A model generated the notes under the pieces. The model saw nothing but the letters and a program-made list of their open reading frames with translations, made no database searches and had not been told where the DNA came from. From Conexibacter sp. SYSU D00693 (GTDB taxonomy: Bacteria; Actinomycetota; Thermoleophilia; Solirubrobacterales; Solirubrobacteraceae), in the NCBI RefSeq assembly GCF_017084525.1, contig NZ_CP070950.1, positions 1,426,001-1,490,000 on the forward strand: a DNA stretch of 64,000 bases. Reading direction: 5' to 3'. Position 1 is the stretch's first letter, and each line of letters begins with the position of its first letter. Positions 1-64,000 of this stretch are shown one piece after another. The position numbers and the translations under genes were made by a program.

Positions 1-670
1 GCGGCGGCGCGACCCGCGCGAAGCGGGCGAGCAGGCCGCGCGTGTTCGCGGCGTTGCCGTGCACGCGGGCGAGCGCCTCGCGCAGCGCGCCGAGGTCCTC
101 AAGCGTGTCGACGTCGAGCATGAGCGACGGCACCTCGACGACCTCCGACCGCGCCCCCGCGCGCGCCGCCAGGTCCTCGTGGCGCTCGCGCGAGCCCGGG
201 CCGAACGACGGCTCCATGACGCCGGGCGGCGTCAGCACGAGCGCGTTGGTGCCCGTCCCGTGGCGGTCCGGGACCACGAGCACCTCCGGGCCCTGCCCGG
301 CCCGCGCGACGAGGTCGTCGAGCTCGGCCGGCACGAGTGCCGGGCAGTCGCCGGGCAGCAGGACCACGCGCTCGGCGCCGAGCATGATCGCCGCCTTCAC
401 CCCGCGCAGCGCCGCCGCGGAGTGGCCGTCGTCCGACGGGTCGGCGACCACGGAGGCGTCGTAGCCGCCGGCGAGCGCCTCGGCCGCCGGCTCGCCCGTC
501 ACGACCAGCGTGGTGTCGATGCGCTTGGAGCGCCGCAGGGCGATGAGGACGTCGGTCACCATCGCCTCGGCCAGCGCCCGCTTCGTGCCCTCCGACATCC
601 CGTCGGTGAACAGCCGCTGCTTGGCGGCGCCGAAGCGCTTGACCGGGAGGACCGCGATCGTCTGGCTCAT
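1..670 (-). CDS. cofC: 2-phospho-L-lactate guanylyltransferase CofC (3' end cut by window edge)
   Basis: CofC activates phospholactate (or phosphoenolpyruvate in actinobacteria) with GTP to make the donor used by CofD in coenzyme F420 synthesis. The start ATG at 670-668 overlaps the cofD stop as ATGA, so translation is probably coupled. The N-terminus reads MSQTIAVLPVKRFGAAKQRL, the small-nucleotidyltransferase signature with the Lys-Arg pair that contacts nucleotide. An LLPGDCPAL segment further on carries the metal-binding Asp typical of these enzymes. The C-terminus lies outside the window. It is the third gene of the npdG-cofD-cofC operon. The call rests on both sequence and context, and the main alternative (MobA-like) is ruled out by the operon. 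Confidence 0.88.
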   Translation of the reverse strand, partial: MSQTIAVLPVKRFGAAKQRLFTDGMSEGTKRALAEAMVTDVLIALRRSKRIDTTLVVTGEPAAEALAGGYDASVVADPSDDGHSAAALRGVKAAIMLGAERVVLLPGDCPALVPAELDDLVARAGQGPEVLVVPDRHGTGTNALVLTPPGVMEPSFGPGSRERHEDLAARAGARSEVVEVPSLMLDVDTLEDLGALREALARVHGNAANTRGLLARFARVAPP

Positions 671-1590
671 GCCGCCAGCGCCTCCGCGAACTCGAGCGCC
701 GAGGCGGCCACGCGGCGGCGCGCGTCGGCGTCGGCCATGAGCGTGTCGATCTGGCGCACGGGGAGGTCGTGCCCGGCGTCGGCCTCGTCGCAGACCACCC
801 CGTCGACCAGCGACGCGCCGCCGTAGGACGCGACGACGCCCGCGGCGTCCAGCGAGAAGCCCGCCCAGGCCATGAACGGCCCGGTCGGGCCCTTCACCAC
901 CTCGCCGCCCACCAGCGGCGAGACGCAGACGACCTTGGCCTCGGAGGCGCGCAGGGCGTCGACCATGCCGGGGACCTCGAGGATGGGGCGGATCGAGATG
1001 ACGGGGTTGGACGGGCCGATGACGATCGCCCGCGCACTCGCCAGAGCGTCGAGGACCTCGGGCGGCGGGGCGGCGTCGTCCAGGCCGTCCCACGCCACGT
1101 CCTGCACCGGGCCGCGGGCACCCTCGCGGATCATGAAGGCCTGGAAGTCGTGCCACGCGTCGCGCGCCTTGACGCGCGTGCGCACGGGCGCGTCGCTCAT
1201 CGGCAGGACCCGCGCGCGGACGCCCAGCGAGGCCGCGACCTCGCCGATCGCCTCCGTGAGACGCGCGCCCTCGGCCAGCCGCCGCGCGCGCAGCAGGCAG
1301 ACGGCCAGGTCACGGTCGCCGAGGTTGAACCAGACCTCCTCGCCGAGCTCGCGCAGCCCGTCCATGACGTGGAACGTGTCGCCCTCCAGCCCCCAGCCCC
1401 GCGCGTCGATGCGGTCGGCCAGCCAGAACGTGACGAGGTCGGGATCGGGCGCGACGTAGCCGCCGTAGAGCTCCACGTCGTCGCCGGTGTTGGCGACGAC
1501 GACGAGGTCCTCCCCGACGACGTCGAGCATCCCGCGGGCGAGCTTCGCCCCGCCGGTCCCTCCGGCGAGCACCACGACCGGCCGGCTCAC
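667..1590 (-). CDS. cofD: 2-phospho-L-lactate transferase CofD
   Basis: CofD moves the phospholactate or phosphoenolpyruvate moiety onto the deazaflavin Fo, giving F420-0 or its dehydro form. The protein is 307 aa, normal for the family. It starts with a Rossmann loop VVLAGGTGGAKLARG at residues 5-19. Other CofD hallmarks are NTGDD, a GDRDLA segment and the IGPSNPVISI stretch. I chose the GTG at 1590, which overlaps the npdG stop as GTGA; the open frame extends much further upstream but only through npdG in another frame. The gene overlaps both neighbours by 4 nt, so the three genes are one translationally coupled unit. Confidence 0.93.
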   Translation of the reverse strand: MSRPVVVLAGGTGGAKLARGMLDVVGEDLVVVANTGDDVELYGGYVAPDPDLVTFWLADRIDARGWGLEGDTFHVMDGLRELGEEVWFNLGDRDLAVCLLRARRLAEGARLTEAIGEVAASLGVRARVLPMSDAPVRTRVKARDAWHDFQAFMIREGARGPVQDVAWDGLDDAAPPPEVLDALASARAIVIGPSNPVISIRPILEVPGMVDALRASEAKVVCVSPLVGGEVVKGPTGPFMAWAGFSLDAAGVVASYGGASLVDGVVCDEADAGHDLPVRQIDTLMADADARRRVAASALEFAEALAA

Positions 1591-2258
1591 AGGCCCGTGA
1601 TCTTGATGCCCGCGTGGGTCTTGTAGCGGACGTTGATGCCGATGAGCAGCGGCGTCAGCTGCTCGGTCAGCCGCGCCATCTCCAGCTTGCCGCAGTCGAC
1701 GCAGCGCAGGCCAGGGATGCGCTCGACGAGCTCCATCACGGGTCCCTTGTCGGCCTTGCGGTCGCCGCACACGAGGATGTCCTCGTCGAGCGTCGCGTCG
1801 AGGTCGCGCAGGACCGAGGCCGCCACGGTGTGCAGCGCGCTGACCACCCGCACGCCGTCGGGCGCCATCTCCTGGGCCTGCTGGGCCGCGGAGCCCTGCC
1901 AGACGCCGAGCGTCCGCGTCGCCTTGCCGCTGACGGCGGCCGCGAGCGGCACGGTGGCGTCCACGAGGAGCTGCCCCTCCTGGAGCACCTCCTTGAGGTT
2001 CGTGAGCGTCTCGGACTGCGAGCGGAACGGGACGGTGAGCAGGACGGTCTGCGCGCGCTGCGCGGCCTCCGCGTTGCCCAAGCCCTCGAAGGAGCCCTCG
2101 GGGACCAGCTCCGCGGCCTTGCGGGCGGCGTCCGCCGCGCGGTCGGCGTCCCGCGACCCGATGACGACCGGGACCCCCGCACGGCCCCAGCGCAGCGCGA
2201 GCCCGAAGCCCAGCGCGCCGGTGCCGCCCAGGATGGAGACGGGCTGCTCGTCTGGCAC
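1587..2258 (-). CDS. npdG: NADPH-dependent F420 reductase (F420H2:NADP oxidoreductase)
   Basis: This enzyme shuttles hydride between NADPH and F420 and supplies F420H2 to F420-dependent oxidoreductases such as the one at 34601. The 223 aa length fits the family. The N-terminus contains the dinucleotide-binding loop ILGGTGALGFGLALRWG at about residues 9-25, followed by VIGSRD, where the NADP 2'-phosphate is usually read. It is the first gene of the F420 operon, and its GTG start lies 8 nt after a TAGACT box, so the transcript is probably leaderless. Having the reductase lead the synthesis operon links cofactor supply with its reduction. Confidence 0.9.
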   Translation of the reverse strand: MPDEQPVSILGGTGALGFGLALRWGRAGVPVVIGSRDADRAADAARKAAELVPEGSFEGLGNAEAAQRAQTVLLTVPFRSQSETLTNLKEVLQEGQLLVDATVPLAAAVSGKATRTLGVWQGSAAQQAQEMAPDGVRVVSALHTVAASVLRDLDATLDEDILVCGDRKADKGPVMELVERIPGLRCVDCGKLEMARLTEQLTPLLIGINVRYKTHAGIKITGL

Positions 2259-2266
2259 GGCGGCGC

Positions 2267-2272
2267 AGTCTA
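2267..2272 (-). promoter_or_regulatory. -10 element TAGACT for the npdG-cofD-cofC operon
   Basis: TAGACT on the minus strand ends 8 nt before the npdG GTG. No ribosome-binding site fits between them, so a leaderless transcript is inferred. No clear -35 is visible. Confidence 0.5.
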
Positions 2273-2292
2273 CGTGGCATGCTCCCGCACTG

Positions 2293-2802
2293 ATGACGCG
2301 ACGTGCCGCTGTCCCGCTGGCCGCCCTCGGCCTCCTCGCCGCGCCCTCCGCGCTCGCGCAGACCGCCGTGCCGGACTACCGCTCGATGTTCGTGCAGTAC
2401 GGCGGCAAGACGGTGCAGGCGAAGCTCGGCAGCTACTGCCATCCCAACGCCCAGGGGACGGGTGAGTGCCTCGAGCTGGACCCGAAGAAGGACTACCCGC
2501 TCAAGGACGCCGCGACCATCACCGTGCGCCAGGGCGAGGACGTCACCCTGCTGTTCAAGCACACCGTCTCGCACCTGGCGTGGCGCGCCGCGCGCATCGA
2601 CGGCCTCGGGGAGGAGCGCATCACCTGGACCGGCACCGGCCGGGCGGTGACGAAGACCTTCCGCCGCTGGAAGATCAAGCTCCCGCGCACCATGGCGCGC
2701 TCCAGCGACGTCCTGGGCTTCGACGTCAACTACCCCAACGCGTACTCGTCCTTCGAGGTCCGGATCAAGGTCCTCAAGGCCCGCGCCGCGGCCAAGAAGT
2801 AG
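2293..2802 (+). CDS. Secreted protein of unknown function
   Basis: I do not recognise a characterised family. The 169 aa product starts with MTRRAAVPLAALGLLAAPSA, a clear Sec signal peptide with likely cleavage after ALA (about residue 22). The mature part has two cysteines that could form a disulfide, a stretch TITVRQGEDVTLLFKHTVSH typical of beta-sandwich edges, and a basic Lys/Ala-rich C-terminus. It is divergent from the F420 operon with 34 bp between starts, and faces greA tail to tail. A cupredoxin-like or Ig-like fold is possible, but I see no complete copper site. Confidence 0.7.
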   Translation: MTRRAAVPLAALGLLAAPSALAQTAVPDYRSMFVQYGGKTVQAKLGSYCHPNAQGTGECLELDPKKDYPLKDAATITVRQGEDVTLLFKHTVSHLAWRAARIDGLGEERITWTGTGRAVTKTFRRWKIKLPRTMARSSDVLGFDVNYPNAYSSFEVRIKVLKARAAAKK

Positions 2803-2811
2803 CGCCGGCGG

Positions 2812-3288
2812 CTAGCCGCCGAGGCGCACGACGCGCAGCTTGCGCACGCCGCGCGGCGTGGGCACGTCCACGACGTCGCCCGCCGCGGCGCCCATCAGCG
2901 CCTTGGCCACCGGCGACTCCGCCGACAGCTTGCCCTGCTTGAGGTCGGCCTCCGTCGGCCCCACGATCGTGTAGGTCGACTCGCGGCCGGACTCCTCGTC
3001 GGCGACGACGACGGTCCCGCCGAAGAGCACGACCGACGCGTCCTCGGGCGCCTCGACGACGCGCGCGCCGCGCAGGCGCTCCTGCAGGCGCAGGATCTTC
3101 GTCTCGAGGTGGCCCTGGTCCTCCTTGGCCGCGTGGTACTCGGCGTTCTCCGAGAGGTCGCCGAGCTCGCGGGCCGTCTGGATGCGCGCCGCGATCTTGC
3201 GGCGCTCCTCGCCCTCGAGCTGCTCGAGCTCCGCCTTCAGGGCCTCCAGGCCCTCGGCGGTGATGGCCTCGGTCGTCTGCTCGCTCAC
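2812..3288 (-). CDS. greA: Transcription elongation factor GreA
   Basis: GreA enters the RNA polymerase secondary channel and stimulates cleavage of backtracked transcripts. At 158 aa it has the standard two-part layout. An N-terminal antiparallel coiled coil of about 75 residues carries the tip motif DLSENAEYHAAKEDQ, whose acidic residues act in cleavage. It is followed by the FKBP-like C-terminal domain with VGPTEADLKQGKLSAESPVAKALMG-type sequence. The GTG start at 3288 sits 6 nt after a TACGGT box, which suggests a leaderless mRNA. It appears to be a single-gene unit. Confidence 0.95.
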   Translation of the reverse strand: MSEQTTEAITAEGLEALKAELEQLEGEERRKIAARIQTARELGDLSENAEYHAAKEDQGHLETKILRLQERLRGARVVEAPEDASVVLFGGTVVVADEESGRESTYTIVGPTEADLKQGKLSAESPVAKALMGAAAGDVVDVPTPRGVRKLRVVRLGG

Positions 3289-3294
3289 CCGATG

Positions 3295-3300
3295 ACCGTA
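3295..3300 (-). promoter_or_regulatory. -10 element TACGGT for greA
   Basis: TACGGT on the minus strand ends 6 nt before the greA GTG and fits the leaderless TANNNT pattern seen at many genes in this window. Confidence 0.45.
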
Positions 3301-3328
3301 GCGCCAACCCGCGCGGCGCGACGGCTCG

Positions 3329-5545
3329 TCAGGCGGCCCGCGGCGCGGCGAGCGGGAAGGCGCGGCGGCGCTCGTAGAGCGTCGTGCGCTCGGCCGCGGG
3401 ACGCCCGGCGCGGTGCGCGGCGCCGACGAGGTCGTCGACCTCGAGGCGCACGCCGTGCTCGCCGCCGGCCATGCGGGTGATCGACTCCTCCATGAGGGTC
3501 CCGCCGAGGTCGTCGACGCCCCAGCGCAGCGCCTCGGTGGCGGCGTCGAGGCCCATCTTCACCCAGGAGGCCTGCAGGTGCTGGATCGAGCGCCCGAGCG
3601 CGAGGCGGAAGACGGCGGTGTGCTGGAGGTTGTCCTCGCGCGAGATCGGCTCGACGCCGTGGGTGCGCCCGAGGAGCGTCTGGTAGGGGACGAAGCTCAG
3701 CGGCACGAACTCCGTGATGCCGCCGGTGCGCTCCTGCAGCTCGCGGACGACCCGCAGGTGCTCGGCGAGCTCCCACGGCTCCTCGACGTGGCCGAACATC
3801 ACGGTCGACGTCGAGCGCAGGCCGGTCGCGTGCGCGGCCTCGAGGACCTCGACCCAGCGGGCGGCGGGCAGCTTGTTGGGCGAGATCCGCTGGCGCACGC
3901 CGTCGTCGAGCACCTCGGCCGCGGTCCCGGGCACCGAGCCCAGACCCGCGTCGAGCAGGCGCTCGAAGACCGCCCGCGGCGCCAGGCCGGAGACGTCGCA
4001 CATGTGCGCGACCTCCATCGGCGAGTACGCGTGGAGGTGGACGTCGGGCGCCAGCTCCTTGGCGAAGCGCAGCCACCGCTCGTAGTCCTCCAGGCCCCAG
4101 TCGGGGTGGATGCCCGACTGGATGCACAGCTCGGTCGCGCCGAAGGCGAGCGCGTCCTGCACCCGCCGCGCGAACTCGGCCTCGGAGTGCTCGTAGGCGT
4201 CGGGCGAGCGGCGCCCCTGGCCGAAGCCGCAGAAGGCGCAGCCGACGACGCAGACGTTCGAGACGTTGATGTTGCGGTTGACGACGAAGGTCACCTCGTC
4301 GCCGTTGAGCGAGGCGCGCAGCTCGTCGGCCGCGGCGCGGATCTCCTCGACGGCCTCGGGCCGGCGCTCGCACAGCAGCGCCGTCACCTCCTCCTTCGTG
4401 AGCCACGCGCCGTCGCGCGCTTTCTCCAGGGCGGGCGCGACGAGGTCGGCGTCGATGGCGAACGGTGCCTCGGTCCGCCCGGAGCCGCTGCGCGGGATGA
4501 AGCTCCAGAAGCGCGCCTTGATGACGTCCATCACGCCCTGGGCGACCCAGTCCGGGTCGATGTAGCGCCCGTGCACGCAGAGGCGCTCGGTCAGCGCGAC
4601 GCCGTCCTGCGCCAGGCGCTTGCGGACCTGGTGGGGCGACGGGAACGGGTGCTCGGGCGAGATGTGGTCGCCGTTGGCGCTCAGGCCGCCGAGGTCCGAG
4701 GCGCCCGCGGCCACGAGCTGGGGCCACCAGTCGGCGAGGTTCGGCGGGATCTGCACGGCGACGTCGGGCATGACCTCGCGCGAGAAGCGGATCAGGTCCT
4801 CCATCTCGGCGATCGACACCGGCGTGGCCCACGCGGGCAGCTCCTTGAACGGCACCTCGTAGATGCCCGTCCGCCACGCGCGCGAGGCCGCCGCGTCGGC
4901 GATGTCGGCCACCTCGCGCCCGTAGTAGGCGTCGTGGGGGACGAAGTTCTGGAGGATGACCTCCTGCAGGTGGCCGAACTCGGCGTGGACCTCGGCCAGC
5001 GCCCGCAGCGCGCCGCGCCGGTCCTCGGGCGACTCGCCGATGCCGACGAGGATCCCCGAGGTGAAGGGGATGCGCAGCTCCCCCGCCCAGCGGATCGTCT
5101 CGAGCCGGCGCTCGGGGTGCTTCGTCGGCGAGCCCTGGTGGGCGACGAGGTCGGGGTTGACCGACTCCAGCATCAGCCCCTGCGACGCCGTGACCTCGCG
5201 CAGGCGGGCGAGGTCCTCGCGCGGCAGGACGCCGAGGTTGGTGTGCGGCAGCAGGCCGCGCTCGAGCCCGCGCTCGCACGCCCAGACGACGTAGGAGGTG
5301 AAGTCCTCGTGGCCCCACGAGGCGAGGCGCTCGCGGACCTCCGGGTTGACGTCCGGGCGCTCGCCCGTGAGGACGAGCAGCTCCTTGACGTTGCGCCGCG
5401 CCGCGCGGTCGAGGAACGCCTCGACCTCGTCCGGCGCGTGCAGGTGCGCCTTGTGGGTCTTGAACGCGCAGTACTTGCAGTAGGCCTGGCACGTCCGCGA
5501 CAGCGAGAGCGTGACGTTGCGCGAGAAGGTGACGCGGCGGCGCAC
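3329..5545 (-). CDS. fbiC: Fo synthase FbiC, a CofG-CofH fusion
   Basis: FbiC builds the deazaflavin chromophore Fo of coenzyme F420 from tyrosine and a flavin precursor using two radical SAM centres. The 738 aa protein has both. The N-terminal CofG half has a CxxxCxxC cluster motif at residues 19-26 (Cys19, Cys23, Cys26), and the CofH half has CVVGCAFCGFG near residue 430. The fusion is typical of actinobacteria, while archaea use two proteins. It is separated from the npdG operon by greA and the 2293 gene, so it is transcribed apart from it. The start is the GTG at 5545, just before the conserved FSRNVTLSLSRTC. Confidence 0.95.
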   Translation of the reverse strand: MRRRVTFSRNVTLSLSRTCQAYCKYCAFKTHKAHLHAPDEVEAFLDRAARRNVKELLVLTGERPDVNPEVRERLASWGHEDFTSYVVWACERGLERGLLPHTNLGVLPREDLARLREVTASQGLMLESVNPDLVAHQGSPTKHPERRLETIRWAGELRIPFTSGILVGIGESPEDRRGALRALAEVHAEFGHLQEVILQNFVPHDAYYGREVADIADAAASRAWRTGIYEVPFKELPAWATPVSIAEMEDLIRFSREVMPDVAVQIPPNLADWWPQLVAAGASDLGGLSANGDHISPEHPFPSPHQVRKRLAQDGVALTERLCVHGRYIDPDWVAQGVMDVIKARFWSFIPRSGSGRTEAPFAIDADLVAPALEKARDGAWLTKEEVTALLCERRPEAVEEIRAAADELRASLNGDEVTFVVNRNINVSNVCVVGCAFCGFGQGRRSPDAYEHSEAEFARRVQDALAFGATELCIQSGIHPDWGLEDYERWLRFAKELAPDVHLHAYSPMEVAHMCDVSGLAPRAVFERLLDAGLGSVPGTAAEVLDDGVRQRISPNKLPAARWVEVLEAAHATGLRSTSTVMFGHVEEPWELAEHLRVVRELQERTGGITEFVPLSFVPYQTLLGRTHGVEPISREDNLQHTAVFRLALGRSIQHLQASWVKMGLDAATEALRWGVDDLGGTLMEESITRMAGGEHGVRLEVDDLVGAAHRAGRPAAERTTLYERRRAFPLAAPRAA

Positions 5546-5591
5546 AGCGGAAACGTACCGCCGTGCGCCGCCCGCCCCTTGTGGCTTCCCG

Positions 5592-7283
5592 CTAGACCGC
5601 GGCGGGCTCGCGCTGGTCCTGGGCCAGCACCTCGCGCTCGTTGGGCACGCAGTGGGTCATCTGGTGGCCCTCGACGTCGCGCGGGCCGTTGCTGCCGAGG
5701 TTCTGCCGGCGACGCTCCTCCTCCTCGGAGAGCGTCTGGGTCTGCAGCGGCGGCAGGTCCTTGACGTCGTCGACGCCGATGCCGATGCCCTCGCCGACGC
5801 GCAGGCCCAGCTCGTCGTCGCACATGAGCAGGTGCCAGACCATGCGCTCCTGGATCGGCCGGTCGCACTGGGCCAGCAGGCCCGACAGGTTGGCGACCAG
5901 GTCGTCCTTCTCCCACTGCTCGGAGAGCTGGTAGCGCTCGCCGGCCTGCGCGTAGTCGTTCGTGCGCGGGATGCGCTTGCGGGTGAGGCGCCCCTCGATG
6001 ACCGGGCCCTGCTCGTCGTGGGTCGGGTACTGCGCCTCGCGCAGGCCGCCCGTGATCGAGGGCTCGTAGTTCACCGACGGGTTGGCGCCCGAGCTGTCGA
6101 CGTAGTACGTCATCTGCCCGTCGCGCTGGTTGGTGTAGGGCCGGCCGCCCTTGACGCCCTTGGGCGAGTTGACCGGCAGCTGGAGGTAGTTCGGCCCGAC
6201 CCGGTAGCGCTGCGTGTCCGAGTAGGAGAACGTGCGCCCGACGAGCATCTTGTCGTCGGAGAAGTCCAGGCCGTCGACCAGGACGCCGGTGCCGAACGCG
6301 ATCTGCTCGTTCTCGGCGAAGAAGTTCTCGGCGTTGCGGTTCAGGACCATCTTGCCGACCGGGCGGACCGGGAAGAGCTCCTCGGGCCAGACCTTCGTGT
6401 CGTCGAGCGGGTCGAAGTCGAGCTCCGGGTGGTCGTGGTCGTCCATGATCTGGACGTTGAGCTCCCACTCGGGGTAGTCGCCGCGCTGGATGGCCTCGAA
6501 GAGGTCCTTGGTGTGGCAGCCCAGCTCCTCGGCCTGCTTGACCGCGGCGTCGGCCTCGGTCCAGGACCTCACGCCCTGCTTGGGGTACCAGTGGTACTTG
6601 ACGAGCTTCGTCTCGCCCTCGGCGTTCACCCACTTGTAGGTGTTGACGCCGAAGCCCTGCATGTGGCGGTAGGAGGCCGGGATGCCGCGCGGGCCGAAGA
6701 CCAGCGAGACCATGTGCATGGACTCGGGCGTCTGGCTGATGAAGTCGAAGACGCGGTTGGCGACCTGGCGGTCGAAGGAGACCGGGTCCGGCTTCTGGGA
6801 GTGGATGAAGTCGGGGAACTTGATGGCGTCGCGGATGAAGAAGACGCCGAGGTTGTTGCCGACCAGGTCCCAGTTGCCGTCCTCGGTGTAGAACTTCACC
6901 GCGAAGCCGCGCGGATCGCGCACGGCCTCCGAGGAGTCACGGCCGCCGGCCACCGTCGAGAAGCGCACGGCGACCTCGCACTCGGCGCCCTCCTGGAGGA
7001 CCTTCGCGCGGGTGTACTTCGCGATCGGCTCGTCGCCGACCTTGCCGTAGGCGGTGAACGTGCCGAACGCCGTGGTGCCGCGGGCGTGGACGACGCGCTC
7101 GGGGATCCGCTCGCGGTCGAAGTGGCTGATCTTCTCGAGGAACTGGTAGTTCTCGAGCGTGGCCGGGCCGCGGGCGCCGACCGTCCGCTGGTTCTGGTTG
7201 TCGTAGACCGGGTGGCCCTGGCGGTTGGTCAGGATGGGGCGGTCGTCGCCGCCGGGCGAGCCCTGGCTCGAGACGTCGGTCAT
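5592..7283 (-). CDS. katA: Monofunctional heme catalase KatA
   Basis: This catalase converts hydrogen peroxide to water and oxygen in the cytoplasm. The 563 aa sequence has the distal histidine at residue 66 in the RVVHARG motif, the heme-pocket Asn in [13 protein letters not shown], and the proximal heme-ligand tyrosine in [14 protein letters not shown] near residue 353. The ATG at 7283 overlaps the fur-type stop codon as ATGA, so the two are one coupled operon with the regulator first. A longer in-frame opening upstream runs through fur in another frame and is not real. Actinobacteria more often pair such a regulator with the bifunctional KatG, so the katA pairing is worth noting. Confidence 0.95.
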
Positions 7284-7735
7284 GGGGTGAGAGACCTCTC
7301 CTCGGTGGTTGTCGATGCTTCTCGGCAGTCGGGGCAGGTGCCCCAGAAGGTCACCTCCGCCTCCTCGACGGCGAAGCCGTGGTCCGCGCCCGGCGCCAGG
7401 CAGGGCGCCGAGCCGGTGGCACAGTCGACGTCGACGGTCGCGCCGCAGGAGCGGCAGACGAGGTGATGGTGGTTGTCGCCGACGCGCGCCTCGTAGCGGG
7501 CCGGTGAACGTCCCAGGTCGATGCGGCGCGCCAGCGAGGCGCCCGTGAGCGCCTCGCAGACGTCGTAGGCGGCCTGCGTGGAGATGCTCACGCCGGACGC
7601 GCGGACGCGCTCGATGACCTGGTCGATGCGGGGGTGGTCGTCGGCCTCGGCGAGGACGCGCAGCACGGCGACCCGCGGGCCCGTGACCCGGAGTCCCGCG
7701 CCGCGCAGGGCGTCTTCGACGTGCTCGACCAGCAC
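7280..7735 (-). CDS. Fur-family transcriptional regulator (PerR/FurA type)
   Basis: This 151 aa winged-helix repressor most likely senses peroxide or metal and controls the downstream catalase. The N-terminal half is the DNA-binding domain. The dimer domain carries the His-rich regulatory metal motif [13 protein letters not shown] and a second pair in CPDC near the C-terminus, giving the two CxxC pairs of the structural zinc site. It is the first gene of the fur-katA operon. The GTG at 7735 lies 8 nt after a TAGGGT box, which fits a leaderless start. Autoregulation is expected for the family, but I could not define a Fur box. Confidence 0.85.
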
Positions 7736-7743
7736 CGCCGTCG

Positions 7744-7749
7744 ACCCTA
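7744..7749 (-). promoter_or_regulatory. -10 element TAGGGT for the fur-katA operon
   Basis: TAGGGT on the minus strand ends 8 nt before the regulator's GTG start. The start is inferred to be leaderless. Confidence 0.45.
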
Positions 7750-7806
7750 GCGGAACCGATCCTGATCTGGAAGGACTCCAGACAACGACGTCCGCTGGAC
7801 CACCCG

Positions 7807-7812
7807 TAGTGT
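7807..7812 (+). promoter_or_regulatory. -10 element TAGTGT for the NMT1-type lipoprotein gene
   Basis: TAGTGT ends 9 nt before the ATG at 7822. It fits the leaderless pattern. No riboswitch fits in this short divergent region. Confidence 0.4.
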
Positions 7813-7821
7813 CTGGCGGCG

Positions 7822-8814
7822 ATGCGCCGCGCCGCCGCCTTGCCCCTGCTGCTGGCCTGCGTGCTGGGCCTCGCCGGCTGCTCGCTCACCGGTGGCGGGG
7901 CCGGTCCCGACCAGGACGAGGCGACGCTGCTGCTGGACTTCCAGCCCAACGCCGTCCACGCCGGGATCTACCTCGCGACGGCGCGGGACTTCGACGGCGC
8001 CGAGGGCGTCGACCTCGACGTCGAGGTCCCCGGCTCGTCCACCGACGGCGTCGCCCAGCTGCTCAGCGGCCGCGCCGACTTCGCGGTGCTCGACATCCAC
8101 GACCTCGCCCTTGCGCGGGCCCGCGGGCGCGACGTCGTCGGCGTCATGGCGCTCGTGCAGCGCCCGCTCGCCGCGGTGCTCGCGCAGCCGTCGATCCGGA
8201 CGCCGCGCGACCTCGAGGGCCGGCGCGTCGGGGTCACCGGCCTGCCCAGCGACGTCGCGGTGCTCGACTCCGTCGTCGCGGGCGCCGGCGGCGATCCGGA
8301 CAGGGTCCGCCGCACGGAGATCGGCTTCAACGCGGTGCCGGCGCTGCTCTCGCGCCGGGTCGCGGCGGTCACCGCCTTCTGGAACGTCGAGGGGGTCGAG
8401 CTGCGCGCGCGCCGGCCCGGCATCAAGGAGTTCCGCGTCGACGAGCTCGGCGCCCCGTCCTACCCGGAGCTCGTGCTCGCCGTCGCCCGCACGACCATCC
8501 AGGACGACCCGGAGCTCGTGCGCGCCGTCGTGGGCAGCCTGCGCCGCGGCTACCGCGAGGTGCTCGGCGACCCGGAGGCCGGCATCGGCGCGCTGACCGA
8601 GGAGGAGCCGGACCTCGGCCGCGACCAGCTCGAGCGCGAGCTCGACGCGGTCTCCCCCGCCTTCACCGCGGGTGCACGGACCTACGGCGAGCTCGACCCG
8701 GCGCGCCTGGAGACCTGGGCGCGGTGGGAGGCCAGGACGGGCATCGTCGACGAGCCCCCGGTGGTCGCGCAGGCCTTCGCCCCGCGGTTCTCGACCGCGG
8801 GCCAGATCGAGTAG
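7822..8814 (+). CDS. NMT1/THI5-like ABC substrate-binding lipoprotein
   Basis: This is a 330 aa periplasmic-binding-protein-like lipoprotein. A signal peptide ends in the lipobox LAGC (Cys20). The mature protein has the NMT1/THI5 fold signatures [14 protein letters not shown] near the N-terminus and a [16 protein letters not shown] segment. ThiY-type proteins bind the formyl-pyrimidine precursor of thiamine, and SsuA/TauA relatives bind sulfonates. The GIYLA motif favours the pyrimidine group. No permease or ATPase gene lies beside it, so it is an orphan here or works with subunits encoded elsewhere. The ligand is inferred only. Confidence 0.75.
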
Positions 8815-8825
8815 GTACGAACCGA

Positions 8826-8844
8826 GGTTTCGGCATGCCATAAT
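8826..8844. promoter_or_regulatory. Metal-regulator (DtxR/MntR-type) operator over the oxidase-ZIP promoter
   Basis: The sequence GGTTTCGGCATGCCATAAT contains an imperfect palindrome TTTCGGCA/TGCCATAA (6 of 8 arm positions paired). Its right edge overlaps a CATAAT -10 box at 8839-8844, 7 nt before the ATG at 8852. The first 12 bases, GGTTTCGGCATG, are repeated exactly, on the other strand, in front of mntR (13541-13552). A DtxR-family repressor bound here would block polymerase. Sharing the site with mntR is direct sequence evidence; control by MntR is inferred. Confidence 0.65.
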
Positions 8845-8851
8845 CCCGCTC

Positions 8852-9946
8852 ATGGTGGGACTGACCCGGCGTCGCCTGATCGCCTCAACCGCGCCGGTGG
8901 TGGGGCTCGGCGCCGTCGCGCTGGGCCAGGGGTCGGCCGGCGCGCAGCACGCGGGGCACGCCCCGGCGGACGCGAACGGCCACGGCGGCGGGAGCGGCGC
9001 AGGGATCGCCGGCCACGGCGGCCACGCGGCGTTCCGCGGCGGCGACGTCGACCACGAGGGCAACGGCTTCGACCCGCACGAGGTGCTGCGCGACTTCGAC
9101 TGGGGCCGGACGCGGCGCCTGCCCAGCGGCCGGGTCGTGCGCGAGTGGACGCTCATCGCGGGCGACCGCGAGGTCGAGCTGGCTCCGGGCGTGCGCTTCG
9201 CGGCCTGGACCTACAACGGCCGCATCCCCGGCCCCACGCTGCGCGCCCGGGAGGGCGAGCTGCTGCGCATCACCTTCGTCAACGGCTCCGCGCACCCGCA
9301 CACGATCCACTTCCACGGCATCCACCCGGCGGCCATGGACGGCGTCGCGGGCCTTGGCGACGGCGAGATCGCCCCCGGCGGGCGGACCGTCTACGAGTTC
9401 GACGCGACCCCCGCCGGCGTGCACCTCTACCACTGCCACGTGCGGCCGCTGGCCGAGCACATCGCCAAGGGGCTCTACGGCACGTTCATCGTCGACCCGG
9501 CCGAGGGGCGCGAGGACGCCGACGAGCTCGTGATGGTGATGAACGGGTTCGACACGAACTTCGACCGCGCCAACGAGCTCTACGCGGTCAACAGCATCGG
9601 GTTCGCCTACATGGACCGGCCGGTGCAGGTCGTGCGCGACGAGCTCGTGCGCATCTACCTCGTGAACGTCCTCGAGTACGACCTCATCAACTCGTTCCAC
9701 GTCCACGGCAACTTCTTCGACTGGTACCCCACGGGGACCAGCCGCCGGCCCGCCGAGCACACCGACACGGTCATGCTGTGCCAGGGGCAGCGCGGCATCG
9801 CCGAGATGCGCTTCGGCCACCTCGGGCGCTTCATGTTCCACGCCCACCAGTCCGAGTTCACCGAGCTGGGCTGGCAGGGGTTCTTCGAGGTGTGCGAGCG
9901 CCGCGGCGGCCGTCTGGTCTGCGACCTCCCGGAGGGCCGCCCGTGA
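8852..9946 (+). CDS. Two-domain multicopper oxidase
   Basis: The 364 aa exported copper oxidase begins with a twin-arginine-like signal (TRRRLIAST) and a His/Gly-rich linker. Domain 1 has HTIHFHGIHP (about residue 149) and YHCHVRPLAEH (about residue 193), which supplies the Cys and His of a type 1 copper. Domain 2 has SFHVHG (about 281) and MFHAHQSEF (about 328), where the usual type 1 Cys is Ala. So type 1 copper sits only in domain 1, and the trinuclear cluster would form between subunits of a trimer. It overlaps the ZIP gene by GTGA and carries the mntR-like operator, so metal oxidation (Mn, Fe or Cu) is a better guess than laccase activity. Confidence 0.88.
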   Translation: MVGLTRRRLIASTAPVVGLGAVALGQGSAGAQHAGHAPADANGHGGGSGAGIAGHGGHAAFRGGDVDHEGNGFDPHEVLRDFDWGRTRRLPSGRVVREWTLIAGDREVELAPGVRFAAWTYNGRIPGPTLRAREGELLRITFVNGSAHPHTIHFHGIHPAAMDGVAGLGDGEIAPGGRTVYEFDATPAGVHLYHCHVRPLAEHIAKGLYGTFIVDPAEGREDADELVMVMNGFDTNFDRANELYAVNSIGFAYMDRPVQVVRDELVRIYLVNVLEYDLINSFHVHGNFFDWYPTGTSRRPAEHTDTVMLCQGQRGIAEMRFGHLGRFMFHAHQSEFTELGWQGFFEVCERRGGRLVCDLPEGRP

Positions 9947-11139
9947 GCGCGCTCGCCCAGGCCGGTCGCCTGCGCCGGGTCCCGAGCTGGGTCCTCGGCG
10001 TCGTGCCGCTGCTGCTCGTCGCGCTGGCCGTCGGCGCGTTCGCGGCGCTGGACGGCCCGGGGCTGGGGGACCGCAAGGGCCCGCCGATCGAGGAGCTCGC
10101 GGTCGAGCGCACGACGCTCGAGCCGGGCGTCATCGAGCTCACGGTCCGCAACGACGGACCCGACCCCGTGCACATCGCGCAGGCCAGCGTCAACGACGCC
10201 TTCGTGGCCTTCGAGGGCGGTGAGCGCGCCATCGGCCGCCTGGGCACGGAGACCTTGCGCCTGCGCCAGCCGTGGGTCGAGGGCGAGGCCTACGAGGTGG
10301 CGCTGCTGACCTCCACGGGCGCGACCATCGTCCACGAGGTCCCCGCCGCGGTGCAGACGCCCGACCCGGACGTCTCGTTCTTCGCGCTCATGGCGCTGCT
10401 GGGCGTCTACGTCGGGGTCATCCCGATCGCGCTCGGGATGCTCTGGCTGCCGTGGATCCGGCGCATCCCGCCGTCGTGGCTGCGCGGCGTGATGGCGCTG
10501 ACGGTGGGGCTGCTCGTCGTGCTCGGCATCGACGCGTGGCTCGAGGGCGGGGAGCTGGCGGCCGAGGGCTCGCAGGCCCTGGGCGGCACCGCGCTGGTGG
10601 CGCTGGGCGCCGTCGTGGCCTACCTGCTCCTCTCGGGGGTGGGCGCCTGGCTGGACGACCGCCGTCGCCAGGCGGCCGAGGACGGGGCCACCGGTCAGCG
10701 GCTCGCGCTGCTCGTCGCGATCGGCATCGGCCTGCACAACCTCGGCGAGGGGCTGGCCATCGGCTCGGCCTACGCGACGGGGGCGCTGGCGCTCGGCGCC
10801 GCGCTCGTGGTCGGCTTCGCCCTGCACAACACGACGGAGGGCCTGGCGATCATCGGGCCCATGGCGCGCCAGCGGGTGGCGCCGCGGCGGCTCGCGCTGC
10901 TCGGGCTGCTGGCCGGCGGCCCGGCGGTGGTCGGCGCGTGGATCGGCGCGACGCTCTACACGCCGAGCGCCGCCGCCCTGATGCTCGGCTTCGGCGTCGG
11001 CGCCATCGCCCAGGTGGTCGTGCAGATCGCGCCCACCATCCGCGACGACCGCGGGCGCCTGCTCCATCCGCCGGCCGTCGCGGGGATGCTCGGCGGGATG
11101 GCGCTCATGTTCGGCACCGGCCTGCTGGTCACCGCCTGA
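9943..11139 (+). CDS. ZIP-family metal transporter with an extracytoplasmic N-terminal domain
   Basis: This 398 aa membrane protein starts at a GTG overlapping the oxidase stop as GTGA. One helix (about residues 12-32) is followed by about 110 residues predicted outside the membrane and rich in beta-type sequence. The ZIP core comes next, with two metal-site helices: HNLGEGLAIG near residue 264 and HNTTEGLAI near 294. ZIP proteins move divalent metals inward or, in some families, outward. The extra domain, the coupled oxidase and the shared operator suggest a unit that oxidises and moves one metal. Direction and metal cannot be read from sequence. Confidence 0.85.
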   Translation: MSALAQAGRLRRVPSWVLGVVPLLLVALAVGAFAALDGPGLGDRKGPPIEELAVERTTLEPGVIELTVRNDGPDPVHIAQASVNDAFVAFEGGERAIGRLGTETLRLRQPWVEGEAYEVALLTSTGATIVHEVPAAVQTPDPDVSFFALMALLGVYVGVIPIALGMLWLPWIRRIPPSWLRGVMALTVGLLVVLGIDAWLEGGELAAEGSQALGGTALVALGAVVAYLLLSGVGAWLDDRRRQAAEDGATGQRLALLVAIGIGLHNLGEGLAIGSAYATGALALGAALVVGFALHNTTEGLAIIGPMARQRVAPRRLALLGLLAGGPAVVGAWIGATLYTPSAAALMLGFGVGAIAQVVVQIAPTIRDDRGRLLHPPAVAGMLGGMALMFGTGLLVTA

Positions 11140-11154
11140 CGGCGGCGCGACGTC

Positions 11155-11517
11155 CTACTGCGCGCGCAGGCGCTGGAACTCGCGGCGTGCCGACTCGGGC
11201 CGGCCCCACATCTGCACGGTCTCCGCGCGGCCGGCGCGGACGTCGCGCACGGCGAGCTCGCCGCCGATGCCCGAGTCGTCGAGGAGGCTCAGCGCCATGT
11301 GCACCGCGCTGGGGGCGGCGGCATGGCCGAAGCGGTGCGCGACGAGCAGCTTGAAGTGCCAGTCGTGCTTCGAGTAGGGCTGGGCGTTGCAGGTCACGAG
11401 GTAGACCGCGGCGTCGACGTAGCGGCTCTCGTCCCCGATGCGCAGGTCCAGCTCGAGGTCGGTCCAGTCGTCGGGGAGCGACCCGACGATCTCGTTGAAG
11501 TCGTCCGCAAGGCCCAT
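11155..11517 (-). CDS. Conserved-looking protein of unknown function
   Basis: I do not recognise this 120 aa soluble protein. It has no signal peptide or membrane segment. The N-terminal part is acidic (LPDDWTDLELDLRIGDES), the middle has a WHFKLLVAHRFGHAA stretch with paired histidines, and the C-terminus ends in an Arg-rich helix. It lies tail to tail with the ZIP gene 15 bp away and upstream of neither metal operon. Codon use matches its neighbours, so it is likely a real gene. Confidence 0.7.
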   Translation of the reverse strand: MGLADDFNEIVGSLPDDWTDLELDLRIGDESRYVDAAVYLVTCNAQPYSKHDWHFKLLVAHRFGHAAAPSAVHMALSLLDDSGIGGELAVRDVRAGRAETVQMWGRPESARREFQRLRAQ

Positions 11518-11542
11518 GGAGCCCGGATGGTACCCGCGGGCC

Positions 11543-12865
11543 TCAGCCCAGGATGGTCTGCTCGAGCAGGTAGGCGTTCAGCGCGATGATGAGCGCCGCG
11601 ACGCCCGAGGCGGCCACCGTCGTGATGCGGCGGTTGACGAGCTCCCCCATCACCGCGCGGTCACGGGTGAGCAGGACGAGCGGCACGAGCGCGAAGGGGA
11701 TGCCGAAGCTCAGCACGACCTGCGAGATCACGAGCGCGCGCGTGGGGTCGACGCCGATGGCGAGCACGACGAGCGCCGGCGACATCGTGATGAGCCGCCG
11801 CAGCACGAGCGGGATCGTGCGCCGGATGAAGCCCTGCATCACCACCTGCCCGGCGTAGGTCCCGACGCTCGAGCTGGCGAAGCCCGACGCGAGGAGCGCG
11901 AGGGCGAAGGCCATGGCGGCGCCCGGCCCGACGAGGTCCTCGAAGCCCGCGTGGGCGCCCTCGATCGTGTCGACGTCCATGCCGCGGTCGTGGAACAGCG
12001 CCGCCGCGATGACGAGCATCGACATGTTCACGAGGCCCGCGAGGCCCATGGCGATCGTCACGTCGATGCGGTTGAAGCGCAGCATGCGCCGGCGGTCCTC
12101 GACGCTGTGCAGGGGGATCCGCCGCTGCGTCAGGGCGGAGTGCAGGTAGATGACGTGGGGCATCACCGTCGCGCCGAGGATGCCGACGGCCAGCAGGACG
12201 CTGTCGGAGCCGTCGAAGCCGGGGACGAAGCCCGCCCCCGCGTCGCCGGCGTCGAAGCCGATGCGCAGCGTGTCGTAGAGGAAGCCCAGCAGGATGAGCA
12301 GCAGGAAGCCCGCGATGACCGCCTCGAAGCGCCGGTGGCCGCGGCGCTGGAGGCCCAGGAGGGCGAAGGCGACGACCGCGGTGATCAACCCCGCGGGCAG
12401 CAGCGGGACCCCGAAGAGCAGGTTGAGCGCGATCGCCGCGCCGATGAACTCCGCGAGGTCCGTGGCCATGGCGATGAGCTCGGCCTGGATCCACAGGCCG
12501 ATGCTCGTGCGCCGGCCGAAGCGCTCGCGGCACAGCTCCGCGAGGTTGCGCCCCGTCGCGATGCCGACCTTCGCCGTGAGGTTCTGGATCAGCATCCCCA
12601 TGAGGTTGGCCATGAGGATCACCCAGAGCAGCGTGTAGCCGTGCGCCGCGCCGCCGGCGATGTTCGTGGCGAAGTTGCCGGGGTCGACGTAGGCGATGCA
12701 GGCGACGAACGCCGGGCCGAGCAGCGGCAGGACGCCGCGCAGGCCACGGCGCTCGCGGATGCGCTGGAGCTCCGAGGGCGTGGCGGCCGCCGGCCCGGGA
12801 CCGGCGCCGGCGCGCTCGCGGGGGACCTCGACGGCGGCGCCGCCGTCCCCCCGCGGGGCGTTCAA
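11543..12865 (-). CDS. mntH: Nramp-family divalent metal transporter MntH
   Basis: MntH imports Mn2+ (and Fe2+) with protons. The 440 aa protein has the two metal-site signatures: DPGN in the first helix (AYVDPGNFATN, about residue 58) and MPHVIYLHSA in helix 6 (about residue 232). About 11 membrane helices are visible. The likely start is the TTG at 12865, which overlaps the mntR stop; the open frame extends upstream only through mntR in another frame. A Pro/Ala/Gly-rich cytoplasmic tail of about 35 residues precedes helix 1. Being second in an operon with its own regulator is the usual arrangement for Mn uptake control. Confidence 0.93.
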   Translation of the reverse strand: MNAPRGDGGAAVEVPRERAGAGPGPAAATPSELQRIRERRGLRGVLPLLGPAFVACIAYVDPGNFATNIAGGAAHGYTLLWVILMANLMGMLIQNLTAKVGIATGRNLAELCRERFGRRTSIGLWIQAELIAMATDLAEFIGAAIALNLLFGVPLLPAGLITAVVAFALLGLQRRGHRRFEAVIAGFLLLILLGFLYDTLRIGFDAGDAGAGFVPGFDGSDSVLLAVGILGATVMPHVIYLHSALTQRRIPLHSVEDRRRMLRFNRIDVTIAMGLAGLVNMSMLVIAAALFHDRGMDVDTIEGAHAGFEDLVGPGAAMAFALALLASGFASSSVGTYAGQVVMQGFIRRTIPLVLRRLITMSPALVVLAIGVDPTRALVISQVVLSFGIPFALVPLVLLTRDRAVMGELVNRRITTVAASGVAALIIALNAYLLEQTILG

Positions 12866-13524
12866 GCGTCGACCTCGACGCGCATCGCCGCCGCGAGCGC
12901 GCCGCCCAGCGGGTGCACGTCGTCGCCGAAGCGGGCGAAGACCGGGCCGCCGAAGGGCTGCTTGTCCACGACCTCGACGCGATCCCCCGGAGCGATCCCG
13001 CGCTCGCCCAGCCAGCGCAGCATCTCCGGGTCGCTGTCCGAGACGCGCGTGAACGTGCCGGTCGCGCCGGCGTCCAGCGTCTGCAGGCTCACGCTCGTGC
13101 CCTCGTCGATGACGAGGTCGGCGGTCGGGATCGGGTCGCCGTGCGGGTCGTGGGTGGGGTGGCCGAGCTTGGCGGCGATGAGCTCCTCGAGCTCCTCGCT
13201 CAGGACGTGCTCGAGCACCTCGGCCTCGTCGTGGACGCGGTCCCACGGCACGCCCAGCTCCTCGGCGAGGAAGCGCTCGAGCAGCCGGTGGTGGCGGATG
13301 ACCTCGAGCGCGACGCGCAGTCCGCGCGGTGTGAGCTGGACGCCCTTGTACGGGACGTGCGAGACGAGGCCGAGGCCGTCGAGCTTCTTGACCATGCCCG
13401 ACGCGGAGGCCGGACTGACGCCCATGCGGTCCGCGATGGCGTTCGTCGTGACGGCACCGGGCCCACGCTGCTCGAGCGCGTAGATCGTCTTCGCGTAGTC
13501 CTGGACCGAGGATGAGACGTCCAT
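12862..13524 (-). CDS. mntR: DtxR-family metal-dependent repressor, MntR-like
   Basis: This 220 aa regulator has the DtxR layout. The N-terminal winged helix (IYALEQRGPGAVTTNAIADRMG, split here as helix-turn-helix near residues 15-60) is followed by the dimer/metal domain (VIRHHRLLERFLAEELG, DEAEVLEHVLSEE), whose His and Glu residues are the usual ligands. A C-terminal FeoA/SH3-like domain covers about residues 150-215. It is cotranscribed with mntH, which favours Mn as effector, though IdeR-like Fe sensing is possible. A palindrome covers its own -10 box, implying autoregulation. The same site lies before the oxidase-ZIP operon. Confidence 0.9.
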   Translation of the reverse strand: MDVSSSVQDYAKTIYALEQRGPGAVTTNAIADRMGVSPASASGMVKKLDGLGLVSHVPYKGVQLTPRGLRVALEVIRHHRLLERFLAEELGVPWDRVHDEAEVLEHVLSEELEELIAAKLGHPTHDPHGDPIPTADLVIDEGTSVSLQTLDAGATGTFTRVSDSDPEMLRWLGERGIAPGDRVEVVDKQPFGGPVFARFGDDVHPLGGALAAAMRVEVDA

Positions 13525-13532
13525 CCGACCTC

Positions 13533-13552
13533 AGTTTAGCCATGCCGAAACC
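13533..13552. promoter_or_regulatory. mntR operator and -10 element
   Basis: The palindrome TTTAGCCA/TGCCGAAA (13535-13550, 6 of 8 arm positions paired) overlaps TAAACT on the minus strand (13538-13533), 8 nt before the mntR ATG. Its reverse complement begins with the 12 bases found at the oxidase-ZIP promoter (8826-8837). The site also lies upstream of the divergent ygfZ promoter at 13562-13567. Confidence 0.65.
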
Positions 13553-13574
13553 GCACCTGAGTACGTTGGGGGAC

Positions 13575-14501
13575 ATGGACGCGTACGAGGTGCTCACGCA
13601 GGGCTGCGGGCTCGTCGACCGCTCCGAGTCCGGCAAGCTCGCGCTGACCGGCGACCAGGCGGCCGAGATGCTCAACGGCCTGGTCACCAACGACGTCGAG
13701 GCCCTCGAGCCCGGGCATGGCCTCTACGCCGCGTACCTCACGCCCAAGGGCCGGATGCTCGGCGACGTGCGCGTCCTGCGCCGCGAGGACGAGCTGCTGC
13801 TGCTCTGCGAGCGCAGCGCCCTGCAGGACCTCTTCGACCTCCTGCGCCGCGGCGTCGTGGGCTGGCGCGCCGAGCTGCACAAGCGCACGGTGCAGATGGC
13901 GCTCTTCTCGCTCGTGGGCCCGGCGGCCGACGCCGTGCTCGACATGGCCGCGCCGCCCGCGCACGAGCACGCGCACGTCCCGGTCCTCGGCGGCGTCGCG
14001 GTGCGCACCGACCTCGGGGCCGACGTCGTCGTCCCCGCCGAGCGCGCCGGCGAGGCGAAGGCCTGGCTGCTCGAGCGCGGCGCGGTCGAGGTCGACGAGG
14101 CCGCGGCGGAGGTCGTGCGCGTCGAGCGCGGCCGCCCGCGCTACGGCGTCGACCTCGACAGCACGGTCATCCCGCAGGAGGCCGGGCTCAACGACCGCGC
14201 GGTGAGCTTCACCAAGGGCTGCTACGTCGGGCAGGAGACCGTCGCGCGGCTCTTCTACAAGGGCAAGCCGAACCGCCGCCTGCGCGGCCTGGCCCTCGAC
14301 GCGCCGGTGGAGCCCGGCGCCGTCCTGCGCGCGGGCGAGCGCGAGGCGGGACGCGTCGGCTCGGCCGTCGTCTCCCCCGCGCGCGGGCCGCTCGCGCTGG
14401 CCTTCGTGCGCCGCGAGGTGGAGGACGGCGCGGAGGTCGAGGTCGGCGACGCGGGCGTGCGCGCGCGGGTCGTCGCGCTGCCCTTCGGCGACGCCGCCTA
14501 G
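13575..14501 (+). CDS. ygfZ: YgfZ/GcvT-domain protein (folate-dependent Fe-S maintenance)
   Basis: YgfZ proteins use tetrahydrofolate and support repair or assembly of certain iron-sulfur enzymes. The 308 aa protein has the diagnostic motif KGCYVGQE near residue 213, whose Cys is essential in the family, and the GcvT-like fold (LTGDQAAEMLNGLVTNDV at the N-terminus). Its length is typical. The ATG at 13575 follows a TACGTT box by 7 nt. It is divergent from mntR and overlaps the following convergent gene by the 4 bases CTAG. It is not the glycine-cleavage T protein, which is longer and lacks KGCYxGQE. Confidence 0.9.
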   Translation: MDAYEVLTQGCGLVDRSESGKLALTGDQAAEMLNGLVTNDVEALEPGHGLYAAYLTPKGRMLGDVRVLRREDELLLLCERSALQDLFDLLRRGVVGWRAELHKRTVQMALFSLVGPAADAVLDMAAPPAHEHAHVPVLGGVAVRTDLGADVVVPAERAGEAKAWLLERGAVEVDEAAAEVVRVERGRPRYGVDLDSTVIPQEAGLNDRAVSFTKGCYVGQETVARLFYKGKPNRRLRGLALDAPVEPGAVLRAGEREAGRVGSAVVSPARGPLALAFVRREVEDGAEVEVGDAGVRARVVALPFGDAA

Positions 14502-16267
14502 GCCGCCGCTGCCGCAGCGTCGCCGGAGGCGGGCACCCGCACCGGCGCCGCACGCTTGCCCGTCGTCCTCGCCGCCGGCCGCAGGTCCTTCGGCATCGCG
14601 GCGCGCAGCCAGCGGTCGAACGTCGCGCGATCGGGCCGCGGCTCGAGCGCCAGCTCGTGGACCTCGTTGGCCGCGAGCCACGTGGTGGCGACTCGCGCCT
14701 GACGGGCCTGCTCGGCGGTGAGGGCGACCGGCCGGCCGTCGTGGCCGCGCAGCGCCGTCTGCGTGCGCTCCCACGCCTCGTCGGGACCGGCGACCTCGCC
14801 CCAGTCGGCGACCCGCCCGCCGACGAGCCACAGCAGGTCGGCCCGCGGCGCCTCCGGGTGGGCGGCGAGGACCAGGCGCGGGTGCGCGTGCGCCGCCTCG
14901 GCCGTCCCGCCGACGCGGTCCAGCAGCTCGGCGAGGCGCACGCGACGGCGGCGCAGCCACGCGGCGCGCTCGAACTGGTGGGCCTCGGCGGCGGCGCGCA
15001 TCTCGCGGTCGAGGTGCGCGAGGACCGCGGGCTTGCCGGCGCGGGGCCCGCTGAACAGCGCGAGCGCCTGGTCCAGGCGCCGGCGGTAGGCGTTGGGGTC
15101 CAGGTCGCCGAGGCACGGCGACAGGCAGCGGCCCATCTGCCCGTAGGCGCTCGGGTGCTCGCGGCGCTGGAGCTTGCGCCCGCAGTGGCGCAGGCCGAAG
15201 AGCGACTGGAGCTGCTCGACGAGCTCGCCCGCGGCGTGGCGGCCGAGCAGCGGGCCGACCGAGACGCCGAGCCCCGCGGCCGGCTCCGAGGCGACCTCGA
15301 GCACCGGGAACGGGATGTCCAGGCGGCAGCGCAGGAAGACCCAGCGGTCCTCGTTGCGGTCGCGGCCGCGCAGGTTGCCCGGCGGGCGCAGCTCGCGGAT
15401 GAGCTGCTCCTCGAGCAGCAGCGCACCCAGCTCGCTCGCGGTCGGCCGGCCCTCGGCCATCTCGACCTGGGCGATCCACGACGTGTCGGGCGAGCTCGGC
15501 GCGAAGTGCGCCTTCGCGCGCGTGCGCACGGAGATCGACTTGCCGACGTACAGCGGCTGGCCCTCGGCGTTGCGGAAGACGTAGACGCCCGGCTCGTCGG
15601 GCAGGTGGCTCATGTCCGGCTTGCGCTTGCGCGTCCCGCGCAGCGAGCCGCCGCCGTCCGTGCGCCGGGTGCGGCGACCGCCCGGCCGCGCGGCGCGCAG
15701 CAGCGCGAGCGCCTCCCCCACCGTCGCGGCGTTGCCGCACAGCCGCGGGAAGAGCGCGCAGAACACGCGCGCGCACGTCTCGGCGTCGGCCAGGGCGCGG
15801 TGGGTCACCCCCACGTCGATCCCGAGGGACTCGGCCAGCGGACCGAGCTTGCGCTGGCGGGCCAGCGGGTGCAGCCGCCGGGCGAGCGCGACGGTGCACA
15901 GCGACGGCGGGTCGGGCCACGCCAGCCCGGCGCGCTCGAAGGCCTGCGCCAGCACGCGCTTGTCGAACGAGGCGGAGTGCGCGACGAGCACGCGGCCCTC
16001 GAGGAGCTCGGCGAGCTCGGGCAGCGTGACCTCCGCCGGCGGGGCCTCGTCGACCATGTCCTGCGTGATGCCGGTGAAGCGCTGGATGCCGCGCCCGAGC
16101 GGTGCGCGGACGGGGACCAGCGTCTCCCAGCGGTCGTGCAGCTCGCCGCCGCCGACGAGCACCGCGCCGACCTCCGTGACCTCGCACGCGTCGCCGGCCT
16201 TGCCGTTGGTCTCGGTGTCCAGGGCGAGGAACTCGGCGGTGGCGAGCGGGTGGTCCAGCAGCGACAT
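14498..16267 (-). CDS. DEDDh exonuclease fused to a UvrC-like GIY-YIG nuclease
   Basis: This 589 aa protein joins two nuclease modules. The first 180 residues are a DnaQ-type exonuclease with ExoI LALDTETNG (Asp/Glu, residues 14-22), ExoII HSASFDKRVL and ExoIIIe HRALADAE. From about residue 220 comes a GIY-YIG domain (GVYVF, then LYVGKS) and a UvrC-like region with a conserved Arg and Glu (GALLLEEQLIRELRPPGNLR). The C-terminal half lacks a clear RNase H-like incision domain, and the tail is Ala-rich. Such fusions occur in actinobacteria and are presumed to act in DNA repair. The stop overlaps ygfZ by CTAG. Confidence 0.88.
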   Translation of the reverse strand: MSLLDHPLATAEFLALDTETNGKAGDACEVTEVGAVLVGGGELHDRWETLVPVRAPLGRGIQRFTGITQDMVDEAPPAEVTLPELAELLEGRVLVAHSASFDKRVLAQAFERAGLAWPDPPSLCTVALARRLHPLARQRKLGPLAESLGIDVGVTHRALADAETCARVFCALFPRLCGNAATVGEALALLRAARPGGRRTRRTDGGGSLRGTRKRKPDMSHLPDEPGVYVFRNAEGQPLYVGKSISVRTRAKAHFAPSSPDTSWIAQVEMAEGRPTASELGALLLEEQLIRELRPPGNLRGRDRNEDRWVFLRCRLDIPFPVLEVASEPAAGLGVSVGPLLGRHAAGELVEQLQSLFGLRHCGRKLQRREHPSAYGQMGRCLSPCLGDLDPNAYRRRLDQALALFSGPRAGKPAVLAHLDREMRAAAEAHQFERAAWLRRRRVRLAELLDRVGGTAEAAHAHPRLVLAAHPEAPRADLLWLVGGRVADWGEVAGPDEAWERTQTALRGHDGRPVALTAEQARQARVATTWLAANEVHELALEPRPDRATFDRWLRAAMPKDLRPAARTTGKRAAPVRVPASGDAAAAAA

Positions 16268-16349
16268 CGGGCGCGTGAGGGTGGCGCGCGCGTCGGACGG
16301 CTCGCACGCTCGGTTGCGGGCGCCCGGTGCTGCCGACCGCGGCGGTGGG

Positions 16350-16355
16350 TACCGT
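16350..16355 (+). promoter_or_regulatory. -10 element TACCGT for the small protein gene at 16362
   Basis: TACCGT ends 6 nt before the ATG at 16362, which suggests a leaderless start. The 94-bp divergent region holds no other clear site. Confidence 0.4.
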
Positions 16356-16361
16356 CAGCGC

Positions 16362-16541
16362 ATGACGACCTCCGCCGAGGACCGCACGACCGAGGCGTGG
16401 ACCCGGTACGCCGACCGGATCCGCGGCCTCGAGGGCCAGGAGTACGACGACGCCGAGCGCGAGGCGTGGGACGACCTGCAGGCCGAGCTCGGGGAGATCG
16501 CCGAGCCCGCGGTGCTCGGCGCGCCGTCCAGCGGCGCCTGA
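16362..16541 (+). CDS. Small acidic protein of unknown function
   Basis: This 59 aa protein has no recognisable family. It is strongly acidic and predicted helical (YDDAEREAWDDLQAELGEI) without a signal peptide or cysteines. The ATG sits 6 nt after a TACCGT box, and codon use and third-position GC match neighbouring genes, which argues for a real gene. It is divergent from the exonuclease fusion and is followed by a separate promoter for the lipoprotein gene. It may be a small regulator or partner protein, but nothing in the sequence says which. Confidence 0.6.
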   Translation: MTTSAEDRTTEAWTRYADRIRGLEGQEYDDAEREAWDDLQAELGEIAEPAVLGAPSSGA

Positions 16542-16571
16542 CGCGCAGCGACGTCCTGTCGCGCGTCGCGG

Positions 16572-16602
16572 TTGACGCGGCGTCGGCGCGTTCGGCTAGG
16601 GT
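16572..16602 (+). promoter_or_regulatory. Candidate promoter for the lipoprotein at 16625
   Basis: TTGACG at 16572-16577 and TAGGGT at 16597-16602 are 19 bp apart, a little long but otherwise close to a sigma-70-type promoter. Confidence 0.45.
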
Positions 16603-16624
16603 GTCGCCGGGGTCGAGGATGGAG

Positions 16625-17050
16625 ATGCCGCACCGAGCTATGCGCATGGCCTGCGCGCTCGTCGTCGGCGCAACGGCGTTCGTCGCCGGGTGCGGTGACG
16701 ACGAGGACTACCCGAACGAGGCGCGCCCGCCGTCGCCCATCGTCGTGACCGCGTCGATCTCGGCCGAGCGCGTGTCGATCTCCCCGCGGGACTTCGGCGC
16801 CGGCCCCATCGACCTCGTCGTCTCCAACCAGTCGGACTCCACGCAGCGCCTCACGCTGCAGACGGCGGGCGCCGACTCCGGGATCCGCCAGCAGACCGGC
16901 CCGATCAACCCGCGCGAGACGGCGACGCTGAGCGCCGACCTCCCGCGCGGCGAGTACGAGGTCGCGGTCTCGGGCGACGGCATCCGGCCCGCCCGCGTCG
17001 AGGTCGGCGCCGAGCGCGCCTCGGCGCAGGACCAGCTGCTCCAGCCCTAG
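16625..17050 (+). CDS. Lipoprotein of unknown function
   Basis: The product is about 141 aa with a signal peptide ending in the lipobox FVAGC, followed by an acidic linker (GDDEDYPNEA). The mature domain looks like a small beta-sandwich with alternating hydrophobics, ending in AQDQLLQP. Several ATGs lie close together (16619, 16625, 16640, 16646). I prefer 16625 because GAGGA lies 5 nt upstream. A cupredoxin-like or adhesion-type fold is possible but no ligand residues are seen. It has its own promoter and runs in the same direction as the MarR operon. Confidence 0.65.
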   Translation: MPHRAMRMACALVVGATAFVAGCGDDEDYPNEARPPSPIVVTASISAERVSISPRDFGAGPIDLVVSNQSDSTQRLTLQTAGADSGIRQQTGPINPRETATLSADLPRGEYEVAVSGDGIRPARVEVGAERASAQDQLLQP

Positions 17051-17114
17051 CCCGGACACGGGCCCGAGCACCCGCTCGTGTGTGCGTCGTGTGACGCGCC
17101 GCACACCCGCACCC

Positions 17115-17148
17115 TTGCGAGCGCGCAATGCTTGCGTGCGTGCAAGCA
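17115..17148. promoter_or_regulatory. Twin inverted repeats, probable MarR operator
   Basis: Two adjacent perfect inverted repeats lie here: TTGCG-N4-CGCAA at 17115-17128 and TGCTTGC-N6-GCAAGCA at 17129-17148. They abut or overlap the first possible start codon of the MarR-type gene. Self-repression by MarR binding is the simplest reading. Confidence 0.55.
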
Positions 17149-17613
17149 CCGAGTGCGTCGACGCAGGTGTCTCCCGCCCAGCTGGCCGAGGCCATGGGCG
17201 CGTGCTGGACCGACGTCATGCGCCACGGCCAGCGCTCGATGGTCGACGTCGTCGACCAGCTCGACCTCTCGATCACCCACATCAAGGTGCTCACCGCCCT
17301 GGCCACGACCGACGAGCCGCTGTCGGTCAAGGCGCTCGCCGAGCGCCTGGGGCTCTCGCTGCCGGGCACGAGCCGCACCGTCGACGGCCTCACCCGTCGC
17401 GGCTGGCTCGCGCGCAGCGAGGACCCCGACGACCGGCGCGTGCGCCGCGTCGCGCTGACCGCCGAGGGCCGCGCGGTCTTCGAGCGCGTGCAGCACGCGC
17501 GCCTCGAGGGCCTCGAGGCGTGGGCGGCCGACCTCGCGCCCGAGCTGCGCGCCCGCCTCCTCGACGTCCTGCGCGACGTCGTCCCCACCACGAAGACCGA
17601 GGACCCCGCATGA
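17128..17613 (+). CDS. MarR-family transcriptional regulator
   Basis: This 161 aa regulator has the winged-helix core LSVKALAERLGLSLPGTSRTV followed by the wing SEDPDDRRVRRVALT, the diagnostic MarR motif. It overlaps the efflux pump gene by ATGA, so it most likely represses that pump until a substrate binds. The start is uncertain. The ATG at 17128 has no ribosome-binding site and lies inside the operator repeats. Later candidates are a GTG at about 17167 and the ATG at about 17194, which has GAGG upstream; these would place the operator in front of the gene. The ligand is unknown. Confidence 0.88.
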   Translation: MLACVQAPSASTQVSPAQLAEAMGACWTDVMRHGQRSMVDVVDQLDLSITHIKVLTALATTDEPLSVKALAERLGLSLPGTSRTVDGLTRRGWLARSEDPDDRRVRRVALTAEGRAVFERVQHARLEGLEAWAADLAPELRARLLDVLRDVVPTTKTEDPA

Positions 17614-19196
17614 CCGACGCCCTGCGCACCCGCCTCATCACCGACGCCAACCGCCGGTGGTGGACGCTCGGCGCGATGTGCTTCGCGCTGTTCATGGTGA
17701 TGCTCGACAACACCGTGGTGAACGTCGCGCTGCCGGCGATCCAGGAGGACCTCGGCGCGTCGATCAGCGGCCTCGAGTGGACGATCAACGCCTACACGCT
17801 GAGCTTCGCCGTCCTGCTCGTCGCCGGCGGCCGGCTGGGCGACCTCTTCGGCCGGCGGCGGATGTTCCTCTTCGGCGTCGTCGTCTTCGCCGCGGCCAGC
17901 GGGCTCATCGCCCTGGCCCAGACCGAGACGTGGCTCGTGACCTTCCGCGCGGTCCAGGGCCTCGGCGCCGCGTTCATGATGCCGGCGACCCTCTCGATCA
18001 TCACGCAGGCCTTCCCGCCCGAGGAGCGGGGCAAGGCGATCGGCACCTGGGCCGGCGCGTCGGCCGTGGCGCTGGCCATCGGCCCCGTCGTCGGCGGCCT
18101 GCTCGTCGAGTCGGTCTCCTGGCAGTCGATCTTCCTGCTCAACCTGCCCGTCGCGGTGCTCGCGGTCGTCGTGACGCTGTTCGCCGCGCAGGAGTCGCGC
18201 GACGAGACCGCGCCGGCGAAGGTCGACGTCCCGGGCACCGCCGCGCTGACGCTCGGGCTCGCGTCGCTCGTGCTCGCGCTCGTCGAGGGCAACACGTGGG
18301 GCTGGGGCTCGACCGAGGTCGTCGCGCTGCTCGCCGCCGCCGTCGTCGGGCTCGTCGCGTTCGCCGTCGTCGAGACACGGGTGGCGCACCCGATGGTCGA
18401 CTTCTCCTTCTTCCGCGACCGGACGTTCTTCGGCGCCAACGTCGTGGCGTTCATCGTGAGCTTCGCGATGCTCGCGATGTTCTTCTTCCTCGCGCTCTAC
18501 ATGCAGAACGTGCGGGGCTACGACGCGCTCGAGGCGGGCGTGCGGTTCCTGCCCTCGACGCTCGTGATCATCGTCGCCGGGCCGGTGGCCGGACGGCTGG
18601 CCGACCGCGTCGGGCCGCGACCGCTCATCGCCTCGGGCCTCCTGCTCGTCGCGATCTCGCTGTTCTGGCAGGGCCACCTCGCGCCCGACACCTCCTACGC
18701 GGCGACGCTCCTGCCGTCGTTCGTGCTCATGGGCCTCGGGATGGGCCTGGTGATGTCGCCGATGTCGCTGGCCGCGATGAACGCGGTGGACCGCACGAAG
18801 GCCGGCGTCGCCTCGGGCACCCTGTCGATGAGCCGGATGGTCGGCGGCACGTTCGGCGTGGCGGCGATGGGCGCGCTCATCACGGGCATCGGGCGCAGCG
18901 AGCTGGCGGACGCGCTGCCGCGCGTGCCCGAGACCGCGCGCGACAAGCTGGCCGAGGGCCTGGGCGCCGGCGGCGGCGAAGCGGCGAACGCCTCGCCGCA
19001 GGTCGCCGACGCGGTGCGCGACGCGTTCCTCACCGCGCTCAACGACGGCCTGCGCGTCGGCGCGGTGGTCGCGGCGCTCGGCGCGCTGCTGGCGTGGCTG
19101 CTCATCGACGCCAAGCGCCCGGCGGGCGACGCGGCGACGGTGCCGGGCGCGGTCCCGGCCGCCCCGGCGGTCGACGCCGACGCCGTCCGCGCCTAG
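17610..19196 (+). CDS. MFS multidrug efflux pump, DHA2 (EmrB/QacA) type
   Basis: This 528 aa proton-coupled exporter has about 14 membrane helices, the DHA2 count. Motif A GRLGDLFGRRRM lies between helices 2 and 3. A motif C-like GPVVGGLLVESVSWQSIFLLN segment lies in helix 5, and LDNTVVNVALP, typical of the family, is in helix 1. The ATG at 17610 overlaps the MarR stop. The pairing suggests inducible drug or metabolite export. The C-terminal tail after the last helix is Ala/Pro-rich and likely disordered. Substrate cannot be predicted. Confidence 0.93.
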   Translation: MTDALRTRLITDANRRWWTLGAMCFALFMVMLDNTVVNVALPAIQEDLGASISGLEWTINAYTLSFAVLLVAGGRLGDLFGRRRMFLFGVVVFAAASGLIALAQTETWLVTFRAVQGLGAAFMMPATLSIITQAFPPEERGKAIGTWAGASAVALAIGPVVGGLLVESVSWQSIFLLNLPVAVLAVVVTLFAAQESRDETAPAKVDVPGTAALTLGLASLVLALVEGNTWGWGSTEVVALLAAAVVGLVAFAVVETRVAHPMVDFSFFRDRTFFGANVVAFIVSFAMLAMFFFLALYMQNVRGYDALEAGVRFLPSTLVIIVAGPVAGRLADRVGPRPLIASGLLLVAISLFWQGHLAPDTSYAATLLPSFVLMGLGMGLVMSPMSLAAMNAVDRTKAGVASGTLSMSRMVGGTFGVAAMGALITGIGRSELADALPRVPETARDKLAEGLGAGGGEAANASPQVADAVRDAFLTALNDGLRVGAVVAALGALLAWLLIDAKRPAGDAATVPGAVPAAPAVDADAVRA

Positions 19197-19212
19197 CGGC
19201 AGACTCGGGGCG

Positions 19213-20142
19213 GTGCTGGTCCTCGACCGCCCCGAGCCCGACCGCCTGCGCGAGCTGCTCGCGCGCGACGAGTTCTTCTGGCTCGACCTCCACGGCGCCA
19301 CCGAGGAGGAGCTGGCCGACGTGGGGCAGCTGCTCGAGCTCCCGGGCCTCGCGCTCGAGGACTCCCAGGAGATGCACCAGCGGCCGAAGCTCGACGACTA
19401 CGGGCGCGCGGTGCTGCTGGTCTTCTACGGCGTCGACGCGCGCTGCGGCCTGGTCGAGGTCCACCTCCACATCTCCGGCGACTTCCTGCTGACGGTGCGC
19501 GACAGCACGTGCTCGCACCTCGAGGCGGTCAAGGAGGAGGCGGCGCGGCGCGACGACGCCACCGAGGAGGGCGTCGTCGCCCTGGTGCTCGACGCGCTGA
19601 CCGACTCGTTCACGCCGGCGCTCGACGCCGTCGAGGGCGACGTCGAGGAGCTCGAGGACGCGCTGCTGGGCCGGCCGACGGTGGCCCAGCGCCGCGCCCT
19701 GCTGGACCGCCGCAACGACCTGGGCCGCCTGCGCCAGCGGGCGATCGCCCAGCGCGAGCTGCTCGAGCAGGGCAAGGACGTCATCCACCGCGTGCCCGGC
19801 CTGGAGAGCGAGGGCGAGGACGAGCTGCTGCGCGACGTCCACGACCACCTCGTCGTGGTCGGCCAGCGCTGCGAGCGGCTGCTGGCCCAGCTGGCGTCCG
19901 CGCTCGAGCTGCACCTGTCGCTCGTCGGGGCGCGCCAGAACGAGGTGGTGGAGCGCCTGACGCTCGTGTCGACGATCTTCCTGCCGCTGTCGGTCCTCAC
20001 CGGCTTCTTCGGCATGAACTTCGGCTGGCTGGTCGACCACATCGATCCGCTGTGGGCCTTCCTGGTCTACGGCCTGGGCGGCATGACCGGCGCCGTCTGC
20101 GTCCTGCTGCTGTACCTGCGGCATCTGCGGCGCGCCGAGTAG
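19213..20142 (+). CDS. corA: CorA-family magnesium/cobalt transporter
   Basis: The 309 aa channel has a large cytoplasmic N-terminal domain, a long coiled stalk helix, and two C-terminal membrane helices. The selectivity motif GMN occurs as GFFGMNFGW near residue 266, just after the first helix, which is diagnostic. The short sequence after the last helix is basic (LRHLRRAE), as is usual. The GTG start at 19213 lies 16 bp after the MFS stop, with CAGACT 7 nt upstream as a possible weak -10 box. It is probably a separate constitutive gene. Confidence 0.93.
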   Translation: MLVLDRPEPDRLRELLARDEFFWLDLHGATEEELADVGQLLELPGLALEDSQEMHQRPKLDDYGRAVLLVFYGVDARCGLVEVHLHISGDFLLTVRDSTCSHLEAVKEEAARRDDATEEGVVALVLDALTDSFTPALDAVEGDVEELEDALLGRPTVAQRRALLDRRNDLGRLRQRAIAQRELLEQGKDVIHRVPGLESEGEDELLRDVHDHLVVVGQRCERLLAQLASALELHLSLVGARQNEVVERLTLVSTIFLPLSVLTGFFGMNFGWLVDHIDPLWAFLVYGLGGMTGAVCVLLLYLRHLRRAE

Positions 20143-20179
20143 TCCTCCTTCCCCGTTCCTCCTCTATCTTCCCGCCCCT

Positions 20180-21436
20180 ATGGCGGTCGATCTCAAGCAG
20201 GTTTCACAGGTGGAGACGGAGCCCGGCGAGCTCCCCAAGACGATGGCCGCGTGGGTCATCCGCGAGGAGCGCCAGGGCGAGCCGCGCGACGCGTTCCAGG
20301 TCGAGGAGATCGAGGTGCCCGAGCCCGGCGCCTTCGAGGTCATCGTCCGCGTCATGGCTGCCGGCGTCAACTACAACAACGTCTGGGCGGCCCTCGGCGA
20401 GCCGATCGGCGTCTGGCGCTACGGCGACCACCCGGAGTTCGGCCACCACATCGGCGGCTCGGACGCCTCCGGCGTCGTCTGGAAGGTCGGCCCGGGCGTC
20501 ACGCGCTGGAAGGTCGGCGACGAGGTCGTCATCCACTGCAACCAGACCTCCTACGAGGACCCCGAGGTCCACGGCCTCGACCCGATGGCCGCGCCGTCGC
20601 AGCGGATCTGGGGCTACGAGACCACCTGGGGCTCCTTCGCGCAGTTCACGAAGGTCCAGGCCCAGCAGCTGCTGCCCAAGCCCAAGGCGCTGACCTGGGA
20701 GGAGGCCGCGTCCTACGGCCTCGTGTACTTCACCGCGTACCGCATGCTCATGACCCGCTGCAACCTGCAGGCCGGCCAGCGGGTCCTGGTCTGGGGCGGC
20801 GCGGGCGGCCTGGGCGTCTTCGGCATCCAGCTCTGCAAGGCCGCGGGCGCGGAGTGCGTCGGCGTCGTCTCCTCCGAGGAGAAGGGCGAGCTCGTCAAGC
20901 AGCTCGGCGCGGTCGACTACATCAACCGCGACGAGTTCAAGGGCATGATGCGCCGCGGCGGCGAGAGCGCCGACGAGGAGAAGGAGCGCTTCAAGGTCAT
21001 GCGCGCCTTCGACAAGCGCGTCAAGGAGCTGCTCGGCGACAAGCCCGACATCGTCTTCGAGCACGTCGGGGCCGCGACCTTCCCGACCTCCGTCTTCACG
21101 GTCAAGCCGTTCGGCAAGGTCGTGATCTGCGCCGGCACCACCGGGTACACGCTCGACTTCGACGTGCGCTACCTGTGGATGAAGCAGAAGGAGATCATCG
21201 GCTCGCACTTCGCCAACGCGTACGAGTGCACGAAGGCCAACGAGCTGATCGAGTCCAACGTCATCCGCCCGGTCCTGTGGCGCACGCTGGGCTTCGACGG
21301 CGTCGGTGAGGCCCACCAGCTCATGCGCGACAACCAGCACCTGGGCAAGATCTCGATTCTCGTCGGCGCCGAGGAGACCGGCCAGGGCAAGACCGCCGAG
21401 GGCCCGGGCGCGATCTACGCCGAGGTCGGTGCCTAG
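20180..21436 (+). CDS. ccr: Crotonyl-CoA carboxylase/reductase
   Basis: Ccr reductively carboxylates crotonyl-CoA with NADPH and CO2 to ethylmalonyl-CoA, the key step of the ethylmalonyl-CoA pathway. The 418 aa zinc-free MDR-family protein has the Ccr-type segments NYNNVWAALGEP near residue 70, WGYETTWGSFAQF (about 138), the nucleotide loop VWGGAGGLGVFGIQL, and GSHFANAYE with the conserved His near residue 345. These carboxylating-subfamily features separate it from simple enoyl reductases. It is followed 4 bp later by a small gene and probably cotranscribed with it. Ecm, MeaB and other pathway candidates occur later in the window. Confidence 0.93.
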   Translation: MAVDLKQVSQVETEPGELPKTMAAWVIREERQGEPRDAFQVEEIEVPEPGAFEVIVRVMAAGVNYNNVWAALGEPIGVWRYGDHPEFGHHIGGSDASGVVWKVGPGVTRWKVGDEVVIHCNQTSYEDPEVHGLDPMAAPSQRIWGYETTWGSFAQFTKVQAQQLLPKPKALTWEEAASYGLVYFTAYRMLMTRCNLQAGQRVLVWGGAGGLGVFGIQLCKAAGAECVGVVSSEEKGELVKQLGAVDYINRDEFKGMMRRGGESADEEKERFKVMRAFDKRVKELLGDKPDIVFEHVGAATFPTSVFTVKPFGKVVICAGTTGYTLDFDVRYLWMKQKEIIGSHFANAYECTKANELIESNVIRPVLWRTLGFDGVGEAHQLMRDNQHLGKISILVGAEETGQGKTAEGPGAIYAEVGA

Positions 21437-21440
21437 GGCC

Positions 21441-21803
21441 GTGGCCGCCGTCGTCCACATTCCCTGGTACGCCACGGTCTTCCGCGGCGACAAGCTCGAG
21501 GCGGCGCTGGAGGACATCGCCAAGGTCTCCGTCCGCTACGGCGCGAAGTCCTTCGCCGTCTACCGCTACAACGACGACCGCTACAAGTTCCTCCAGGTCG
21601 CCGAGTTCGAGGACAAGACCGACTGGGAGCGCTACTGGGACTCCCCGGAGTTCACCGACTGGCGCATCGCCAACCAGTCCTACTTCCAGGTGCCGGTCGT
21701 CTACGGCATGACCGACCTCGTCGTCGCGGGGACGGTCAACCCGGAGCTCCTGCGCTCCGCCGCGGTCCCCGCCGGGGAGACCGAGGGCGACCTCGCGGGC
21801 TAG
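21441..21803 (+). CDS. Small protein of unknown function downstream of ccr
   Basis: This 120 aa soluble protein starts at a GTG 4 bp after the ccr stop, so it is almost certainly in the same transcript. It is rich in aromatic residues (FAVYRYNDDRYKFLQVAEF and DWERYWDSPEF). That pattern and the size suggest a dimeric alpha/beta-barrel of the antibiotic-monooxygenase/EthD type, but this is only a guess. The C-terminal 20 residues are low complexity. It overlaps the convergent vsr remnant by CTAG, and a hairpin terminator follows at 21831. A role near crotonyl-CoA metabolism is inferred from position only. Confidence 0.7.
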   Translation: MAAVVHIPWYATVFRGDKLEAALEDIAKVSVRYGAKSFAVYRYNDDRYKFLQVAEFEDKTDWERYWDSPEFTDWRIANQSYFQVPVVYGMTDLVVAGTVNPELLRSAAVPAGETEGDLAG

Positions 21804-22246
21804 CGCCCGCCGCTGGTCGTCGTGCTCGTCGAAGGGCCCGCCTCGTGCGGGCCCTTCGTCGTCGTGGGGTCCGGTCGGCGCTCGGGCCGAGACCGTCGTG
21901 CCCGGACCACGGCGCACACGATCGCCGCGACGTCCTCGGGCTCCTCGTGCTCCCAGAAGCGCAGGACGGTCCAGCCGCGAGCTCGCAGCGCGGCGGTGTT
22001 CCGGGCATCGCGGGCCTGGTTGGCCAGGAGCTTCTGGCGCCAGTAGGCGGCGTTGTGCCTGGGCGCGTGGAAGTGGTCCGGGCAGCCGTGCCAGAAGCAC
22101 CCGTCGACGAAGACCGCGACCCGCACGCGGGTGAAGACCACGTCGCCGCGGGTGATCTGGCGTGGCCCGTCGCCCCAGCGCAGCGGGAGGTCCTTGCGGA
22201 AGCGCTCGCCGCGGCGGTGCAGGGCCGACTCACAGAGGCGCGGCAC
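21800..22246 (-). pseudogene. vsr: Very short patch repair endonuclease (Vsr-like), probably truncated
   Basis: The core is clearly Vsr: GDVVFTRVRVAVFVDGCFWHGCPDHFH, split between the catalytic Asp (GDVVF) and the Cys/His zinc site (GCFWHGCPDH), then LRARGWTVLRFWEHE. Vsr nicks DNA beside T:G mismatches made by cytosine deamination. The conserved N-terminal region that starts full-length proteins is missing. Instead the frame continues upstream into the 54-bp tandem repeats. The last 30 residues are a Thr/Ser/Pro/Gly-rich read-through covering a hairpin terminator. Both ends therefore look damaged. No cytosine methylase gene is nearby. A short but working protein from the GTG at 22246 cannot be excluded. 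Confidence 0.6.
21831..21857. terminator. Hairpin terminator after the ccr operon
   Basis: Perfect 11-bp arms, GAAGGGCCCGC (21831-21841) and GCGGGCCCTTC (21847-21857), flank a 5-nt loop. No T-run follows. It lies 28 nt after the ccr-operon stop and inside the C-terminal read-through of the vsr remnant. Confidence 0.65.
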
Positions 22247-22265
22247 TCCACGCGACTCCCGTGAC

Positions 22266-22447
22266 GACGGGGTCTGACCCCGAGCACCGGCGACGCGACA
22301 CGCCCTGGCACCACCATGCGACGGGGTCTGACCCCGAGCACCGGCGATGCGACACGCCCTGGCACCACCATGCGACGGGGTCTGACCCCGAGCACCGGCG
22401 ATGCGACAGGCCCTGGCACCACCATGCGACGGGGTCTGACCCCGAGC
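22266..22447. repeat. Tandem 54-bp repeat, three full copies and one partial
   Basis: Copies start at 22266, 22320, 22374 and 22428 (last copy 20 bp). Each begins with GACGGGGTCTGACCCCGAGC, holding the palindrome GGGGTC-T-GACCCC, and continues with a 34-bp GC-rich spacer ending CACCACCATGC. Copies differ by about one base each (for example GACGCG versus GATGCG). Units are head to tail with no unique spacers, so this is not CRISPR. The motif looks like a REP-type palindrome. The array lies where the N-terminus of vsr should be. Confidence 0.85.
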
Positions 22448-22454
22448 GCGCGGA

Positions 22455-22478
22455 GGGCCCGGCGTCCGTGCCGGGCCC
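22455..22478. repeat. Perfect hairpin beside the 54-bp array
   Basis: Arms GGGCCCGGC (22455-22463) and GCCGGGCCC (22470-22478) surround a 6-nt loop. It could serve as a terminator for the clp gene on the minus strand, although there is no T-run. Confidence 0.55.
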
Positions 22479-22490
22479 GTTCGCGGGGGT

Positions 22491-22516
22491 CAGGGTCTGC
22501 AGGGGGTCAGACCCTG
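22491..22516. terminator. Hairpin downstream of the ClpE-like gene
   Basis: Arms CAGGGTCTG (22491-22499) and CAGACCCTG (22508-22516) flank an 8-nt loop and lie 10 nt beyond the clp stop. The arms contain GGGTCTG/CAGACCC and so resemble the palindrome of the neighbouring 54-bp array. A REP-like element doing duty as a terminator is likely. Confidence 0.55.
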
Positions 22517-22525
22517 GCGCTCCTC

Positions 22526-24658
22526 CTAGGCGGTCGCAGGGGTGACGACCGCCAGGCTGATGCCGTCCTCGCCGTCGGCGGCGTGGACGGTGGTGCCGTC
22601 GGGGAGCTCGCCGGCGAGGATCGCGCGGGTGAGCTCCTTCTCCAGCGTGCGGCGGACGTGGCGCTGGAGCGGGCGGGCACCGAAGTCGGCGTCGAAGCCC
22701 TCCTCGGCGAGGCGGGCGACGAGGGCGTCCTCGACCTCGAGCTCGATCCCCCGCTCCTGGCGCAGGCGGTCGGCGACGCGATCGACGACCATGCGCGCGA
22801 TCCGGACGACCTGGTCGCGGGCCAGCGGCTGGAACGTCACGACCTCGTCGATGCGGTTGAGGAACTCGGGCAGGAACGCCTGCTTGGCGGCCGCGACCAT
22901 CTTGGACGCATCACCCGCCTCGCCGGCCTCCGCCGCCGTGAAGCCGAGGCCGCGCTTGGCAGCACCGGCGCCGAGGTTCGACGTCATCACCACGACGGTG
23001 TTCGTGAAGTCCACCGTGCGGCCCTCGCCGTCGGTGAGCCGGCCGTCGTCGAGGAGCTGGAGCAGGACGTTCCAGACCTCGGGATGGGCCTTCTCGATCT
23101 CGTCGAGCAGGACGACGGAGTACGGGCGGCGACGGACCGGCTCGGTGAGCTGGCCGCCCTCGCCGTAGCCGACGTAGCCGGGCGGGGACCCGATGAGCCG
23201 CGCCACGGTGTGCGCCTCGCGGAACTCCGACATGTCCAGGCGCACGAGCGCGTCCTCGGTGGCGAAGAGCCGCTCGGCCAGCGCCTTGACGAGCTCGGTC
23301 TTGCCCACGCCGGTCGGGCCGAGGAAGAGGAACGAGCCGACGGGACGGTCGCCCTCGCTCAGGCCGACGCGGGCGCGGCGGATCGTCTCGGCGACCGCCT
23401 CGACCGCCTGCTCCTGGCCGACGACGCGGCGGTGCAGGTCGTCCTCGAGGTGGATGAGGCGCTCCAGCTCGGCGGCCACCAGCTCCCCGACGGGGATGCC
23501 GGTGCGGGCGGCGACGACCGCGGCGACCTCGGCCTCACCCACCACGGGGCGGCCGGTGTCGTCCTGGGAGGCCTCGGCGTCGGCGATGCGGCGCTTGAGC
23601 TCCGCCGCGCGCTCGAACTCCTCGGCCGCGACGGCCTCGGCGAGCTGCTCGCGCAGCCCGACGACGGCGCCGGGCCCCTCGGGCGCGGCGAGCCGCACGC
23701 GGGCGGCCGCCTGGTCCATGAGGTCCAGCGCGCTGTCGGGCAGCTGCTGCTCGGTCAGGTAGCGGTCGGCCAGGCGGGCCGCGGCGGCGAGCGCCGCGTC
23801 CTCGATGCGCGTCTCGTGGTGGGCCTCGTAGGCGTCACGGACGCCGCGCAGGACCTCGACGGTCTCCTCGACCGACGGCTCCTCGACGAGGATCGGCGAG
23901 AAGCGGCGGGCCAGCGCGCCGTCGCGCTCGACCTTCTTGTACTCGCGCAGCGTGGTCGCGCCGACCATCCGCAGGTCACCGCGGGCGAGCAGCGGCTTGA
24001 GGATGTTGGCCGCGTCCATCGCGCCCTCGGCGCCGCCGGCGCCCAGGACGGTGTGCAGCTCGTCGACGAACAGGACGATCCGGCCCTCGGAGGCACGGAC
24101 CTCCTCGAGCGCGGTGCGCAGGCGCTCCTCGAACTGGCCGCGGTACTGGGCACCGGCGACCATGCCGGTGAGGTCGAGCGCCACGAGACGGGCGCCACGC
24201 AGCGTGACCGGGACGTCGTCGTGGGCGATGCGCAGCGCAAGGCCCTCGGCGATGGCGGTCTTGCCGACGCCGGGCTCGCCGATGAGCACGGCGTTGTTCT
24301 TGCGCCGGCGCGCGAGCACCTCGACGGTCTGCGCGATCTCGTCGTCGCGCCCGATGACCGGGTCGATCCGGCCGTTGCGGGCGTCGTCGGTGAGGTCACG
24401 GCCGAACTCGTCGAGCGCGGGGGTCTGGGACTGCGGCTGGCGCTGCGCGCCGGCACCGCGGCCCTGCGCGGGGCCGAACGGGCCCTGGGCGCCGGGGAAG
24501 CCGGTGAAGCTCGCGCCCTGAGCTCGGGCGAGCTGGGCGGCGCAGCTCTCGCAGAGGGCCGCCTCGCGGCGGGCACCGTCCTGGGCGAGAACGACCCGGA
24601 CCGCGCTCGGGCGCTGGCCGCAGGCGTTGCAGAGGGAGATGGAAGTGGAGTCGGGCAT
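22526..24658 (-). CDS. ClpE-like AAA+ unfoldase with N-terminal zinc finger
   Basis: This 710 aa Hsp100 protein unfolds substrates for ClpP. Instead of the usual Clp N-domain it starts with a zinc finger (Cys10, Cys13, Cys36, Cys39) and a Gly/Gln/Pro-rich linker, the layout of ClpE. Two AAA+ domains follow, with Walker A motifs GEPGVGKT near residue 124 and GPTGVGKT near 444. Between them lies a UvrB/UvrC-like coiled motif (EEFERAAELKRRIADAE) typical of ClpC/ClpE. ClpC is usually the housekeeping form, so this is probably a second, stress-type unfoldase. It is divergent from the PadR gene. The minus strand has TACGAT as a possible -10 box and a GTTGC-N4-GCAAC repeat (24700-24713). Confidence 0.9.
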   Translation of the reverse strand: MPDSTSISLCNACGQRPSAVRVVLAQDGARREAALCESCAAQLARAQGASFTGFPGAQGPFGPAQGRGAGAQRQPQSQTPALDEFGRDLTDDARNGRIDPVIGRDDEIAQTVEVLARRRKNNAVLIGEPGVGKTAIAEGLALRIAHDDVPVTLRGARLVALDLTGMVAGAQYRGQFEERLRTALEEVRASEGRIVLFVDELHTVLGAGGAEGAMDAANILKPLLARGDLRMVGATTLREYKKVERDGALARRFSPILVEEPSVEETVEVLRGVRDAYEAHHETRIEDAALAAAARLADRYLTEQQLPDSALDLMDQAAARVRLAAPEGPGAVVGLREQLAEAVAAEEFERAAELKRRIADAEASQDDTGRPVVGEAEVAAVVAARTGIPVGELVAAELERLIHLEDDLHRRVVGQEQAVEAVAETIRRARVGLSEGDRPVGSFLFLGPTGVGKTELVKALAERLFATEDALVRLDMSEFREAHTVARLIGSPPGYVGYGEGGQLTEPVRRRPYSVVLLDEIEKAHPEVWNVLLQLLDDGRLTDGEGRTVDFTNTVVVMTSNLGAGAAKRGLGFTAAEAGEAGDASKMVAAAKQAFLPEFLNRIDEVVTFQPLARDQVVRIARMVVDRVADRLRQERGIELEVEDALVARLAEEGFDADFGARPLQRHVRRTLEKELTRAILAGELPDGTTVHAADGEDGISLAVVTPATA

Positions 24659-24735
24659 CGTGTCCTGATCTACGTCGATGTGACTGAGATCGTAGCACCG
24701 TTGCAAGCGCAACTTCCGGGACGGGAGTGCCGCGG

Positions 24736-24764
24736 TTGACCACCAACGCATCGCGATGTATCGT
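24736..24764 (+). promoter_or_regulatory. Sigma-70-type promoter for the PadR gene
   Basis: TTGACC (24736-24741) and TATCGT (24759-24764) are exactly 17 bp apart. The palindrome CATCGCGATG (24749-24758) lies in the spacer and could be an operator, possibly for PadR itself. Confidence 0.6.
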
Positions 24765-24802
24765 GACTGCTCACAACACAGTCGACCGACAGGAGCCTGC
24801 AG

Positions 24803-25417
24803 ATGCACCACGGCATCTCGATCACCGGCTGGGAGGCCTTCGGGCCCCGTCCCGGCCACCGCTTCCACATGCACGGCCGCGGCCGGCCCGGCCCGCGTGG
24901 CGGCCGCGTTCCGCACCGTGACCCGTTCGGGCCCTCTGGCGGCCCCGAGCGCTGGGGCCGCGGGCCCCGCGCCGCGCGCGGCGACGTCCGCGCCGGCATC
25001 CTCGCCCTGCTGGCCGAGGAGCCCATGCACGGCTACCAGGTCATGCGCGAGCTGACCGAGCGCAGCGGCGGCGCCTGGCGCCCCAGCCCCGGCTCGGTCT
25101 ACCCCACCCTCCAGCAGCTGCAGGACGAGGGCCTCGTCCGCAGCGAGGAGGCCGAGGGCGGCCGCAAGGTGTTCCACCTGACCGACGAGGGCCGGCCCGC
25201 CGCCGAGGGGGCCGTCCACCCCCAGGCCCCGTGGGACGCCGTCAAGGCGGCCGAGGGCGGCGACGCCTCCGACCTGCGCGACGTCGTCGGCGGCCTGCTC
25301 GGGGCGACCCGGCAGATCGCGTTCGGCGGCACGCCGGAGCAGGTCGCCAAGGCGCGCGAGGTCCTGGTCGAGGCGCGCAAGCGCCTGTACCGGATCCTCG
25401 CCGACGACGAGGACTAG
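24803..25417 (+). CDS. PadR-family transcriptional regulator
   Basis: This 204 aa regulator has the PadR winged helix: ILALLAEEPMHGYQVMREL followed by WRPSPGSVYPTLQQLQDEG at about residues 70-110. The ligand-binding helices follow. An unusual 55-residue N-terminal extension is rich in Gly, Arg, His and Pro and is probably disordered; its frame is supported by a promoter placed before the ATG. PadR proteins usually repress a nearby transporter or enzyme gene. The only divergent neighbour is the ClpE-like gene, so that is one possible target besides itself. Confidence 0.88.
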   Translation: MHHGISITGWEAFGPRPGHRFHMHGRGRPGPRGGRVPHRDPFGPSGGPERWGRGPRAARGDVRAGILALLAEEPMHGYQVMRELTERSGGAWRPSPGSVYPTLQQLQDEGLVRSEEAEGGRKVFHLTDEGRPAAEGAVHPQAPWDAVKAAEGGDASDLRDVVGGLLGATRQIAFGGTPEQVAKAREVLVEARKRLYRILADDED

Positions 25418-25431
25418 GCGGGCCTGCCCGA

Positions 25432-25476
25432 GGAGACCGGGCGCTCCGGACCGGAGGGTCCTGACGCCCGGTCTCC
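25432..25476. terminator. Long nested hairpin after padR
   Basis: Perfect 12-bp arms GGAGACCGGGCG (25432-25443) and CGCCCGGTCTCC (25465-25476) enclose a second hairpin CTCCGG-A-CCGGAG. It lies 15 nt after the padR stop and probably ends that transcript. Confidence 0.65.
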
Positions 25477-25528
25477 GCGGGCTGGACACCGCTCGCCCTG
25501 CGCGGGCCGCCGTTCGCCGCGGCTCCGT

Positions 25529-25556
25529 TCAAGCCCACGCAGGATGCGTCGATCGG
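25529..25556 (+). promoter_or_regulatory. Candidate flagellar-type (sigma-28) promoter for the chemoreceptor
   Basis: TCAAG at 25529-25533 is followed after exactly 15 bp by TCGATCGG. Sigma-28 promoters read TAAAG-N15-CCGATA in enterobacteria, so spacing and core agree. A matching TCAAG-N15-CCGACC lies before the PilZ gene. A GGGGAGGACC ribosome-binding site precedes the ATG at 25605. Confidence 0.4.
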
Positions 25557-25604
25557 TCCGCTTGAGCCGCGCAGTCCCTCGCGGCCGTCCTGGGGAGGAC
25601 CTCC

Positions 25605-27413
25605 ATGCTGAAGTTCCGCTGGACCGTCGGGCGCCGCGTGGGCGCCGCCTTCGTCGCCGTCATCGCCGTCTTCATCGGGGCACTCGGCCTCAGCCTGCAC
25701 AAGACCGCCGTCTCCGAGGACGCCTGGCAGGTCGTCGGCAAGGCCGGCGCCCTCACCGCCGCCGGCGAGCGCCAGGTGGCGGGGACGACCGCCGAACGCG
25801 CGGCTCAGGCCCTCCTCGCCGCGACCGGCGACCGCCGCTACGAGCAGGTCTTCGCCGACGCCGTGAAGGGGACGGTCAGCGCCGAGGAGGCGATCTCCGC
25901 CATCGGCGACCCGGAGATCGAGCGCATCTCCGCCGCGGCGGCGACCTTCGACCGCCAGCACGACGCCACGATCGAGGAGCGACTCTTCCCCGCCGTCCGC
26001 CGCGGCGACCGCGCCGCCGCCCTGGCCGCGCTGCGCCAGGCCGACGGCTTCGTCTCCCGCGCCCTGGCCGGCAGCCGCTCGATCGCCGCGCGCCTCACCC
26101 AGCGCGCGCAGGCCGCGGAGGACCGCGCCAAGGCCAGCGCCGCCAGCGCGCGCCGGCTCGGCATCCTCGCCGCGGTCGCCGGCGTCCTGCTCGCCGCCGC
26201 CATCGCCACCATCGTGGTGCGCCGCCTCACGATCGGCCTGCGCGGGCTGTCGCGTGCCGCCGGCGGCCTCGCCGAGGGCGACGTCGACCAGCACCTCGAG
26301 GCGCGCGGGGACGACGAGCTCGCCGAGGCCACCCGTGCCTTCGCCGCCGTCGTCGACCACCTCCGCGCCCTCAGCGAGAGCGCCGAGGCCGTCGCCGACG
26401 GCGACCTGCGCCAGGAGGTCCGCCTCGCCTCGGACCGCGACGCCCTGGGCCGCGCCTTCGCCGGGATGCTCGAGGAGCTGCGCCGCCTCGTCGGGCGCAT
26501 CACGGCGACCGCCGACCGCGTGGGCACCGCCGCGGACCACATGGCCTCCGGTGCCCGCCAGAGCCGCCAGGCGGTGGGCGAGATCGCCGGCGCCGTCGGC
26601 GAGGTCGCCACGGGCGCCGAGCGCCAGGTCGAGACGATCAACGCCGCGGCCCGCGTCACCTCCGACGTCGCCCAGCGCAGCTCCGGCGCCGCCGACGCCG
26701 CCCGCGACACCGCCGAGGCGGCCGCCCTGGCCCGCCAGGCCACCGGCGGCGGGCTCGACGCCGTCGCCCGCGCCACGAGCGCGATGGAGGGCGTCCGGGA
26801 GGCGTCCGGTGAGGTCACCGAGGCCATCCGCCTGCTCGGGGAGCGCTCCGAGCGCATCGGCTCGATCGTCGACACCATCGGCGGCATCGCCGAGCAGACG
26901 AACCTCCTCGCCCTCAACGCCGCCATCGAGGCCGCGCGCGCGGGCGAGCAGGGCCGCGGCTTCGCCGTCGTCGCCGACGAGGTCCGCAAGCTCGCCGAGG
27001 AGTCCCAGACCGCGGTGAGCCGCATCGCCGAGCTCGTGGGCGAGATCCAGCAGGACACCGCCCGCACCGTCGAGCTCGTCGACGCCTCGACCGGCCGCAC
27101 CCGCGAGGGCGCCGAGACCGTCGCCGAGGCCCGGGCCTCCTTCGAGGACATCAGCCGCCACGTCGACGACGTCGACGGCCGGGTCGCCGGCATCGCGCAG
27201 GCCGCGGAGCAGATCGCGGGCCACAGCGCCGACGTCGAGCGCGAGATCGGCGACGTGGGCGCCGTCGCCGAGCAGACCTCCGCCGCCACCCAGCAGCTCA
27301 GCGCGTCGGTCCAGCAGACCGAGGCCGCGGCCGTCGAGGCCGAGACCTCCGCGGAGGAGCTGAAGGCCGTCGCCACCGAGCTGCGCGAGCTCGCGCGGGC
27401 GTTCAGCGTCTAG
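25605..27413 (+). CDS. Methyl-accepting chemotaxis protein
   Basis: This 602 aa membrane chemoreceptor has one N-terminal helix (about residues 12-30), a helical extracytoplasmic sensor of about 150 residues, a second helix near 185-205, and one or two HAMP units (about 206-300). The signalling domain has the invariant hairpin tip [19 protein letters not shown] near residue 430. Gln/Glu-rich heptads on both sides are methylation candidates. It couples to CheA/CheW, which are not in the window. It has a good ribosome-binding site and a flagellar-like promoter, which argues that the organism is motile. The ligand is unknown. Confidence 0.93.
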
Positions 27414-27436
27414 CGGCCGCCCGCGGACGGCCGGGC

Positions 27437-28213
27437 CTAGGCGGCCCGGTCGGCCTTCGCGCGCTCGATGTCCAGCCGCATCTTGTTCACCGACTGGCGG
27501 ATGATGCGGCTGACCTGCATCTGGGAGACGCCGACGCGCTGGGCGATCTCCGTCTGGGTCATGTCGGCCTCGAAGCGCAGGCGCAGGACCTCGCGATCGC
27601 GCTCGCTGAGGACCTCCATGGCGTCGTCGAGCAGGACGCGCATCTCGGCGCGCTCGAGCTCGACGTCCTTGCCGCCGAGGGAGTCGGCCAGCGTGACGTC
27701 CTCGCCCGTGGGCTCGTCGAGCGAGCGGGTGCGCCGGGCGCCGGCGGACTGGATCGTCGCCAGCACCTCCTCGAAGGGGGCGTCGACGGCGTCGGCGAGC
27801 TCCTGCACGGTCGGCGAGCGGCCCAGCTCGTTGGTGAGCTCGTCGCGCTTCTTGGCGACGACGAGCTGGAGCTCCTGGAGGCCGCGCGGGACGCGCACCG
27901 ACCACGTCTTGTCGCGGAAGTGGCGCTTGATCTCACCCAGCACGGTGGGCGTGGCGTAGGACGAGAACCGCACCTCCCGCGAGAGGTCGAAGCCGTCGAT
28001 GGCCTTCATGATCCCGACGCACGCGACCTGCACCAGGTCGTCGAGCGGCTCCCCGCGGCCGGCGTAGCGCCCGGCGAGGGCGCGCGCCAGGGGGAGCATC
28101 TCCTCCGCGAGCTGGTCGCGGGCTCGCATGTCGCCGCCGACGTGGTAGCGCCGCAGCAGCTCCTGCTCCCGCGCCGCACGCGCGGCGTTTGCGATGTGTC
28201 CGCCCTCGTCCAA
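27437..28213 (-). CDS. RNA polymerase sigma factor, SigB/SigF/FliA group
   Basis: This 258 aa group 3 sigma factor has regions 2, 3 and 4. Region 2 includes LDDLVQVACVGIMKAIDGFD and the -10 recognition part FSSYATPTVLGEIKRHFRD. Region 3 follows, then region 4.2 with the helix-turn-helix TQTEIAQRVGVSQMQVSRII. The SYATPTVLGEIKRHFRDKTW wording is that of the stress-type SigB/SigF branch rather than of FliA. The first start is a TTG at 28213; a downstream start is possible but would cut into region 1.2/2. No anti-sigma gene is adjacent, which is unusual for this group. It sits between a chemoreceptor and clpS. Confidence 0.9.
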   Translation of the reverse strand: MDEGGHIANAARAAREQELLRRYHVGGDMRARDQLAEEMLPLARALAGRYAGRGEPLDDLVQVACVGIMKAIDGFDLSREVRFSSYATPTVLGEIKRHFRDKTWSVRVPRGLQELQLVVAKKRDELTNELGRSPTVQELADAVDAPFEEVLATIQSAGARRTRSLDEPTGEDVTLADSLGGKDVELERAEMRVLLDDAMEVLSERDREVLRLRFEADMTQTEIAQRVGVSQMQVSRIIRQSVNKMRLDIERAKADRAA

Positions 28214-28225
28214 GGGCGCTGGAGT

Positions 28226-28513
28226 CTACCCCTGCTCGAGCGGAGCCATGGTGAGCCCCGCGTCGTTGAGCTGCTCCCAGTAGTGCTCGGCCAGCTCGCG
28301 GTGTCCGGACCAGACGACGGCGAGCCCGCGGTGGTGGATCGTGTCGGCGATCCGGTAGCCGTCGTCCACCGTCACGCCCGGCAGGACGCGCGAGAGCGTG
28401 AACGCGACGTGGTCGAAGGTGTTGTGGTCGTCGTTGCGCACGATGACGCGCCAGGCGCCGCCGAGGGCGCCTTCGGGACCACTGGTGAGAGGGAGCTCGA
28501 TCGTCTGGGACAT
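28226..28513 (-). CDS. clpS: ATP-dependent Clp protease adaptor ClpS
   Basis: ClpS delivers N-end-rule substrates to ClpA/ClpC. The 95 aa protein has a short flexible N-terminus and the ClpS core with NDDHNTFDHVAFTL (the equivalent of the NDD-N-T motif that grips the N-degron) and a helix with the conserved IHHRGLAVV. It lies 12 bp upstream of the sigma factor on the same strand, so cotranscription is likely. A Clp unfoldase gene is 3.6 kb away, but ClpS normally works with ClpC or ClpA rather than ClpE-type proteins. Confidence 0.92.
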   Translation of the reverse strand: MSQTIELPLTSGPEGALGGAWRVIVRNDDHNTFDHVAFTLSRVLPGVTVDDGYRIADTIHHRGLAVVWSGHRELAEHYWEQLNDAGLTMAPLEQG

Positions 28514-28536
28514 GGACGACCGTGCATTGAAGCGGG

Positions 28537-29367
28537 TCAGGCCCGCTTTTCCCAGTAGCGGTGCAGCCCGCCGTACAAGGTGTCGGGCGGCATCGCCCGG
28601 AAGTACGCGTCCGAGCCGCCCGTGCGCCGCTCGATCTCGCGCACGAAGACGTCCTCGTCGCCGTCGCGGGCGATCTCGGCCAGGCGGTGCAGCTCGCTGA
28701 TGACCGTCTCGAGCTGGTGCCGGGCGTCGGGGAACGTACCGAAGTGCGCGATGGCGACCGCCGAGGGGTCCCAGGCGGCCACGAGCTCGGCCGAGCGCTC
28801 CCACGCCTCGACGTCGATGTCCGGCGGCGGCGTGGGCGGCAGGATTGGCCCGTCGCCCACGCGCACGCCGGCCACGTCACCGCAGCAGGCGATGCCCGTG
28901 TCGCGGTGCAGGTAGCAGGCGTGGTGGGACGCGTGGCCGGGCGTGTAGTGCCACTCGAAGGGCCCGATCGAGCCGGACTCGCCCTCGAGCGCCGTCACGT
29001 GCGCCGCGTCGACGGGGACGATCTCGCCCCACAGCGTCCTCATGCGCTCCTCGCCGTAGAGGCGCGTCGCGCTGCTGACCAGCCGCGACGGGTCGATGAC
29101 GTGCTTGGCGCCGCGCTCGTGGACCCAGACCTCGGCGTCGGGCCAGCGGCGCAGCAGGACGCCCGTGGCCCCCGCGTGGTCGAGGTGGATGTGCGTGAGG
29201 CAGACCGCGCGCAGCTCGAAGTCGTCGGGCAGCGAGGCCACGAGCGTGTCGGCCGAGGAGGCCGGGCCCGGGTCGACCAGGACGTCGTCGAAGCGGTGGC
29301 AGCAGATCGCCTGCTCGGTCCCCTGGAACAGGACGTCGTGCTCGGCGTGCGTCGTGGCGTCGCTCAT
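28537..29367 (-). CDS. Metallo-beta-lactamase fold hydrolase
   Basis: This 276 aa cytoplasmic enzyme has the binuclear zinc motif THIHLDHAG (HxHxDH) near residue 58, a second His in TPGHASHH near 143, an Asp in CCGDVAGV and a final His in AIAHFG. The closest known types are glyoxalase II-like thioesterases and quorum or lactone hydrolases. The C-terminal helical tail is longer than in glyoxalase II. It is divergent from ethylmalonyl-CoA mutase, with only 25 bp between starts and a shared bidirectional promoter, so a CoA-thioester role is plausible but inferred. Confidence 0.85.
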   Translation of the reverse strand: MSDATTHAEHDVLFQGTEQAICCHRFDDVLVDPGPASSADTLVASLPDDFELRAVCLTHIHLDHAGATGVLLRRWPDAEVWVHERGAKHVIDPSRLVSSATRLYGEERMRTLWGEIVPVDAAHVTALEGESGSIGPFEWHYTPGHASHHACYLHRDTGIACCGDVAGVRVGDGPILPPTPPPDIDVEAWERSAELVAAWDPSAVAIAHFGTFPDARHQLETVISELHRLAEIARDGDEDVFVREIERRTGGSDAYFRAMPPDTLYGGLHRYWEKRA

Positions 29368-29376
29368 GCCCCGCGC

Positions 29377-29386
29377 ACCTTACGAT
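29377..29386. promoter_or_regulatory. Bidirectional -10 box ACCTTACGAT between the hydrolase and ecm
   Basis: TAAGGT on the minus strand (29382-29377) and TACGAT on the plus strand (29381-29386) share the central TA. The starts are 9 nt away (29367) and 6 nt away (29393). Nearly the whole 25-bp intergenic region is this promoter, and both transcripts should be leaderless. Confidence 0.6.
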
Positions 29387-29392
29387 CCAGCC

Positions 29393-31375
29393 ATGGAGCA
29401 CCGCCTGCCCGAGCGCGACCGGCCGTGGATGATGCGCACCTACGCCGGCCACTCGACCGCCGAGAAGTCCAACGAGCTCTACCGGCGCAACCTCGCCAAG
29501 GGCCAGACGGGCCTGTCGATCGCGTTCGACCTGCCGACGCAGACGGGCTACGACCCCGATCACGAGCTCGCGCGCGGGGAGGTCGGCAAGGTCGGGGTGC
29601 CGGTCGCCCACAAGGGCCACATGCACACGCTGCTCGACGGCATCCCGCTGGGCGAGATGAACACGTCGATGACGATCAACGCGACGGCCGCGTGGCTCCT
29701 GGCCCTCTACATCGGGACCGCCGAGGAGAACGGCGTCGCCCAGGACCAGCTCCAGGGCACGACCCAGAACGACATCATCAAGGAGTTCCTCGCGCGCGGG
29801 ACCTACGCGTTCCCGCCCGGGCCCTCGATGCGGCTCATCGCCGACATGGTCGCCTACACGGTGACCGAGGTCCCCAAGTGGAACCCGATCAACATCTGCA
29901 GCTACCACCTCCAGGAGGCCGGCGCCACGCCGGTGCAGGAGATCGCCTACTCGATGTCCAACGCGATCGCCGTGCTCGACGCCGTGCGCGAGCGCGTCGA
30001 CCAGGAGCTCATGGGCAAGGTCTTCGGGCGCATCTCGTTCTTCGTCAACGCCGGCGTGCGCTTCGTCGAGGAGCACGCGAAGCTGCGCGCCATGGGCATC
30101 CTCTGGGAGGAGCTCGGCCGCGAGCGCTACGGCGTGCAGGACGCCAAGCACCTGCGCTTCCGCTACGGCGTCCAGGTCAACTCGCTGGGCCTCACGGAGA
30201 GCCAGCCGGAGAACAACGTCCAGCGCATCGTCCTCGAGGCGCTCGCCGTCACCCTGGGGCGCAACGCCCGCGCCCGCGCGCTGCAGCTCCCGGCGTGGAA
30301 CGAGGCCCTGGGCCTCCCCCGCCCCTGGGACCAGCAGTGGTCGCTGCGCATCCAGCAGGTCCTGGCCTTCGAGACCGACCTGCTCGAGTACCCCGACATC
30401 TTCGAGGGCTCGAAGGTCATGGACGGCCTCGTGCAGGAGCTGCTCGACGGCGCCCGCGCCGAGATGGCGGTCGTGGAGGAGCACGGCGGCGCGGTGAAGG
30501 CCGTGGACTACATGAAGGCCTCGCTCGTGGACTCCCACCGCGAGCGCATCCGCCGCATCGAGCACGGCGAGCAGGTCGTCGTCGGCCTCAACAAGTACGA
30601 GGACTCCGAGCCCTCGCCGCTCGTGCAGGGCGCCGACGGCGGCATCCTCACGGTCGACCCGGAGGTCGAGGTCCAGCAGCGCGAGGCGATCGCCCAGTGG
30701 CGCGCCGACCGCGACCAGTCCGCGGTCGACCAGGCCCTCGAGGAGCTCGCCCGGGTCGCGCGCTCTGACGAGAACATCATGCCCGCGACGATCGCCGCCG
30801 CGAAGGCGGGCGCCACCACCGGCGAGTGGGCCGCGACGCTGCGCGAGGCCTTCGGCGAGTTCCGCGCCCCCACGGGCGTCGGCGAGGCCGCGGCCGGCAC
30901 CGGCGCGGAGGACCTCGCCGCGCTGCGCGAGGAGGTCGACCGCGTCAGCGAGGCGCTCGGCCGCCGGCTGAAGATCCTCGTCGGCAAGCCGGGCCTCGAC
31001 GGGCACTCCAACGGGGCCGAGCAGATCGCCGTGCGCGCCCGCGACATCGGCATGGACGTCGTCTACGAGGGCATCCGCCTGACGCCCTCGCAGATCGCCG
31101 CCTCCGCCGAGCAGGAGGGCGTCCACGTCATCGGCCTGTCGATCCTCAGCGGCTCGCACCGCGAGCTCATCCCGAGCGTCGTCTCCGCCCTGCGCGAGCG
31201 CGGCGTGACGGCCCCGGTCGTCGTCGGCGGGATCATCCCCGAGGCCGACGTCCAGCCGCTCAAGGACGCCGGCGTCGCGGGCGTCTACACGCCCAAGGAC
31301 TTCGACCTCCAGGCGATCATGCGCGACATCGTCGAGCTCGTCGCCGCCGAGCACGGCGCCACCGCGGGCGCCTAG
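29393..31375 (+). CDS. ecm: Ethylmalonyl-CoA mutase (MeaA/Ecm, coenzyme B12-dependent)
   Basis: Ecm converts ethylmalonyl-CoA to methylsuccinyl-CoA. The single 660 aa chain has the mutase barrel and, from about residue 520, the B12 domain with GLDGHSNG (DxHxxG, the His that coordinates cobalt). The N-terminal signature YAGHSTAEKSNELYRRNLA and especially LPTQTGYD distinguish it from methylmalonyl-CoA mutase, which has YAGFSTAEESN and THRGYD. Length also fits Ecm. It is preceded by a bidirectional promoter and followed by a hairpin terminator. With ccr it gives two committed steps of the ethylmalonyl-CoA pathway, and meaB lies 740 bp downstream. Confidence 0.92.
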   Translation: MEHRLPERDRPWMMRTYAGHSTAEKSNELYRRNLAKGQTGLSIAFDLPTQTGYDPDHELARGEVGKVGVPVAHKGHMHTLLDGIPLGEMNTSMTINATAAWLLALYIGTAEENGVAQDQLQGTTQNDIIKEFLARGTYAFPPGPSMRLIADMVAYTVTEVPKWNPINICSYHLQEAGATPVQEIAYSMSNAIAVLDAVRERVDQELMGKVFGRISFFVNAGVRFVEEHAKLRAMGILWEELGRERYGVQDAKHLRFRYGVQVNSLGLTESQPENNVQRIVLEALAVTLGRNARARALQLPAWNEALGLPRPWDQQWSLRIQQVLAFETDLLEYPDIFEGSKVMDGLVQELLDGARAEMAVVEEHGGAVKAVDYMKASLVDSHRERIRRIEHGEQVVVGLNKYEDSEPSPLVQGADGGILTVDPEVEVQQREAIAQWRADRDQSAVDQALEELARVARSDENIMPATIAAAKAGATTGEWAATLREAFGEFRAPTGVGEAAAGTGAEDLAALREEVDRVSEALGRRLKILVGKPGLDGHSNGAEQIAVRARDIGMDVVYEGIRLTPSQIAASAEQEGVHVIGLSILSGSHRELIPSVVSALRERGVTAPVVVGGIIPEADVQPLKDAGVAGVYTPKDFDLQAIMRDIVELVAAEHGATAGA

Positions 31376-31391
31376 CGCCGTCCAACGAGTT

Positions 31392-31419
31392 CTCCCACGC
31401 CGTGCGCGCGGCGTGGGAG
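31392..31419. terminator. Hairpin terminator after ecm
   Basis: Perfect 10-bp arms CTCCCACGCC (31392-31401) and GGCGTGGGAG (31410-31419) flank an 8-nt loop, 17 nt after the ecm stop. Confidence 0.7.
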
Positions 31420-31456
31420 CGTCGGCCTCCTCGAACCCCACCTGAGGAGGGACCGG

Positions 31457-32074
31457 ATGGTCCGCAGGCACCTGTCGTACGCGAACGTCATGGCGACGGT
31501 CGCGGTGTTCGTCGCCCTGGGCGGCAGCTCCTACGCGGCGACCAAGCTGGCGAAGGACACCGTCGGCTCGACCCAGATCCGCTCCGGCGCCGTCGGCTCG
31601 AGCGAGGTCAAGGACGGCTCGCTGCAGGTCAAGGACTTCTCGGCGTCCCAGCGCGCGTCGCTGCGCGGGCCGACCGGGCCGCAGGGGGCCGCGGGAGCGC
31701 CAGGGGCGAAGGGCGCCCCGGGCGAGAAGGGCGAGAAGGGCGAGAAGGGCGACAAGGGCGACGCCGGCGCCGACGCGACGAAGCTCTGGGCGGTGCTCAA
31801 CGGCGACACGGCGCCGTTGGCCATCGACCGTCAGTCAGGCGCGGTGTCGACGGCGAAGATCGCCCCGGGCAACTACCGGGTCGACTTCGACCGCAGCGTG
31901 GCCGCGTGCACGTGGCAGGCGACGGCGGGCAGTGCCGACGCGCAGGCTGCTCCGTCGGTCCATGCGACGGTCGAGCTCGAGAACGCCGCGATCCCCCAGG
32001 CCCTGCGCGTGCGGGTCTTCAACGACGGCGGCACGCTCACCGACGAGGACGTGCACGTCGCGGTCTTCTGCTGA
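31457..32074 (+). CDS. Secreted collagen-like (Gly-X-Y) protein
   Basis: This 205 aa protein starts with a positively charged segment and a hydrophobic stretch (ANVMATVAVFVALGGSSYAA), acting as signal or anchor. A spacer with repeated VGSSEVKDGSLQVKDFS-type heptads follows. Then comes a collagen-like run of about 13 Gly-X-Y triplets (residues 70-107, with GEKGEKGEKGDKGDAG in its core), and a globular beta domain ending in Cys. Lys-Gly-Glu/Asp triplets stabilise bacterial triple helices. The N-terminal motif is abundant in Solirubrobacterales. A surface trimer is likely; its partner is unknown. GAGGAGGG lies upstream of the ATG as a good ribosome-binding site. Confidence 0.88.
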   Translation: MVRRHLSYANVMATVAVFVALGGSSYAATKLAKDTVGSTQIRSGAVGSSEVKDGSLQVKDFSASQRASLRGPTGPQGAAGAPGAKGAPGEKGEKGEKGDKGDAGADATKLWAVLNGDTAPLAIDRQSGAVSTAKIAPGNYRVDFDRSVAACTWQATAGSADAQAAPSVHATVELENAAIPQALRVRVFNDGGTLTDEDVHVAVFC

Positions 32075-32081
32075 GCCAGCC

Positions 32082-32115
32082 GGGCCGGGCACGCGATCGC
32101 TAGCGTGCCCGGCCC
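32082..32115. terminator. Perfect 13-bp hairpin ending at the meaB start
   Basis: Arms GGGCCGGGCACGC (32082-32094) and GCGTGCCCGGCCC (32103-32115) flank an 8-nt loop, and the second arm ends 1 nt before the meaB ATG. TAGCGT (32101-32106), a likely meaB -10 box, is in the loop and second arm. It probably ends the collagen-like transcript while meaB starts afterwards. Confidence 0.65.
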
Positions 32116-32116
32116 G

Positions 32117-33067
32117 ATGGGGCCCTCAGGATCCGAGCTCGGCGCGCGCCTGCGCGACCGCGACCTGTCCGCGGCGCCGGCCGTCCTGAACCTGGTCGAG
32201 ACCCAGACGCCGCAGGCCCGCGAGGAGGTCGCCGAGCTGCTGCGCGCCGTGGCGCCCGGGGCGCTGGGGGGCGAGGCGCCGGGCCACGTCGTCGGCGTCA
32301 CCGGACCGCCGGGCGCGGGCAAGTCGTCGCTGCTGAGCGAGCTCGTGGCCGAGTGGCGCCGGCAGGGCCGGACGGTCGCCGTGCTGGCGGTCGACCCGTC
32401 GTCGCGACGCTCGGGCGGCTCGCTGCTGGGCGACCGCGCGCGGATCGCGTTCGACCCCGAGGACCGCGGGTGCTTCATCCGGTCGACCGCCGCGGGGCGG
32501 CGGCTGGGCGGGCTGGCGCCGGCGACGCGGGCCGCTGCCCACGCGCTCGCGGCCGCCTTCGACGTCGTGGTCATCGAGACCGTCGGCGTCGGCCAGTCCG
32601 AGACGGAGGTGGCCGACGTGGCCGACACCGTCGCCGTCGTCGTCCAGCCGGGCTCGGGCGACGCGCTGCAGTTCCTCAAGAGCGGGATCATGGAGGTGCC
32701 GGACGTGCTCGTCGTCACGAAGGCCGACCTGGGGCAGATCGCCCAGCGGGCGCGGCGCGACCTCCACGCCGCGCTGCGCTCCGCGGGCGCGCGCGACACG
32801 CCGGTGGTCGCGGTGTCGTCGGTCTCCCCCGTCTCCGGGTTCGACGACCTCGTCGCCGCGCTGGACCGCCACCGCGAGACCCTCGACCTGCCGGCCCATC
32901 GCGCGGGGCGGCGGCGCGCCAGCGCGCTGGCCGACTTCGTGGCCGAGCACGGCGAGGCGGGGCTGCGCGAGCTCGGCGGCCCGCGGGCGGCCGAGAAGGT
33001 GCTGGCCGGTCAGGACGACGGTGCCGACGTCGCCTCGCTCGTCAGCGCCCTGGAGGCGGCACGGTGA
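32117..33067 (+). CDS. meaB: MeaB-type GTPase chaperone of B12-dependent mutases
   Basis: MeaB protects and reloads acyl-CoA mutases by gating adenosylcobalamin delivery with GTP hydrolysis. The 316 aa G3E-family GTPase has Walker A GPPGAGKSS near residue 61, the switch region VAVLAVDPSSRRSGGSLLGDR, a Walker B/G3 segment IETVGVGQSE, and the base motif VTKAD. These are MeaB/ArgK hallmarks. I chose the ATG at 32117; a GTG at 32105 lies within the hairpin. The mutase partner in the window is Ecm at 29393. It overlaps a small membrane protein gene by GTGA. Confidence 0.93.
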   Translation: MGPSGSELGARLRDRDLSAAPAVLNLVETQTPQAREEVAELLRAVAPGALGGEAPGHVVGVTGPPGAGKSSLLSELVAEWRRQGRTVAVLAVDPSSRRSGGSLLGDRARIAFDPEDRGCFIRSTAAGRRLGGLAPATRAAAHALAAAFDVVVIETVGVGQSETEVADVADTVAVVVQPGSGDALQFLKSGIMEVPDVLVVTKADLGQIAQRARRDLHAALRSAGARDTPVVAVSSVSPVSGFDDLVAALDRHRETLDLPAHRAGRRRASALADFVAEHGEAGLRELGGPRAAEKVLAGQDDGADVASLVSALEAAR

Positions 33068-33234
33068 TCCGCGGCGTCCTCGTCCTCGCCGCGGTGTTCG
33101 TCGTGGTGACGCTGCTGGCCGAGCTGCTCGGCGCGGCGAACACCGGGACCGCGATGTCGTTCGGCCAGATGGCCTTCGCGCTCGCGGCGGTCGCGCTCGT
33201 CGTGTACGCCGAGCGCGAGCCCGACGACCGCTAG
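33064..33234 (+). CDS. Small membrane protein of unknown function
   Basis: This 56 aa protein starts at a GTG that overlaps the meaB stop as GTGA, so it is translated with meaB. It has two predicted membrane helices (about residues 3-22 and 32-50) and a charged C-terminus EREPDDR. No family is recognised. The overlap of its stop with the convergent gene is the 4 bases CTAG. Coupled translation supports it as real, but a function with MeaB is not implied by any motif. Confidence 0.65.
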   Translation: MIRGVLVLAAVFVVVTLLAELLGAANTGTAMSFGQMAFALAAVALVVYAEREPDDR

Positions 33235-33647
33235 CCGGCCTGGGCCTGCTGCGTCGGCGCGGCGCAGTGCGGGCAGGCGGTGGCGCGCGCCGGCACCGGC
33301 TTGGCGCAGGCCAGGCACGCGACCGTCGGGCCGCCGAAGGAGACGACCTGGGCCAGGCGCTCGGTGGCCGACGCGGGCAGCGCCTCGGCGACCGGGACGA
33401 CCTGCGGGGTCGGGAGCGTCGGACGGGTCATGCCGGTGACGGCACGCAGTGCCGGGGTGCCGGGCGCGGGCGCCCCGGCGACCGGGGTGATCTGCTCCAT
33501 CCGGGCGACGTCCGCCAGGCGCGGGGTCTTGCCCTTGCGGGCGACCGGCTCGCCCGTGCGGGTCTGCTCGGAGCGCGAGAAGAGGGTGGCCCCGACCAGG
33601 AGGACGAGCGGGGCGACGATGGCGATGAGGTAGAGCGAGGTGATCAC
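33231..33647 (-). CDS. Membrane-anchored zinc-ribbon protein
   Basis: From the GTG at 33647 the product is 138 aa. One N-terminal helix (SLYLIAIVAPLVLLVGATLF) is followed by a Pro/Ala/Thr-rich linker and a C-terminal zinc ribbon with CLAC and CPHC pairs, the arrangement of double-zinc-ribbon tails. The open frame continues to a GTG at 33704, but that start would put 19 polar residues before the helix and overlaps its own GGAGG. Function is unknown; such proteins are often accessory membrane proteins. The stop overlaps its neighbour by CTAG. Confidence 0.65.
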   Translation of the reverse strand: MITSLYLIAIVAPLVLLVGATLFSRSEQTRTGEPVARKGKTPRLADVARMEQITPVAGAPAPGTPALRAVTGMTRPTLPTPQVVPVAEALPASATERLAQVVSFGGPTVACLACAKPVPARATACPHCAAPTQQAQAG

Positions 33648-33860
33648 GATGCGGTCCCGGTGTGCGGCGGTGGCATGGAGGACAGTCGGCGATCCGCGTG
33701 TCACCTCCGCCTCGGCTCCGTATGACGGGGGTATGAGCGCCTACGGTCCTTCGCCCTCTTCGCAGTCGGCGGCGCAGCGGATGACTTGAGCGTCAGGACC
33801 CATCCGGGACGAACGGCCCATGACGACGGAGCGGCCGGCGCAGGGGCCGGCCGCTCGGGC

Positions 33861-34544
33861 TCACGACGTCGGTGGCGTGCCGAGCCCCCGCAAGGCGCAG
33901 CCGGACCGGGTCACGTCGATCCGAGGCTCCTGCAAGGCGTGGATCCCCAGCACGGTCAGCCGACAGGTGCCCAGGGGCGTGCCGGTGAGCGTGACGGTGC
34001 ACTCGTCGGTGGGGGACCCCGCTGAGCCCGTCACCTCGACGCAGTCGAGCCGATGCCCCGCTACGTCGCAGGACGTCCGGTCCGACGTGCCCTGGAACTC
34101 CACGTACGTGTGCTCGCACTGCGCCGCGACGCGCTGCTCCCCGACCTGCACCGCCACGCCGCACGACCGTTGATCGCCCAGACCGAGGTAGCGGTCGACG
34201 GCCTGCGCGCAGGCGGCGTCGGCCGCCAGCCCCTCTGCGCGGACCGCCAGGGCGCACGAGCGATCCATGAAGTAGCCGCGGAACTCGTCCTGGCGGTAGC
34301 AAGCGCCTGCCACGGCGCCCAGGTCCGCCTGGCACTCGCGCAGGAAGTAGATGCCGCCGGGGTTGCTCTCTGAGCACCCAGGCAAGAGCGGCAGGAGCCC
34401 GCGCGGGATCTCGACCGGCGGCACGACGTGCGTCGGCAGCACGTTCAGCAGGTTGCGCACAAGTCCAGCGTGCGCGGATGACGTCATCAAGGCCGACGTC
34501 GCGATGAAGGCCGCCAGTGCGGCAGTCCACTTGATCCCCCTCAT
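33861..34544 (-). CDS. Secreted cysteine-rich protein of unknown function
   Basis: This 227 aa protein starts at the ATG at 34544 and has a Sec signal peptide (AALAAFIATSALMTSSAHA). The mature part has 12 cysteines, an even number, spread through CYRQDEFRGYFMDRSC, RSCGVAVQ, TSCDVAG and GTCRLTV segments, so it is probably disulfide-rich and extracellular. I recognise no family. The region uses more A and T at third positions than its neighbours, for example around 34440-34560, so recent acquisition is possible. It stands alone, with 156 or more bp of unassigned sequence downstream in which I see no clear feature. Confidence 0.65.
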   Translation of the reverse strand: MRGIKWTAALAAFIATSALMTSSAHAGLVRNLLNVLPTHVVPPVEIPRGLLPLLPGCSESNPGGIYFLRECQADLGAVAGACYRQDEFRGYFMDRSCALAVRAEGLAADAACAQAVDRYLGLGDQRSCGVAVQVGEQRVAAQCEHTYVEFQGTSDRTSCDVAGHRLDCVEVTGSAGSPTDECTVTLTGTPLGTCRLTVLGIHALQEPRIDVTRSGCALRGLGTPPTS

Positions 34545-34588
34545 GGGAGCATTCAACACACCTCGAACCGGTTCTTCAACGGCGCCGC

Positions 34589-34594
34589 TAGGTT
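34589..34594 (+). promoter_or_regulatory. -10 element TAGGTT for the F420 oxidoreductase
   Basis: TAGGTT ends 6 nt before the ATG at 34601. The palindrome GAACCGGTTC (34565-34574) lies at the -35 position and could bind a regulator. Confidence 0.5.
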
Positions 34595-34600
34595 CCCGCC

Positions 34601-35569
34601 ATGTCCCGCGGGTGCTTCGTCTCCGTCGGCCGCTCCGTGGACGAGGCCCTGGGCCGCGTCCGCCTGGTGGAGGAGCTCGGCTACGACCAGGTCTTCTGCA
34701 CGCACATCAACGGCGCCGAGTCGCTGACGATGCTCACCGCCTACGCCGCGGCGACCGAGCGCGTGCGCGTGGGCACCGGCGTCGTGCCGATCTACACGCG
34801 CACGCCCGCGACGATGGCCCAGACGGCCGCGACGATCAGCGCGCTCAGCGGCGGGCGCGTCGTGCTGGGCCTCGGCGTCTCGCACCGTCCGGTGGTCGAG
34901 GGCTGGCACGGCCAGACGATCGACAGGCCGGTGTCCGAGATGCGCGAGTACGTCGCCATCGTGCGGGCGATCCTGCGCGGCGAGCAGCCGCCGGCCGGGG
35001 AGAAGTGGCAGACGGGGTTCCAGCTGCAGCGCCAGCTCCAGGCGCCCGACCTGCCGATCTACGTCGCGGCACTGTCGCCGCGGATGCTGCGCCTGGCCGG
35101 CGAGGTCGCCGACGGCGTGATGCTGTGGCTCTGCAACCCCGAGTACGTGCGCGAGGTCGTCGTGCCGGAGGTCCGCAAGGGCCGCGAGGCGGCGGGCAGG
35201 ACGATGGAGGGCTTCGACGTCGTGGCCGCCGTCCCGACCGCCCGCGTCGAGGACCCGGCGCAGGCGCACGCCGCGATGCGCAAGGACCTGCTGCCGTACT
35301 TCTCGCTGCCGTTCTACCGGGCGATGCTCGAGCGCTCGGGCTTCGGCGACGACCTCGCGGCGTTCGACGCGGCGGCGCCGGAGGGCCCGGAGGCGATGGG
35401 CAACGCGATCTCGACGCGCTTCCTCGACGTCCTCTGCGCGATCGGCGACGAGGACCAGGTGCGGGCAGGCATCGCGCGCTACGAGGAGGCCGGAGCGACG
35501 ACCGCCGCGGTCGGCGCGATCGCCAAGACGGACTTCGAGGCGGCCCTGCGGGCCGCCGCCGGGGCGTAG
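34601..35569 (+). CDS. LLM-class F420-dependent oxidoreductase
   Basis: This 322 aa luciferase-like TIM barrel resembles F420-dependent dehydrogenases and mycobacterial F420 reductases. Markers are the N-terminal VEELGYDQVFCTHING, the GTGVVPIYTRTPATMAQTAA segment, the ALSGGRVVLGLGVSH motif, and the mid-protein PIYVAALSPRMLRLAGEVADG stretch. These favour F420H2 over FMN, in keeping with the F420 synthesis genes at 1-5545. Substrate is unknown. It has a leaderless-type promoter and is followed 30 bp later by a DUF72 gene on the same strand. Confidence 0.88.
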   Translation: MSRGCFVSVGRSVDEALGRVRLVEELGYDQVFCTHINGAESLTMLTAYAAATERVRVGTGVVPIYTRTPATMAQTAATISALSGGRVVLGLGVSHRPVVEGWHGQTIDRPVSEMREYVAIVRAILRGEQPPAGEKWQTGFQLQRQLQAPDLPIYVAALSPRMLRLAGEVADGVMLWLCNPEYVREVVVPEVRKGREAAGRTMEGFDVVAAVPTARVEDPAQAHAAMRKDLLPYFSLPFYRAMLERSGFGDDLAAFDAAAPEGPEAMGNAISTRFLDVLCAIGDEDQVRAGIARYEEAGATTAAVGAIAKTDFEAALRAAAGA

Positions 35570-35599
35570 CGACCGCCGCCACCGGGCAGCGCCACGACG

Positions 35600-36487
35600 A
35601 TGGGCCGCATCGTCGTCGGCACCTCGAGCTGGGCGGACCCCGGCTTCGTCGCGGAGTGGTACCCCGACGGCCTGCCTGCCCGCGACCGGCTGGGCTTCTA
35701 CGCGCAGCGCTTCGAGGGCGTCGAGGTCAACAGCACCTGGTACGCGCTGCCGGGCCAGCGGGCGGTCGCGCGGTGGGTCGACCAGACGCCCGAGGGCTTC
35801 ACGTTCGACTGGAAGCTGCACCGCGCGCTGAGCCGCCACGCGGCGCAGGTCGACGCGCTGCCGGCCGACCTGCGCGCCGCGGTGGACACGACGCCGAAGG
35901 GCCGCGTCCGGCTCGACGCGGTGCTCGAGGCCGAGCTGGCGCGCCGCACGCTCGAGGCCGCGGCACCGCTGGTGGAGGCCGGCCGCCTGTCGTCGTTCCT
36001 GCTGCAGCTCTCGCCGGCGTTCGCGCCGGGCAAGCACGCGCTGGACGAGCTCGACGACCTCGTCGCGGCGCTCGCGCCCCATCCCGTCGCCGTCGAGCTG
36101 CGCCACCGCGGCTGGCTGGGACGCGACGAGCGCGAGCGGACGCTGGGCTGGTACGAGGAGCGCGGCGCGGTGTGGGTGGGCGTCGACGCGCCGCAGGGCA
36201 AGCCGGCGACGCTCCTGCCACCGCTCGACGCCGTCACGGACGCGCGCCTGGCGTACGTGCGCGCGCACGGGCGCAACCTCGAGGGCTGGGTCCACGGCCG
36301 CTCCGTGGCCGAGCGCTTCGGCCACCGCTACGCCGACGACGAGCTGCGCGAGCTGGTCGGCCGGGCGCAGGCGCTCTCGCAGGAGGCCCAGGAGGTCCGG
36401 CTCGTCTTCAACAACAACCGCGGCAGCGACGCGCCGGTCGCCGCCGAGCGTGCCCGCGAGCTGCTGGGACAGGCCGTCGCCGCCTAG
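35600..36487 (+). CDS. DUF72 (YecE-like) protein
   Basis: This 295 aa TIM-barrel protein has DUF72 signatures: VGTSSWADPGF at the N-terminus, VEVNSTWYALP near residue 40, the FDWKLHRALSRH segment, VELRHRGW near 168 and a C-terminal FNNNRGSDAP. The barrel resembles metal-dependent nucleases, but biochemical function is unknown for the family. It is likely cotranscribed with the F420 oxidoreductase. Its stop overlaps the lipoprotein gene's stop by CTAG. Confidence 0.9.
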   Translation: MGRIVVGTSSWADPGFVAEWYPDGLPARDRLGFYAQRFEGVEVNSTWYALPGQRAVARWVDQTPEGFTFDWKLHRALSRHAAQVDALPADLRAAVDTTPKGRVRLDAVLEAELARRTLEAAAPLVEAGRLSSFLLQLSPAFAPGKHALDELDDLVAALAPHPVAVELRHRGWLGRDERERTLGWYEERGAVWVGVDAPQGKPATLLPPLDAVTDARLAYVRAHGRNLEGWVHGRSVAERFGHRYADDELRELVGRAQALSQEAQEVRLVFNNNRGSDAPVAAERARELLGQAVAA

Positions 36488-36897
36488 CGGCGCGGCGCCG
36501 TCCGAGGCTGGGCCAGCGCGCTGATGCGCCAGTCGTCGCCCTCGCGGACGAGCTCGAGGACGTCGTCGGAGGGCTTCTGGCCCTCGGCCGTCGACCGCAC
36601 GCCGACCGAGGCGCGACCCTCGCGCACGGCGATCGTCTGGATCTCGAGCGCCGGCGCCTTCGTGCCCTCGAGGCCGCGGCGGACGGCGAGCTCGCAGGGC
36701 AGCCCGGCCTCCTCGACGGTCGCGACGAGCTCGTGGGACAGCAGGTCGTCGCAGATGCGCTGGTAGTCCTGCGTGCGGGTCGCCTCGGCGAAGCCCTCGA
36801 CGGCGGAGCGCACCCGCTCGGGCTCGCTCTGCTTGCCGCACGCGGCGAGGGTCAGCGCGGGGAGGGCGGCGAGCAGGCAGGCGGCGGGGCGACGCAC
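36484..36897 (-). CDS. Small lipoprotein, NTF2-like
   Basis: This 137 aa protein has a signal peptide with lipobox LAAC (Cys20). The remainder looks like a small NTF2/SnoaL-type domain: an N-terminal helix (ERVRSAVEGFAEATRTQDYQRICDDL) followed by curved beta strands, ending at ELVREGDDWRISAL. Two cysteines (in ICDDL and LPCELA) may form a disulfide. No catalytic residues are evident; such lipoproteins are often hypothetical surface proteins. The GTG start at 36897 sits 6 nt from a bidirectional -10 box shared with moaA. Confidence 0.75.
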   Translation of the reverse strand: MRRPAACLLAALPALTLAACGKQSEPERVRSAVEGFAEATRTQDYQRICDDLLSHELVATVEEAGLPCELAVRRGLEGTKAPALEIQTIAVREGRASVGVRSTAEGQKPSDDVLELVREGDDWRISALAQPRTAPRR

Positions 36898-36903
36898 GGC
36901 GGC

Positions 36904-36913
36904 AGGGTAGCCT
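36904..36913. promoter_or_regulatory. Bidirectional -10 box AGGGTAGCCT between the lipoprotein and moaA
   Basis: TACCCT on the minus strand (36909-36904) and TAGCCT on the plus strand (36908-36913) share the central TA. The starts are 6 nt (36897) and 7 nt (36921) away, and the intergenic region is only 23 bp. Confidence 0.6.
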
Positions 36914-36920
36914 GAGGCCG

Positions 36921-37916
36921 ATGCAGCGCGACGCCCTGGTGGACGGGCACGGCCGGCGGATCGGGGACGTCCGCGTCTCGGTCACCGACCGGTGCAACTT
37001 CCGCTGCCAGTACTGCATGCCGGCCGAGGGGCTGCCGTGGCTCGACCGCGACGCCGTCCTCACCTTCGAGGAGCTGACGCGCCTGGTCGGGCTGCTGGCG
37101 TCGATGGGCGTGGCCAACGTCCGGCTGACCGGCGGCGAGCCGCTCGTGCGCCGCGACCTGCCGCGCCTCGTGGGGATGCTGCGGGAGGTCCAGGGCGTCG
37201 AGGACCTGGCCCTGACGACCAACGGCTACCTGCTCGAGCGCGACGCCGCGGCGCTGGTCGACGCCGGCGTCCACCGCTTCAACGTCTCGATCGACTCGCT
37301 CCAGCAGGACCGCTTCTACGCGATGACGCGCCGCGACGCGCTCCCCCAGGTGCTCCGCGGGCTCGATGCGCTGCGCGCCGCCGGGGCAGGCCGGATCAAG
37401 GTCAACGCCGTCGCCCTGCGCGGCTTCACCGAGCAGGAGGTCCTCCCCTTCGCGGCCTTCGCGCGCGAGCGCCCGTTCGAGGTGCGCTTCATCGAGTTCA
37501 TGCCGCTGGACGCCGATCGCGCCTGGAAGCCCGAGGACGTCCTCACCGGCGCGGAGCTCCGCGCGATCGTCGAGGCCGAGCACGGCCCACTGGTCGAGGA
37601 GGAGCGCGAGCCCCACGCGACGGCCCGCGTCTTCCGCTTCGCCGACGGCGCCGGGCGCCTGGGCTTCGTCGAGCCGGTCAGCAACCCGTTCTGCGCCGAC
37701 TGCGACCGCCTGCGGCTCACCGCCGAGGGCGCGCTGCGCACGTGCCTGTTCTCCCTGCGCGAGACCGACCTGCGCGGCCCGCTGCGCGCCGGGGCCACGG
37801 ACGCCGAGCTCGAGCGGCTCATCCGCGACGCGGTCTGGCGCAAGGAGCTCAAGCACCGGGTCAACGACCCGGGCTTCGTGCAGCCCGAGCGCTCGATGAG
37901 CGCCATCGGCGGCTGA
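36921..37916 (+). CDS. moaA: GTP 3',8-cyclase MoaA
   Basis: MoaA makes the first intermediate of molybdenum cofactor from GTP with radical SAM chemistry. The 331 aa protein has the N-terminal cluster motif CNFRCQYCMP (CxxxCxxC near residue 29), a second C-terminal cluster in FCADCDRLRLT plus a later Cys (RTCLF), and the essential C-terminal Gly-Gly. Length is normal. MobA, the cofactor nucleotidyltransferase, is 0.7 kb downstream on the other strand, so this region serves cofactor synthesis. The ATG is 7 nt from a bidirectional -10 box. Confidence 0.96.
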   Translation: MQRDALVDGHGRRIGDVRVSVTDRCNFRCQYCMPAEGLPWLDRDAVLTFEELTRLVGLLASMGVANVRLTGGEPLVRRDLPRLVGMLREVQGVEDLALTTNGYLLERDAAALVDAGVHRFNVSIDSLQQDRFYAMTRRDALPQVLRGLDALRAAGAGRIKVNAVALRGFTEQEVLPFAAFARERPFEVRFIEFMPLDADRAWKPEDVLTGAELRAIVEAEHGPLVEEEREPHATARVFRFADGAGRLGFVEPVSNPFCADCDRLRLTAEGALRTCLFSLRETDLRGPLRAGATDAELERLIRDAVWRKELKHRVNDPGFVQPERSMSAIGG

Positions 37917-37934
37917 CCTCCGGTCATCGGCAGC

Positions 37935-37972
37935 GACGGTCCTGGGCTCAAGGTCCTGGAGGACCGTCCGAC
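37935..37972 (+). promoter_or_regulatory. Promoter region of the PilZ gene, with alternative hairpins
   Basis: TCAAG (37948-37952), N15, CCGACC fits a flagellar-type promoter. GACGGTCCT (37935-37943) pairs with AGGACCGTC (37960-37968), while GGTCCT (37952-37957) pairs with AGGACC (37960-37965). The two stems exclude each other. Confidence 0.4.
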
Positions 37973-37976
37973 CACG

Positions 37977-38570
37977 GTGGCCGTGACCGCACTCCTCGAG
38001 CCCGGCCTGGTGGTGGACCTCGTCCTGGACGGCGGCTGGCGCCGCACCGCGACGGTCTCCTCCGTGGCCACCGACGCCATCGGCCTCGCCCCGTGCGGCG
38101 GGCCGCTCAGCCTCCCGGGCCAGCTGCGCTGGTGCCAGGCCGCCCTGGAGTGGCGCGCCGGCGGCGCCGCCGCCCGCACCGACGGCATCCTCCACACGCT
38201 GGAGGGCGGCGCGCTCAGCCTCGCGCCGATCCACGCCCCCGAGCGCGTCCAGCGCCGCCGCTTCGTCCGCGTGCAGGCCGAGGTGCCCGCCGCGATCGTC
38301 GCGCCGGACTTCGGCCGCATGCTCGCCCAGACCGTCGACCTCAGCGTCGGCGGCATGCTCGTCTCCGACGCCCAGACCCTCGAGGTCGGCCGGCGCATCC
38401 GCTTCGCGCTCGACCTGAGCGGCGAGGTCGTCGCCGGTGACGGCGAGGTCGTCCGCGGCACCGCCGCCGGCGCCCGCGGCGTGCGCTTCGACGAGCTCCC
38501 GGCGTCGGCCGAGCGCGCCCTCTCGCGCTTCGTGGCCGAGCGCCAGCGCCAGAAGATGGCGCTCGCCTAG
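37977..38570 (+). CDS. PilZ-domain c-di-GMP receptor, YcgR-like
   Basis: This 197 aa protein has an N-terminal YcgR-like beta domain (about residues 1-85) and a C-terminal PilZ domain. The c-di-GMP-binding signatures are present: QRRRFVRVQ near residue 92 (the RxxxR motif) and DLSVGGM near residue 122 (D/NxSxxG). YcgR proteins brake the flagellar motor when c-di-GMP is high. Likely c-di-GMP enzymes are at 55890 and 58669, and a chemoreceptor is at 25605. The GTG start at 37977 follows a candidate flagellar-type promoter. Confidence 0.88.
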   Translation: MAVTALLEPGLVVDLVLDGGWRRTATVSSVATDAIGLAPCGGPLSLPGQLRWCQAALEWRAGGAAARTDGILHTLEGGALSLAPIHAPERVQRRRFVRVQAEVPAAIVAPDFGRMLAQTVDLSVGGMLVSDAQTLEVGRRIRFALDLSGEVVAGDGEVVRGTAAGARGVRFDELPASAERALSRFVAERQRQKMALA

Positions 38571-38589
38571 CCCCCAAGGCGTTCCGGAG

Positions 38590-39219
38590 CTACCCCCGGA
38601 TCGGGCCCCGCCGGCGCGTTCCCCGCGCCGGCGGCGGCATGAGCGCGGAGGCGTGCAGGAGGTCCTCCGGCGCGTTGACGTTGTGCAGTACCCGGCCGTC
38701 GGGCAGGTCGACGACGACCGGGTCCAGCGCCGCCACCACCTCCTGGGTGCGCGTCGTCGCGTCGAAGCCCTCGAGCCCCGCCAGCGCCCGCGGGCGGTAG
38801 AGCGCGCAGAGCGGCTGCAGGCGCCCGTCGGCCTGGGCCACCACCGCCGCCGCCCGTCCGCCCGCGTCGGCACGCAGCAGCGCCCGCAGCGTGGCTTGGT
38901 CGAGCAGCGGCAGGTCCCCCGCCACCAGCAGGACCGGACGGCCCCGGGCGAGCTTGATCGCGTGCACCACGCCGCAGAGCGGATGGCGCGGCTCGTCGGG
39001 CTCGACCCACACGTCGGCGCGCCCGGCCACCGGCGGCAGGCGGGTCGCGCGCTTGGCCACGACGACCACGTCGTCGACGACGGCTGACAGCACGTCCAGC
39101 GCGTAGTGCAGCAGCGGCCGCCCGTGGAGCTCGACCACGGCCTTGTCCCCACCGATGCGGCGTCCTGCGCCCCCGGCGAGGACCGCGCCCAGCGGTGCGC
39201 GCGCCGTGCCGAGGGCCAT
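38590..39219 (-). CDS. mobA: Molybdenum cofactor guanylyltransferase MobA
   Basis: MobA attaches GMP to molybdopterin to make the guanine dinucleotide cofactor. The 209 aa protein begins with the nucleotide-binding loop LAGGAGRRIGGDKA near residue 13, then VVVVAKRAT and LVAGDLPLLD, where the Asp binds metal. I chose the ATG at 39219; an ATG 5 codons upstream is possible. It ends 20 bp from the PilZ stop and is divergent from the gene at 39247 across a bidirectional -10 box. It belongs functionally with moaA. Confidence 0.9.
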   Translation of the reverse strand: MALGTARAPLGAVLAGGAGRRIGGDKAVVELHGRPLLHYALDVLSAVVDDVVVVAKRATRLPPVAGRADVWVEPDEPRHPLCGVVHAIKLARGRPVLLVAGDLPLLDQATLRALLRADAGGRAAAVVAQADGRLQPLCALYRPRALAGLEGFDATTRTQEVVAALDPVVVDLPDGRVLHNVNAPEDLLHASALMPPPARGTRRRGPIRG

Positions 39220-39229
39220 CGTGGGCCGG

Positions 39230-39239
39230 AGCATAGACT
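39230..39239. promoter_or_regulatory. Bidirectional -10 box AGCATAGACT between mobA and the 39247 gene
   Basis: TATGCT on the minus strand (39235-39230) and TAGACT on the plus strand (39234-39239) share the central TA. The starts are 10 nt (39219) and 7 nt (39247) away, and the intergenic region is 27 bp. Confidence 0.55.
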
Positions 39240-39246
39240 CCGCTCG

Positions 39247-39807
39247 ATGGAGGGCTTCGCCGCGCAACGGCCCTGGCTGCGCTGCTACCGGTGCTGGTCG
39301 ACCGACCTGGAGGTCCAGGTCCACTACGACGGCATCCACCGCATCGACCCGGTGACGGGCGAGCGCGCCGAGGTGGTCGACGAGGTGCAGGAGGCGGTCG
39401 TGCAGTGCCTGGAGTGCATGCACGACCAGCCTCACCTGACCTTCGCCGACGGCCGGGTGGGCGCCGTGGAGGACCGCTGGGAGCGGATGGTCACCGGCAC
39501 GCCGTGGGTCGCCTCGTGCACCGTCACGGTCGATGCCGACGACGTCGAGACCTGCTCGGGACCCGAGGCCGGCGACGCGCTGAGCTTCGCGGCCTTCGGC
39601 GACCACGGCACGCGCGAGTTCTTCACCCACGTGCGCTTCCACAAGCACGAGGAGGAGCGCATCGTCGTCCACCTCCTCGTCGAGCTCTACGCGCGCGACA
39701 AGGTCGAGGCCACCGGCGTCCTCGAGGACGCCGCCCGCGGCCCGCTCGCCATCACCTCACTCGCCGAGGAGTCCCGGCCGCCAGCGGCGGCCGAAGACCG
39801 CCACTGA
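39247..39807 (+). CDS. Protein with two CxxC pairs, unknown function
   Basis: This 186 aa soluble protein has CYRC near residue 13 and CLEC near residue 55, spaced as in a zinc ribbon, followed by a beta-rich domain with TPWVASCTVTVDADDVE and HKHEEERIVVHLLVELYARD. I do not recognise the family. It is divergent from mobA with a shared promoter. Its TGA stop forms the left end of a 23-bp palindrome whose right end is the stop of the convergent glutamate dehydrogenase. It is a real gene by promoter and codon use, but its role is open. Confidence 0.7.
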   Translation: MEGFAAQRPWLRCYRCWSTDLEVQVHYDGIHRIDPVTGERAEVVDEVQEAVVQCLECMHDQPHLTFADGRVGAVEDRWERMVTGTPWVASCTVTVDADDVETCSGPEAGDALSFAAFGDHGTREFFTHVRFHKHEEERIVVHLLVELYARDKVEATGVLEDAARGPLAITSLAEESRPPAAAEDRH

Positions 39808-39827
39808 AAGGTGCCTGGCACCTTTCA
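39805..39827. repeat. 23-bp perfect palindrome spanning both convergent stop codons
   Basis: TGAAAGGTGCC (39805-39815), a central T, and GGCACCTTTCA (39817-39827). The left TGA ends the 39247 gene and the right end is the TGA of glutamate dehydrogenase. It can form a hairpin on either transcript. A half-motif AAGGTGCCTG recurs at 46607-46616, downstream of pckG. It resembles REP-type palindromes. Confidence 0.75.
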
Positions 39828-42800
39828 CGCGGGGCGGCGCAGCGCCTGGAGGTGGCGCACCGCGAGCGTGAGGCCGGCGAGGTCCGCCGGGGCGTCGTCG
39901 AGGCTGAGCGCGCGGGTGAAGGCCTGGAGGCGCCGGCCGGTCTCGGCGCGGCGCCCGAGGAAGGCCTGCACGGCGTCGGCCGGCGACGCGCCCGGGGCCT
40001 CCTCGACCGCGCGCTGGGTGAGCACGCGACGAGCCTCGAGGAGGTCGTCGCGCACGGCGTGCACCGCCCAGCGCTGCAAGCGGGAGGCGGCCGGCAGCTC
40101 GTCGCACGCGCGCTCGAGCCAGTCGAGGGCCAGCGCGTCGCCCAGGCCGAACGCCACGCCCGCCACGTCGAGGACCTCGCGGCGCGTGGCCTGCGCGACG
40201 GCCACGAGGTCCGGCGCGTGGACCAGGGCGGGTTGACGGGCGTGGCGGCGGGCGAGCCGCGCCGGCGCGCCGGCCGCCTCCAGCCGCTCGGCCTCCTGGT
40301 CGCAGCGCGCGCACCAGTCGGCGCTGCGCAGCTCGCCCATGGCGGCCTCGAGCTGCTCGAGCCCGGCGCGGTGGGTCGCCAGCGCGGCCGTCGGGTCCTC
40401 GTCGGCCTGCCGCGTCAGCCACCAGCGCGTCGTGTCCTCCACGAGGTCGTCCACCCCGCCGACGAGCTCCCAGTAGGCGCCGCGGTCGCGCAGCGCGCGG
40501 TCCAGCGCCTCCACGGCGGCCCACCGCTCGACGGCACCCGTGCTCTCCCGCGCCAGCCGGAAGGCGCGCACGACCGCGGCGGGCGACACCGCCCGCTCGA
40601 CCGCCAGCCGCGACACGTACGTCGGGCCGAGGCTGTCGACCACGTCGTTGGCCACGAGCGTCGCGACCAGCTCGCGGCGCAGCGGGTGCTCGGCCAGCAG
40701 GTGGCCGAAGCGCTCGACGACCGGGTCGGGGAAGTAGCCGCGCAGCTCGGGCTCGGCGATCCACGGCTGGTCGGGCAGGGGCGAGGCCAGGAGCGCCGCC
40801 GTGAGCGAGCGCTTGGCGTAGGCGAGCAGGACCGCGAGCTCCGGACGCTCGAGGCCGGCGCCGGCGCGGCGGCGGTCGGCGAGCTCGTCGGCCCCCGGCA
40901 GCCCCTCGTCGCCGCGCACGAGCAGGCCGTCGGCCTCCAGCGCGGCCATCAGGTCCTCGTAGGCGTAGAGCGTGGAGCTGGCGCGGCGCACCTCCTTGGC
41001 CAGCACGGCGGCCTGCTGGGCGCTGTCGCGCAGGACGTGCGCGGTGACGTGGTCGGTGACTTCGCGCAGCAGCGCGTTGCGCCCGTCGCGGTCCAACTCC
41101 CCGCGGCGGACGGCCAGGTCGAGCAGGACCTTGAGGTTCACCTCGTGGTCGGAGCAGTCGACCCCGGCGCTGTTGTCGATGAAGTCGGCGTGGCACAGGA
41201 CGCCCGACCGTGAGGCCTCGACCCGCGCGCGCTGGGTGAGGCCGAGGTTGCCGCCCTCCCCCACCACGCGGCAGCGCAGGTCGCGCGCGTCGACGCGGAT
41301 GGGGTCGCTCGCCCGGTCCTGCGCGTCGTCGTCGCTCTCCGTGGAGGCCTTGACGACGGTCCCGATGCCGCCGTTGAACAGCAGGTCCACCGGCGCCCGC
41401 AGCACGGCGCGGATGACGTCGGCCGGCGTGAGGACCTCGTCGCCCTCGATCCCCAGCCGCGCGCGGACCTGCGGCGTGAGCTCGACGCGCTTGGCCCCGC
41501 GCGGCACGACCATCGCGCCCTCGCTGAGCACCTCGGGGTCGTAGTCGGCCCACGTGGAGCCCGGCAGCTCGAAGAGCCGCCGGCGCTCCTGCCACGAGCG
41601 CTCGGGGTCCGGGTCGGGGTCCAGGAAGACGTGGCGGTGGTCGTAGGCGGCGACGAGCTGGACACTGCGCGACAGCAGCAGCCCGTTGCCGAAGACGTCG
41701 CCGCTCATGTCGCCGATGCCCACCGCGGTGATGCGGTCGGTCTCGGGGTCGACGCCGAGCTCGCGGAAGTGGCGCTTGACCGCCTCCCACGCGCCGCGCG
41801 CCGTGATGCCCAGCGCCTTGTGGTCGTAGCCGTCCGAGCCGCCGGAGGCGAACGCGTCGCCGAGCCAGAAGCCGCGGCGCAGCGCCACGGCGTTGGCGGT
41901 GTCGCTGAACGTCGCGGTCCCCTTGTCGGCGGCGACGACGAGGTACGTGTCGTCCTCGTCGAGGACGCGCACGCCGTCGGGGTGCACGACGCGCCCGTCG
42001 TCGGCCAGGTCGTCGGTGACGTCGAGCAGGGCCTCGACGTAGCGCACGTACTGGCGCTCGACCTCGGTCCTCAGCGCGTGCGGCTCGTCCGGGCGCGCCT
42101 TGAGGAAGAAGCCGCCCTTCGCGCCCGCCGGGACGATGACCGCGTTCTTGGTCATCTGCGCGCGCAGCAGGCCGAAGACCTCCGTGCGGTAGTCCATGCG
42201 GTCCGACCACCGCAGGCCGCCGCGGGCGATCTTCCCGCCGCGCAGGTGGATGCCCTCCATGTCGGCGGCGTAGACGTAGATCTCGAACAGCGGCGCGGGC
42301 TGGGGCATCGCCGGGACCTGGGCCGAGCGCACCTTGAAGGCCAGCGCGTCGCGTCCGGGCCGGTAGGCGTTCGTGCGGACGATCGCGTCGATGAGGCCCA
42401 GCTGGTTGCGCAGGATGCGGTCGTGGTCGAGCAGCTCGACCGCGTCGAGCCCCTCGAGGACCTCGGCGCGCAGCGCCTCCTCGGCGGCCGTGTCGCGCGG
42501 GGCGTCAGGCCCGTGGGCGCCGTGGCGCAGCTCGAAGAGCGCGAGCTGCTTGGCGCACAGCTCCGGGTAGGCGGCGATGACGTCGTTCTGGAAGGCCTCG
42601 GTGTACCGGGATCCCAGGCGCTGGCGGTAGCGGCGGAACGCGCGCAGCAGCGCGACCTGGTGGCGGTCCAGGCCGCCGAGGACGACCAGGCGGTCGAGGC
42701 TGTCGGACTCGGCCTCCCCGCGCCAGACGGCGCCCAGCAGGTCGGCGACGCGGTCGGCGCACTCGGCCAGCGCCAGCGGGCGGTCGCCCGGGCCGAGCAC

Positions 42801-44444
42801 CGTGAAGCTCTGCACCCACAGCTCGTCGTCGCCGGCCAGGCGGGCCGGCTGCTCCTCGATGACCCGCAGGCCGAGGTGCTCGAGCATCGGCGTCGCGCGC
42901 GAGAGCTCGACCTTCGGGCCGCGCTTGTGGAAGGCGATGCGCGTGCGCCCGCCGGCGTCCTGCAGCCCGACGGCGAGGTCGCGGCCGCTGGCGGTCAGCT
43001 CCTCGAAGCACCGGACGTCGTCGACGGCCAGCGCCGGGCCGGTGACCGCGCGGTAGGCCTCGGGCAGCCGCCGGGCCCAGCGGGCGGCGAGCATGCGGCC
43101 GCGCTCGTCGCCGTGGCGTTCGACGAGCGCCTCGGCCAGGCGGTCCTCCCACGTGCGCGCGAGCGCGCGGACCTCGTCCTCGAGCTCGCGGACGTCGACC
43201 TCGGGCAGGCCGCCGGCGTCGTGGACGGTGAGATGCACGCGCACGCGGTCGTCCTCGCCGAGCACCTCGCTGACCTGCACGTCGTCGACGTCGAGCGCGC
43301 GGCGCAGGAGCTCGACGATGCCCTCACGGACCTCGGGGCCGTAGGACGGCCGCGGCAGGGCGGCGATGAACGCCGCGTCGTGGCCCGTCGCCGCCCGGCG
43401 CCCGAGCAGCCGCACGTCGGACCCGCGCAGCGACAGCAGCACGCTGATGGCCCGGCGCAGCTGCTCGGCGTCCGAGGCGAACAGCTCGTCCTTCGGGAAG
43501 GTGTCGAAGAGGTGCACGGCCGCCTTGAAGTCGTGCGAGCCCTCGACGAGGTCCTCGGCCTCCAGGACGTGGCGCAGCTTCTCGGCCAGCAGCGGCGTGC
43601 GGCTGGCGGGCTCGGCGTAGGCCCGGCTCGTGAGCAGGCCCATGAACCGCGACGTGCCGCCGCCGGGCGTGCGCACGAGCACCTCGTCGAGGCGCTCGCG
43701 GCGGTGGACGGTCGAGATCCGCTCGCTGCGGCGGAAGACCAGCGGTGTGCCGTCGTCGGGCGGCGGCGGGGTGCCGTCGTCGCCGCCCTCGCGCAGGAGC
43801 CCGAGCGGCGGCTCGCCCGAGGCGCCGAGCAGGACGACCTGGTCGTCGGCCAGCCAGCGCAGGAACGCCGCGGCCTCCGGGTCGCCGACCTCGTCGGCCG
43901 CGCGCAGGAGGCGGTCGCGCATCGCCGGGAAGTCCTCGACGACGACGCGCACCGTGGCCAGCACCTGGCGCACGGCGTCCTCGAGCGCCGCGAGCTCCTC
44001 GGGCTGGGCTCGGCGCTCGAGCTCGAAGTGCATCACCGACTCGCGCCGCGGCATCTCGCGCGGGTGGCCGATCGCCTCGAGGCGCCCCGCCGCGGAGCGG
44101 CGCACGCCGACGATCGGGTGCACGACGCGCCGCACGCGGTGGCCGCGCGCCTCGAGCGCCTCGGTCACCGAGTCGACGAGGAACGGCAGGTCGTCGGTGG
44201 CGGTCTCGACCACGGAGCCGGGCGTCGCGTACCCGTCGCGCTCGCGCTCGGGGGTGAACGCCCGGACCGCCGCTGGCGTGCCGTTGCGCCGCTCGGCCAG
44301 CGCGAGGGCGCCCCGCGCCTCGGCGCGCAGCTCCTCGACGGGCCGGTCGTCGGTGTCGGCGCAGCGGCGCGTGTACATGGCGAGGAACGCCGCGGCCGGT
44401 CCCTCGCCCTCCTGCTGGCCCTCGTCGAGCGTGGACGCGCTCAT
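39825..44444 (-). CDS. gdh: Large NAD-specific glutamate dehydrogenase
   Basis: This 1539 aa enzyme of the 180-kDa class oxidises glutamate to 2-oxoglutarate and ammonia with NAD. The N-terminal 600 residues are ACT-like regulatory segments (ETATDDLPFLVDSVTEAL near residue 80). The catalytic part has GGLRWSDRMDYRTEV near 740 and KNAVIVPAGAKGGFFLK near 770 with the active-site lysines, then a NAD domain including GIGDMSGDVFGNG. The long helical C-terminus is typical. The ATG at 44444 is 9 nt from a TACGTT box. Such enzymes mainly serve amino acid catabolism and feed the TCA cycle. Confidence 0.94.
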   Translation of the reverse strand: MSASTLDEGQQEGEGPAAAFLAMYTRRCADTDDRPVEELRAEARGALALAERRNGTPAAVRAFTPERERDGYATPGSVVETATDDLPFLVDSVTEALEARGHRVRRVVHPIVGVRRSAAGRLEAIGHPREMPRRESVMHFELERRAQPEELAALEDAVRQVLATVRVVVEDFPAMRDRLLRAADEVGDPEAAAFLRWLADDQVVLLGASGEPPLGLLREGGDDGTPPPPDDGTPLVFRRSERISTVHRRERLDEVLVRTPGGGTSRFMGLLTSRAYAEPASRTPLLAEKLRHVLEAEDLVEGSHDFKAAVHLFDTFPKDELFASDAEQLRRAISVLLSLRGSDVRLLGRRAATGHDAAFIAALPRPSYGPEVREGIVELLRRALDVDDVQVSEVLGEDDRVRVHLTVHDAGGLPEVDVRELEDEVRALARTWEDRLAEALVERHGDERGRMLAARWARRLPEAYRAVTGPALAVDDVRCFEELTASGRDLAVGLQDAGGRTRIAFHKRGPKVELSRATPMLEHLGLRVIEEQPARLAGDDELWVQSFTVLGPGDRPLALAECADRVADLLGAVWRGEAESDSLDRLVVLGGLDRHQVALLRAFRRYRQRLGSRYTEAFQNDVIAAYPELCAKQLALFELRHGAHGPDAPRDTAAEEALRAEVLEGLDAVELLDHDRILRNQLGLIDAIVRTNAYRPGRDALAFKVRSAQVPAMPQPAPLFEIYVYAADMEGIHLRGGKIARGGLRWSDRMDYRTEVFGLLRAQMTKNAVIVPAGAKGGFFLKARPDEPHALRTEVERQYVRYVEALLDVTDDLADDGRVVHPDGVRVLDEDDTYLVVAADKGTATFSDTANAVALRRGFWLGDAFASGGSDGYDHKALGITARGAWEAVKRHFRELGVDPETDRITAVGIGDMSGDVFGNGLLLSRSVQLVAAYDHRHVFLDPDPDPERSWQERRRLFELPGSTWADYDPEVLSEGAMVVPRGAKRVELTPQVRARLGIEGDEVLTPADVIRAVLRAPVDLLFNGGIGTVVKASTESDDDAQDRASDPIRVDARDLRCRVVGEGGNLGLTQRARVEASRSGVLCHADFIDNSAGVDCSDHEVNLKVLLDLAVRRGELDRDGRNALLREVTDHVTAHVLRDSAQQAAVLAKEVRRASSTLYAYEDLMAALEADGLLVRGDEGLPGADELADRRRAGAGLERPELAVLLAYAKRSLTAALLASPLPDQPWIAEPELRGYFPDPVVERFGHLLAEHPLRRELVATLVANDVVDSLGPTYVSRLAVERAVSPAAVVRAFRLARESTGAVERWAAVEALDRALRDRGAYWELVGGVDDLVEDTTRWWLTRQADEDPTAALATHRAGLEQLEAAMGELRSADWCARCDQEAERLEAAGAPARLARRHARQPALVHAPDLVAVAQATRREVLDVAGVAFGLGDALALDWLERACDELPAASRLQRWAVHAVRDDLLEARRVLTQRAVEEAPGASPADAVQAFLGRRAETGRRLQAFTRALSLDDAPADLAGLTLAVRHLQALRRPA

Positions 44445-44465
44445 GGTGCGCCCAACGTACCCGGA

Positions 44466-44834
44466 CTAGGTGTCGGTGCCCGGCGCGTAGTCCCCGATCG
44501 ACCACACGCGCCCGCCCGGGTCGCGGACGCCGAAGAAGCGCCCGTAGGACTCCTCGCGCAGGTCGTCGACGACCTCCGCGCCGGCCGCCCTGGCCTGCTC
44601 GAGCGCCGCGTGGACGTCGTCGACGACGAGGTACGGCACGTCGCCGTCGTAGGGCGATCCGTCGTTGCGGCGGCTGCCGACCATCACCCAGGCGTCGCCG
44701 CGGCGCAGCTCGGCATGGGCGACGGAGCGGCCGTCCTCGCCGGGGACGGCCATCACGCGCTCGAAGCCGAGGGCCCGCTCGAGCCACTCCATGGCGGTGT
44801 CGGCGTCGTCGTACTGGAAGCCGGAGATGAGCAT
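44466..44834 (-). CDS. VOC-family (glyoxalase-like) protein
   Basis: This 122 aa protein is a single vicinal-oxygen-chelate domain with two beta-alpha-beta-beta-beta halves: the N-terminal YDDADTAMEWLERALGFE and the C-terminal FGVRDPGGRVWSIGD. The GAEVVDDLREESYG segment and a Glu or His at usual metal positions are only partly kept, so antibiotic resistance-type or epimerase-like binding is possible, and methylmalonyl-CoA epimerase is less likely. It is 9 bp from the AraC gene on the same strand, with gdh 21 bp away. Confidence 0.82.
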   Translation of the reverse strand: MLISGFQYDDADTAMEWLERALGFERVMAVPGEDGRSVAHAELRRGDAWVMVGSRRNDGSPYDGDVPYLVVDDVHAALEQARAAGAEVVDDLREESYGRFFGVRDPGGRVWSIGDYAPGTDT

Positions 44835-44843
44835 GGGCCGACC

Positions 44844-45677
44844 CTAGGTCAGGGGCAGCGGCCCGCTCTTGGAGGAATCGGAACGGCGGACGGCGAGCAG
44901 GGCCGTCGGCGCCAGGCCCGTGAGGTCGCGGACCTCGCGAGAGAAGTGGGCCTGGTCGGCGAAGCCCGCCTCGGCGGCGGCGCGCGCGGCGCCCGTGCCG
45001 CCCTCGAAGAGCTCCCAGGCGCGCTGGAAGCGCAGGACGCGGGCCGCCTGCTTGGGCGGGATGCCGACGTGGTCGCGGAAGCGGTTGGTGAGGTGGCGGG
45101 TGCTGCAGCGCAGCTCGGCGGCGAGCTCGCCCACGCGCAGCCGGCCGTCCGTGGCCTCGAGCCGCGACCAGGCGTGGGCGACGTCGGGCGGTGCGGGACG
45201 GCCGTCGAGGATGCGGTCGAGCAGGAAGCGCTGGAGGAGCTCGAGGCGCGCCGTCCACGAGGGCGTGTGGCGCAGGCGGTCGACCAGCCGGGCGGCCTCG
45301 CGGCCCAGGACGTCGTCGAGGCGGAAGCTGCCCTCGGCCAGCTCGTGCATCGCGACGCCGCACAGCCGCTGGCAGCCCAGCGGCGTGATGAGCGCCTGCA
45401 CGCCCTCCTGGATCCCGCCGGGCACGCTGGTGAAGACCGACCCCGTCCCCAGGCCGGCGACGAGGCCGTCCGGGAAGCACCGGTCCTCCGGCGTGGGCGA
45501 GCCGGCGACCAGCAGCGGCGCGCCGAGGTTCACCACGAGGACCGTCTGGGCGACCGGCAGCTCGCGCCGGCGCCCCGGCCGGACGGCGGTCTCGACGTAG
45601 CCGTAGAGCGCCCGAACGTAGGGGCGCAGCGCCGGATGCGGGACCGCCGTGCTCATGAGCAGCTGCGCGTCCGCCAT
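44844..45677 (-). CDS. AraC-family transcriptional regulator
   Basis: This 277 aa regulator has an N-terminal sensor of about 170 residues of the DUF6597-like type and a C-terminal double helix-turn-helix. The DNA-binding part includes LRVGELAAELRCSTRHLTNRF and the second helix pair AAAEAGFADQAHFSREV, followed by the family motif LTGLAPTAL (cf. GxSPxxYR). It lies immediately upstream of the VOC gene, which may be its target. The inducer is unknown. Confidence 0.88.
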   Translation of the reverse strand: MADAQLLMSTAVPHPALRPYVRALYGYVETAVRPGRRRELPVAQTVLVVNLGAPLLVAGSPTPEDRCFPDGLVAGLGTGSVFTSVPGGIQEGVQALITPLGCQRLCGVAMHELAEGSFRLDDVLGREAARLVDRLRHTPSWTARLELLQRFLLDRILDGRPAPPDVAHAWSRLEATDGRLRVGELAAELRCSTRHLTNRFRDHVGIPPKQAARVLRFQRAWELFEGGTGAARAAAEAGFADQAHFSREVRDLTGLAPTALLAVRRSDSSKSGPLPLT

Positions 45678-45690
45678 CCGGTCCTCCCTC

Positions 45691-46575
45691 CTACGCCGGT
45701 TGGGGCTCCGGCTCGGGGGCGTGGTCGGCCGGCCCGGGCACGAGCGCGGCGCCCGCCACCACGAGGGCGAAGGCCAGGAGGCGGACGGCCAGGCCGCCGC
45801 TGCCGTCGGGCAGCGGCTCCTCGAAGACGATCGGCCCCGCCGCGATGGTCACGACGTTCGCGGCGGCGCTGGTGAGCGCGATGACGGCGACCGCGGGGCC
45901 GATCTGCAGCGACCGGGCGCTCACCACGAGGCCGATGAGCGACAGGACGGTGATGACGAGCGCCTCGGGCGTGAGGAGCACGAGCAGCCACTTCTCGTCG
46001 ATCATCGGCGTCGCCGCCTTGATGGCGACGTCCGAGCCGCCCCACAGCAGGCCCGCGGAGACCGCCAGGACGGGGCCCGCACGCGGCGTGTCACCGAGGA
46101 CGAAGCCGGCGCACGCGAAGGCCCCGATGGTCAGCGCGGCGACGTAGAGCCACATCGTCGCGGCGTCGAAGTCGTCGTAGGCGTGGTCGGCGCCGCCCTC
46201 GAGCGTCAGGGCGAGGAGCGCGAGGCCGGCGGCCACCAGCGCGACGCCGATCCACTCGCGCCGTCCAGCCGGCAGGCCGAAGACCCGGTCGGCCAGCGGG
46301 GTGAGGAGGACCAGGCCGCCGGCGATGACCGCCTGGACGATGCTGATGGGCGCCAGCGCCAGCGCGGCGACGTGGAAGGCCCACGCGCCGATGGCGACGA
46401 GGATCCCGAGCGTCCACCACCGGTTGGCGAACAGCGCGACGGTCGAGCGGACCGGGTGGCGCCACTCCACCGCCGGGGCGCCGGCGGCGCCACGCTGCTT
46501 GAACAGGAAGCCCAGGAGGGCGACGACCGAGCAGCAGAGCGCGAAGAAGAGGCCGAGGGCGACGGAGGCAGACAC
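45691..46575 (-). CDS. DMT-superfamily (EamA-like) transporter
   Basis: This 294 aa membrane protein has about 9-10 helices and EamA-like repeats: an N-terminal VALGLFFALCCSVVALLGFLFK, a middle ALAPISIVQAVIAGGLVLLTPLADR and a C-terminal LQIGPAVAVIALTSAAANVV. It lacks a signal peptide. Its short Pro/Glu-rich tail is cytoplasmic. It precedes the AraC gene by 13 bp on the same strand, so an AraC-VOC-transporter operon is plausible, perhaps for drug or metabolite export. Substrate is unknown. Confidence 0.8.
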   Translation of the reverse strand: MSASVALGLFFALCCSVVALLGFLFKQRGAAGAPAVEWRHPVRSTVALFANRWWTLGILVAIGAWAFHVAALALAPISIVQAVIAGGLVLLTPLADRVFGLPAGRREWIGVALVAAGLALLALTLEGGADHAYDDFDAATMWLYVAALTIGAFACAGFVLGDTPRAGPVLAVSAGLLWGGSDVAIKAATPMIDEKWLLVLLTPEALVITVLSLIGLVVSARSLQIGPAVAVIALTSAAANVVTIAAGPIVFEEPLPDGSGGLAVRLLAFALVVAGAALVPGPADHAPEPEPQPA

Positions 46576-46605
46576 GGGGCGCGCCGCAGGCTAGCGACGC
46601 GCCCC
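46576..46605. terminator. Hairpin between pckG and the DMT transporter
   Basis: Arms GGGGCGCG (46576-46583) and CGCGCCCC (46598-46605) enclose 14 nt. It is 29 nt past the pckG stop and ends at the transporter's start region; it probably terminates pckG. Confidence 0.5.
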
Positions 46606-46634
46606 GAAGGTGCCTGTTGCCGTCCCGCGGCCGG

Positions 46635-48434
46635 CTAGCCGAGGCGCTGCTCGAGCGCGTCGAACTGCGCCTGCACCTGGGCGGGCAGGTGGTCGCCGAA
46701 CTTGGCGAGGAACTCGCGGACCTGCGGCAGCTCGTCCTTGACCTGCTGCGGGTCGACGGTGAGCAGCTCGTCGAGCGCCTCGTCGGAGATGCTCAGCCCC
46801 TCCAGGTCGAGGTCGTCCTTCTTCGGGACCAGGCCGATCGGGGTCTCGACGGCCTCGCCCTCGCCGTCGCAGCGGCGGAAGACCCACTCCAGGACGCGCG
46901 AGTTCTCGCCGAAGCCGGGCCACAGGAACCCGCCCTCGTCGTCCTTGCGGAACCAGTTGACGTAGAAGACCTTCGGGAGCTTGGACGCCTCGGTCTGCTC
47001 GCCGATCTTCAGCCAGTGGGCCATGTAGTCGCCCATGTTGTAGCCCGCGAAGGGCAGCTGGGCGAACGGGTCGAAGCGCAGCTGGCCGACCGTGCCGAAG
47101 GCGGCGGCGGTCATCTCGGAGCTCATCGTGGCGCCCATGAAGACGCCGTGCTCCCAGTCGAAGGCCTCGCGCACGAGCGGGACGCCGGAGGCGCGGCGGC
47201 CGCCGAAGAGGAACGCGTCGATCGGCACGCCGGCCGGGTCCTGCCACTCGTCGGCGATCGACGGGGCCTGGTCGGCGCTGACGGTGAAGCGCGCGTTCGG
47301 GTGGGCGGCGGGCTCGTCGGAGGCCGGCGTCCAGTCGCGGCCCTTCCAGTCGATGGCGTGGCCCGGCGCGTCGCTGAGGCCCTCCCACCAGACGTCGCCG
47401 TCGTCGGTGAGGGCGCAGTTGGTGAAGATCGTGTTCTCCCGGATCGCCGCGATGGCGTTCGGGTTGGTCTTCTCGCCCGTGCCGGGGGCGACGCCGAAGA
47501 AGCCGGCCTCGGGGTTGATGGCGTACAGGCGGCCGTCGTCGCCGAACTTCATCCACGCGATGTCGTCGCCGACAGTCTCGACGGTCCAGCCCTCGAGCGT
47601 CGGGATGAGCATGGCGAGGTTGGTCTTGCCGCACGCGCTCGGGAAGGCGCCCGTGACGTACTTGACCTTCCCCTCCGGCGAGGTGAGCTTGAGGATGAGC
47701 ATGTGCTCGGCCATCCAGCCCTCGTCGCGGGCCATGATCGAGGCGATGCGCAGCGCGAAGCACTTCTTGCCCAGCAGGGCGTTGCCGCCGTAGCCCGAGC
47801 CGTAGGACCAGATCTCGCGCGACTCGGTGAAGTGGACGATGTACTTCGTCTCGGCGTTCGTCGGCCACGGCACGTCCTCCTGGCCGGTCTCGAGCGGCGC
47901 GCCGATGGAGTGCACGCACGGGACGAACTCCCCGCCGTCGCCGAGGACCTCGAGGGCGCCGGCGCCCATGCGGGTCATGATGCGCATGGAGACGACGACG
48001 TAGGGCGAGTCGGTGAGCTGGACGCCGATGTGGCTCTTGTCCGAGCCGAGCGGGCCCATGGAGAACGGGACGACGTACATCGTCCGGCCCTTCATCGCGC
48101 CGGTGAAGAGCTCCGTCATCTTCTGGCGCATCTCGTCCGGGTCGGCCCAGTTGTTCGTCGGGCCGGCCTCGTCCTCGGTCGGGGCGCAGATGAACGTGCG
48201 GTCCTCGACGCGGGCGACGTCGGACGGGTCCGACCACGCGAGGTAGCTGTTCGGGCGCTTGGCGTCCGAGAGCCTCTTGAAGGTCCCCGCGTCCACGAGC
48301 TCCTGGCAGAAGCGGTCGTACTCCTCGGCGGAGCCGTCGCACCAGTGGACGTCCTCGGCCTGGGTCAGTGCTGCGATCTCATCGACCCAGGCCACGAGCT
48401 TCTCGTGCTTGGTCGGGACAGTCATCTCGCTCAC
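46635..48434 (-). CDS. pckG: GTP-dependent phosphoenolpyruvate carboxykinase
   Basis: PckG interconverts oxaloacetate and phosphoenolpyruvate with GTP, the first step of gluconeogenesis. The 599 aa protein has the P-loop [14 protein letters not shown] near residue 262 (the reactive Cys belongs to GTP-type enzymes), the kinase 2 segment [10 protein letters not shown] and RASGVPLV. I chose the GTG at 48434 because AGGAG lies 8 nt upstream; an ATG at 48425 follows in frame. Together with sucCD and ethylmalonyl-CoA pathway genes it allows growth on acetyl-CoA-forming substrates. CTTGC-TC-GCAAG at 48454 may be a regulator site. Confidence 0.96.
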
Positions 48435-48453
48435 GTCCGGAGCTCCTCGTTCG

Positions 48454-48465
48454 CTTGCTCGCAAG
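48454..48465. promoter_or_regulatory. Inverted repeat CTTGC-TC-GCAAG before pckG
   Basis: This palindrome lies 20 nt upstream of the pckG start. Related TTGC/GCAA half-site pairs occur before the MarR gene and before the ClpE-like gene. It may be an operator. Confidence 0.35.
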
Positions 48466-48553
48466 AAGGTCGGTGGGGCGGGAAGGTCCGTCTGCGACCC
48501 ACCGGAGGCCGGGACACTACCCCTTTGGCGTCGACGGGACGCCGACGTCTGGA

Positions 48554-48581
48554 GGGTGCCCGGCATCGCGCCCGGGCACCC
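48554..48581. terminator. Hairpin terminator after the MaoC gene
   Basis: Perfect 10-bp arms GGGTGCCCGG (48554-48563) and CCGGGCACCC (48572-48581) flank an 8-nt loop. It is 20 nt past the MaoC stop on the minus strand. No T-run is present. Confidence 0.65.
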
Positions 48582-48601
48582 CGTTCCAGCAGGTGTCCGT
48601 G

Positions 48602-49174
48602 CTAGTCGCCGGACGGCGCGGAGGTCGCGTTCGCGTCCGCGTCCGTGGAGCCGTCGGCGCCCTCGAGGCCCGGGTTCTTCTTGGGCACGAGGACCAGGCG
48701 CTTGAACTCGGCGACGAGCGTGCCGTCCTGGTTGAGGACCTTCGTGTGGACCTTCACGACGCCGCGGTCGGGCTTGGAGCGCGAGGCCTTCTTCTCGAGC
48801 ACCTCGGTCTCGACGAACAGGGTGTCGCCGTGGAAGACCGGGTTGGGGTGGCTGAGCTCCTCCGTGGCGAGGTTGGCGATCGCCTTGCCCGAGACGTCGC
48901 TGACGCTCATGCCCAGGGCGAGCGAGTAGACCAGCGGACCCACGACGACGTTGCGGCCCTGCTGCGACTTGCCCGCGTACACGTCGTTGATGTGCAGCGG
49001 GTGGTGGTTCATGGTGATCAGGCAGAACAGGTGGTCGTCGGCCTCGGTCACCGTCTTGGCGGGCCAGTGCTTGTAGACCGCGCCCTCCTCGAACTCCTCG
49101 AAGTAGCGGCCGTACGTGTGGGCGCCGCTCGCCTCGCGCTCGCGCTGGTCGGTCGTGAATCCGTTGTCGCTCAT
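48602..49174 (-). CDS. MaoC-like dehydratase, candidate mesaconyl-CoA hydratase
   Basis: This 190 aa single hot-dog domain has the MaoC region [16 protein letters not shown] near residue 53, the variant of the hydratase motif seen in mesaconyl-CoA hydratases and related beta-methylmalyl-CoA dehydratases, and [15 protein letters not shown]. The C-terminus is a 20-residue acidic Asp/Ala/Ser tail. In the ethylmalonyl-CoA pathway this enzyme hydrates mesaconyl-CoA. Well-studied proteobacterial versions are about 340 aa with two domains, so this would be the short actinobacterial form acting as a dimer. The lyase for the next step is 1.7 kb away. Confidence 0.75.
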
Positions 49175-49212
49175 GGGGGGCGAGAGTGTGCCCGACGGGG
49201 CCTACACAGGGT

Positions 49213-50226
49213 GTGGAGCCCTCGTCCGCCCGCCCTGATGACGTCGAGCGGCGACTTGAGGTCGCCAGGCGATCTCAAGTCGCCGGTCGACCTGACGACC
49301 ACGCCGTGGCGGCGCTTGCGGCCAGGCAGCAGGGGCGCGTCACCTGGCCACAGCTGCTCACTCGTGGCTTCACCCCGGCCATGGTCCAGCGTCGCGTGCG
49401 CGCCGGGCTCCTCCATCCGCGCGGCCGCGGGGTCTACGCGGTGGGTCACCCGGCGACGTGGCGGGAGGCCCTGTTCATGGAGGCCGTCCTCGGAGCGGGG
49501 GCGGCCACGCGCCTGAGCCACAACTTCGCGTGCGAGCACCTGGGGCTGCTGCCGTTCCAGGCCGGCCCACCGCATGTGCTCAGCGAGGTCGATGGCCCGT
49601 CGGTCCGCCGCGAGTTCATCCGTCACCGCTCAGCGACCTTGCGACCTCAGGACACGATCGTCGTGCGAGGCGTGCCCTGCACCAGCGTGGCGCGGTCGCT
49701 GGTCGATCTCGCGTCGTTCGGCGACGTCGCGATGCTGGAGAAGGCCTTCGACCGCGCGCAGCTGCGTCGCGTCCTTCGCATCGAGGAGGTCGAGTCGGTG
49801 CTCGCCGCCACCACGCGACCGCGCGGCGCGGTCGCCCTGCGCAGGCTGCTGGCGCTCCATGGTGCGTGCCCCCTGACGCGCTCGGAGCTCGAGCGGCGGT
49901 TCCTGCAGGTCATCCGAAGAGCGCGACTGCCCGAGCCGCTCGTGAACCTCGCTGTCCGTCTCGAGGGGCGCAAGGTCGTCCCCGACTTCCGCTGGCCGCG
50001 CCACAGCCTGGTGGTGGAGGTGGACGGCGCGAAGTGGCACGAGGGACCGGTGCGGTCGCGTGCCGATCGCCGGCGCGACCGGCGCCTCTACCTCCTGCAG
50101 GGCTGGACCGTCCTCCGCTACGGCTGGGAGGAGGTCGTCGGTGAGGGCGCGTTGGTGGCAAGCGAAGTCGAGCGGGGACTTGAGGTCGCCGGGCGACCTC
50201 AAGTCGCCGCTCGACGCGCGATGTAG
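49213..50226 (+). CDS. DUF559-type nuclease-like protein with AbiEi-like N-terminus, bracketed by palindromes
   Basis: The core (about residues 33-330) starts with an AbiEi/winged-helix region ([34 protein letters not shown]). It ends with a DUF559 endonuclease-like domain ([11 protein letters not shown] with the catalytic-type Asp, then [17 protein letters not shown], a Vsr-related fold). Its N- and C-terminal ends are encoded by two copies of a 49-bp palindrome read in the same frame ([17 protein letters not shown] and [17 protein letters not shown]). The start is uncertain: GTG at 49186, 49213 or 49306. The last avoids the repeat. Family members are often mobile and linked to defence, but no partner is nearby. 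Confidence 0.8.
49243..49291. repeat. 49-bp palindromic repeat, copy A
   Basis: Arms GCGACTTGAGGTCGCC (49251-49266) and GGCGATCTCAAGTCGC (49268-49283) around a central A, extended outward by GTCGAGCG and CGGTCGAC. Copy B at 50167 matches at 45 of 49 positions in the same orientation. It overlaps the 5' end of the DUF559 gene. Confidence 0.85.
50167..50215. repeat. 49-bp palindromic repeat, copy B
   Basis: GTCGAGCG, GGGACTTGAGGTCGCC, G, GGCGACCTCAAGTCGC, CGCTCGAC. It covers the 3' end of the DUF559 gene and stops just before its TAG. It is 924 bp from copy A, a multiple of three, which keeps both copies in one frame. Confidence 0.85.
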
Positions 50227-50229
50227 GTT
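50224..50229 (+). promoter_or_regulatory. -10 element TAGGTT for the DUF1707 gene
   Basis: TAGGTT ends 7 nt before the GTG at 50237. Its TAG is also the stop codon of the DUF559 gene. Confidence 0.45.
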
Positions 50230-50236
50230 CCCGCCC

Positions 50237-50842
50237 GTGGAGCACGCCGCCGACCTCCGCGCCACCGACGCCGACCGCGCGGCCGTGGTCGAGGCGCTGC
50301 GGGACGCCGGCGCGGACGGGCGGCTGGACGTCGACGAGCTCGAGGAGCGCGTCGGGCAGGCGCACGGCGCGAAGACGCACGGGGAGCTCGCGGCGCTGAC
50401 CGCCGACCTCGGCGGCCACGCGCTGCCCGCGGCCGTCGGGGCCGCCTCGGGCCCACTCCCGGCGACGACCGGGCCGCGCCGCGAGCTCGCGGTCCTCGGC
50501 GACGTCGTGGTCGACCTGCGCGCGTCGCGCGAGCCGGTGCTGGAGCTCAAGGCCACGGCGATCCTCGGCGACGTCACCGTGCTGGTGCCGCCGGGGTCGC
50601 AGGTCGAGCTCGTCGGCGGCGCGGCGGTCCTGGGAGACCGCAAGGTCGACGTGGAGCCCGCGGCGCAGCCCGGCCCGAGGGTCCGCGTGCACGCGCTGGC
50701 GATCCTCGGCGACGTCCGGATCCGCACGACCACCCGCGGCAAGGCCGGGTGGTGGCGCCGGCATCTGGGCGGCCACGGGGCCCGGCATCTGCCGGAGCCG
50801 CCGGCGCCACCGCCCCCTCCCCCGCCCTCCCCGCACCGCTAG
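50237..50842 (+). CDS. DUF1707 (SHOCT-like) protein
   Basis: This 201 aa protein has the N-terminal DUF1707 helix pair (LRATDADRAAVVEALRDA then GRLDVDELEERVGQA) and a C-terminal part with repeats of ILGDV (VVLGDVVVDLRA, AILGDVTVLVPP, AILGDVRIRT), the parallel-beta pattern of the cell-wall-active-antibiotics-response domain (LiaF-like). A Pro/His-rich tail ends the protein. Family members are proposed membrane-stress or regulatory proteins. There is no membrane helix here, so it likely acts at the membrane through partners. Confidence 0.82.
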   Translation: MEHAADLRATDADRAAVVEALRDAGADGRLDVDELEERVGQAHGAKTHGELAALTADLGGHALPAAVGAASGPLPATTGPRRELAVLGDVVVDLRASREPVLELKATAILGDVTVLVPPGSQVELVGGAAVLGDRKVDVEPAAQPGPRVRVHALAILGDVRIRTTTRGKAGWWRRHLGGHGARHLPEPPAPPPPPPPSPHR

Positions 50843-50886
50843 GCGGGCCGGCGGCAGCCACGCGGCCGACCACCACGTCCGACCGC

Positions 50887-50892
50887 TAGCGT
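50887..50892 (+). promoter_or_regulatory. -10 element TAGCGT for the malyl-CoA lyase gene
   Basis: TAGCGT ends 9 nt before the ATG at 50902 and fits the leaderless pattern. Confidence 0.4.
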
Positions 50893-50901
50893 CCTGCCCC
50901 T

Positions 50902-51981
50902 ATGCGCAGCCCTCGGGACTTCTTCAAGCCGCTGTGCGTCGGCGCCCCGGATCCGGTCACCGAGATCCCGTTCCCGCCGTCGCGGATGATCCACTTCTTC
51001 GACGCCTCGAACGAGAAGATGGTGGCCAAGCTGCCCGACACGATCGCCAAGGCGGACATCGTGCTGGGCAACCTCGAGGACGCGGTGCCGGTCGACCGCA
51101 AGGAGGCCGCGCGCGAGGGCCTGGTGAAGGTCGGCAAGACCGTCGACCTCGGCGAGACGCAGCTGTGGACGCGCGTCAACGCGCTCGACAGCCCGTGGGT
51201 CCTGGACGACCTCACGACGCTCGTCTCCGAGATCGGCGACAAGCTCAGCGTGATCATGGTCCCGAAGGTCGAGGGCCCGTGGGACATCCACTACGTCGAC
51301 CGCCTCCTGGCGCAGCTCGAGTCGCGCGCCGGCCTCAAGAAGCCGCTCCTGGTCCACGCGATCCTCGAGACGGCGCAGGGCGTCGCCCACGTCGAGGAGA
51401 TCGCCGCCGCCTCCCCGCGCATGCAGGGCATGAGCTTCGGCCCGGCGGACCTCGCCGCCTCCCGGCGCATGAAGACCACCCGCGTCGGCGGCGGCCACCC
51501 CGGCTACGTCTCGATCTCCGACCCGGAGCTCGACGCCGAGGGCAAGATCGTCGAGGGCCAGACCCGCGCGACCGCCCAGCAGGACCCGTGGCACTACTCC
51601 ATCGCGCGCATGGTCGACGCCTGCACGATGAACGGGATCCTCCCCTTCTACGGCCCGTTCGGCGACATCAAGGACGTCGCCGCGTGCGAGGCGCAGTTCC
51701 GCGCCGCCTTCCTGCTGGGCTGCGTCGGCGCCTGGTCGCTGCACCCGGTGCAGATCGACATCGCCAAGAAGGTCTTCTCGCCCGACCCCGACGAGGTGAA
51801 GTTCGCCAAGAAGGTCATCGAGGCGATCCCGGACGGCCGGGGCGTCCACATGATCGACGGCAAGATGCAGGACGACGCGACCTGGAAGCAGTGCAAGGTC
51901 ATGGTCGACCTCGCCGAGCAGCTCGCCCAGAAGGACCCGGAGCTGGCCGAGGCCTACGGCTTCGAGCCCGCCGCCGCCTAG
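50902..51981 (+). CDS. mcl: L-malyl-CoA/beta-methylmalyl-CoA lyase
   Basis: This 359 aa CitE/HpcH-type TIM-barrel lyase cleaves beta-methylmalyl-CoA to propionyl-CoA and glyoxylate, and L-malyl-CoA to acetyl-CoA and glyoxylate, in the ethylmalonyl-CoA pathway. Signatures are the metal-binding pair in NLEDAVP near residue 55, [26 protein letters not shown] with a conserved Glu, and [20 protein letters not shown]. Length exceeds that of plain CitE (about 290), as for malyl-CoA lyases. It stands 6 bp from the M14 gene and within 2 kb of sucC and the MaoC candidate. A citramalyl-CoA lyase is the main alternative. Confidence 0.85.
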
Positions 51982-51986
51982 ACGCC

Positions 51987-52619
51987 ATGCTCGCGGCCGA
52001 CCTCCCGCCGGCGCTCCCCCAGGGGCGCTCGGTGGAGGGCCGGCCGCTGCGCGCCCACTGCCGCGGAGCGACCACCGCGCCCCGGCGCCTGCTCGTCGTC
52101 GCCGCCGTCCACGGCGACGAGCCGGGCACCCAGGCCGTGACCCGCGCCCTCCGGCGCCGCACCCCGCCCGCCGGCCTGCGCGTGTGCGTCGTCCCCGCGC
52201 TCAACCCGGACGGCCTCCGGGACCGCCGCCGCACGAACGCCCGCGGGGTCGACCTCAACCGCAACTTCCCCTCCGCGGACTGGCGGACCGGCCCGCGAGG
52301 CCGCTACTTCCCGGGGCGCGGCGCCGCCAGCGAGCCCGAGACCCGCTGGGCCATGCGGCTGGTCGACGCCTACCGGCCCACCCTCACCGCCTACGTCCAC
52401 CAGCCCTACGGCATCGTCGTCGACACGCCCACCGCGCCCCGTCGCCTGCTCCGGACCTACACCGCCCGCGTCGGCCTCCCGCTGCGTCGCCTCGGCCGCC
52501 TGCGCGGCACCGCCGTCGCCTGGCAGCGCCGCAACGCCTTCGTCGTCGAGCTGCCGGCCACCGCTCCCCTGCGCGCCGCCCGTCACGCCGCGGCGCTGCT
52601 CGACGCCGCCCGCGGGTAG
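51987..52619 (+). CDS. M14-family zinc carboxypeptidase-like protein
   Basis: This 210 aa protein has the M14 zinc motif HGDEPG (HxxE, near residue 43), the substrate motif GVDLNRNFP near residue 90, a second His in YVHQPYG near residue 137 and the terminal FVVELPA that places the catalytic Glu. Length and the lack of a signal peptide point to the MpaA type, which trims murein tripeptide during peptidoglycan recycling. It lies 6 bp after the lyase gene and may be cotranscribed with it, with no obvious functional link. Confidence 0.85.
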   Translation: MLAADLPPALPQGRSVEGRPLRAHCRGATTAPRRLLVVAAVHGDEPGTQAVTRALRRRTPPAGLRVCVVPALNPDGLRDRRRTNARGVDLNRNFPSADWRTGPRGRYFPGRGAASEPETRWAMRLVDAYRPTLTAYVHQPYGIVVDTPTAPRRLLRTYTARVGLPLRRLGRLRGTAVAWQRRNAFVVELPATAPLRAARHAAALLDAARG

Positions 52620-52622
52620 GGT
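52617..52622 (+). promoter_or_regulatory. -10 element TAGGGT for the sucC leader
   Basis: TAGGGT, which includes the stop codon of the M14 gene, ends 11 nt before an ATG at 52634 that opens a 12-codon ORF. Confidence 0.35.
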
Positions 52623-52633
52623 TCCGCGCCGCC

Positions 52634-52672
52634 ATGAGCTTCACCACGCCGCCGAAGGACAGGGTCGCCTAG
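52634..52672 (+). CDS. Possible 12-codon leader peptide before sucC
   Basis: MSFTTPPKDRVA ends in TAG that directly abuts the sucC ATG (TAGATG). The start lies 11 nt after TAGGGT. It may couple translation of sucC by reinitiation. Alternatively it is a chance ORF. Confidence 0.35.
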   Translation: MSFTTPPKDRVA

Positions 52673-53866
52673 ATGCGCTTCTTCGAGTACGAGGCACGCG
52701 AGATCGTCAAGCGCGCCGGCATCCCCGTCACCGACTACGGGTTCACCACGGACGCCGACGAGGCCGCCCAGATCGCCGAGCGCATCGGCGGTCCCACGGT
52801 CATCAAGTCGCAGGTCCTGACGGGCGGCCGCATGAAGGCCGGGGGCGTGAAGTTCGCCGACACGCCCGGCGAGGCCAAGCAGCACGCGGCCGACATCCTC
52901 CAGCTCGAGATCAACGGGCACATGCCGCGCGGCGTGCTCGTCGACCCGAAGGCCGAGGTCGACCAGGAGTTCTACGCCGGCGTCGTCTGGGACGGCATCC
53001 GCAAGAAGCCGGTGATCATCTTCTCGCCGGTCGGCGGCATCGACATCGAGCAGGTCGCCGAGGAGCAGCCCGACAAGGTCGGCCGCCGGCACTTCTCGAA
53101 CATCCTGCCCTTCGGCGACTTCGAGGCCAAGGAGGTCATCGCCTCCACCGGCGTGACCGGCAAGGACCTCCAGCGACTGGTCCCCATCGTCACGAAGCTC
53201 GCGAAGCTCTTCGTCGAGAACGACATGACGCTGGCCGAGATCAACCCGCTCGGCAAGCTCAAGGACGGGTCGTTCGTGGCGCTCGACGCGCACATGGACA
53301 TGGAGAACGAGGCCCGCGGCCGCCACAAGCAGCTGCTCAAGGACCTCGGCGTCGGCGACGAGGAGACGCGCGAGGCCCGCGAGGCCACGCCGTTCGAGCT
53401 CGCCGGCGAGGAGGTCGATGCCATGGACCACCGCGGCGTGGCCGGCAACGTCACCGAGTTCGACGGCGACCTCGGCCTGGTCATCGGCGCCGGCGGCGGC
53501 TCGCTCACCCTCTTCGACGCGGTCCGCAAGTACGGCGGCAAGCCCGCCAACTACTGCGAGATCGGCGGCAACCCGTCGGTCAAGAAGGCCAAGGGCCTGG
53601 CCAAGCTCGTGCTCCAGAAGCCGGGCGTGGACAAGATCGCCGTGATGATGTCCATCGTCTCCAACACCCGGGTGGACATCGTGGCCCGCGGCGTCATCGC
53701 CGCCTGCCTCGAGCTCGGGATGGACCCGGCGGAGAAGATCTCGATCTTCCGCATCCCGGGCGCCTGGGAGGAGGAGGGCTTCAAGATCCTCGACCACTAC
53801 GGCGTGCGCTACGCCGACCGGACCGTGTCCATGCACGAGGCGGCCAAGATGGCCGTGGAGGCGTAG
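52673..53866 (+). CDS. sucC: Succinate-CoA ligase (ADP-forming) beta subunit
   Basis: SucC binds nucleotide and succinate, and with SucD forms or uses succinyl-CoA in the TCA cycle. The 397 aa ATP-grasp protein has the N-terminal MRFFEYEAREIVKRAGIPV, IKSQVLTGGRMKAGG in the ATP-binding lid, NPLGKLKDGSFVALDAHMD and the C-terminal GGNPSVKKAKGLAK segment. Malate-CoA ligase (MtkA) is a close relative and, given the malyl-CoA lyase nearby, cannot be excluded. It is two bases from sucD, and the gene order sucC-sucD-ferredoxin-fpg follows with tight spacing. Confidence 0.92.
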   Translation: MRFFEYEAREIVKRAGIPVTDYGFTTDADEAAQIAERIGGPTVIKSQVLTGGRMKAGGVKFADTPGEAKQHAADILQLEINGHMPRGVLVDPKAEVDQEFYAGVVWDGIRKKPVIIFSPVGGIDIEQVAEEQPDKVGRRHFSNILPFGDFEAKEVIASTGVTGKDLQRLVPIVTKLAKLFVENDMTLAEINPLGKLKDGSFVALDAHMDMENEARGRHKQLLKDLGVGDEETREAREATPFELAGEEVDAMDHRGVAGNVTEFDGDLGLVIGAGGGSLTLFDAVRKYGGKPANYCEIGGNPSVKKAKGLAKLVLQKPGVDKIAVMMSIVSNTRVDIVARGVIAACLELGMDPAEKISIFRIPGAWEEEGFKILDHYGVRYADRTVSMHEAAKMAVEA

Positions 53867-53868
53867 CC

Positions 53869-54795
53869 ATGTCGATCCTCGTCGACGAGACCACCACCTT
53901 CATCGTCCAGGGCATCACCGGGCGCGAGGCCGTCAACCTCACGCGCGAGTGCCTGGACTACGGCGCCGGCGCGAAGGTCGTCGGCGGCGTCACGCCGGGC
54001 CGCCTGGGCCGCGAGGTCCACGGCGTGCCGGTGTTCGACACGGTCCAGCAGGCCGTCCAGCACCACGGCGCGCCGATCGACGGCTCCGTCGTGACCGTGC
54101 CGCCGGCCTTCACCAAGGACGCCGTCTTCGAGGCCATCGAGAACGGCATCAAGACGATCGTCATCGTCACGGAGCGCATCCCGCGCCGCGACGTCGCCGA
54201 GATGGTCGAGCTCGCGCAGCTGCGCGGCGCGCGCATCATCGGCCCCAACTGCCTCGGGATCATCGTCCCGGACGTCATCAAGATGGGCGGCATCGGCGGC
54301 CCCGCCAAGGACGCCGCCAAGGCGTACACCCCGGGCCCCATCGGCGTCATCTCCCGCTCCGGCGGCATGACGACCGAGATGAGCTCCACGCTCACCGCCG
54401 CGGGCCTGGGCCAGTCGACCGCCGTCTCCATCGGCGGCGACGCGATCATCGGCTCGACCTACGCCGAGCTCATGCCGCTCTTCGAGGCCGACGAGCAGAC
54501 CAAGGGCATCGTCATCTACACCGAGCCGGGCGGCCGCATGGAGGCCGAGCTGGCCCGCTGGGTGACCGAGCACGACAGCCGCCTGCCGATCGTCGCCTTC
54601 ATGGCGGGCCGCTTCATGGACGAGATGCCGGGCATGTCCTTCGGGCACGCCGGCACGATCGTCGAGGGCAAGGAGGACACGGCCTCCGAGAAGATCGCCC
54701 GCCTCGCCGAGGCCGGCATCACCGTGGCGGAGGAGATCTCCGAGATCCCGAAGATCATGCAGTCGAAGCTCGCCGAGCGAGGGGTGACGGTCTAA
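53869..54795 (+). CDS. sucD: Succinate-CoA ligase alpha subunit
   Basis: SucD carries the phosphohistidine intermediate and binds CoA. The 308 aa protein has the N-terminal CoA loop QGITGREA, the GPNCLGIIVP stretch near residue 125, and FGHAGTIVEG near residue 258 with the active-site His. Length is normal. It starts 2 bp after sucC. It is followed with no gap by a small ferredoxin-like gene (TAA, then GTG), which is unusual and suggests coupling with an electron-transfer partner. The same MtkB caveat applies as for sucC. Confidence 0.93.
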   Translation: MSILVDETTTFIVQGITGREAVNLTRECLDYGAGAKVVGGVTPGRLGREVHGVPVFDTVQQAVQHHGAPIDGSVVTVPPAFTKDAVFEAIENGIKTIVIVTERIPRRDVAEMVELAQLRGARIIGPNCLGIIVPDVIKMGGIGGPAKDAAKAYTPGPIGVISRSGGMTTEMSSTLTAAGLGQSTAVSIGGDAIIGSTYAELMPLFEADEQTKGIVIYTEPGGRMEAELARWVTEHDSRLPIVAFMAGRFMDEMPGMSFGHAGTIVEGKEDTASEKIARLAEAGITVAEEISEIPKIMQSKLAERGVTV

Positions 54796-55035
54796 GTGCG
54801 CAAGGACGGGACGTTCATCGGCATCGAGGTCTCCGACGAGGTCGTCGGCGACACGGCGCTGGCCGCCAAGCTCGAGGAGGTCTGCCCGGTCGACATCTAC
54901 GCCGAGGCCGGCGGGAAGGTCGACGTCGTCGAGCAGAACATCGACGAGTGCGTGCTCTGCCGCCTGTGCCTGGACGCGTCGCCCGCGGGCACCGTGCGCG
55001 TCCTCAAGCTGTACGACGGCGGCGCGGAGCTCTAG
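54796..55035 (+). CDS. Ferredoxin-like small protein, one [4Fe-4S] site
   Basis: This 79 aa protein starts at the GTG immediately after the sucD stop. Four cysteines, Cys30 (in VCPVDIY) and Cys52, Cys55, Cys58 (CVLCRLC), match the ligands of one [4Fe-4S] cluster of a ferredoxin fold. The Cys-Pro of the first motif precedes the CxxCxxC of the second, as in cluster II of bacterial ferredoxins; the second Cys-Pro is replaced by Asp-Ala-Ser-Pro. The other cluster is lost. Position suggests a role with a 2-oxoacid:ferredoxin enzyme or with SucCD, but neither is shown. Confidence 0.75.
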   Translation: MRKDGTFIGIEVSDEVVGDTALAAKLEEVCPVDIYAEAGGKVDVVEQNIDECVLCRLCLDASPAGTVRVLKLYDGGAEL

Positions 55036-55044
55036 CCCGGCCTC

Positions 55045-55857
55045 GTGCCGGAGCTGCCTGAGGTCGAGGCGGCGCGCGCCCTCATCGACGCGCGCGCCCT
55101 CGGCCGGCAGATCACCGCGGTCGACGACGCCGACACGTACGTCTGCCGCCCCCACGCCCCCGGCGAGCTCGCCGCGGCGCTCACCGGCCGCACGCTCACC
55201 GCGGCCAAGCGCATCGGCAAGTCGATGTGGTGCGAGACCGACGGCGGCGTGCGCCTGGGCCTGCACCTCGGCATGGCCGGGCGGATCCTCGTCGACGGGT
55301 CCTCGGCGGGCGACCCGGTCGGCCCGGGGGAGGACGACCGCGCCCACGTCGACCCGCGCCTGACCGAGCACCCCGAGTGGGGGCGCTTCACGCTGGACTT
55401 CGCCGACGGCGGGCACCTCGTGCTCTTCGACAAGCGCCGCCTGGGCCGGGCGGTGCTCGACCCGGACCTGTCGCACCTCGGCCCCGACGCGGCGCTCGTC
55501 GGCAAGGACGAGTTCCGGGCGCGCGTCGGGCGCGGCGACGCGCCGCTGAAGGCGCGGATCATGGACCAGTCGGTCATCGCCGGCGTGGGCAACCTCCTCG
55601 CCGACGAGGCGCTGTGGCGGGCCAGGCTCTCGCCGAACGTCGCCGCGGGCAGCCTGAGCGAGGAGGAGCTCGACCTCCTGCGCCGCGAGATCCGCGCGAC
55701 GACCCGCTCGGCCCTGAAGAAGGGCGGCGTGCACACGGGGCGGCTCATCCCCCACCGCGAGCGCGGCGGCACGTGCCCGCGCTGTGGTGCGACCCTCGGT
55801 CGCGCTTCCGTCGGGGGACGAACCACCTACTGGTGCACTGCGGAGCAGCAGGACTGA
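55045..55857 (+). CDS. mutM: Fpg/Nei-family DNA glycosylase
   Basis: This 270 aa base-excision enzyme removes oxidised purines and nicks the AP site. It has the required N-terminus PELPEVE (Pro2 nucleophile, Glu3), a helix-two-turn-helix with MDQSVIAGVGNLLADEALW, and a C-terminal zinc finger (CPRC, then YWC near residue 265) in which a fourth Cys is expected at the CPRC pair. The GTG start is 9 bp after the ferredoxin-like stop, so it is likely in the same operon. Exact substrate (Fpg versus Nei) is not settled by sequence. Confidence 0.9.
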   Translation: MPELPEVEAARALIDARALGRQITAVDDADTYVCRPHAPGELAAALTGRTLTAAKRIGKSMWCETDGGVRLGLHLGMAGRILVDGSSAGDPVGPGEDDRAHVDPRLTEHPEWGRFTLDFADGGHLVLFDKRRLGRAVLDPDLSHLGPDAALVGKDEFRARVGRGDAPLKARIMDQSVIAGVGNLLADEALWRARLSPNVAAGSLSEEELDLLRREIRATTRSALKKGGVHTGRLIPHRERGGTCPRCGATLGRASVGGRTTYWCTAEQQD

Positions 55858-55889
55858 TCAGGGTTCACTGAGGGCACCAACCGGCGGGC

Positions 55890-58094
55890 ATGGACGCCGC
55901 GCCGCCCCCGGCCGACCCACCCCTGACGCCGGCGCGGAGGATCGTCCGCGGGCTGGCGGCGCTGGACTCCACGACCGAGGCGCGCCTGGCCGGCCGGGTC
56001 AACGTCACCATGTTCCTCGGCGGTGGGCTGGCCGGGATCGGGCTCGTGGTGCTCGGCGACATCCGCCACCAGGGGGTCCTGCTCGCCGTCGCGGCGATCG
56101 CGATCGGCTGGGCGCTGCTGGCCGCGCTGGTGCCGGGGGTCCGCCGCTCGCCCCGGGGCCTCACGACGTCGTCCACCCTGGGCCTCGCGCTCATCGCCGC
56201 CGGCTACGTCGGCACGGAGGGCGACGCGGTCGCGCTCCTGCCGCTGCTGTGGTTCGTGGTCGTCTTCTCCGCCGTCTTCTACCCCTGGCGGCGCGCGGCG
56301 GTCTTCATCGCCGGAGCGGCCGCGGTCGACCTCTCGGTCGCCGCGCTCGAGCCGGCCTACGACCAGCAGCTGAGCACCGCGGCCATCCGCGCCGGGACGT
56401 ACGTCGTGGTCGGCGCCCTCGCCATCCTCTCCCGCCACGTCCTCCTGCACCTGCGCGACGCCCAGCAGCGCCACGGCGCCGAGCAGGCGGCGCTGCGCCG
56501 GGTCGCCACGGCGGTCGCCGCCGGCTCACCGCCCAAGGCGATCTTCACGCTCGTGGCCGCGGAGGTCGCGGGGATCCTCCACGCCGACGCCTGCGGCGTC
56601 ATGCGCTTCCGCGACGAGGACCACGCCGAGGTCGTCGGCGCGTGGAACCGGCCGGGCGTCGGCTTCTACGCCGCGGGGACGGTCTTCCGGACGAGCGCCA
56701 GCGCCACGATGGGCGAGGTCCGCCGGACCGGCCTGCCGGCCCGCGCCGACCGCGCCGGCGACCCCGAGGTGCCGGGCATGGACCCGCGCAGCCGGGCCGC
56801 GAGCGCCCCCGTCCTCGTCGCCGAGCGCTGCTGGGGCGCGCTGGGCATCACGTCCGTGGCGCCCGAGGGCCTGCCGGCCGGCGCCGAGCACCGCCTCGCC
56901 GAGTTCGCCGCCCTCATCGCCACGGCGATCATCAACGCCGACGACCGCCAGCGGCTGCTCGAGCTCGCCGCGACCGACGTCCTCACCGGCCTGCCCAACC
57001 GCGCGGCCCTCGCCGACCGCCTCGAGAGCGAGGCCGCCCGCGCCGGCCGCCACCGCCGCGCCCTGTCCCTCGTCCTCGTGGACGTCGACCGCTTCGCGTC
57101 GGTCGTCGACCGCGTCGGCTCCGACGCGGCTGACGAGGTCCTGGCGCAGGTCGCGCGGATCCTCCAGGGCAAGGCCCGCGCCGAGGACTTCGTCGCCCGC
57201 CACGGCGGCGACGTCTTCGCCTTCCTGCTGCCCGAGACGACCGCCGAGCAGGCCTACGGGGTCGCCGAGCGCATCCGCCGCCGGCTGGGCGCCGAGCAGT
57301 TCGACGGCGGCCTGCGGATCACGGCGACGGTCGGCCTCGCGGACCTCGCCTCCTCGCCCTCCGTCGACCTGCTGGTGCGCGACGCGCAGCGCGCGCTGTA
57401 CTGGGGCAAGTCCCACGGCCGCGACATCGCCTGGCGCTACGACCCCACGGTCGTCGGCGAGCTCGACGCCGCCGAGCGCCAGGTCGGTGTCGAGCACGAG
57501 GCGGCGATCGCCGGCCTGCGCGCCCTCGCCCGGGCGGTGGACGCGAAGGACTCGGCGACCCGCGAGCACGCCGAGCGCGTGGCGGCCATGGCCACGCGCC
57601 TGGCCGCGGCGCGGGGCTGGCCCGAGCGCCGGCAGGCGCTGCTGCGCGAGGCGGCCGTCGTCCACGACGTCGGCAAGATCGGCATCCCGGACGCGATCCT
57701 CCTCAAGCCCTCGCGGCTGACCGACAGCGAGTTCGAGGTCGTCAAGACCCACGCCGAGCTCGGCGCGCGGATCGTCGGCGACGTGCTGAGCCCCGAGCAG
57801 GTCGAGTGGATCCGCCGCCACCACGAGCGCCCGGACGGCCGCGGCTACCCCGCCGGCCTCACCGGCGACGAGATGGAGGAGGGCTGCGGCCTGCTCGCGC
57901 TCGCCGACGCCTGGGACGCGATGACCGCACCGCGCTCGTACTCCCCGCCGATGCCCGTCGACCTGGCGCTGCAGGAGATCCGCGCGCTGCGCGGCCAGCA
58001 GTTCACCGCCGAGGCGGTGGAGGCGCTCGAGGCCCTCGCCGAGGCGGGCGAGCTGCCGCTGGACCAGCCTGCGGGCTACAACCCGGCGCGGTAG
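55890..58094 (+). CDS. Membrane GAF-GGDEF-HD-GYP protein with degenerate GGDEF
   Basis: This 734 aa c-di-GMP signalling protein has about six N-terminal membrane helices (residues 40-190), a GAF domain (about 205-350), a GGDEF domain (about 360-525) and an HD-GYP phosphodiesterase domain (about 545-725). The GGDEF motif is GGDVF near residue 438, so the catalytic Glu is missing and cyclase activity is unlikely. The HD-GYP side is intact: HDVGKIGIP near 592 and HHERPDGRGYP. It probably hydrolyses c-di-GMP, with the GGDEF half as a GTP or c-di-GMP sensor. The 3' end overlaps the convergent amidase by 19 nt. Confidence 0.9.
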   Translation: MDAAPPPADPPLTPARRIVRGLAALDSTTEARLAGRVNVTMFLGGGLAGIGLVVLGDIRHQGVLLAVAAIAIGWALLAALVPGVRRSPRGLTTSSTLGLALIAAGYVGTEGDAVALLPLLWFVVVFSAVFYPWRRAAVFIAGAAAVDLSVAALEPAYDQQLSTAAIRAGTYVVVGALAILSRHVLLHLRDAQQRHGAEQAALRRVATAVAAGSPPKAIFTLVAAEVAGILHADACGVMRFRDEDHAEVVGAWNRPGVGFYAAGTVFRTSASATMGEVRRTGLPARADRAGDPEVPGMDPRSRAASAPVLVAERCWGALGITSVAPEGLPAGAEHRLAEFAALIATAIINADDRQRLLELAATDVLTGLPNRAALADRLESEAARAGRHRRALSLVLVDVDRFASVVDRVGSDAADEVLAQVARILQGKARAEDFVARHGGDVFAFLLPETTAEQAYGVAERIRRRLGAEQFDGGLRITATVGLADLASSPSVDLLVRDAQRALYWGKSHGRDIAWRYDPTVVGELDAAERQVGVEHEAAIAGLRALARAVDAKDSATREHAERVAAMATRLAAARGWPERRQALLREAAVVHDVGKIGIPDAILLKPSRLTDSEFEVVKTHAELGARIVGDVLSPEQVEWIRRHHERPDGRGYPAGLTGDEMEEGCGLLALADAWDAMTAPRSYSPPMPVDLALQEIRALRGQQFTAEAVEALEALAEAGELPLDQPAGYNPAR

Positions 58095-58672
58095 CGGCGC
58101 ATCACGCTCGCGGGGAAGTCGGCGTGCGTCTGGGTGCGCAGCCGCGCGACGCGCTCGCGGTGGTACGGGCTCGAGCGCGACTCGCGGTGGCCGATGACGT
58201 CCCGGGTCCTGATCGAGAAGCGCGCCTGCAGCCAGCGGGTCAGCGCCTGCGAGGCGCGCAGCATCCGCCGGTTGCCCATGACCGCCGCCTCGGAGGTCCC
58301 GACGTGCTCGATGCCGATCGCCGTCCAGTTCAGGCCGACGGTGTGGCGGCACATGAGCCCGAGCGGGACGAGCTGGTGGATGCGCCCGGCGGGGTCGATG
58401 ACGAAGTGCGCGCAGGTCCCGGGCCGCTCCCCCAGCTCGGGATCGGGCCGGTTGGGCGCGAAGGTGTTCCACGTCGCCCGGTAGGACGAGTTCGCCGTGA
58501 GGTGCTCCACGACGACCTTCGGCGCACGCAGGCGCGCCGTGCGGATGCCGTAGTGGCGGATGGCGTAGGCGCGCATGTCGGCCTTGCGCCGGGCGTCGTA
58601 GGGGATCGCGTCCCAGTGGATGGCCGGACGCACCGCCGCCGGGGGCTGCTGGAGGGCGACCGCGTCGATCAC
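58076..58672 (-). CDS. Amidase_2/PGRP-type N-acetylmuramoyl-L-alanine amidase
   Basis: This 198 aa protein has the zinc-amidase fold: VVEHLTANSSY with the first His, CAHFVIDPAGRIHQLVP, GIEHVGTSEA with a conserved Glu, and VIGHRESRSSPYH with the last His. Amidases of this type cut the amide between muramic acid and peptide. No signal peptide is visible, so it may be cytoplasmic (recycling) or exported by another route. The GTG at 58672 overlaps the stop of the HD-GYP gene as GTGA, so the two are translated together, an unusual pairing. Confidence 0.85.
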   Translation of the reverse strand: MIDAVALQQPPAAVRPAIHWDAIPYDARRKADMRAYAIRHYGIRTARLRAPKVVVEHLTANSSYRATWNTFAPNRPDPELGERPGTCAHFVIDPAGRIHQLVPLGLMCRHTVGLNWTAIGIEHVGTSEAAVMGNRRMLRASQALTRWLQARFSIRTRDVIGHRESRSSPYHRERVARLRTQTHADFPASVMRRYRAGL

Positions 58673-60009
58673 CGGGCCTCCGCGGCCGGCAGGACGCCGT
58701 CGGGGTGGCGGCGCAGGACGGCCTCGGTGGCGGTCACCACCGCCGGGTCGAACTGCGTCCCCGCGCACGCGCGCAGCTCAGCCAGCGCGACCTCGGTGCT
58801 GCGCGCGCGACGGTAGGGCCGGTCGGTCGTCATGGCGTTGAACGCGTCGGCCACGCAGACGACGCGCGCGGCGAGCGGGATCGCGTCCCCCATGAGCCCG
58901 TCGGGGTAGCCGCCCCCGTCCCAGCGCTCGTGCGAGCCGCGCACGACGACGCCGACCTCCTGCAGGACCCCGCCGACCCGGTCGAGCATCCGCTGGCCCT
59001 CGACGGTGTGGGTGCGCATGATCGCCCACTCCTCGTCGTCCAGGGCGCCGGGCTTGTTGACGATCTCCTTGGGGATCGCGAGCTTGCCGACGTCGTGCAT
59101 GAGCGCGCCGAGCTCGACGAGCCGACGCTCGTGCGCGCCGACGCGCAGCTCGTCGGCCACGGCCAGCGACAGCGCGACGACGCCGCGGGAGTGCTCGCCC
59201 GTGTAGGCGTCGTCCTCCTCGATGACGTCGCCGAGCAGCAGCGCGGTGCCGCGGTAGGCGTTGGACAGCTCGACGGCCTGTGCCATCCGCGCGTCGCGCT
59301 CGGAGGCCAGGCGGCGCAGGAGCGCGGCGACCGGCAGGGCGACGAGGAACGCCCACTCGTGCTGCATCGCGGCGAGCAGGCCGATCGGCGAGAGGGCGAG
59401 GTCGACCCACCAGACGTCGGACATGAGCCGCAGCTGCTCGCGCGCCGGCACCTCGAGGCGCATCGCGTTCTGCCAGGCCGCCGCCAGGAAGTCGACGCCG
59501 ACCTGCGCGGCCAGCGCGGCCGCGTAGAGCGGCCAGTCCGACCACGCCGGCTCGGGCGCGCCGGCGAGCACGAGGACCAGGGCCGGCCCGAGCGCGTACG
59601 TCGCGTCGCTGAGGCTGAGCAGCGCCCGCTCGGGGTGGCGCTCCCCGCGGACGTGGCGCGGCACCTGCCCGAGGACGGCGCCGAGCGCGACGACGAGCGG
59701 CACGACGGCGGGCGGCAGGACGAACAGCGCCGGCACCAGCGCGAGCTGCGTGGGCACCGCGAAGCCGTGGCCGACGGGCAGCAGGACCTGGTGCAGGAGG
59801 GCGATCGCCGCCACCAGCGCTGCCGCGAGGCCGAGGTCGAGGTCGCGCTGGCCGCCCTCGGCGACCGCCAGCGCGACCGCGAGCACGAGGAACGCCGCGG
59901 CGGCCAGCAGCTGGACGCGCAGCTCCCGCGCGTGCACGGCCGCACGCTCCCGCCTGGTCGCCTCCTCGAACAGCAGCTCGTCGGCGTGGTTCAGGGACGA
60001 CCCCGACAC
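58669..60009 (-). CDS. Membrane HD-GYP phosphodiesterase
   Basis: This 446 aa protein has about eight membrane helices in the first 230 residues, a MASE-like sensor, and a C-terminal HD-GYP domain. The metal motif HDVGKLAIPKEI lies near residue 303. The GYP motif is SHERWDGGGYP, with Ser in place of the first His of the usual HHExxDGxGYP, so metal binding may differ. It would degrade c-di-GMP in response to a membrane signal. GTG start at 60009, 7 nt from TAGGGT. It is divergent from the secreted 60120 gene and coupled to the amidase gene downstream. Confidence 0.88.
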   Translation of the reverse strand: MSGSSLNHADELLFEEATRRERAAVHARELRVQLLAAAAFLVLAVALAVAEGGQRDLDLGLAAALVAAIALLHQVLLPVGHGFAVPTQLALVPALFVLPPAVVPLVVALGAVLGQVPRHVRGERHPERALLSLSDATYALGPALVLVLAGAPEPAWSDWPLYAAALAAQVGVDFLAAAWQNAMRLEVPAREQLRLMSDVWWVDLALSPIGLLAAMQHEWAFLVALPVAALLRRLASERDARMAQAVELSNAYRGTALLLGDVIEEDDAYTGEHSRGVVALSLAVADELRVGAHERRLVELGALMHDVGKLAIPKEIVNKPGALDDEEWAIMRTHTVEGQRMLDRVGGVLQEVGVVVRGSHERWDGGGYPDGLMGDAIPLAARVVCVADAFNAMTTDRPYRRARSTEVALAELRACAGTQFDPAVVTATEAVLRRHPDGVLPAAEAR

Positions 60010-60067
60010 CAGGAGGACCCTACCGGGGTCGTTCTGCGTCCAAGCACCGCAGAACGGCCGGTGTCGG
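60003..60067. other. Nested inverted repeats in the divergent HD-GYP/60120 region
   Basis: CCGACACC (60003-60010) pairs with GGTGTCGG (60060-60067). Inside are GACCC-N5-GGGTC (60016-60030) and GTTCTGCG-N9-CGCAGAAC (60031-60055). This gives a three-way junction shape on either strand. The HD-GYP start and its TAGGGT box lie within it. It may be a regulator site or RNA structure. Confidence 0.5.
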
Positions 60068-60119
60068 CGGGTGAACGGCGCCGTACGGTCCTCCCTCGTC
60101 TGACACGCCCACCCTGCCG

Positions 60120-60647
60120 ATGTCTCTGACCATGCAGATCTCCTCCTCCCTCTCCGCCCGCCGCCTCGCCGCCGTCCTGTGCGGCCTCGCGGCCCTGGTC
60201 CCCGCCACCGCGTCCGCCAAGGGCGTCACGAAGGCCAGCGACTGCCCGACCCAGGTCCTGACCCAGCACTTCCTCTCCGAGGGCGACGCGAACTGGTACA
60301 CGCCGGTGCCCGGCGGCGTGTTCAGCGTGGCCTCCGGCGCGACGTACGACTCCGGTGCGCTGTGCATCGGCGCCGAGCACCCGACCTTCCGCTTCCGCGC
60401 CAACGGCACGGGCGGCACGCTCGAGGTCCACGCGCGCTACCGCGACGAGGACGGCGAGCAGCAGGACCTCGTGGTCGCGAACCTCAGCGCCGCCACGGCG
60501 TGGCTGCTGAGCGACATGCTCGACACCCAGGTCGACGACATCGCCGGCGCGGCCGGCGCACGCACCTACGTGACGTTCCGCTTCGTCGCCACCGGCGGCG
60601 ACTGGCAGGTCGACGACCTCTACGTCGACCCGTTCGTCAACCGCTAG
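60120..60647 (+). CDS. Secreted protein of unknown function
   Basis: This 175 aa protein has a signal peptide (SLSARRLAAVLCGLAALVPATASA) with likely cleavage near residue 33. The mature domain has two cysteines, one near the start (ASDCPTQVLTQHFLSEG) and one in DSGALCIGAEH. A beta-sandwich pattern follows (FRFRANGTGGTLEVHARYRD, TYVTFRFVATGGDWQVDDLYVDPF), like carbohydrate-binding or laminin-G-type folds. I know no function. It is single-gene and divergent from the HD-GYP gene. Confidence 0.72.
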   Translation: MSLTMQISSSLSARRLAAVLCGLAALVPATASAKGVTKASDCPTQVLTQHFLSEGDANWYTPVPGGVFSVASGATYDSGALCIGAEHPTFRFRANGTGGTLEVHARYRDEDGEQQDLVVANLSAATAWLLSDMLDTQVDDIAGAAGARTYVTFRFVATGGDWQVDDLYVDPFVNR

Positions 60648-60651
60648 GCCG

Positions 60652-61029
60652 CTAGCCCTGGGGGCGCGCCCGCTTGAGGCGGGCGCGCTCCTCGTGCTTC
60701 TCGACGACCTGCGCGATCAGCTTGATGTACTGCTGCACGCCGGTCGCCTTCGCGCGTCCCTCGAGGAACGCCATCCGCCAGTCCGACGCGCGGGCGCCGT
60801 GCTCGACCATCGCGTTGAAGAAGTCCCGGCGCATCTCGACGCGCACGCGCGCGTCGGTGGCCAGGTCCTTGGTCACCTTGACCTCGGGCATGTCCAGCCG
60901 GAACTGCTGCGTGTCGCCGCGGCCGTGGAGGTCCACGCCGACGACGAGCTTCAGCGGCTTGAGGGCCGGGACCTCCTCCAGCAGCGACCGGACGGCCGCC
61001 TCGATGAGCTTCGGCGCCTCCGAGCTCAC
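60652..61029 (-). CDS. SCP2-like sterol/lipid-binding-type protein
   Basis: This 125 aa protein resembles the SCP2 fold: an N-terminal LLEEVPALKPLKLVVGVDLHG strand pair, the middle ATDARVRVEMRRDFFNAMV, and the C-terminal helix with FLEGRAKATGVQQYIKLIAQV. The GTG start overlaps the acyl-CoA dehydrogenase stop by one base (TAGTG), so they are coupled. SCP2 domains bind lipids or acyl-CoA, which fits the partner. The family match is moderate and rests on pattern rather than a diagnostic motif. Confidence 0.65.
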   Translation of the reverse strand: MSSEAPKLIEAAVRSLLEEVPALKPLKLVVGVDLHGRGDTQQFRLDMPEVKVTKDLATDARVRVEMRRDFFNAMVEHGARASDWRMAFLEGRAKATGVQQYIKLIAQVVEKHEERARLKRARPQG

Positions 61030-62240
61030 TAGATCTTGTGGCGCTGGAGCAGCTTCTTGCCGATGACCATGCGCTGGATCTCCGACGTGCCCTCGCCGAT
61101 GAGCAGCAGCGGGGCGTCGCGGTACAGGCGCTCGATCTCGTACTCCTTCGAGTAGCCGTAGCCGCCGTGGATGCGGAAGGACTCCTCCACGCAGAAGCGG
61201 CCGGCCTCCGAGGCGAAGAGCTTGGCCATGCCGGCCTCGAGGTCCGAGCGCTCGCCGGCGTCCTTCATCCGCGCGGCGCGGATGGTGAGCATGCGGGCGG
61301 CGTCGACCTGGGTGGCCATGTCGGCGAGCTTGAACTGGATCGCCTGGTGCTCGGCGATCGGCTTGCCGAAGGTCTTGCGCTCCTGGGAGTAGCGCAGGGC
61401 GAGCTCGAGGGCGCGCTGGGCGATGCCGACGCCGCGGGCGGCGACGTTCGCGCGGCCGACCTCGAGGGCGTCCATCATCTGCGCGAAGCCCTTGTTGAGG
61501 CCCGCGTCCTCGCCGCCGAGGATGTTCTCGGCCGGGCACTTGTAGCCGTCGAAGACCAGCTCGGTGGACTCCACGCCCTTGTAGCCGAGCTTCTTGATCT
61601 GCGGCGGGACGACGAGGCCGGCGTAGTCGCCCGTGTTCTCGGCGACCCCGCCCTCCTTCTCGGCGATGAAGCAGGTGAAGCCCTTGTGGCGGGGCTGGGC
61701 GTCCGGGTCGGTCTTCACGAGCACGAAGACGAGGTCCGAGCGCAGGCCGTTGGTGACCCACATCTTCTGGCCGTTGATCTCGTAGCGGCCGTCGTCGAGC
61801 TTCTTGGCGGCCGTCTTGATCGCCTGGACGTCGGAGCCGAGCTCGGGCTCGGAGAGCGAGAAGGCGGCGCGGATCTCGCCGGTGGCCATCCGCGGGAGGT
61901 ACTTCTGCTTCTGCTCGTCGGTGCCGAACTTCATCAGCAGGTAGGAGCCGATGAAGTGCGTGTTGATCACGCCGGAGATCGAGATCCAGCCGCGCGAGAG
62001 CTCCTCGACGACCATGACGTAGGTCGTGAGGTCGAGGCCCAGGCCGCCGTACTCCTCCGGGATCGTGATGCCGAAGAGGCCGAGCTCCTTGAGCTGCTCG
62101 ACGATCGGCTCCGGGTACTCGTCCGCCTGGTCGTAGTGCTCCGCGTTGGGGATGATCTGCTCGTCCGCGAACTGGCGCACCATCTCGGTGATCGCGCGCT
62201 GCTCCTCGGTCTTGTCCAGGGGGTCGATTGCGACGGCCAT
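61029..62240 (-). CDS. Acyl-CoA dehydrogenase, candidate methylsuccinyl-CoA dehydrogenase
   Basis: This 403 aa flavoprotein has the family signatures AFSLSEPELGSDVQAIKT near residue 130, KMWVTNG, YGRKTFGKPIAEHQAIQ-like ERKTFGKPIAEHQAIQFK and YRDAPLLLIGEGTSEIQ near the C-terminus, where the Glu of EGT is the usual catalytic base. Length is standard; the proteobacterial Mcd has an N-terminal extension that is absent here. The presence of ccr, ecm, MaoC and mcl in the window makes methylsuccinyl-CoA a plausible substrate, but branched- or short-chain acyl-CoA is as possible. The ATG at 62240 is 7 nt from TATCCT. Confidence 0.85.
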   Translation of the reverse strand: MAVAIDPLDKTEEQRAITEMVRQFADEQIIPNAEHYDQADEYPEPIVEQLKELGLFGITIPEEYGGLGLDLTTYVMVVEELSRGWISISGVINTHFIGSYLLMKFGTDEQKQKYLPRMATGEIRAAFSLSEPELGSDVQAIKTAAKKLDDGRYEINGQKMWVTNGLRSDLVFVLVKTDPDAQPRHKGFTCFIAEKEGGVAENTGDYAGLVVPPQIKKLGYKGVESTELVFDGYKCPAENILGGEDAGLNKGFAQMMDALEVGRANVAARGVGIAQRALELALRYSQERKTFGKPIAEHQAIQFKLADMATQVDAARMLTIRAARMKDAGERSDLEAGMAKLFASEAGRFCVEESFRIHGGYGYSKEYEIERLYRDAPLLLIGEGTSEIQRMVIGKKLLQRHKI

Positions 62241-62247
62241 GTCCGGG

Positions 62248-62267
62248 AGGATAGGGCTCGGTAGCCT
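62248..62267. promoter_or_regulatory. Divergent -10 boxes for the acyl-CoA dehydrogenase and synthetase
   Basis: TATCCT on the minus strand (62253-62248) is 7 nt from the ATG at 62240. TAGCCT on the plus strand (62262-62267) is 8 nt from the GTG at 62276. Unlike three other pairs the boxes do not overlap. Confidence 0.45.
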
Positions 62268-62275
62268 GCTTCGGC

Positions 62276-63739
62276 GTGCCCAACTTCGCCGTGGACGTGG
62301 TGGATGCGGCGGACCCGGCGCGGCAGGCGCTCGTCGAGCTCGCGCGCGACGGATCCCGGCGCGTCTGGAGCTTCGGCGAGGTGGCCGACCGGGCGGCGCG
62401 GCTGGCCGGCACGCTGGCCGCCCGCGGAGTGGCGCGCGGCGACGTCGTCCTGACGCTGGTCGGCAACCGGCCCGAGTGGGTCCTGGCCATGACGGCGTGC
62501 TTCCGCCTGGGCGCCGTGGTGCTCCCGTGCACCGAGCAGCTGCGGGCCAAGGACCTGCGGCTGCGCCTCGAGGCCACGCGCCCGGCGCTCGTCGTCTGCG
62601 ACGTGCGCAACCGGGCCGTGCTGGACGAGGCGCTCGCGGAACTGCCCTTCGCGGTCGACGTGCTCGACGTGCCCGACGAGGACGTCTACCGCGCGGCGCC
62701 GGCGCCGGCGGTCGACCTCGCCCCCGGCGACCCGGCGCTGCTGACGTTCACGAGCGGGACCTCCGGCGAGCCCAAGGCGGTCCTGCACGGCCAGCGCTAC
62801 CTGGGCGGCCAGGCGCTGCAGGCCGAGCACTGGCTCGACGCGCGGCCGGGCGACCTCGTCTGGTGCACGGCCGCCAGCGGCTGGTCCAAAAGCGCGCGCA
62901 ACGTCTTCCTGGCGCCGTGGCTGCGCGGCGCGAGCGCGCTGCTGCACGACGCCCGCTTCGACCCCGACGAGCGCCTCGAGGTCCTCGACCGCGAGGACGT
63001 GGCGGTCCTCTGCATGGCGCCGACGGAGTACCGCGTGGTCGCCAAGCGCGCCCGGCCGCGCCACGTGCCGGGGCTGCGGGGGCTCGTCGCGGCGGGCGAG
63101 GCGCTCAACCCCGAGGTCCTGCGCGCGTGGGAGGAGGCCACCCGGCTCCAGGTTCGCGACGGCTACGGGCAGACCGAGACCGGCCAGGTCACCGGCAACC
63201 TCGCGGGCGAGCGCGCGCGGCCCGGGTCCATGGGCCGCCCGCTGCCTGGCGTGCGCGCGTGGGTGGCCGACGGCGAGCTCGTGGTCGACCCGCAGACGGT
63301 CCCGACGTTCTTCCTCGGCTACCTCGGCGACGACCCGTGGCCCCGCGACCGCCCGTGGCACACGGGCGACCGCGTCGTGCAGGACGACGACGGCTTCCTG
63401 CACTTCGAGGGCCGCACGGACGACGTGATCATCAGCGCCGGCTACCGGATCGGCCCGTTCGAGGTCGAGTCCGCCCTGGTCTCCCACCCGGCGGTCGCCG
63501 AGGCCGCCGTCGTCGCCGCGCCCGACGAGGAGCGCGGCGCCGTCGTGCGCGCGGTCGTCGTCCTGCGCGAGGGCCACGAGGGCGGCGACGCCCTGGCCCG
63601 CGAGCTCCAGGACCACGTCAAGGACCAGACCGCGCCGTACAAGTACCCCCGGCGCGTGGACTTCGCCGCCGAGCTGCCCAAGACGTCCAGCGGCAAGGTG
63701 CGCCGGGCGCTGCTGCGCGAGCAGGGGTCGGGCGCCTAG
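62276..63739 (+). CDS. AMP-forming acyl-CoA synthetase
   Basis: This 487 aa ANL-family enzyme activates a carboxylic acid with ATP and CoA. It has the P-loop TFTSGTSGEPKAV near residue 157, YGQTETGQVTGN near 300, the hinge HTGDRVVQDDDGFLHFEGRTDDVI and the C-terminal catalytic Lys in TSSGKVRRALL. The medium-chain (MACS-like) group fits best. It is divergent from the acyl-CoA dehydrogenase, with TAGCCT 8 nt before its GTG. Its stop overlaps the next gene's stop by CTAG. The substrate is unknown; short-chain acids are a fair guess from context. Confidence 0.9.
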   Translation: MPNFAVDVVDAADPARQALVELARDGSRRVWSFGEVADRAARLAGTLAARGVARGDVVLTLVGNRPEWVLAMTACFRLGAVVLPCTEQLRAKDLRLRLEATRPALVVCDVRNRAVLDEALAELPFAVDVLDVPDEDVYRAAPAPAVDLAPGDPALLTFTSGTSGEPKAVLHGQRYLGGQALQAEHWLDARPGDLVWCTAASGWSKSARNVFLAPWLRGASALLHDARFDPDERLEVLDREDVAVLCMAPTEYRVVAKRARPRHVPGLRGLVAAGEALNPEVLRAWEEATRLQVRDGYGQTETGQVTGNLAGERARPGSMGRPLPGVRAWVADGELVVDPQTVPTFFLGYLGDDPWPRDRPWHTGDRVVQDDDGFLHFEGRTDDVIISAGYRIGPFEVESALVSHPAVAEAAVVAAPDEERGAVVRAVVVLREGHEGGDALARELQDHVKDQTAPYKYPRRVDFAAELPKTSSGKVRRALLREQGSGA

Positions 63740-64000
63740 GCCATCAGCCGCGGCGTCCACCCCGCCGCGGCCACGGCCTGCAGGACCGCCTCGGCGTGGT
63801 CGCGGCCGCGGGTCTCGAGGACGAGCTGGACCGCGGTCTCGCGGACGTGGAGGTCGAGGCCCTCGCGCAGGTGCTGGACGTCGACGAGGTTCGCGCCCTG
63901 CTGGGCGACGCAGTCGAGGAGCCCGACGAGGCCGCCGGGGCGGTCCGGGACCCGGACGAGGACGACGAGGCGGCGGCCGGCCTCGGTCTCGTGGCGGCGG
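63736..64000 (-). CDS. ilvA: Threonine ammonia-lyase, C-terminal ACT domain (5' part outside window)
   Basis: Only the last 87 or so residues are in the window. They form an ACT domain with RLVVLVRVPDRPGGLVGLL, QQGANLVDVQHLREGLDLH and VRETAVQLVLETRG, the wording of the C-terminal regulatory domain of threonine ammonia-lyase (threonine to 2-oxobutyrate, first step of isoleucine synthesis or threonine breakdown). The ACT domain normally binds an amino acid effector. The stop (63738-63736) overlaps the synthetase stop by CTAG. The catalytic part must be checked outside the window. Confidence 0.82.
   Translation of the reverse strand, partial: RRHETEAGRRLVVLVRVPDRPGGLVGLLDCVAQQGANLVDVQHLREGLDLHVRETAVQLVLETRGRDHAEAVLQAVAAAGWTPRLMA

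What the first reader, a model, noticed from the sequence alone, without database searches (positions are those of the whole stretch)
49213..50226. DUF559 gene bracketed and partly encoded by two 49-bp palindromes
Copies at 49243-49291 and 50167-50215 differ at 4 of 49 positions, lie in the same direction and are 924 bp apart, a multiple of three. Each is a near-perfect palindrome with 24-bp arms. Both are read in the gene's frame, giving [17 protein letters not shown] at the N-terminus and [17 protein letters not shown] at the C-terminus. Possible explanations are a mobile cassette, recombination between REP-like elements, or a nuclease that recognises its own flanking hairpins (DUF559 is related to Vsr-type nucleases).
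Basis: partly seen in the sequence, partly recalled or inferred. Interest (0 to 1): 0.68.

Follow-up and report, generated by a model that had tools for sequence, protein, structure and literature searches.

The report
Nuclease genes bracketed by own palindromes
In a soil actinobacterium, a gene joining a palindrome-binding antitoxin domain (AbiEi) to a homing-type nuclease domain (DUF559) carries its own 49-bp palindrome at each end; many sister genes do the same with palindromes of their own, and copies are scattered between genes, so these poorly understood proteins look like a new class of enzyme that uses, and perhaps spreads, short palindromic repeats.

Summary
The window gene encodes an AbiEi-type DNA-binding antitoxin fold fused to an EDxHD/Vsr-like nuclease (DUF559). 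Across 98 homologues in related Actinomycetota, palindromes sit at fixed places: the 5' one is centred about 35-47 bp before the core and locked to the reading frame (31/33); the 3' one lies about 65-73 bp after it, at the stop codon. Palindromes scoring 13 or more flank both ends in 8/98 homologues and 0/991 other genes. The two flanks of one gene match each other (25/96) but almost never those of another gene (1/9,120 pairs). Pairing stops sharply at 24 nt from the centre, giving 49 bp. That equals the published AbiEi operator: two 23-bp inverted repeats 3 bp apart. Palindromes differ from gene to gene even between paralogues, and solo copies (4 to ~19 per family) lie dispersed in the same genome, nearly all intergenic. 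This is the architecture of REP/RAYT systems with an unrelated enzyme. One genome with ~19 solos has no detectable Y1 transposase. Best reading: the AbiEi half binds its palindrome, the nuclease acts there, and this maintains and spreads the palindrome. Binding, cleavage and movement are inferred. No earlier report was found in the open-access library.

The parts
49213..50226 (+). AbiEi-DUF559 fusion gene (possible starts GTG 49186, 49213 or 49306; stop 50224-50226)
   Evidence: ORF; Pfam AbiEi_4 and DUF559; homologues in 46 of 61 related genomes
49243..49291 (.). 5' palindrome, 49 bp (family A), in the gene frame
   Evidence: frame-locked position in homologues
50167..50215 (.). 3' palindrome, 49 bp (family A), read in frame as the C-terminal tail in this gene
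49312..49863 (+). AbiEi-like part (core residues 1-184): winged helix plus antitoxin C-terminal domain; predicted palindrome binder
   Evidence: AlphaFold model pLDDT 90; S. agalactiae AbiEi 6y8q Z 13.4, Rv2827c 1zel Z 9.9; PADLOC AbiEi 3e-16
49882..50196 (+). EDxHD / Vsr-like nuclease domain (core residues 191-295, DUF559); invariant E194, D225, E236, H243, D252
   Evidence: I-Bth0305I 3r3p Z 12.6, Vsr 1cw0 Z 10.9
48602..49174 (-). flanking MaoC-type hydratase gene, used as a synteny anchor
50237..50842 (+). downstream DUF1707 gene; not an AbiEii toxin

Best explanation
The gene and its two palindromes form one unit of a REP-like system. Shown: the protein is an AbiEi-type DNA-binding fold fused to an EDxHD (Vsr/homing-endonuclease-like) nuclease with an invariant catalytic set. 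Shown: many homologues carry a gene-specific 49-bp palindrome at one or both ends, the two ends match each other, and solo copies of four such palindromes were counted across whole genomes, almost all between genes. Inferred: the AbiEi half binds the palindrome as two 23-bp inverted half-sites, the geometry known for AbiEi operators, and so also represses its own gene. Inferred: the nuclease half cuts at or in the bound palindrome or its cruciform, and repair from another copy homogenises the two ends and occasionally copies the palindrome to new sites. The gene itself appears to be inherited mostly vertically. Functionally this would be a RAYT/REP analogue built on an unrelated enzyme.
For: Palindromes of score 13 or more: 5' flank 27% and 3' flank 18% of 98 homologues, against 1.4% and 2.7% of 991 other genes in the same loci; both ends 8 against 0. 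Cognate flank match of 25 or more: 25/96 genes, against 1/9,120 non-cognate pairs and 1/991 control genes. Pairing falls from 0.69 to 0.31 between 23 and 24 nt from the centre, with a centre-registered CGACTTG-like consensus. AbiEi binds two 23-bp inverted repeats 3 bp apart (PMC7319586). 5' palindromes are frame-locked, 31/33. Solo copies: families A and B in G000, family D, 21 places in G027 with reversed-pattern control 0, further solos of other G027 genes. 30/33 solos intergenic while 81% of the loci is gene. Arms covary, 0/500 shuffles. Fold and catalytic residues. G027 has no Y1 transposase match. Co-diverged palindromes in orthologues at the same site. Palindrome pairs also in other actinobacterial families, including Actinomycetospora succinea.
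Against: No binding, cleavage or transposition data. About half of the homologues show no palindrome, and several genomes (e.g. G041, G053) almost none. Copy numbers (4-19 solos) are well below typical REP families. No empty site with a footprint and no strain-level movement was seen; no target-site duplication was evident by eye. Palindrome similarity does not track protein similarity overall (Mantel p = 0.44), so specificity determinants are unknown. Many relatives are draft assemblies.
Confidence: 0.6

Rival explanations
1. The palindromes are only operators. The AbiEi half autorepresses its own gene from the 5' palindrome, solo copies form a small regulon, and the nuclease does something unrelated, such as mismatch repair or defence.
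For: AbiEi and Rv2827c autoregulate through 23-bp inverted repeats near the start (PMC7319586). The AbiEi fold is clear. Geometry equals 49 bp. The 5' palindrome overlaps the translation start region.
Against: A matched copy also sits at the 3' end, where an operator has no obvious use. Solos show no promoter preference: 12 convergent, 4 divergent, 20 tandem. Paralogues 68% identical have unrelated palindromes while each keeps its own two ends alike, which suggests copying.
Confidence: 0.2
2. The whole palindrome-gene-palindrome unit is a mobile element (IS-like or homing cassette), and solos are remnants or MITE-like derivatives.
For: Compact unit with palindromes abutting start and stop. Ends inverted better than direct in 13 against 8 genes. 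Fold shared with a homing endonuclease and TnsA. Patchy presence at the MaoC-HpcH site.
Against: Orthologous position with co-diverged palindromes in G000, G004 and G005. Homologues within one genome are divergent paralogues, not near-identical copies. No match in plasmids or phages. The empty site has no footprint.
Confidence: 0.12
3. The palindromes are REPs spread by a Y1 (RAYT-like) transposase elsewhere in the genome, and DUF559 genes are passengers.
For: G000 has three Y1_Tnp matches.
Against: None of the listed palindrome places lies near those Y1 genes; G027 has ~19 solos of one family and no Y1_Tnp match. Each palindrome belongs to one DUF559 gene.
Confidence: 0.03
4. Chance, or ordinary terminators near gene ends.
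For: Palindromes are somewhat commoner at gene ends in general.
Against: 991-gene control, fixed positions, cognate matching and dispersed copies; no T-tract terminator was detected at the window gene.
Confidence: 0.01

Closest known systems
REP-associated tyrosine transposases (RAYT / TnpAREP) and REPs or REPINs
   Same: Gene flanked on both sides by its own palindromic repeat, with extragenic solo copies dispersed in the genome, compensatory changes in arms, chromosomal divergent paralogues each with its own repeat (PMC2817692, PMC3733652).
   Different: The enzyme is an AbiEi-EDxHD nuclease, not a Y1 HUH transposase. The palindrome is 49 bp with 23-24-nt arms. Copy number is lower. The 5' palindrome lies in the reading frame.
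AbiEi antitoxins of type IV toxin-antitoxin systems (S. agalactiae AbiEi, M. tuberculosis Rv2827c)
   Same: Fold of residues 1-184. Operator geometry of two 23-bp inverted repeats with a 3-bp gap (PMC7319586).
   Different: Fused to a nuclease, no AbiEii toxin next door, palindromes at both gene ends and dispersed.
EDxHD homing endonuclease I-Bth0305I and Vsr endonuclease
   Same: Fold and catalytic residues of residues 191-295.
   Different: Free-standing chromosomal gene with an AbiEi half, no intron or intein; substrate untested.
Rickettsia palindromic elements and CGTC REPs
   Same: Palindromes that can lie in frame inside genes; families with no known mobilising enzyme (PMC3733652).
   Different: Here a dedicated enzyme candidate accompanies each palindrome family.

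Membership tests
RAYT / REPtron | Y1_Tnp (PF01797) HUH tyrosine transposase encoded between the repeats | tested here: not met
   The gene matches AbiEi_4 and DUF559 only; fold is AbiEi plus EDxHD nuclease
RAYT / REPtron | Gene flanked on both sides by its palindrome | tested here: met
   Window gene and about 25 homologues
RAYT / REPtron | The two flanking repeats lie in inverted orientation | tested here: inconclusive
   Inverted better in 13, direct better in 8 of 26 genes; window pair 41 against 40
REP | Dispersed, mainly extragenic copies in the same genome | tested here: met
   30/33 intergenic
REP | GTAG or CGTC tetranucleotide tag at one end | tested here: inconclusive
   No conserved tag stands out beyond the paired 24 nt in the centre-aligned profile; no dedicated test
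AbiEi antitoxin | Winged-helix plus antitoxin-domain fold | tested here: met
   6y8q Z 13.4 over 174 residues
AbiE type IV toxin-antitoxin system | Adjacent AbiEii nucleotidyltransferase toxin | tested here: not met
   Neighbours are MaoC, DUF1707 and HpcH
AbiEi operator | Two 23-bp inverted repeats 3 bp apart | tested here: met
   Pairing to 23 nt from the centre and a sharp drop at 24, across unrelated palindromes, compared with PMC7319586
EDxHD / Vsr-like nuclease fold | Fold and catalytic acidic/His residues | tested here: met
   Invariant E194, D225, E236, H243, D252; 3r3p Z 12.6, 1cw0 Z 10.9
Homing endonuclease | Cleavage of an allele lacking the element and copying into it | not testable with these tools
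   needs experiment or strain pairs
Vsr mismatch repair | T:G mismatch cleavage linked to a cytosine methyltransferase | not tested
   No methyltransferase among the immediate neighbours examined; activity unknown

The most novel reading that the evidence does not exclude
AbiEi-DUF559 proteins, a large and uncharacterised actinobacterial family, are a second, independently evolved class of REP-spreading enzyme: antitoxin-derived DNA binders armed with a homing-type nuclease. Each maintains and copies its own 49-bp operator-like palindrome at its gene ends and around the genome, and palindrome and enzyme change target quickly.
Probability: 0.5. Interest if true: 0.88.

Novelty: new variant of a known kind. 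Interest (0 to 1): 0.76.

Why it matters
REPs are known to be tied to one enzyme type only, the Y1 RAYTs, and many palindrome families have no known mobiliser (PMC3733652). A dedicated nuclease of another fold, with matched palindromes per gene, would be a second solution. It gives a concrete DNA target to DUF559/AbiEi_4 proteins, of which one genome can carry ten or more, and links antitoxin operators, homing nucleases and genome repeats in a directly testable way. If specificity is as gene-specific as it looks, the family is also a natural library of long-site (49-bp) DNA-binding nucleases.

Tried and rejected
Exact scan of 84,980 species genomes for the family A core gave nothing (own genome may be excluded), so that palindrome is lineage-specific. 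Rfam: no match. Sigma-70 promoter and T-tract terminator scans: none at the gene. PHROGs: no match. Plasmid and phage tblastn: no match. A test of whether palindrome similarity tracks protein similarity failed (Mantel r = 0.007). Convergent-gene preference of solos was not significant against the local background (p = 0.31) and marginal against a wider one (p = 0.047). A profile search with 65 divergent proteins could not be run on genome contigs. A first pattern typed with wrong letters matched nothing. The fold search gives no sign of a Y1 transposase fold, but absence from that list is not a test.

Full report
What is in the window. The two 49-bp sequences at 49243-49291 and 50167-50215 are as described: 4 differences, 924 bp apart, the two best near-perfect inverted repeats of the window, with folding far below shuffles. 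The gene between them matches AbiEi_4 and DUF559. The window is part of a single-contig 4.43-Mb genome of the same family as a named Solirubrobacteraceae MAG (G025).

Protein. In 65 homologues E194, D225, E236, H243 and D252 are invariant. An AlphaFold model (pLDDT 90) splits into residues 1-184, which match Streptococcus agalactiae AbiEi (Z 13.4) and M. tuberculosis Rv2827c (Z 9.9), and residues 191-295, which match the EDxHD homing endonuclease I-Bth0305I (Z 12.6), a Neisseria DUF559-like protein (Z 12.4) and Vsr (Z 10.9). Sequence profiles agree for the nuclease (3hrl 2e-10, 3r3p 2e-5) and for AbiEi (PADLOC 3e-16). So it is a DNA-binding antitoxin fold fused to what should be an active nuclease. 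A Caulobacter DUF559 protein, VsrA, causes an SOS response that depends on it when a cytosine methyltransferase is missing (PMC12907096).

Replication of the finding. A covariance model of four copies found a second DUF559 gene in the same genome bracketed by a related but distinct palindrome (family B), and a palindrome at the start of the best homologue in a congener. I then took loci of up to 20 kb around homologues in relatives. Among 98 homologues, palindromes of score 13 or more occur in 27% of 5' flanks and 18% of 3' flanks. Random positions give about 0.1% and 991 other genes of the same loci give 1.4% and 2.7%. Both ends: 8 of 98 against 0 of 991. The 5' centre is typically 35-47 bp before the AbiEi core, the 3' centre 65-73 bp after the nuclease core, close to the stop codon. 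The window's 3' copy is closer (+48) and is read through.

Cognate pairing. The 5' and 3' flanks of one gene match with score 25 or more in 25 of 96 genes, against 1 of 9,120 non-cognate pairs and 1 of 991 control genes. The sequences themselves are unrelated between genes, even between paralogues with 68% identical proteins, and a Mantel test finds no overall tracking. So palindromes change fast but the two ends of a gene change together, which suggests copying between them (inference).

Anatomy. Aligned at their centres, 52 gene-flanking palindromes pair at 65-96% from 2 to 23 nt and drop to 31% at 24 nt, and share a weak consensus around CGACTTG. That is a fixed 49-bp unit. AbiEi is reported to bind two 23-bp inverted repeats 3 bp apart, also 49 bp (PMC7319586). 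The 5' palindrome centre is in one codon phase in 31 of 33 genes and the gene frame is open through 31 of 33, while the 3' palindromes are spread over phases. In about ten genes an in-frame ATG lies at the dyad centre; whether it is the start codon is unknown. In an alignment of 22 copies mainly from the G000 families, arms covary far beyond shuffles (0/500) and beyond slid controls.

Dispersed copies. Family A has about six solo copies besides the window pair, family B about eleven besides the pair at 4209638/4210581, family D about four. One G027 gene's palindrome occurs at 21 places, two of them its own flanks, with the reversed-pattern control at 0. In 560 kb of G027, palindromes of several other genes also have solos, several of them clean full-length palindromes. 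Of 33 solos 30 are intergenic although 81% of these loci is predicted gene. They show no promoter preference.

Evolution. At the MaoC-HpcH site the gene is present in G000, G004 and G005 with palindromes that have changed in both arms together (GTCGAGCGGCGACTTG..., GTCGAGGGACGATTGG..., GTCGAGGGACGACTGG...), and absent without footprint in G001, G002 and G006. With no plasmid or phage match this looks like vertical inheritance with loss or rare gain, as for RAYTs. Matched or strong palindromes also flank homologues in other actinobacterial families (L252, L255) and in Actinomycetospora succinea (L238).

Comparison. RAYT genes are described as always flanked by two inverted REPs, with dispersed REPs and preserved complementarity (PMC2817692). 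The present system shares that architecture but not the enzyme, and REP families without a dedicated transposase are a stated open problem (PMC3733652). G027 has no Y1_Tnp match, and the three Y1 genes of G000 lie away from all listed palindromes. It is therefore not a RAYT, though it works like one in anatomy. Searches of the open-access library for DUF559 with palindromes or transposition found no prior report; most subscription journals and preprints are not covered.

Shown and not shown. Shown: the association, its fixed geometry, cognate pairing, dispersed intergenic copies and the two folds (as predicted models). Inferred: binding by the AbiEi half, cleavage by the nuclease half, repression of the own gene, spread of the palindrome. 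The main rival is a pure operator/regulon reading; the matched 3' copies and the solos without promoter preference speak against it.

Noticed in passing
window 22265-22447: A 54-bp direct tandem repeat, 3.4 copies at 98% identity, upstream of and in frame with a Vsr/DUF559-like ORF on the minus strand (21803-22489) that has no AbiEi half. No 49-bp palindrome pair was seen around it.
   Followed up: partly
L078 (G000:C1:3788224-3788561): Two identical family A palindromes 289 bp apart with similar flanking sequence, suggesting a local duplication, BIME-like.
   Followed up: no
L141 and L153 (16526), L138, L152: Homologues whose 5' and 3' flanks match strongly as direct repeats (scores 25-44) but are poor palindromes: possible variant end type.
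   Followed up: partly
L102, L107, L109, L142, L204, L231 and others, 5' palindromes: An in-frame ATG sits exactly at the dyad centre of the 5' palindrome (CATATG-type centre) in about ten genes, as if translation started in the hairpin loop.
   Followed up: partly
L117 (G035:C1:2388000-2407999), 5' flank of the gene: Two tandem copies of the palindrome unit precede the gene, forming an 89-bp composite inverted repeat.
   Followed up: no
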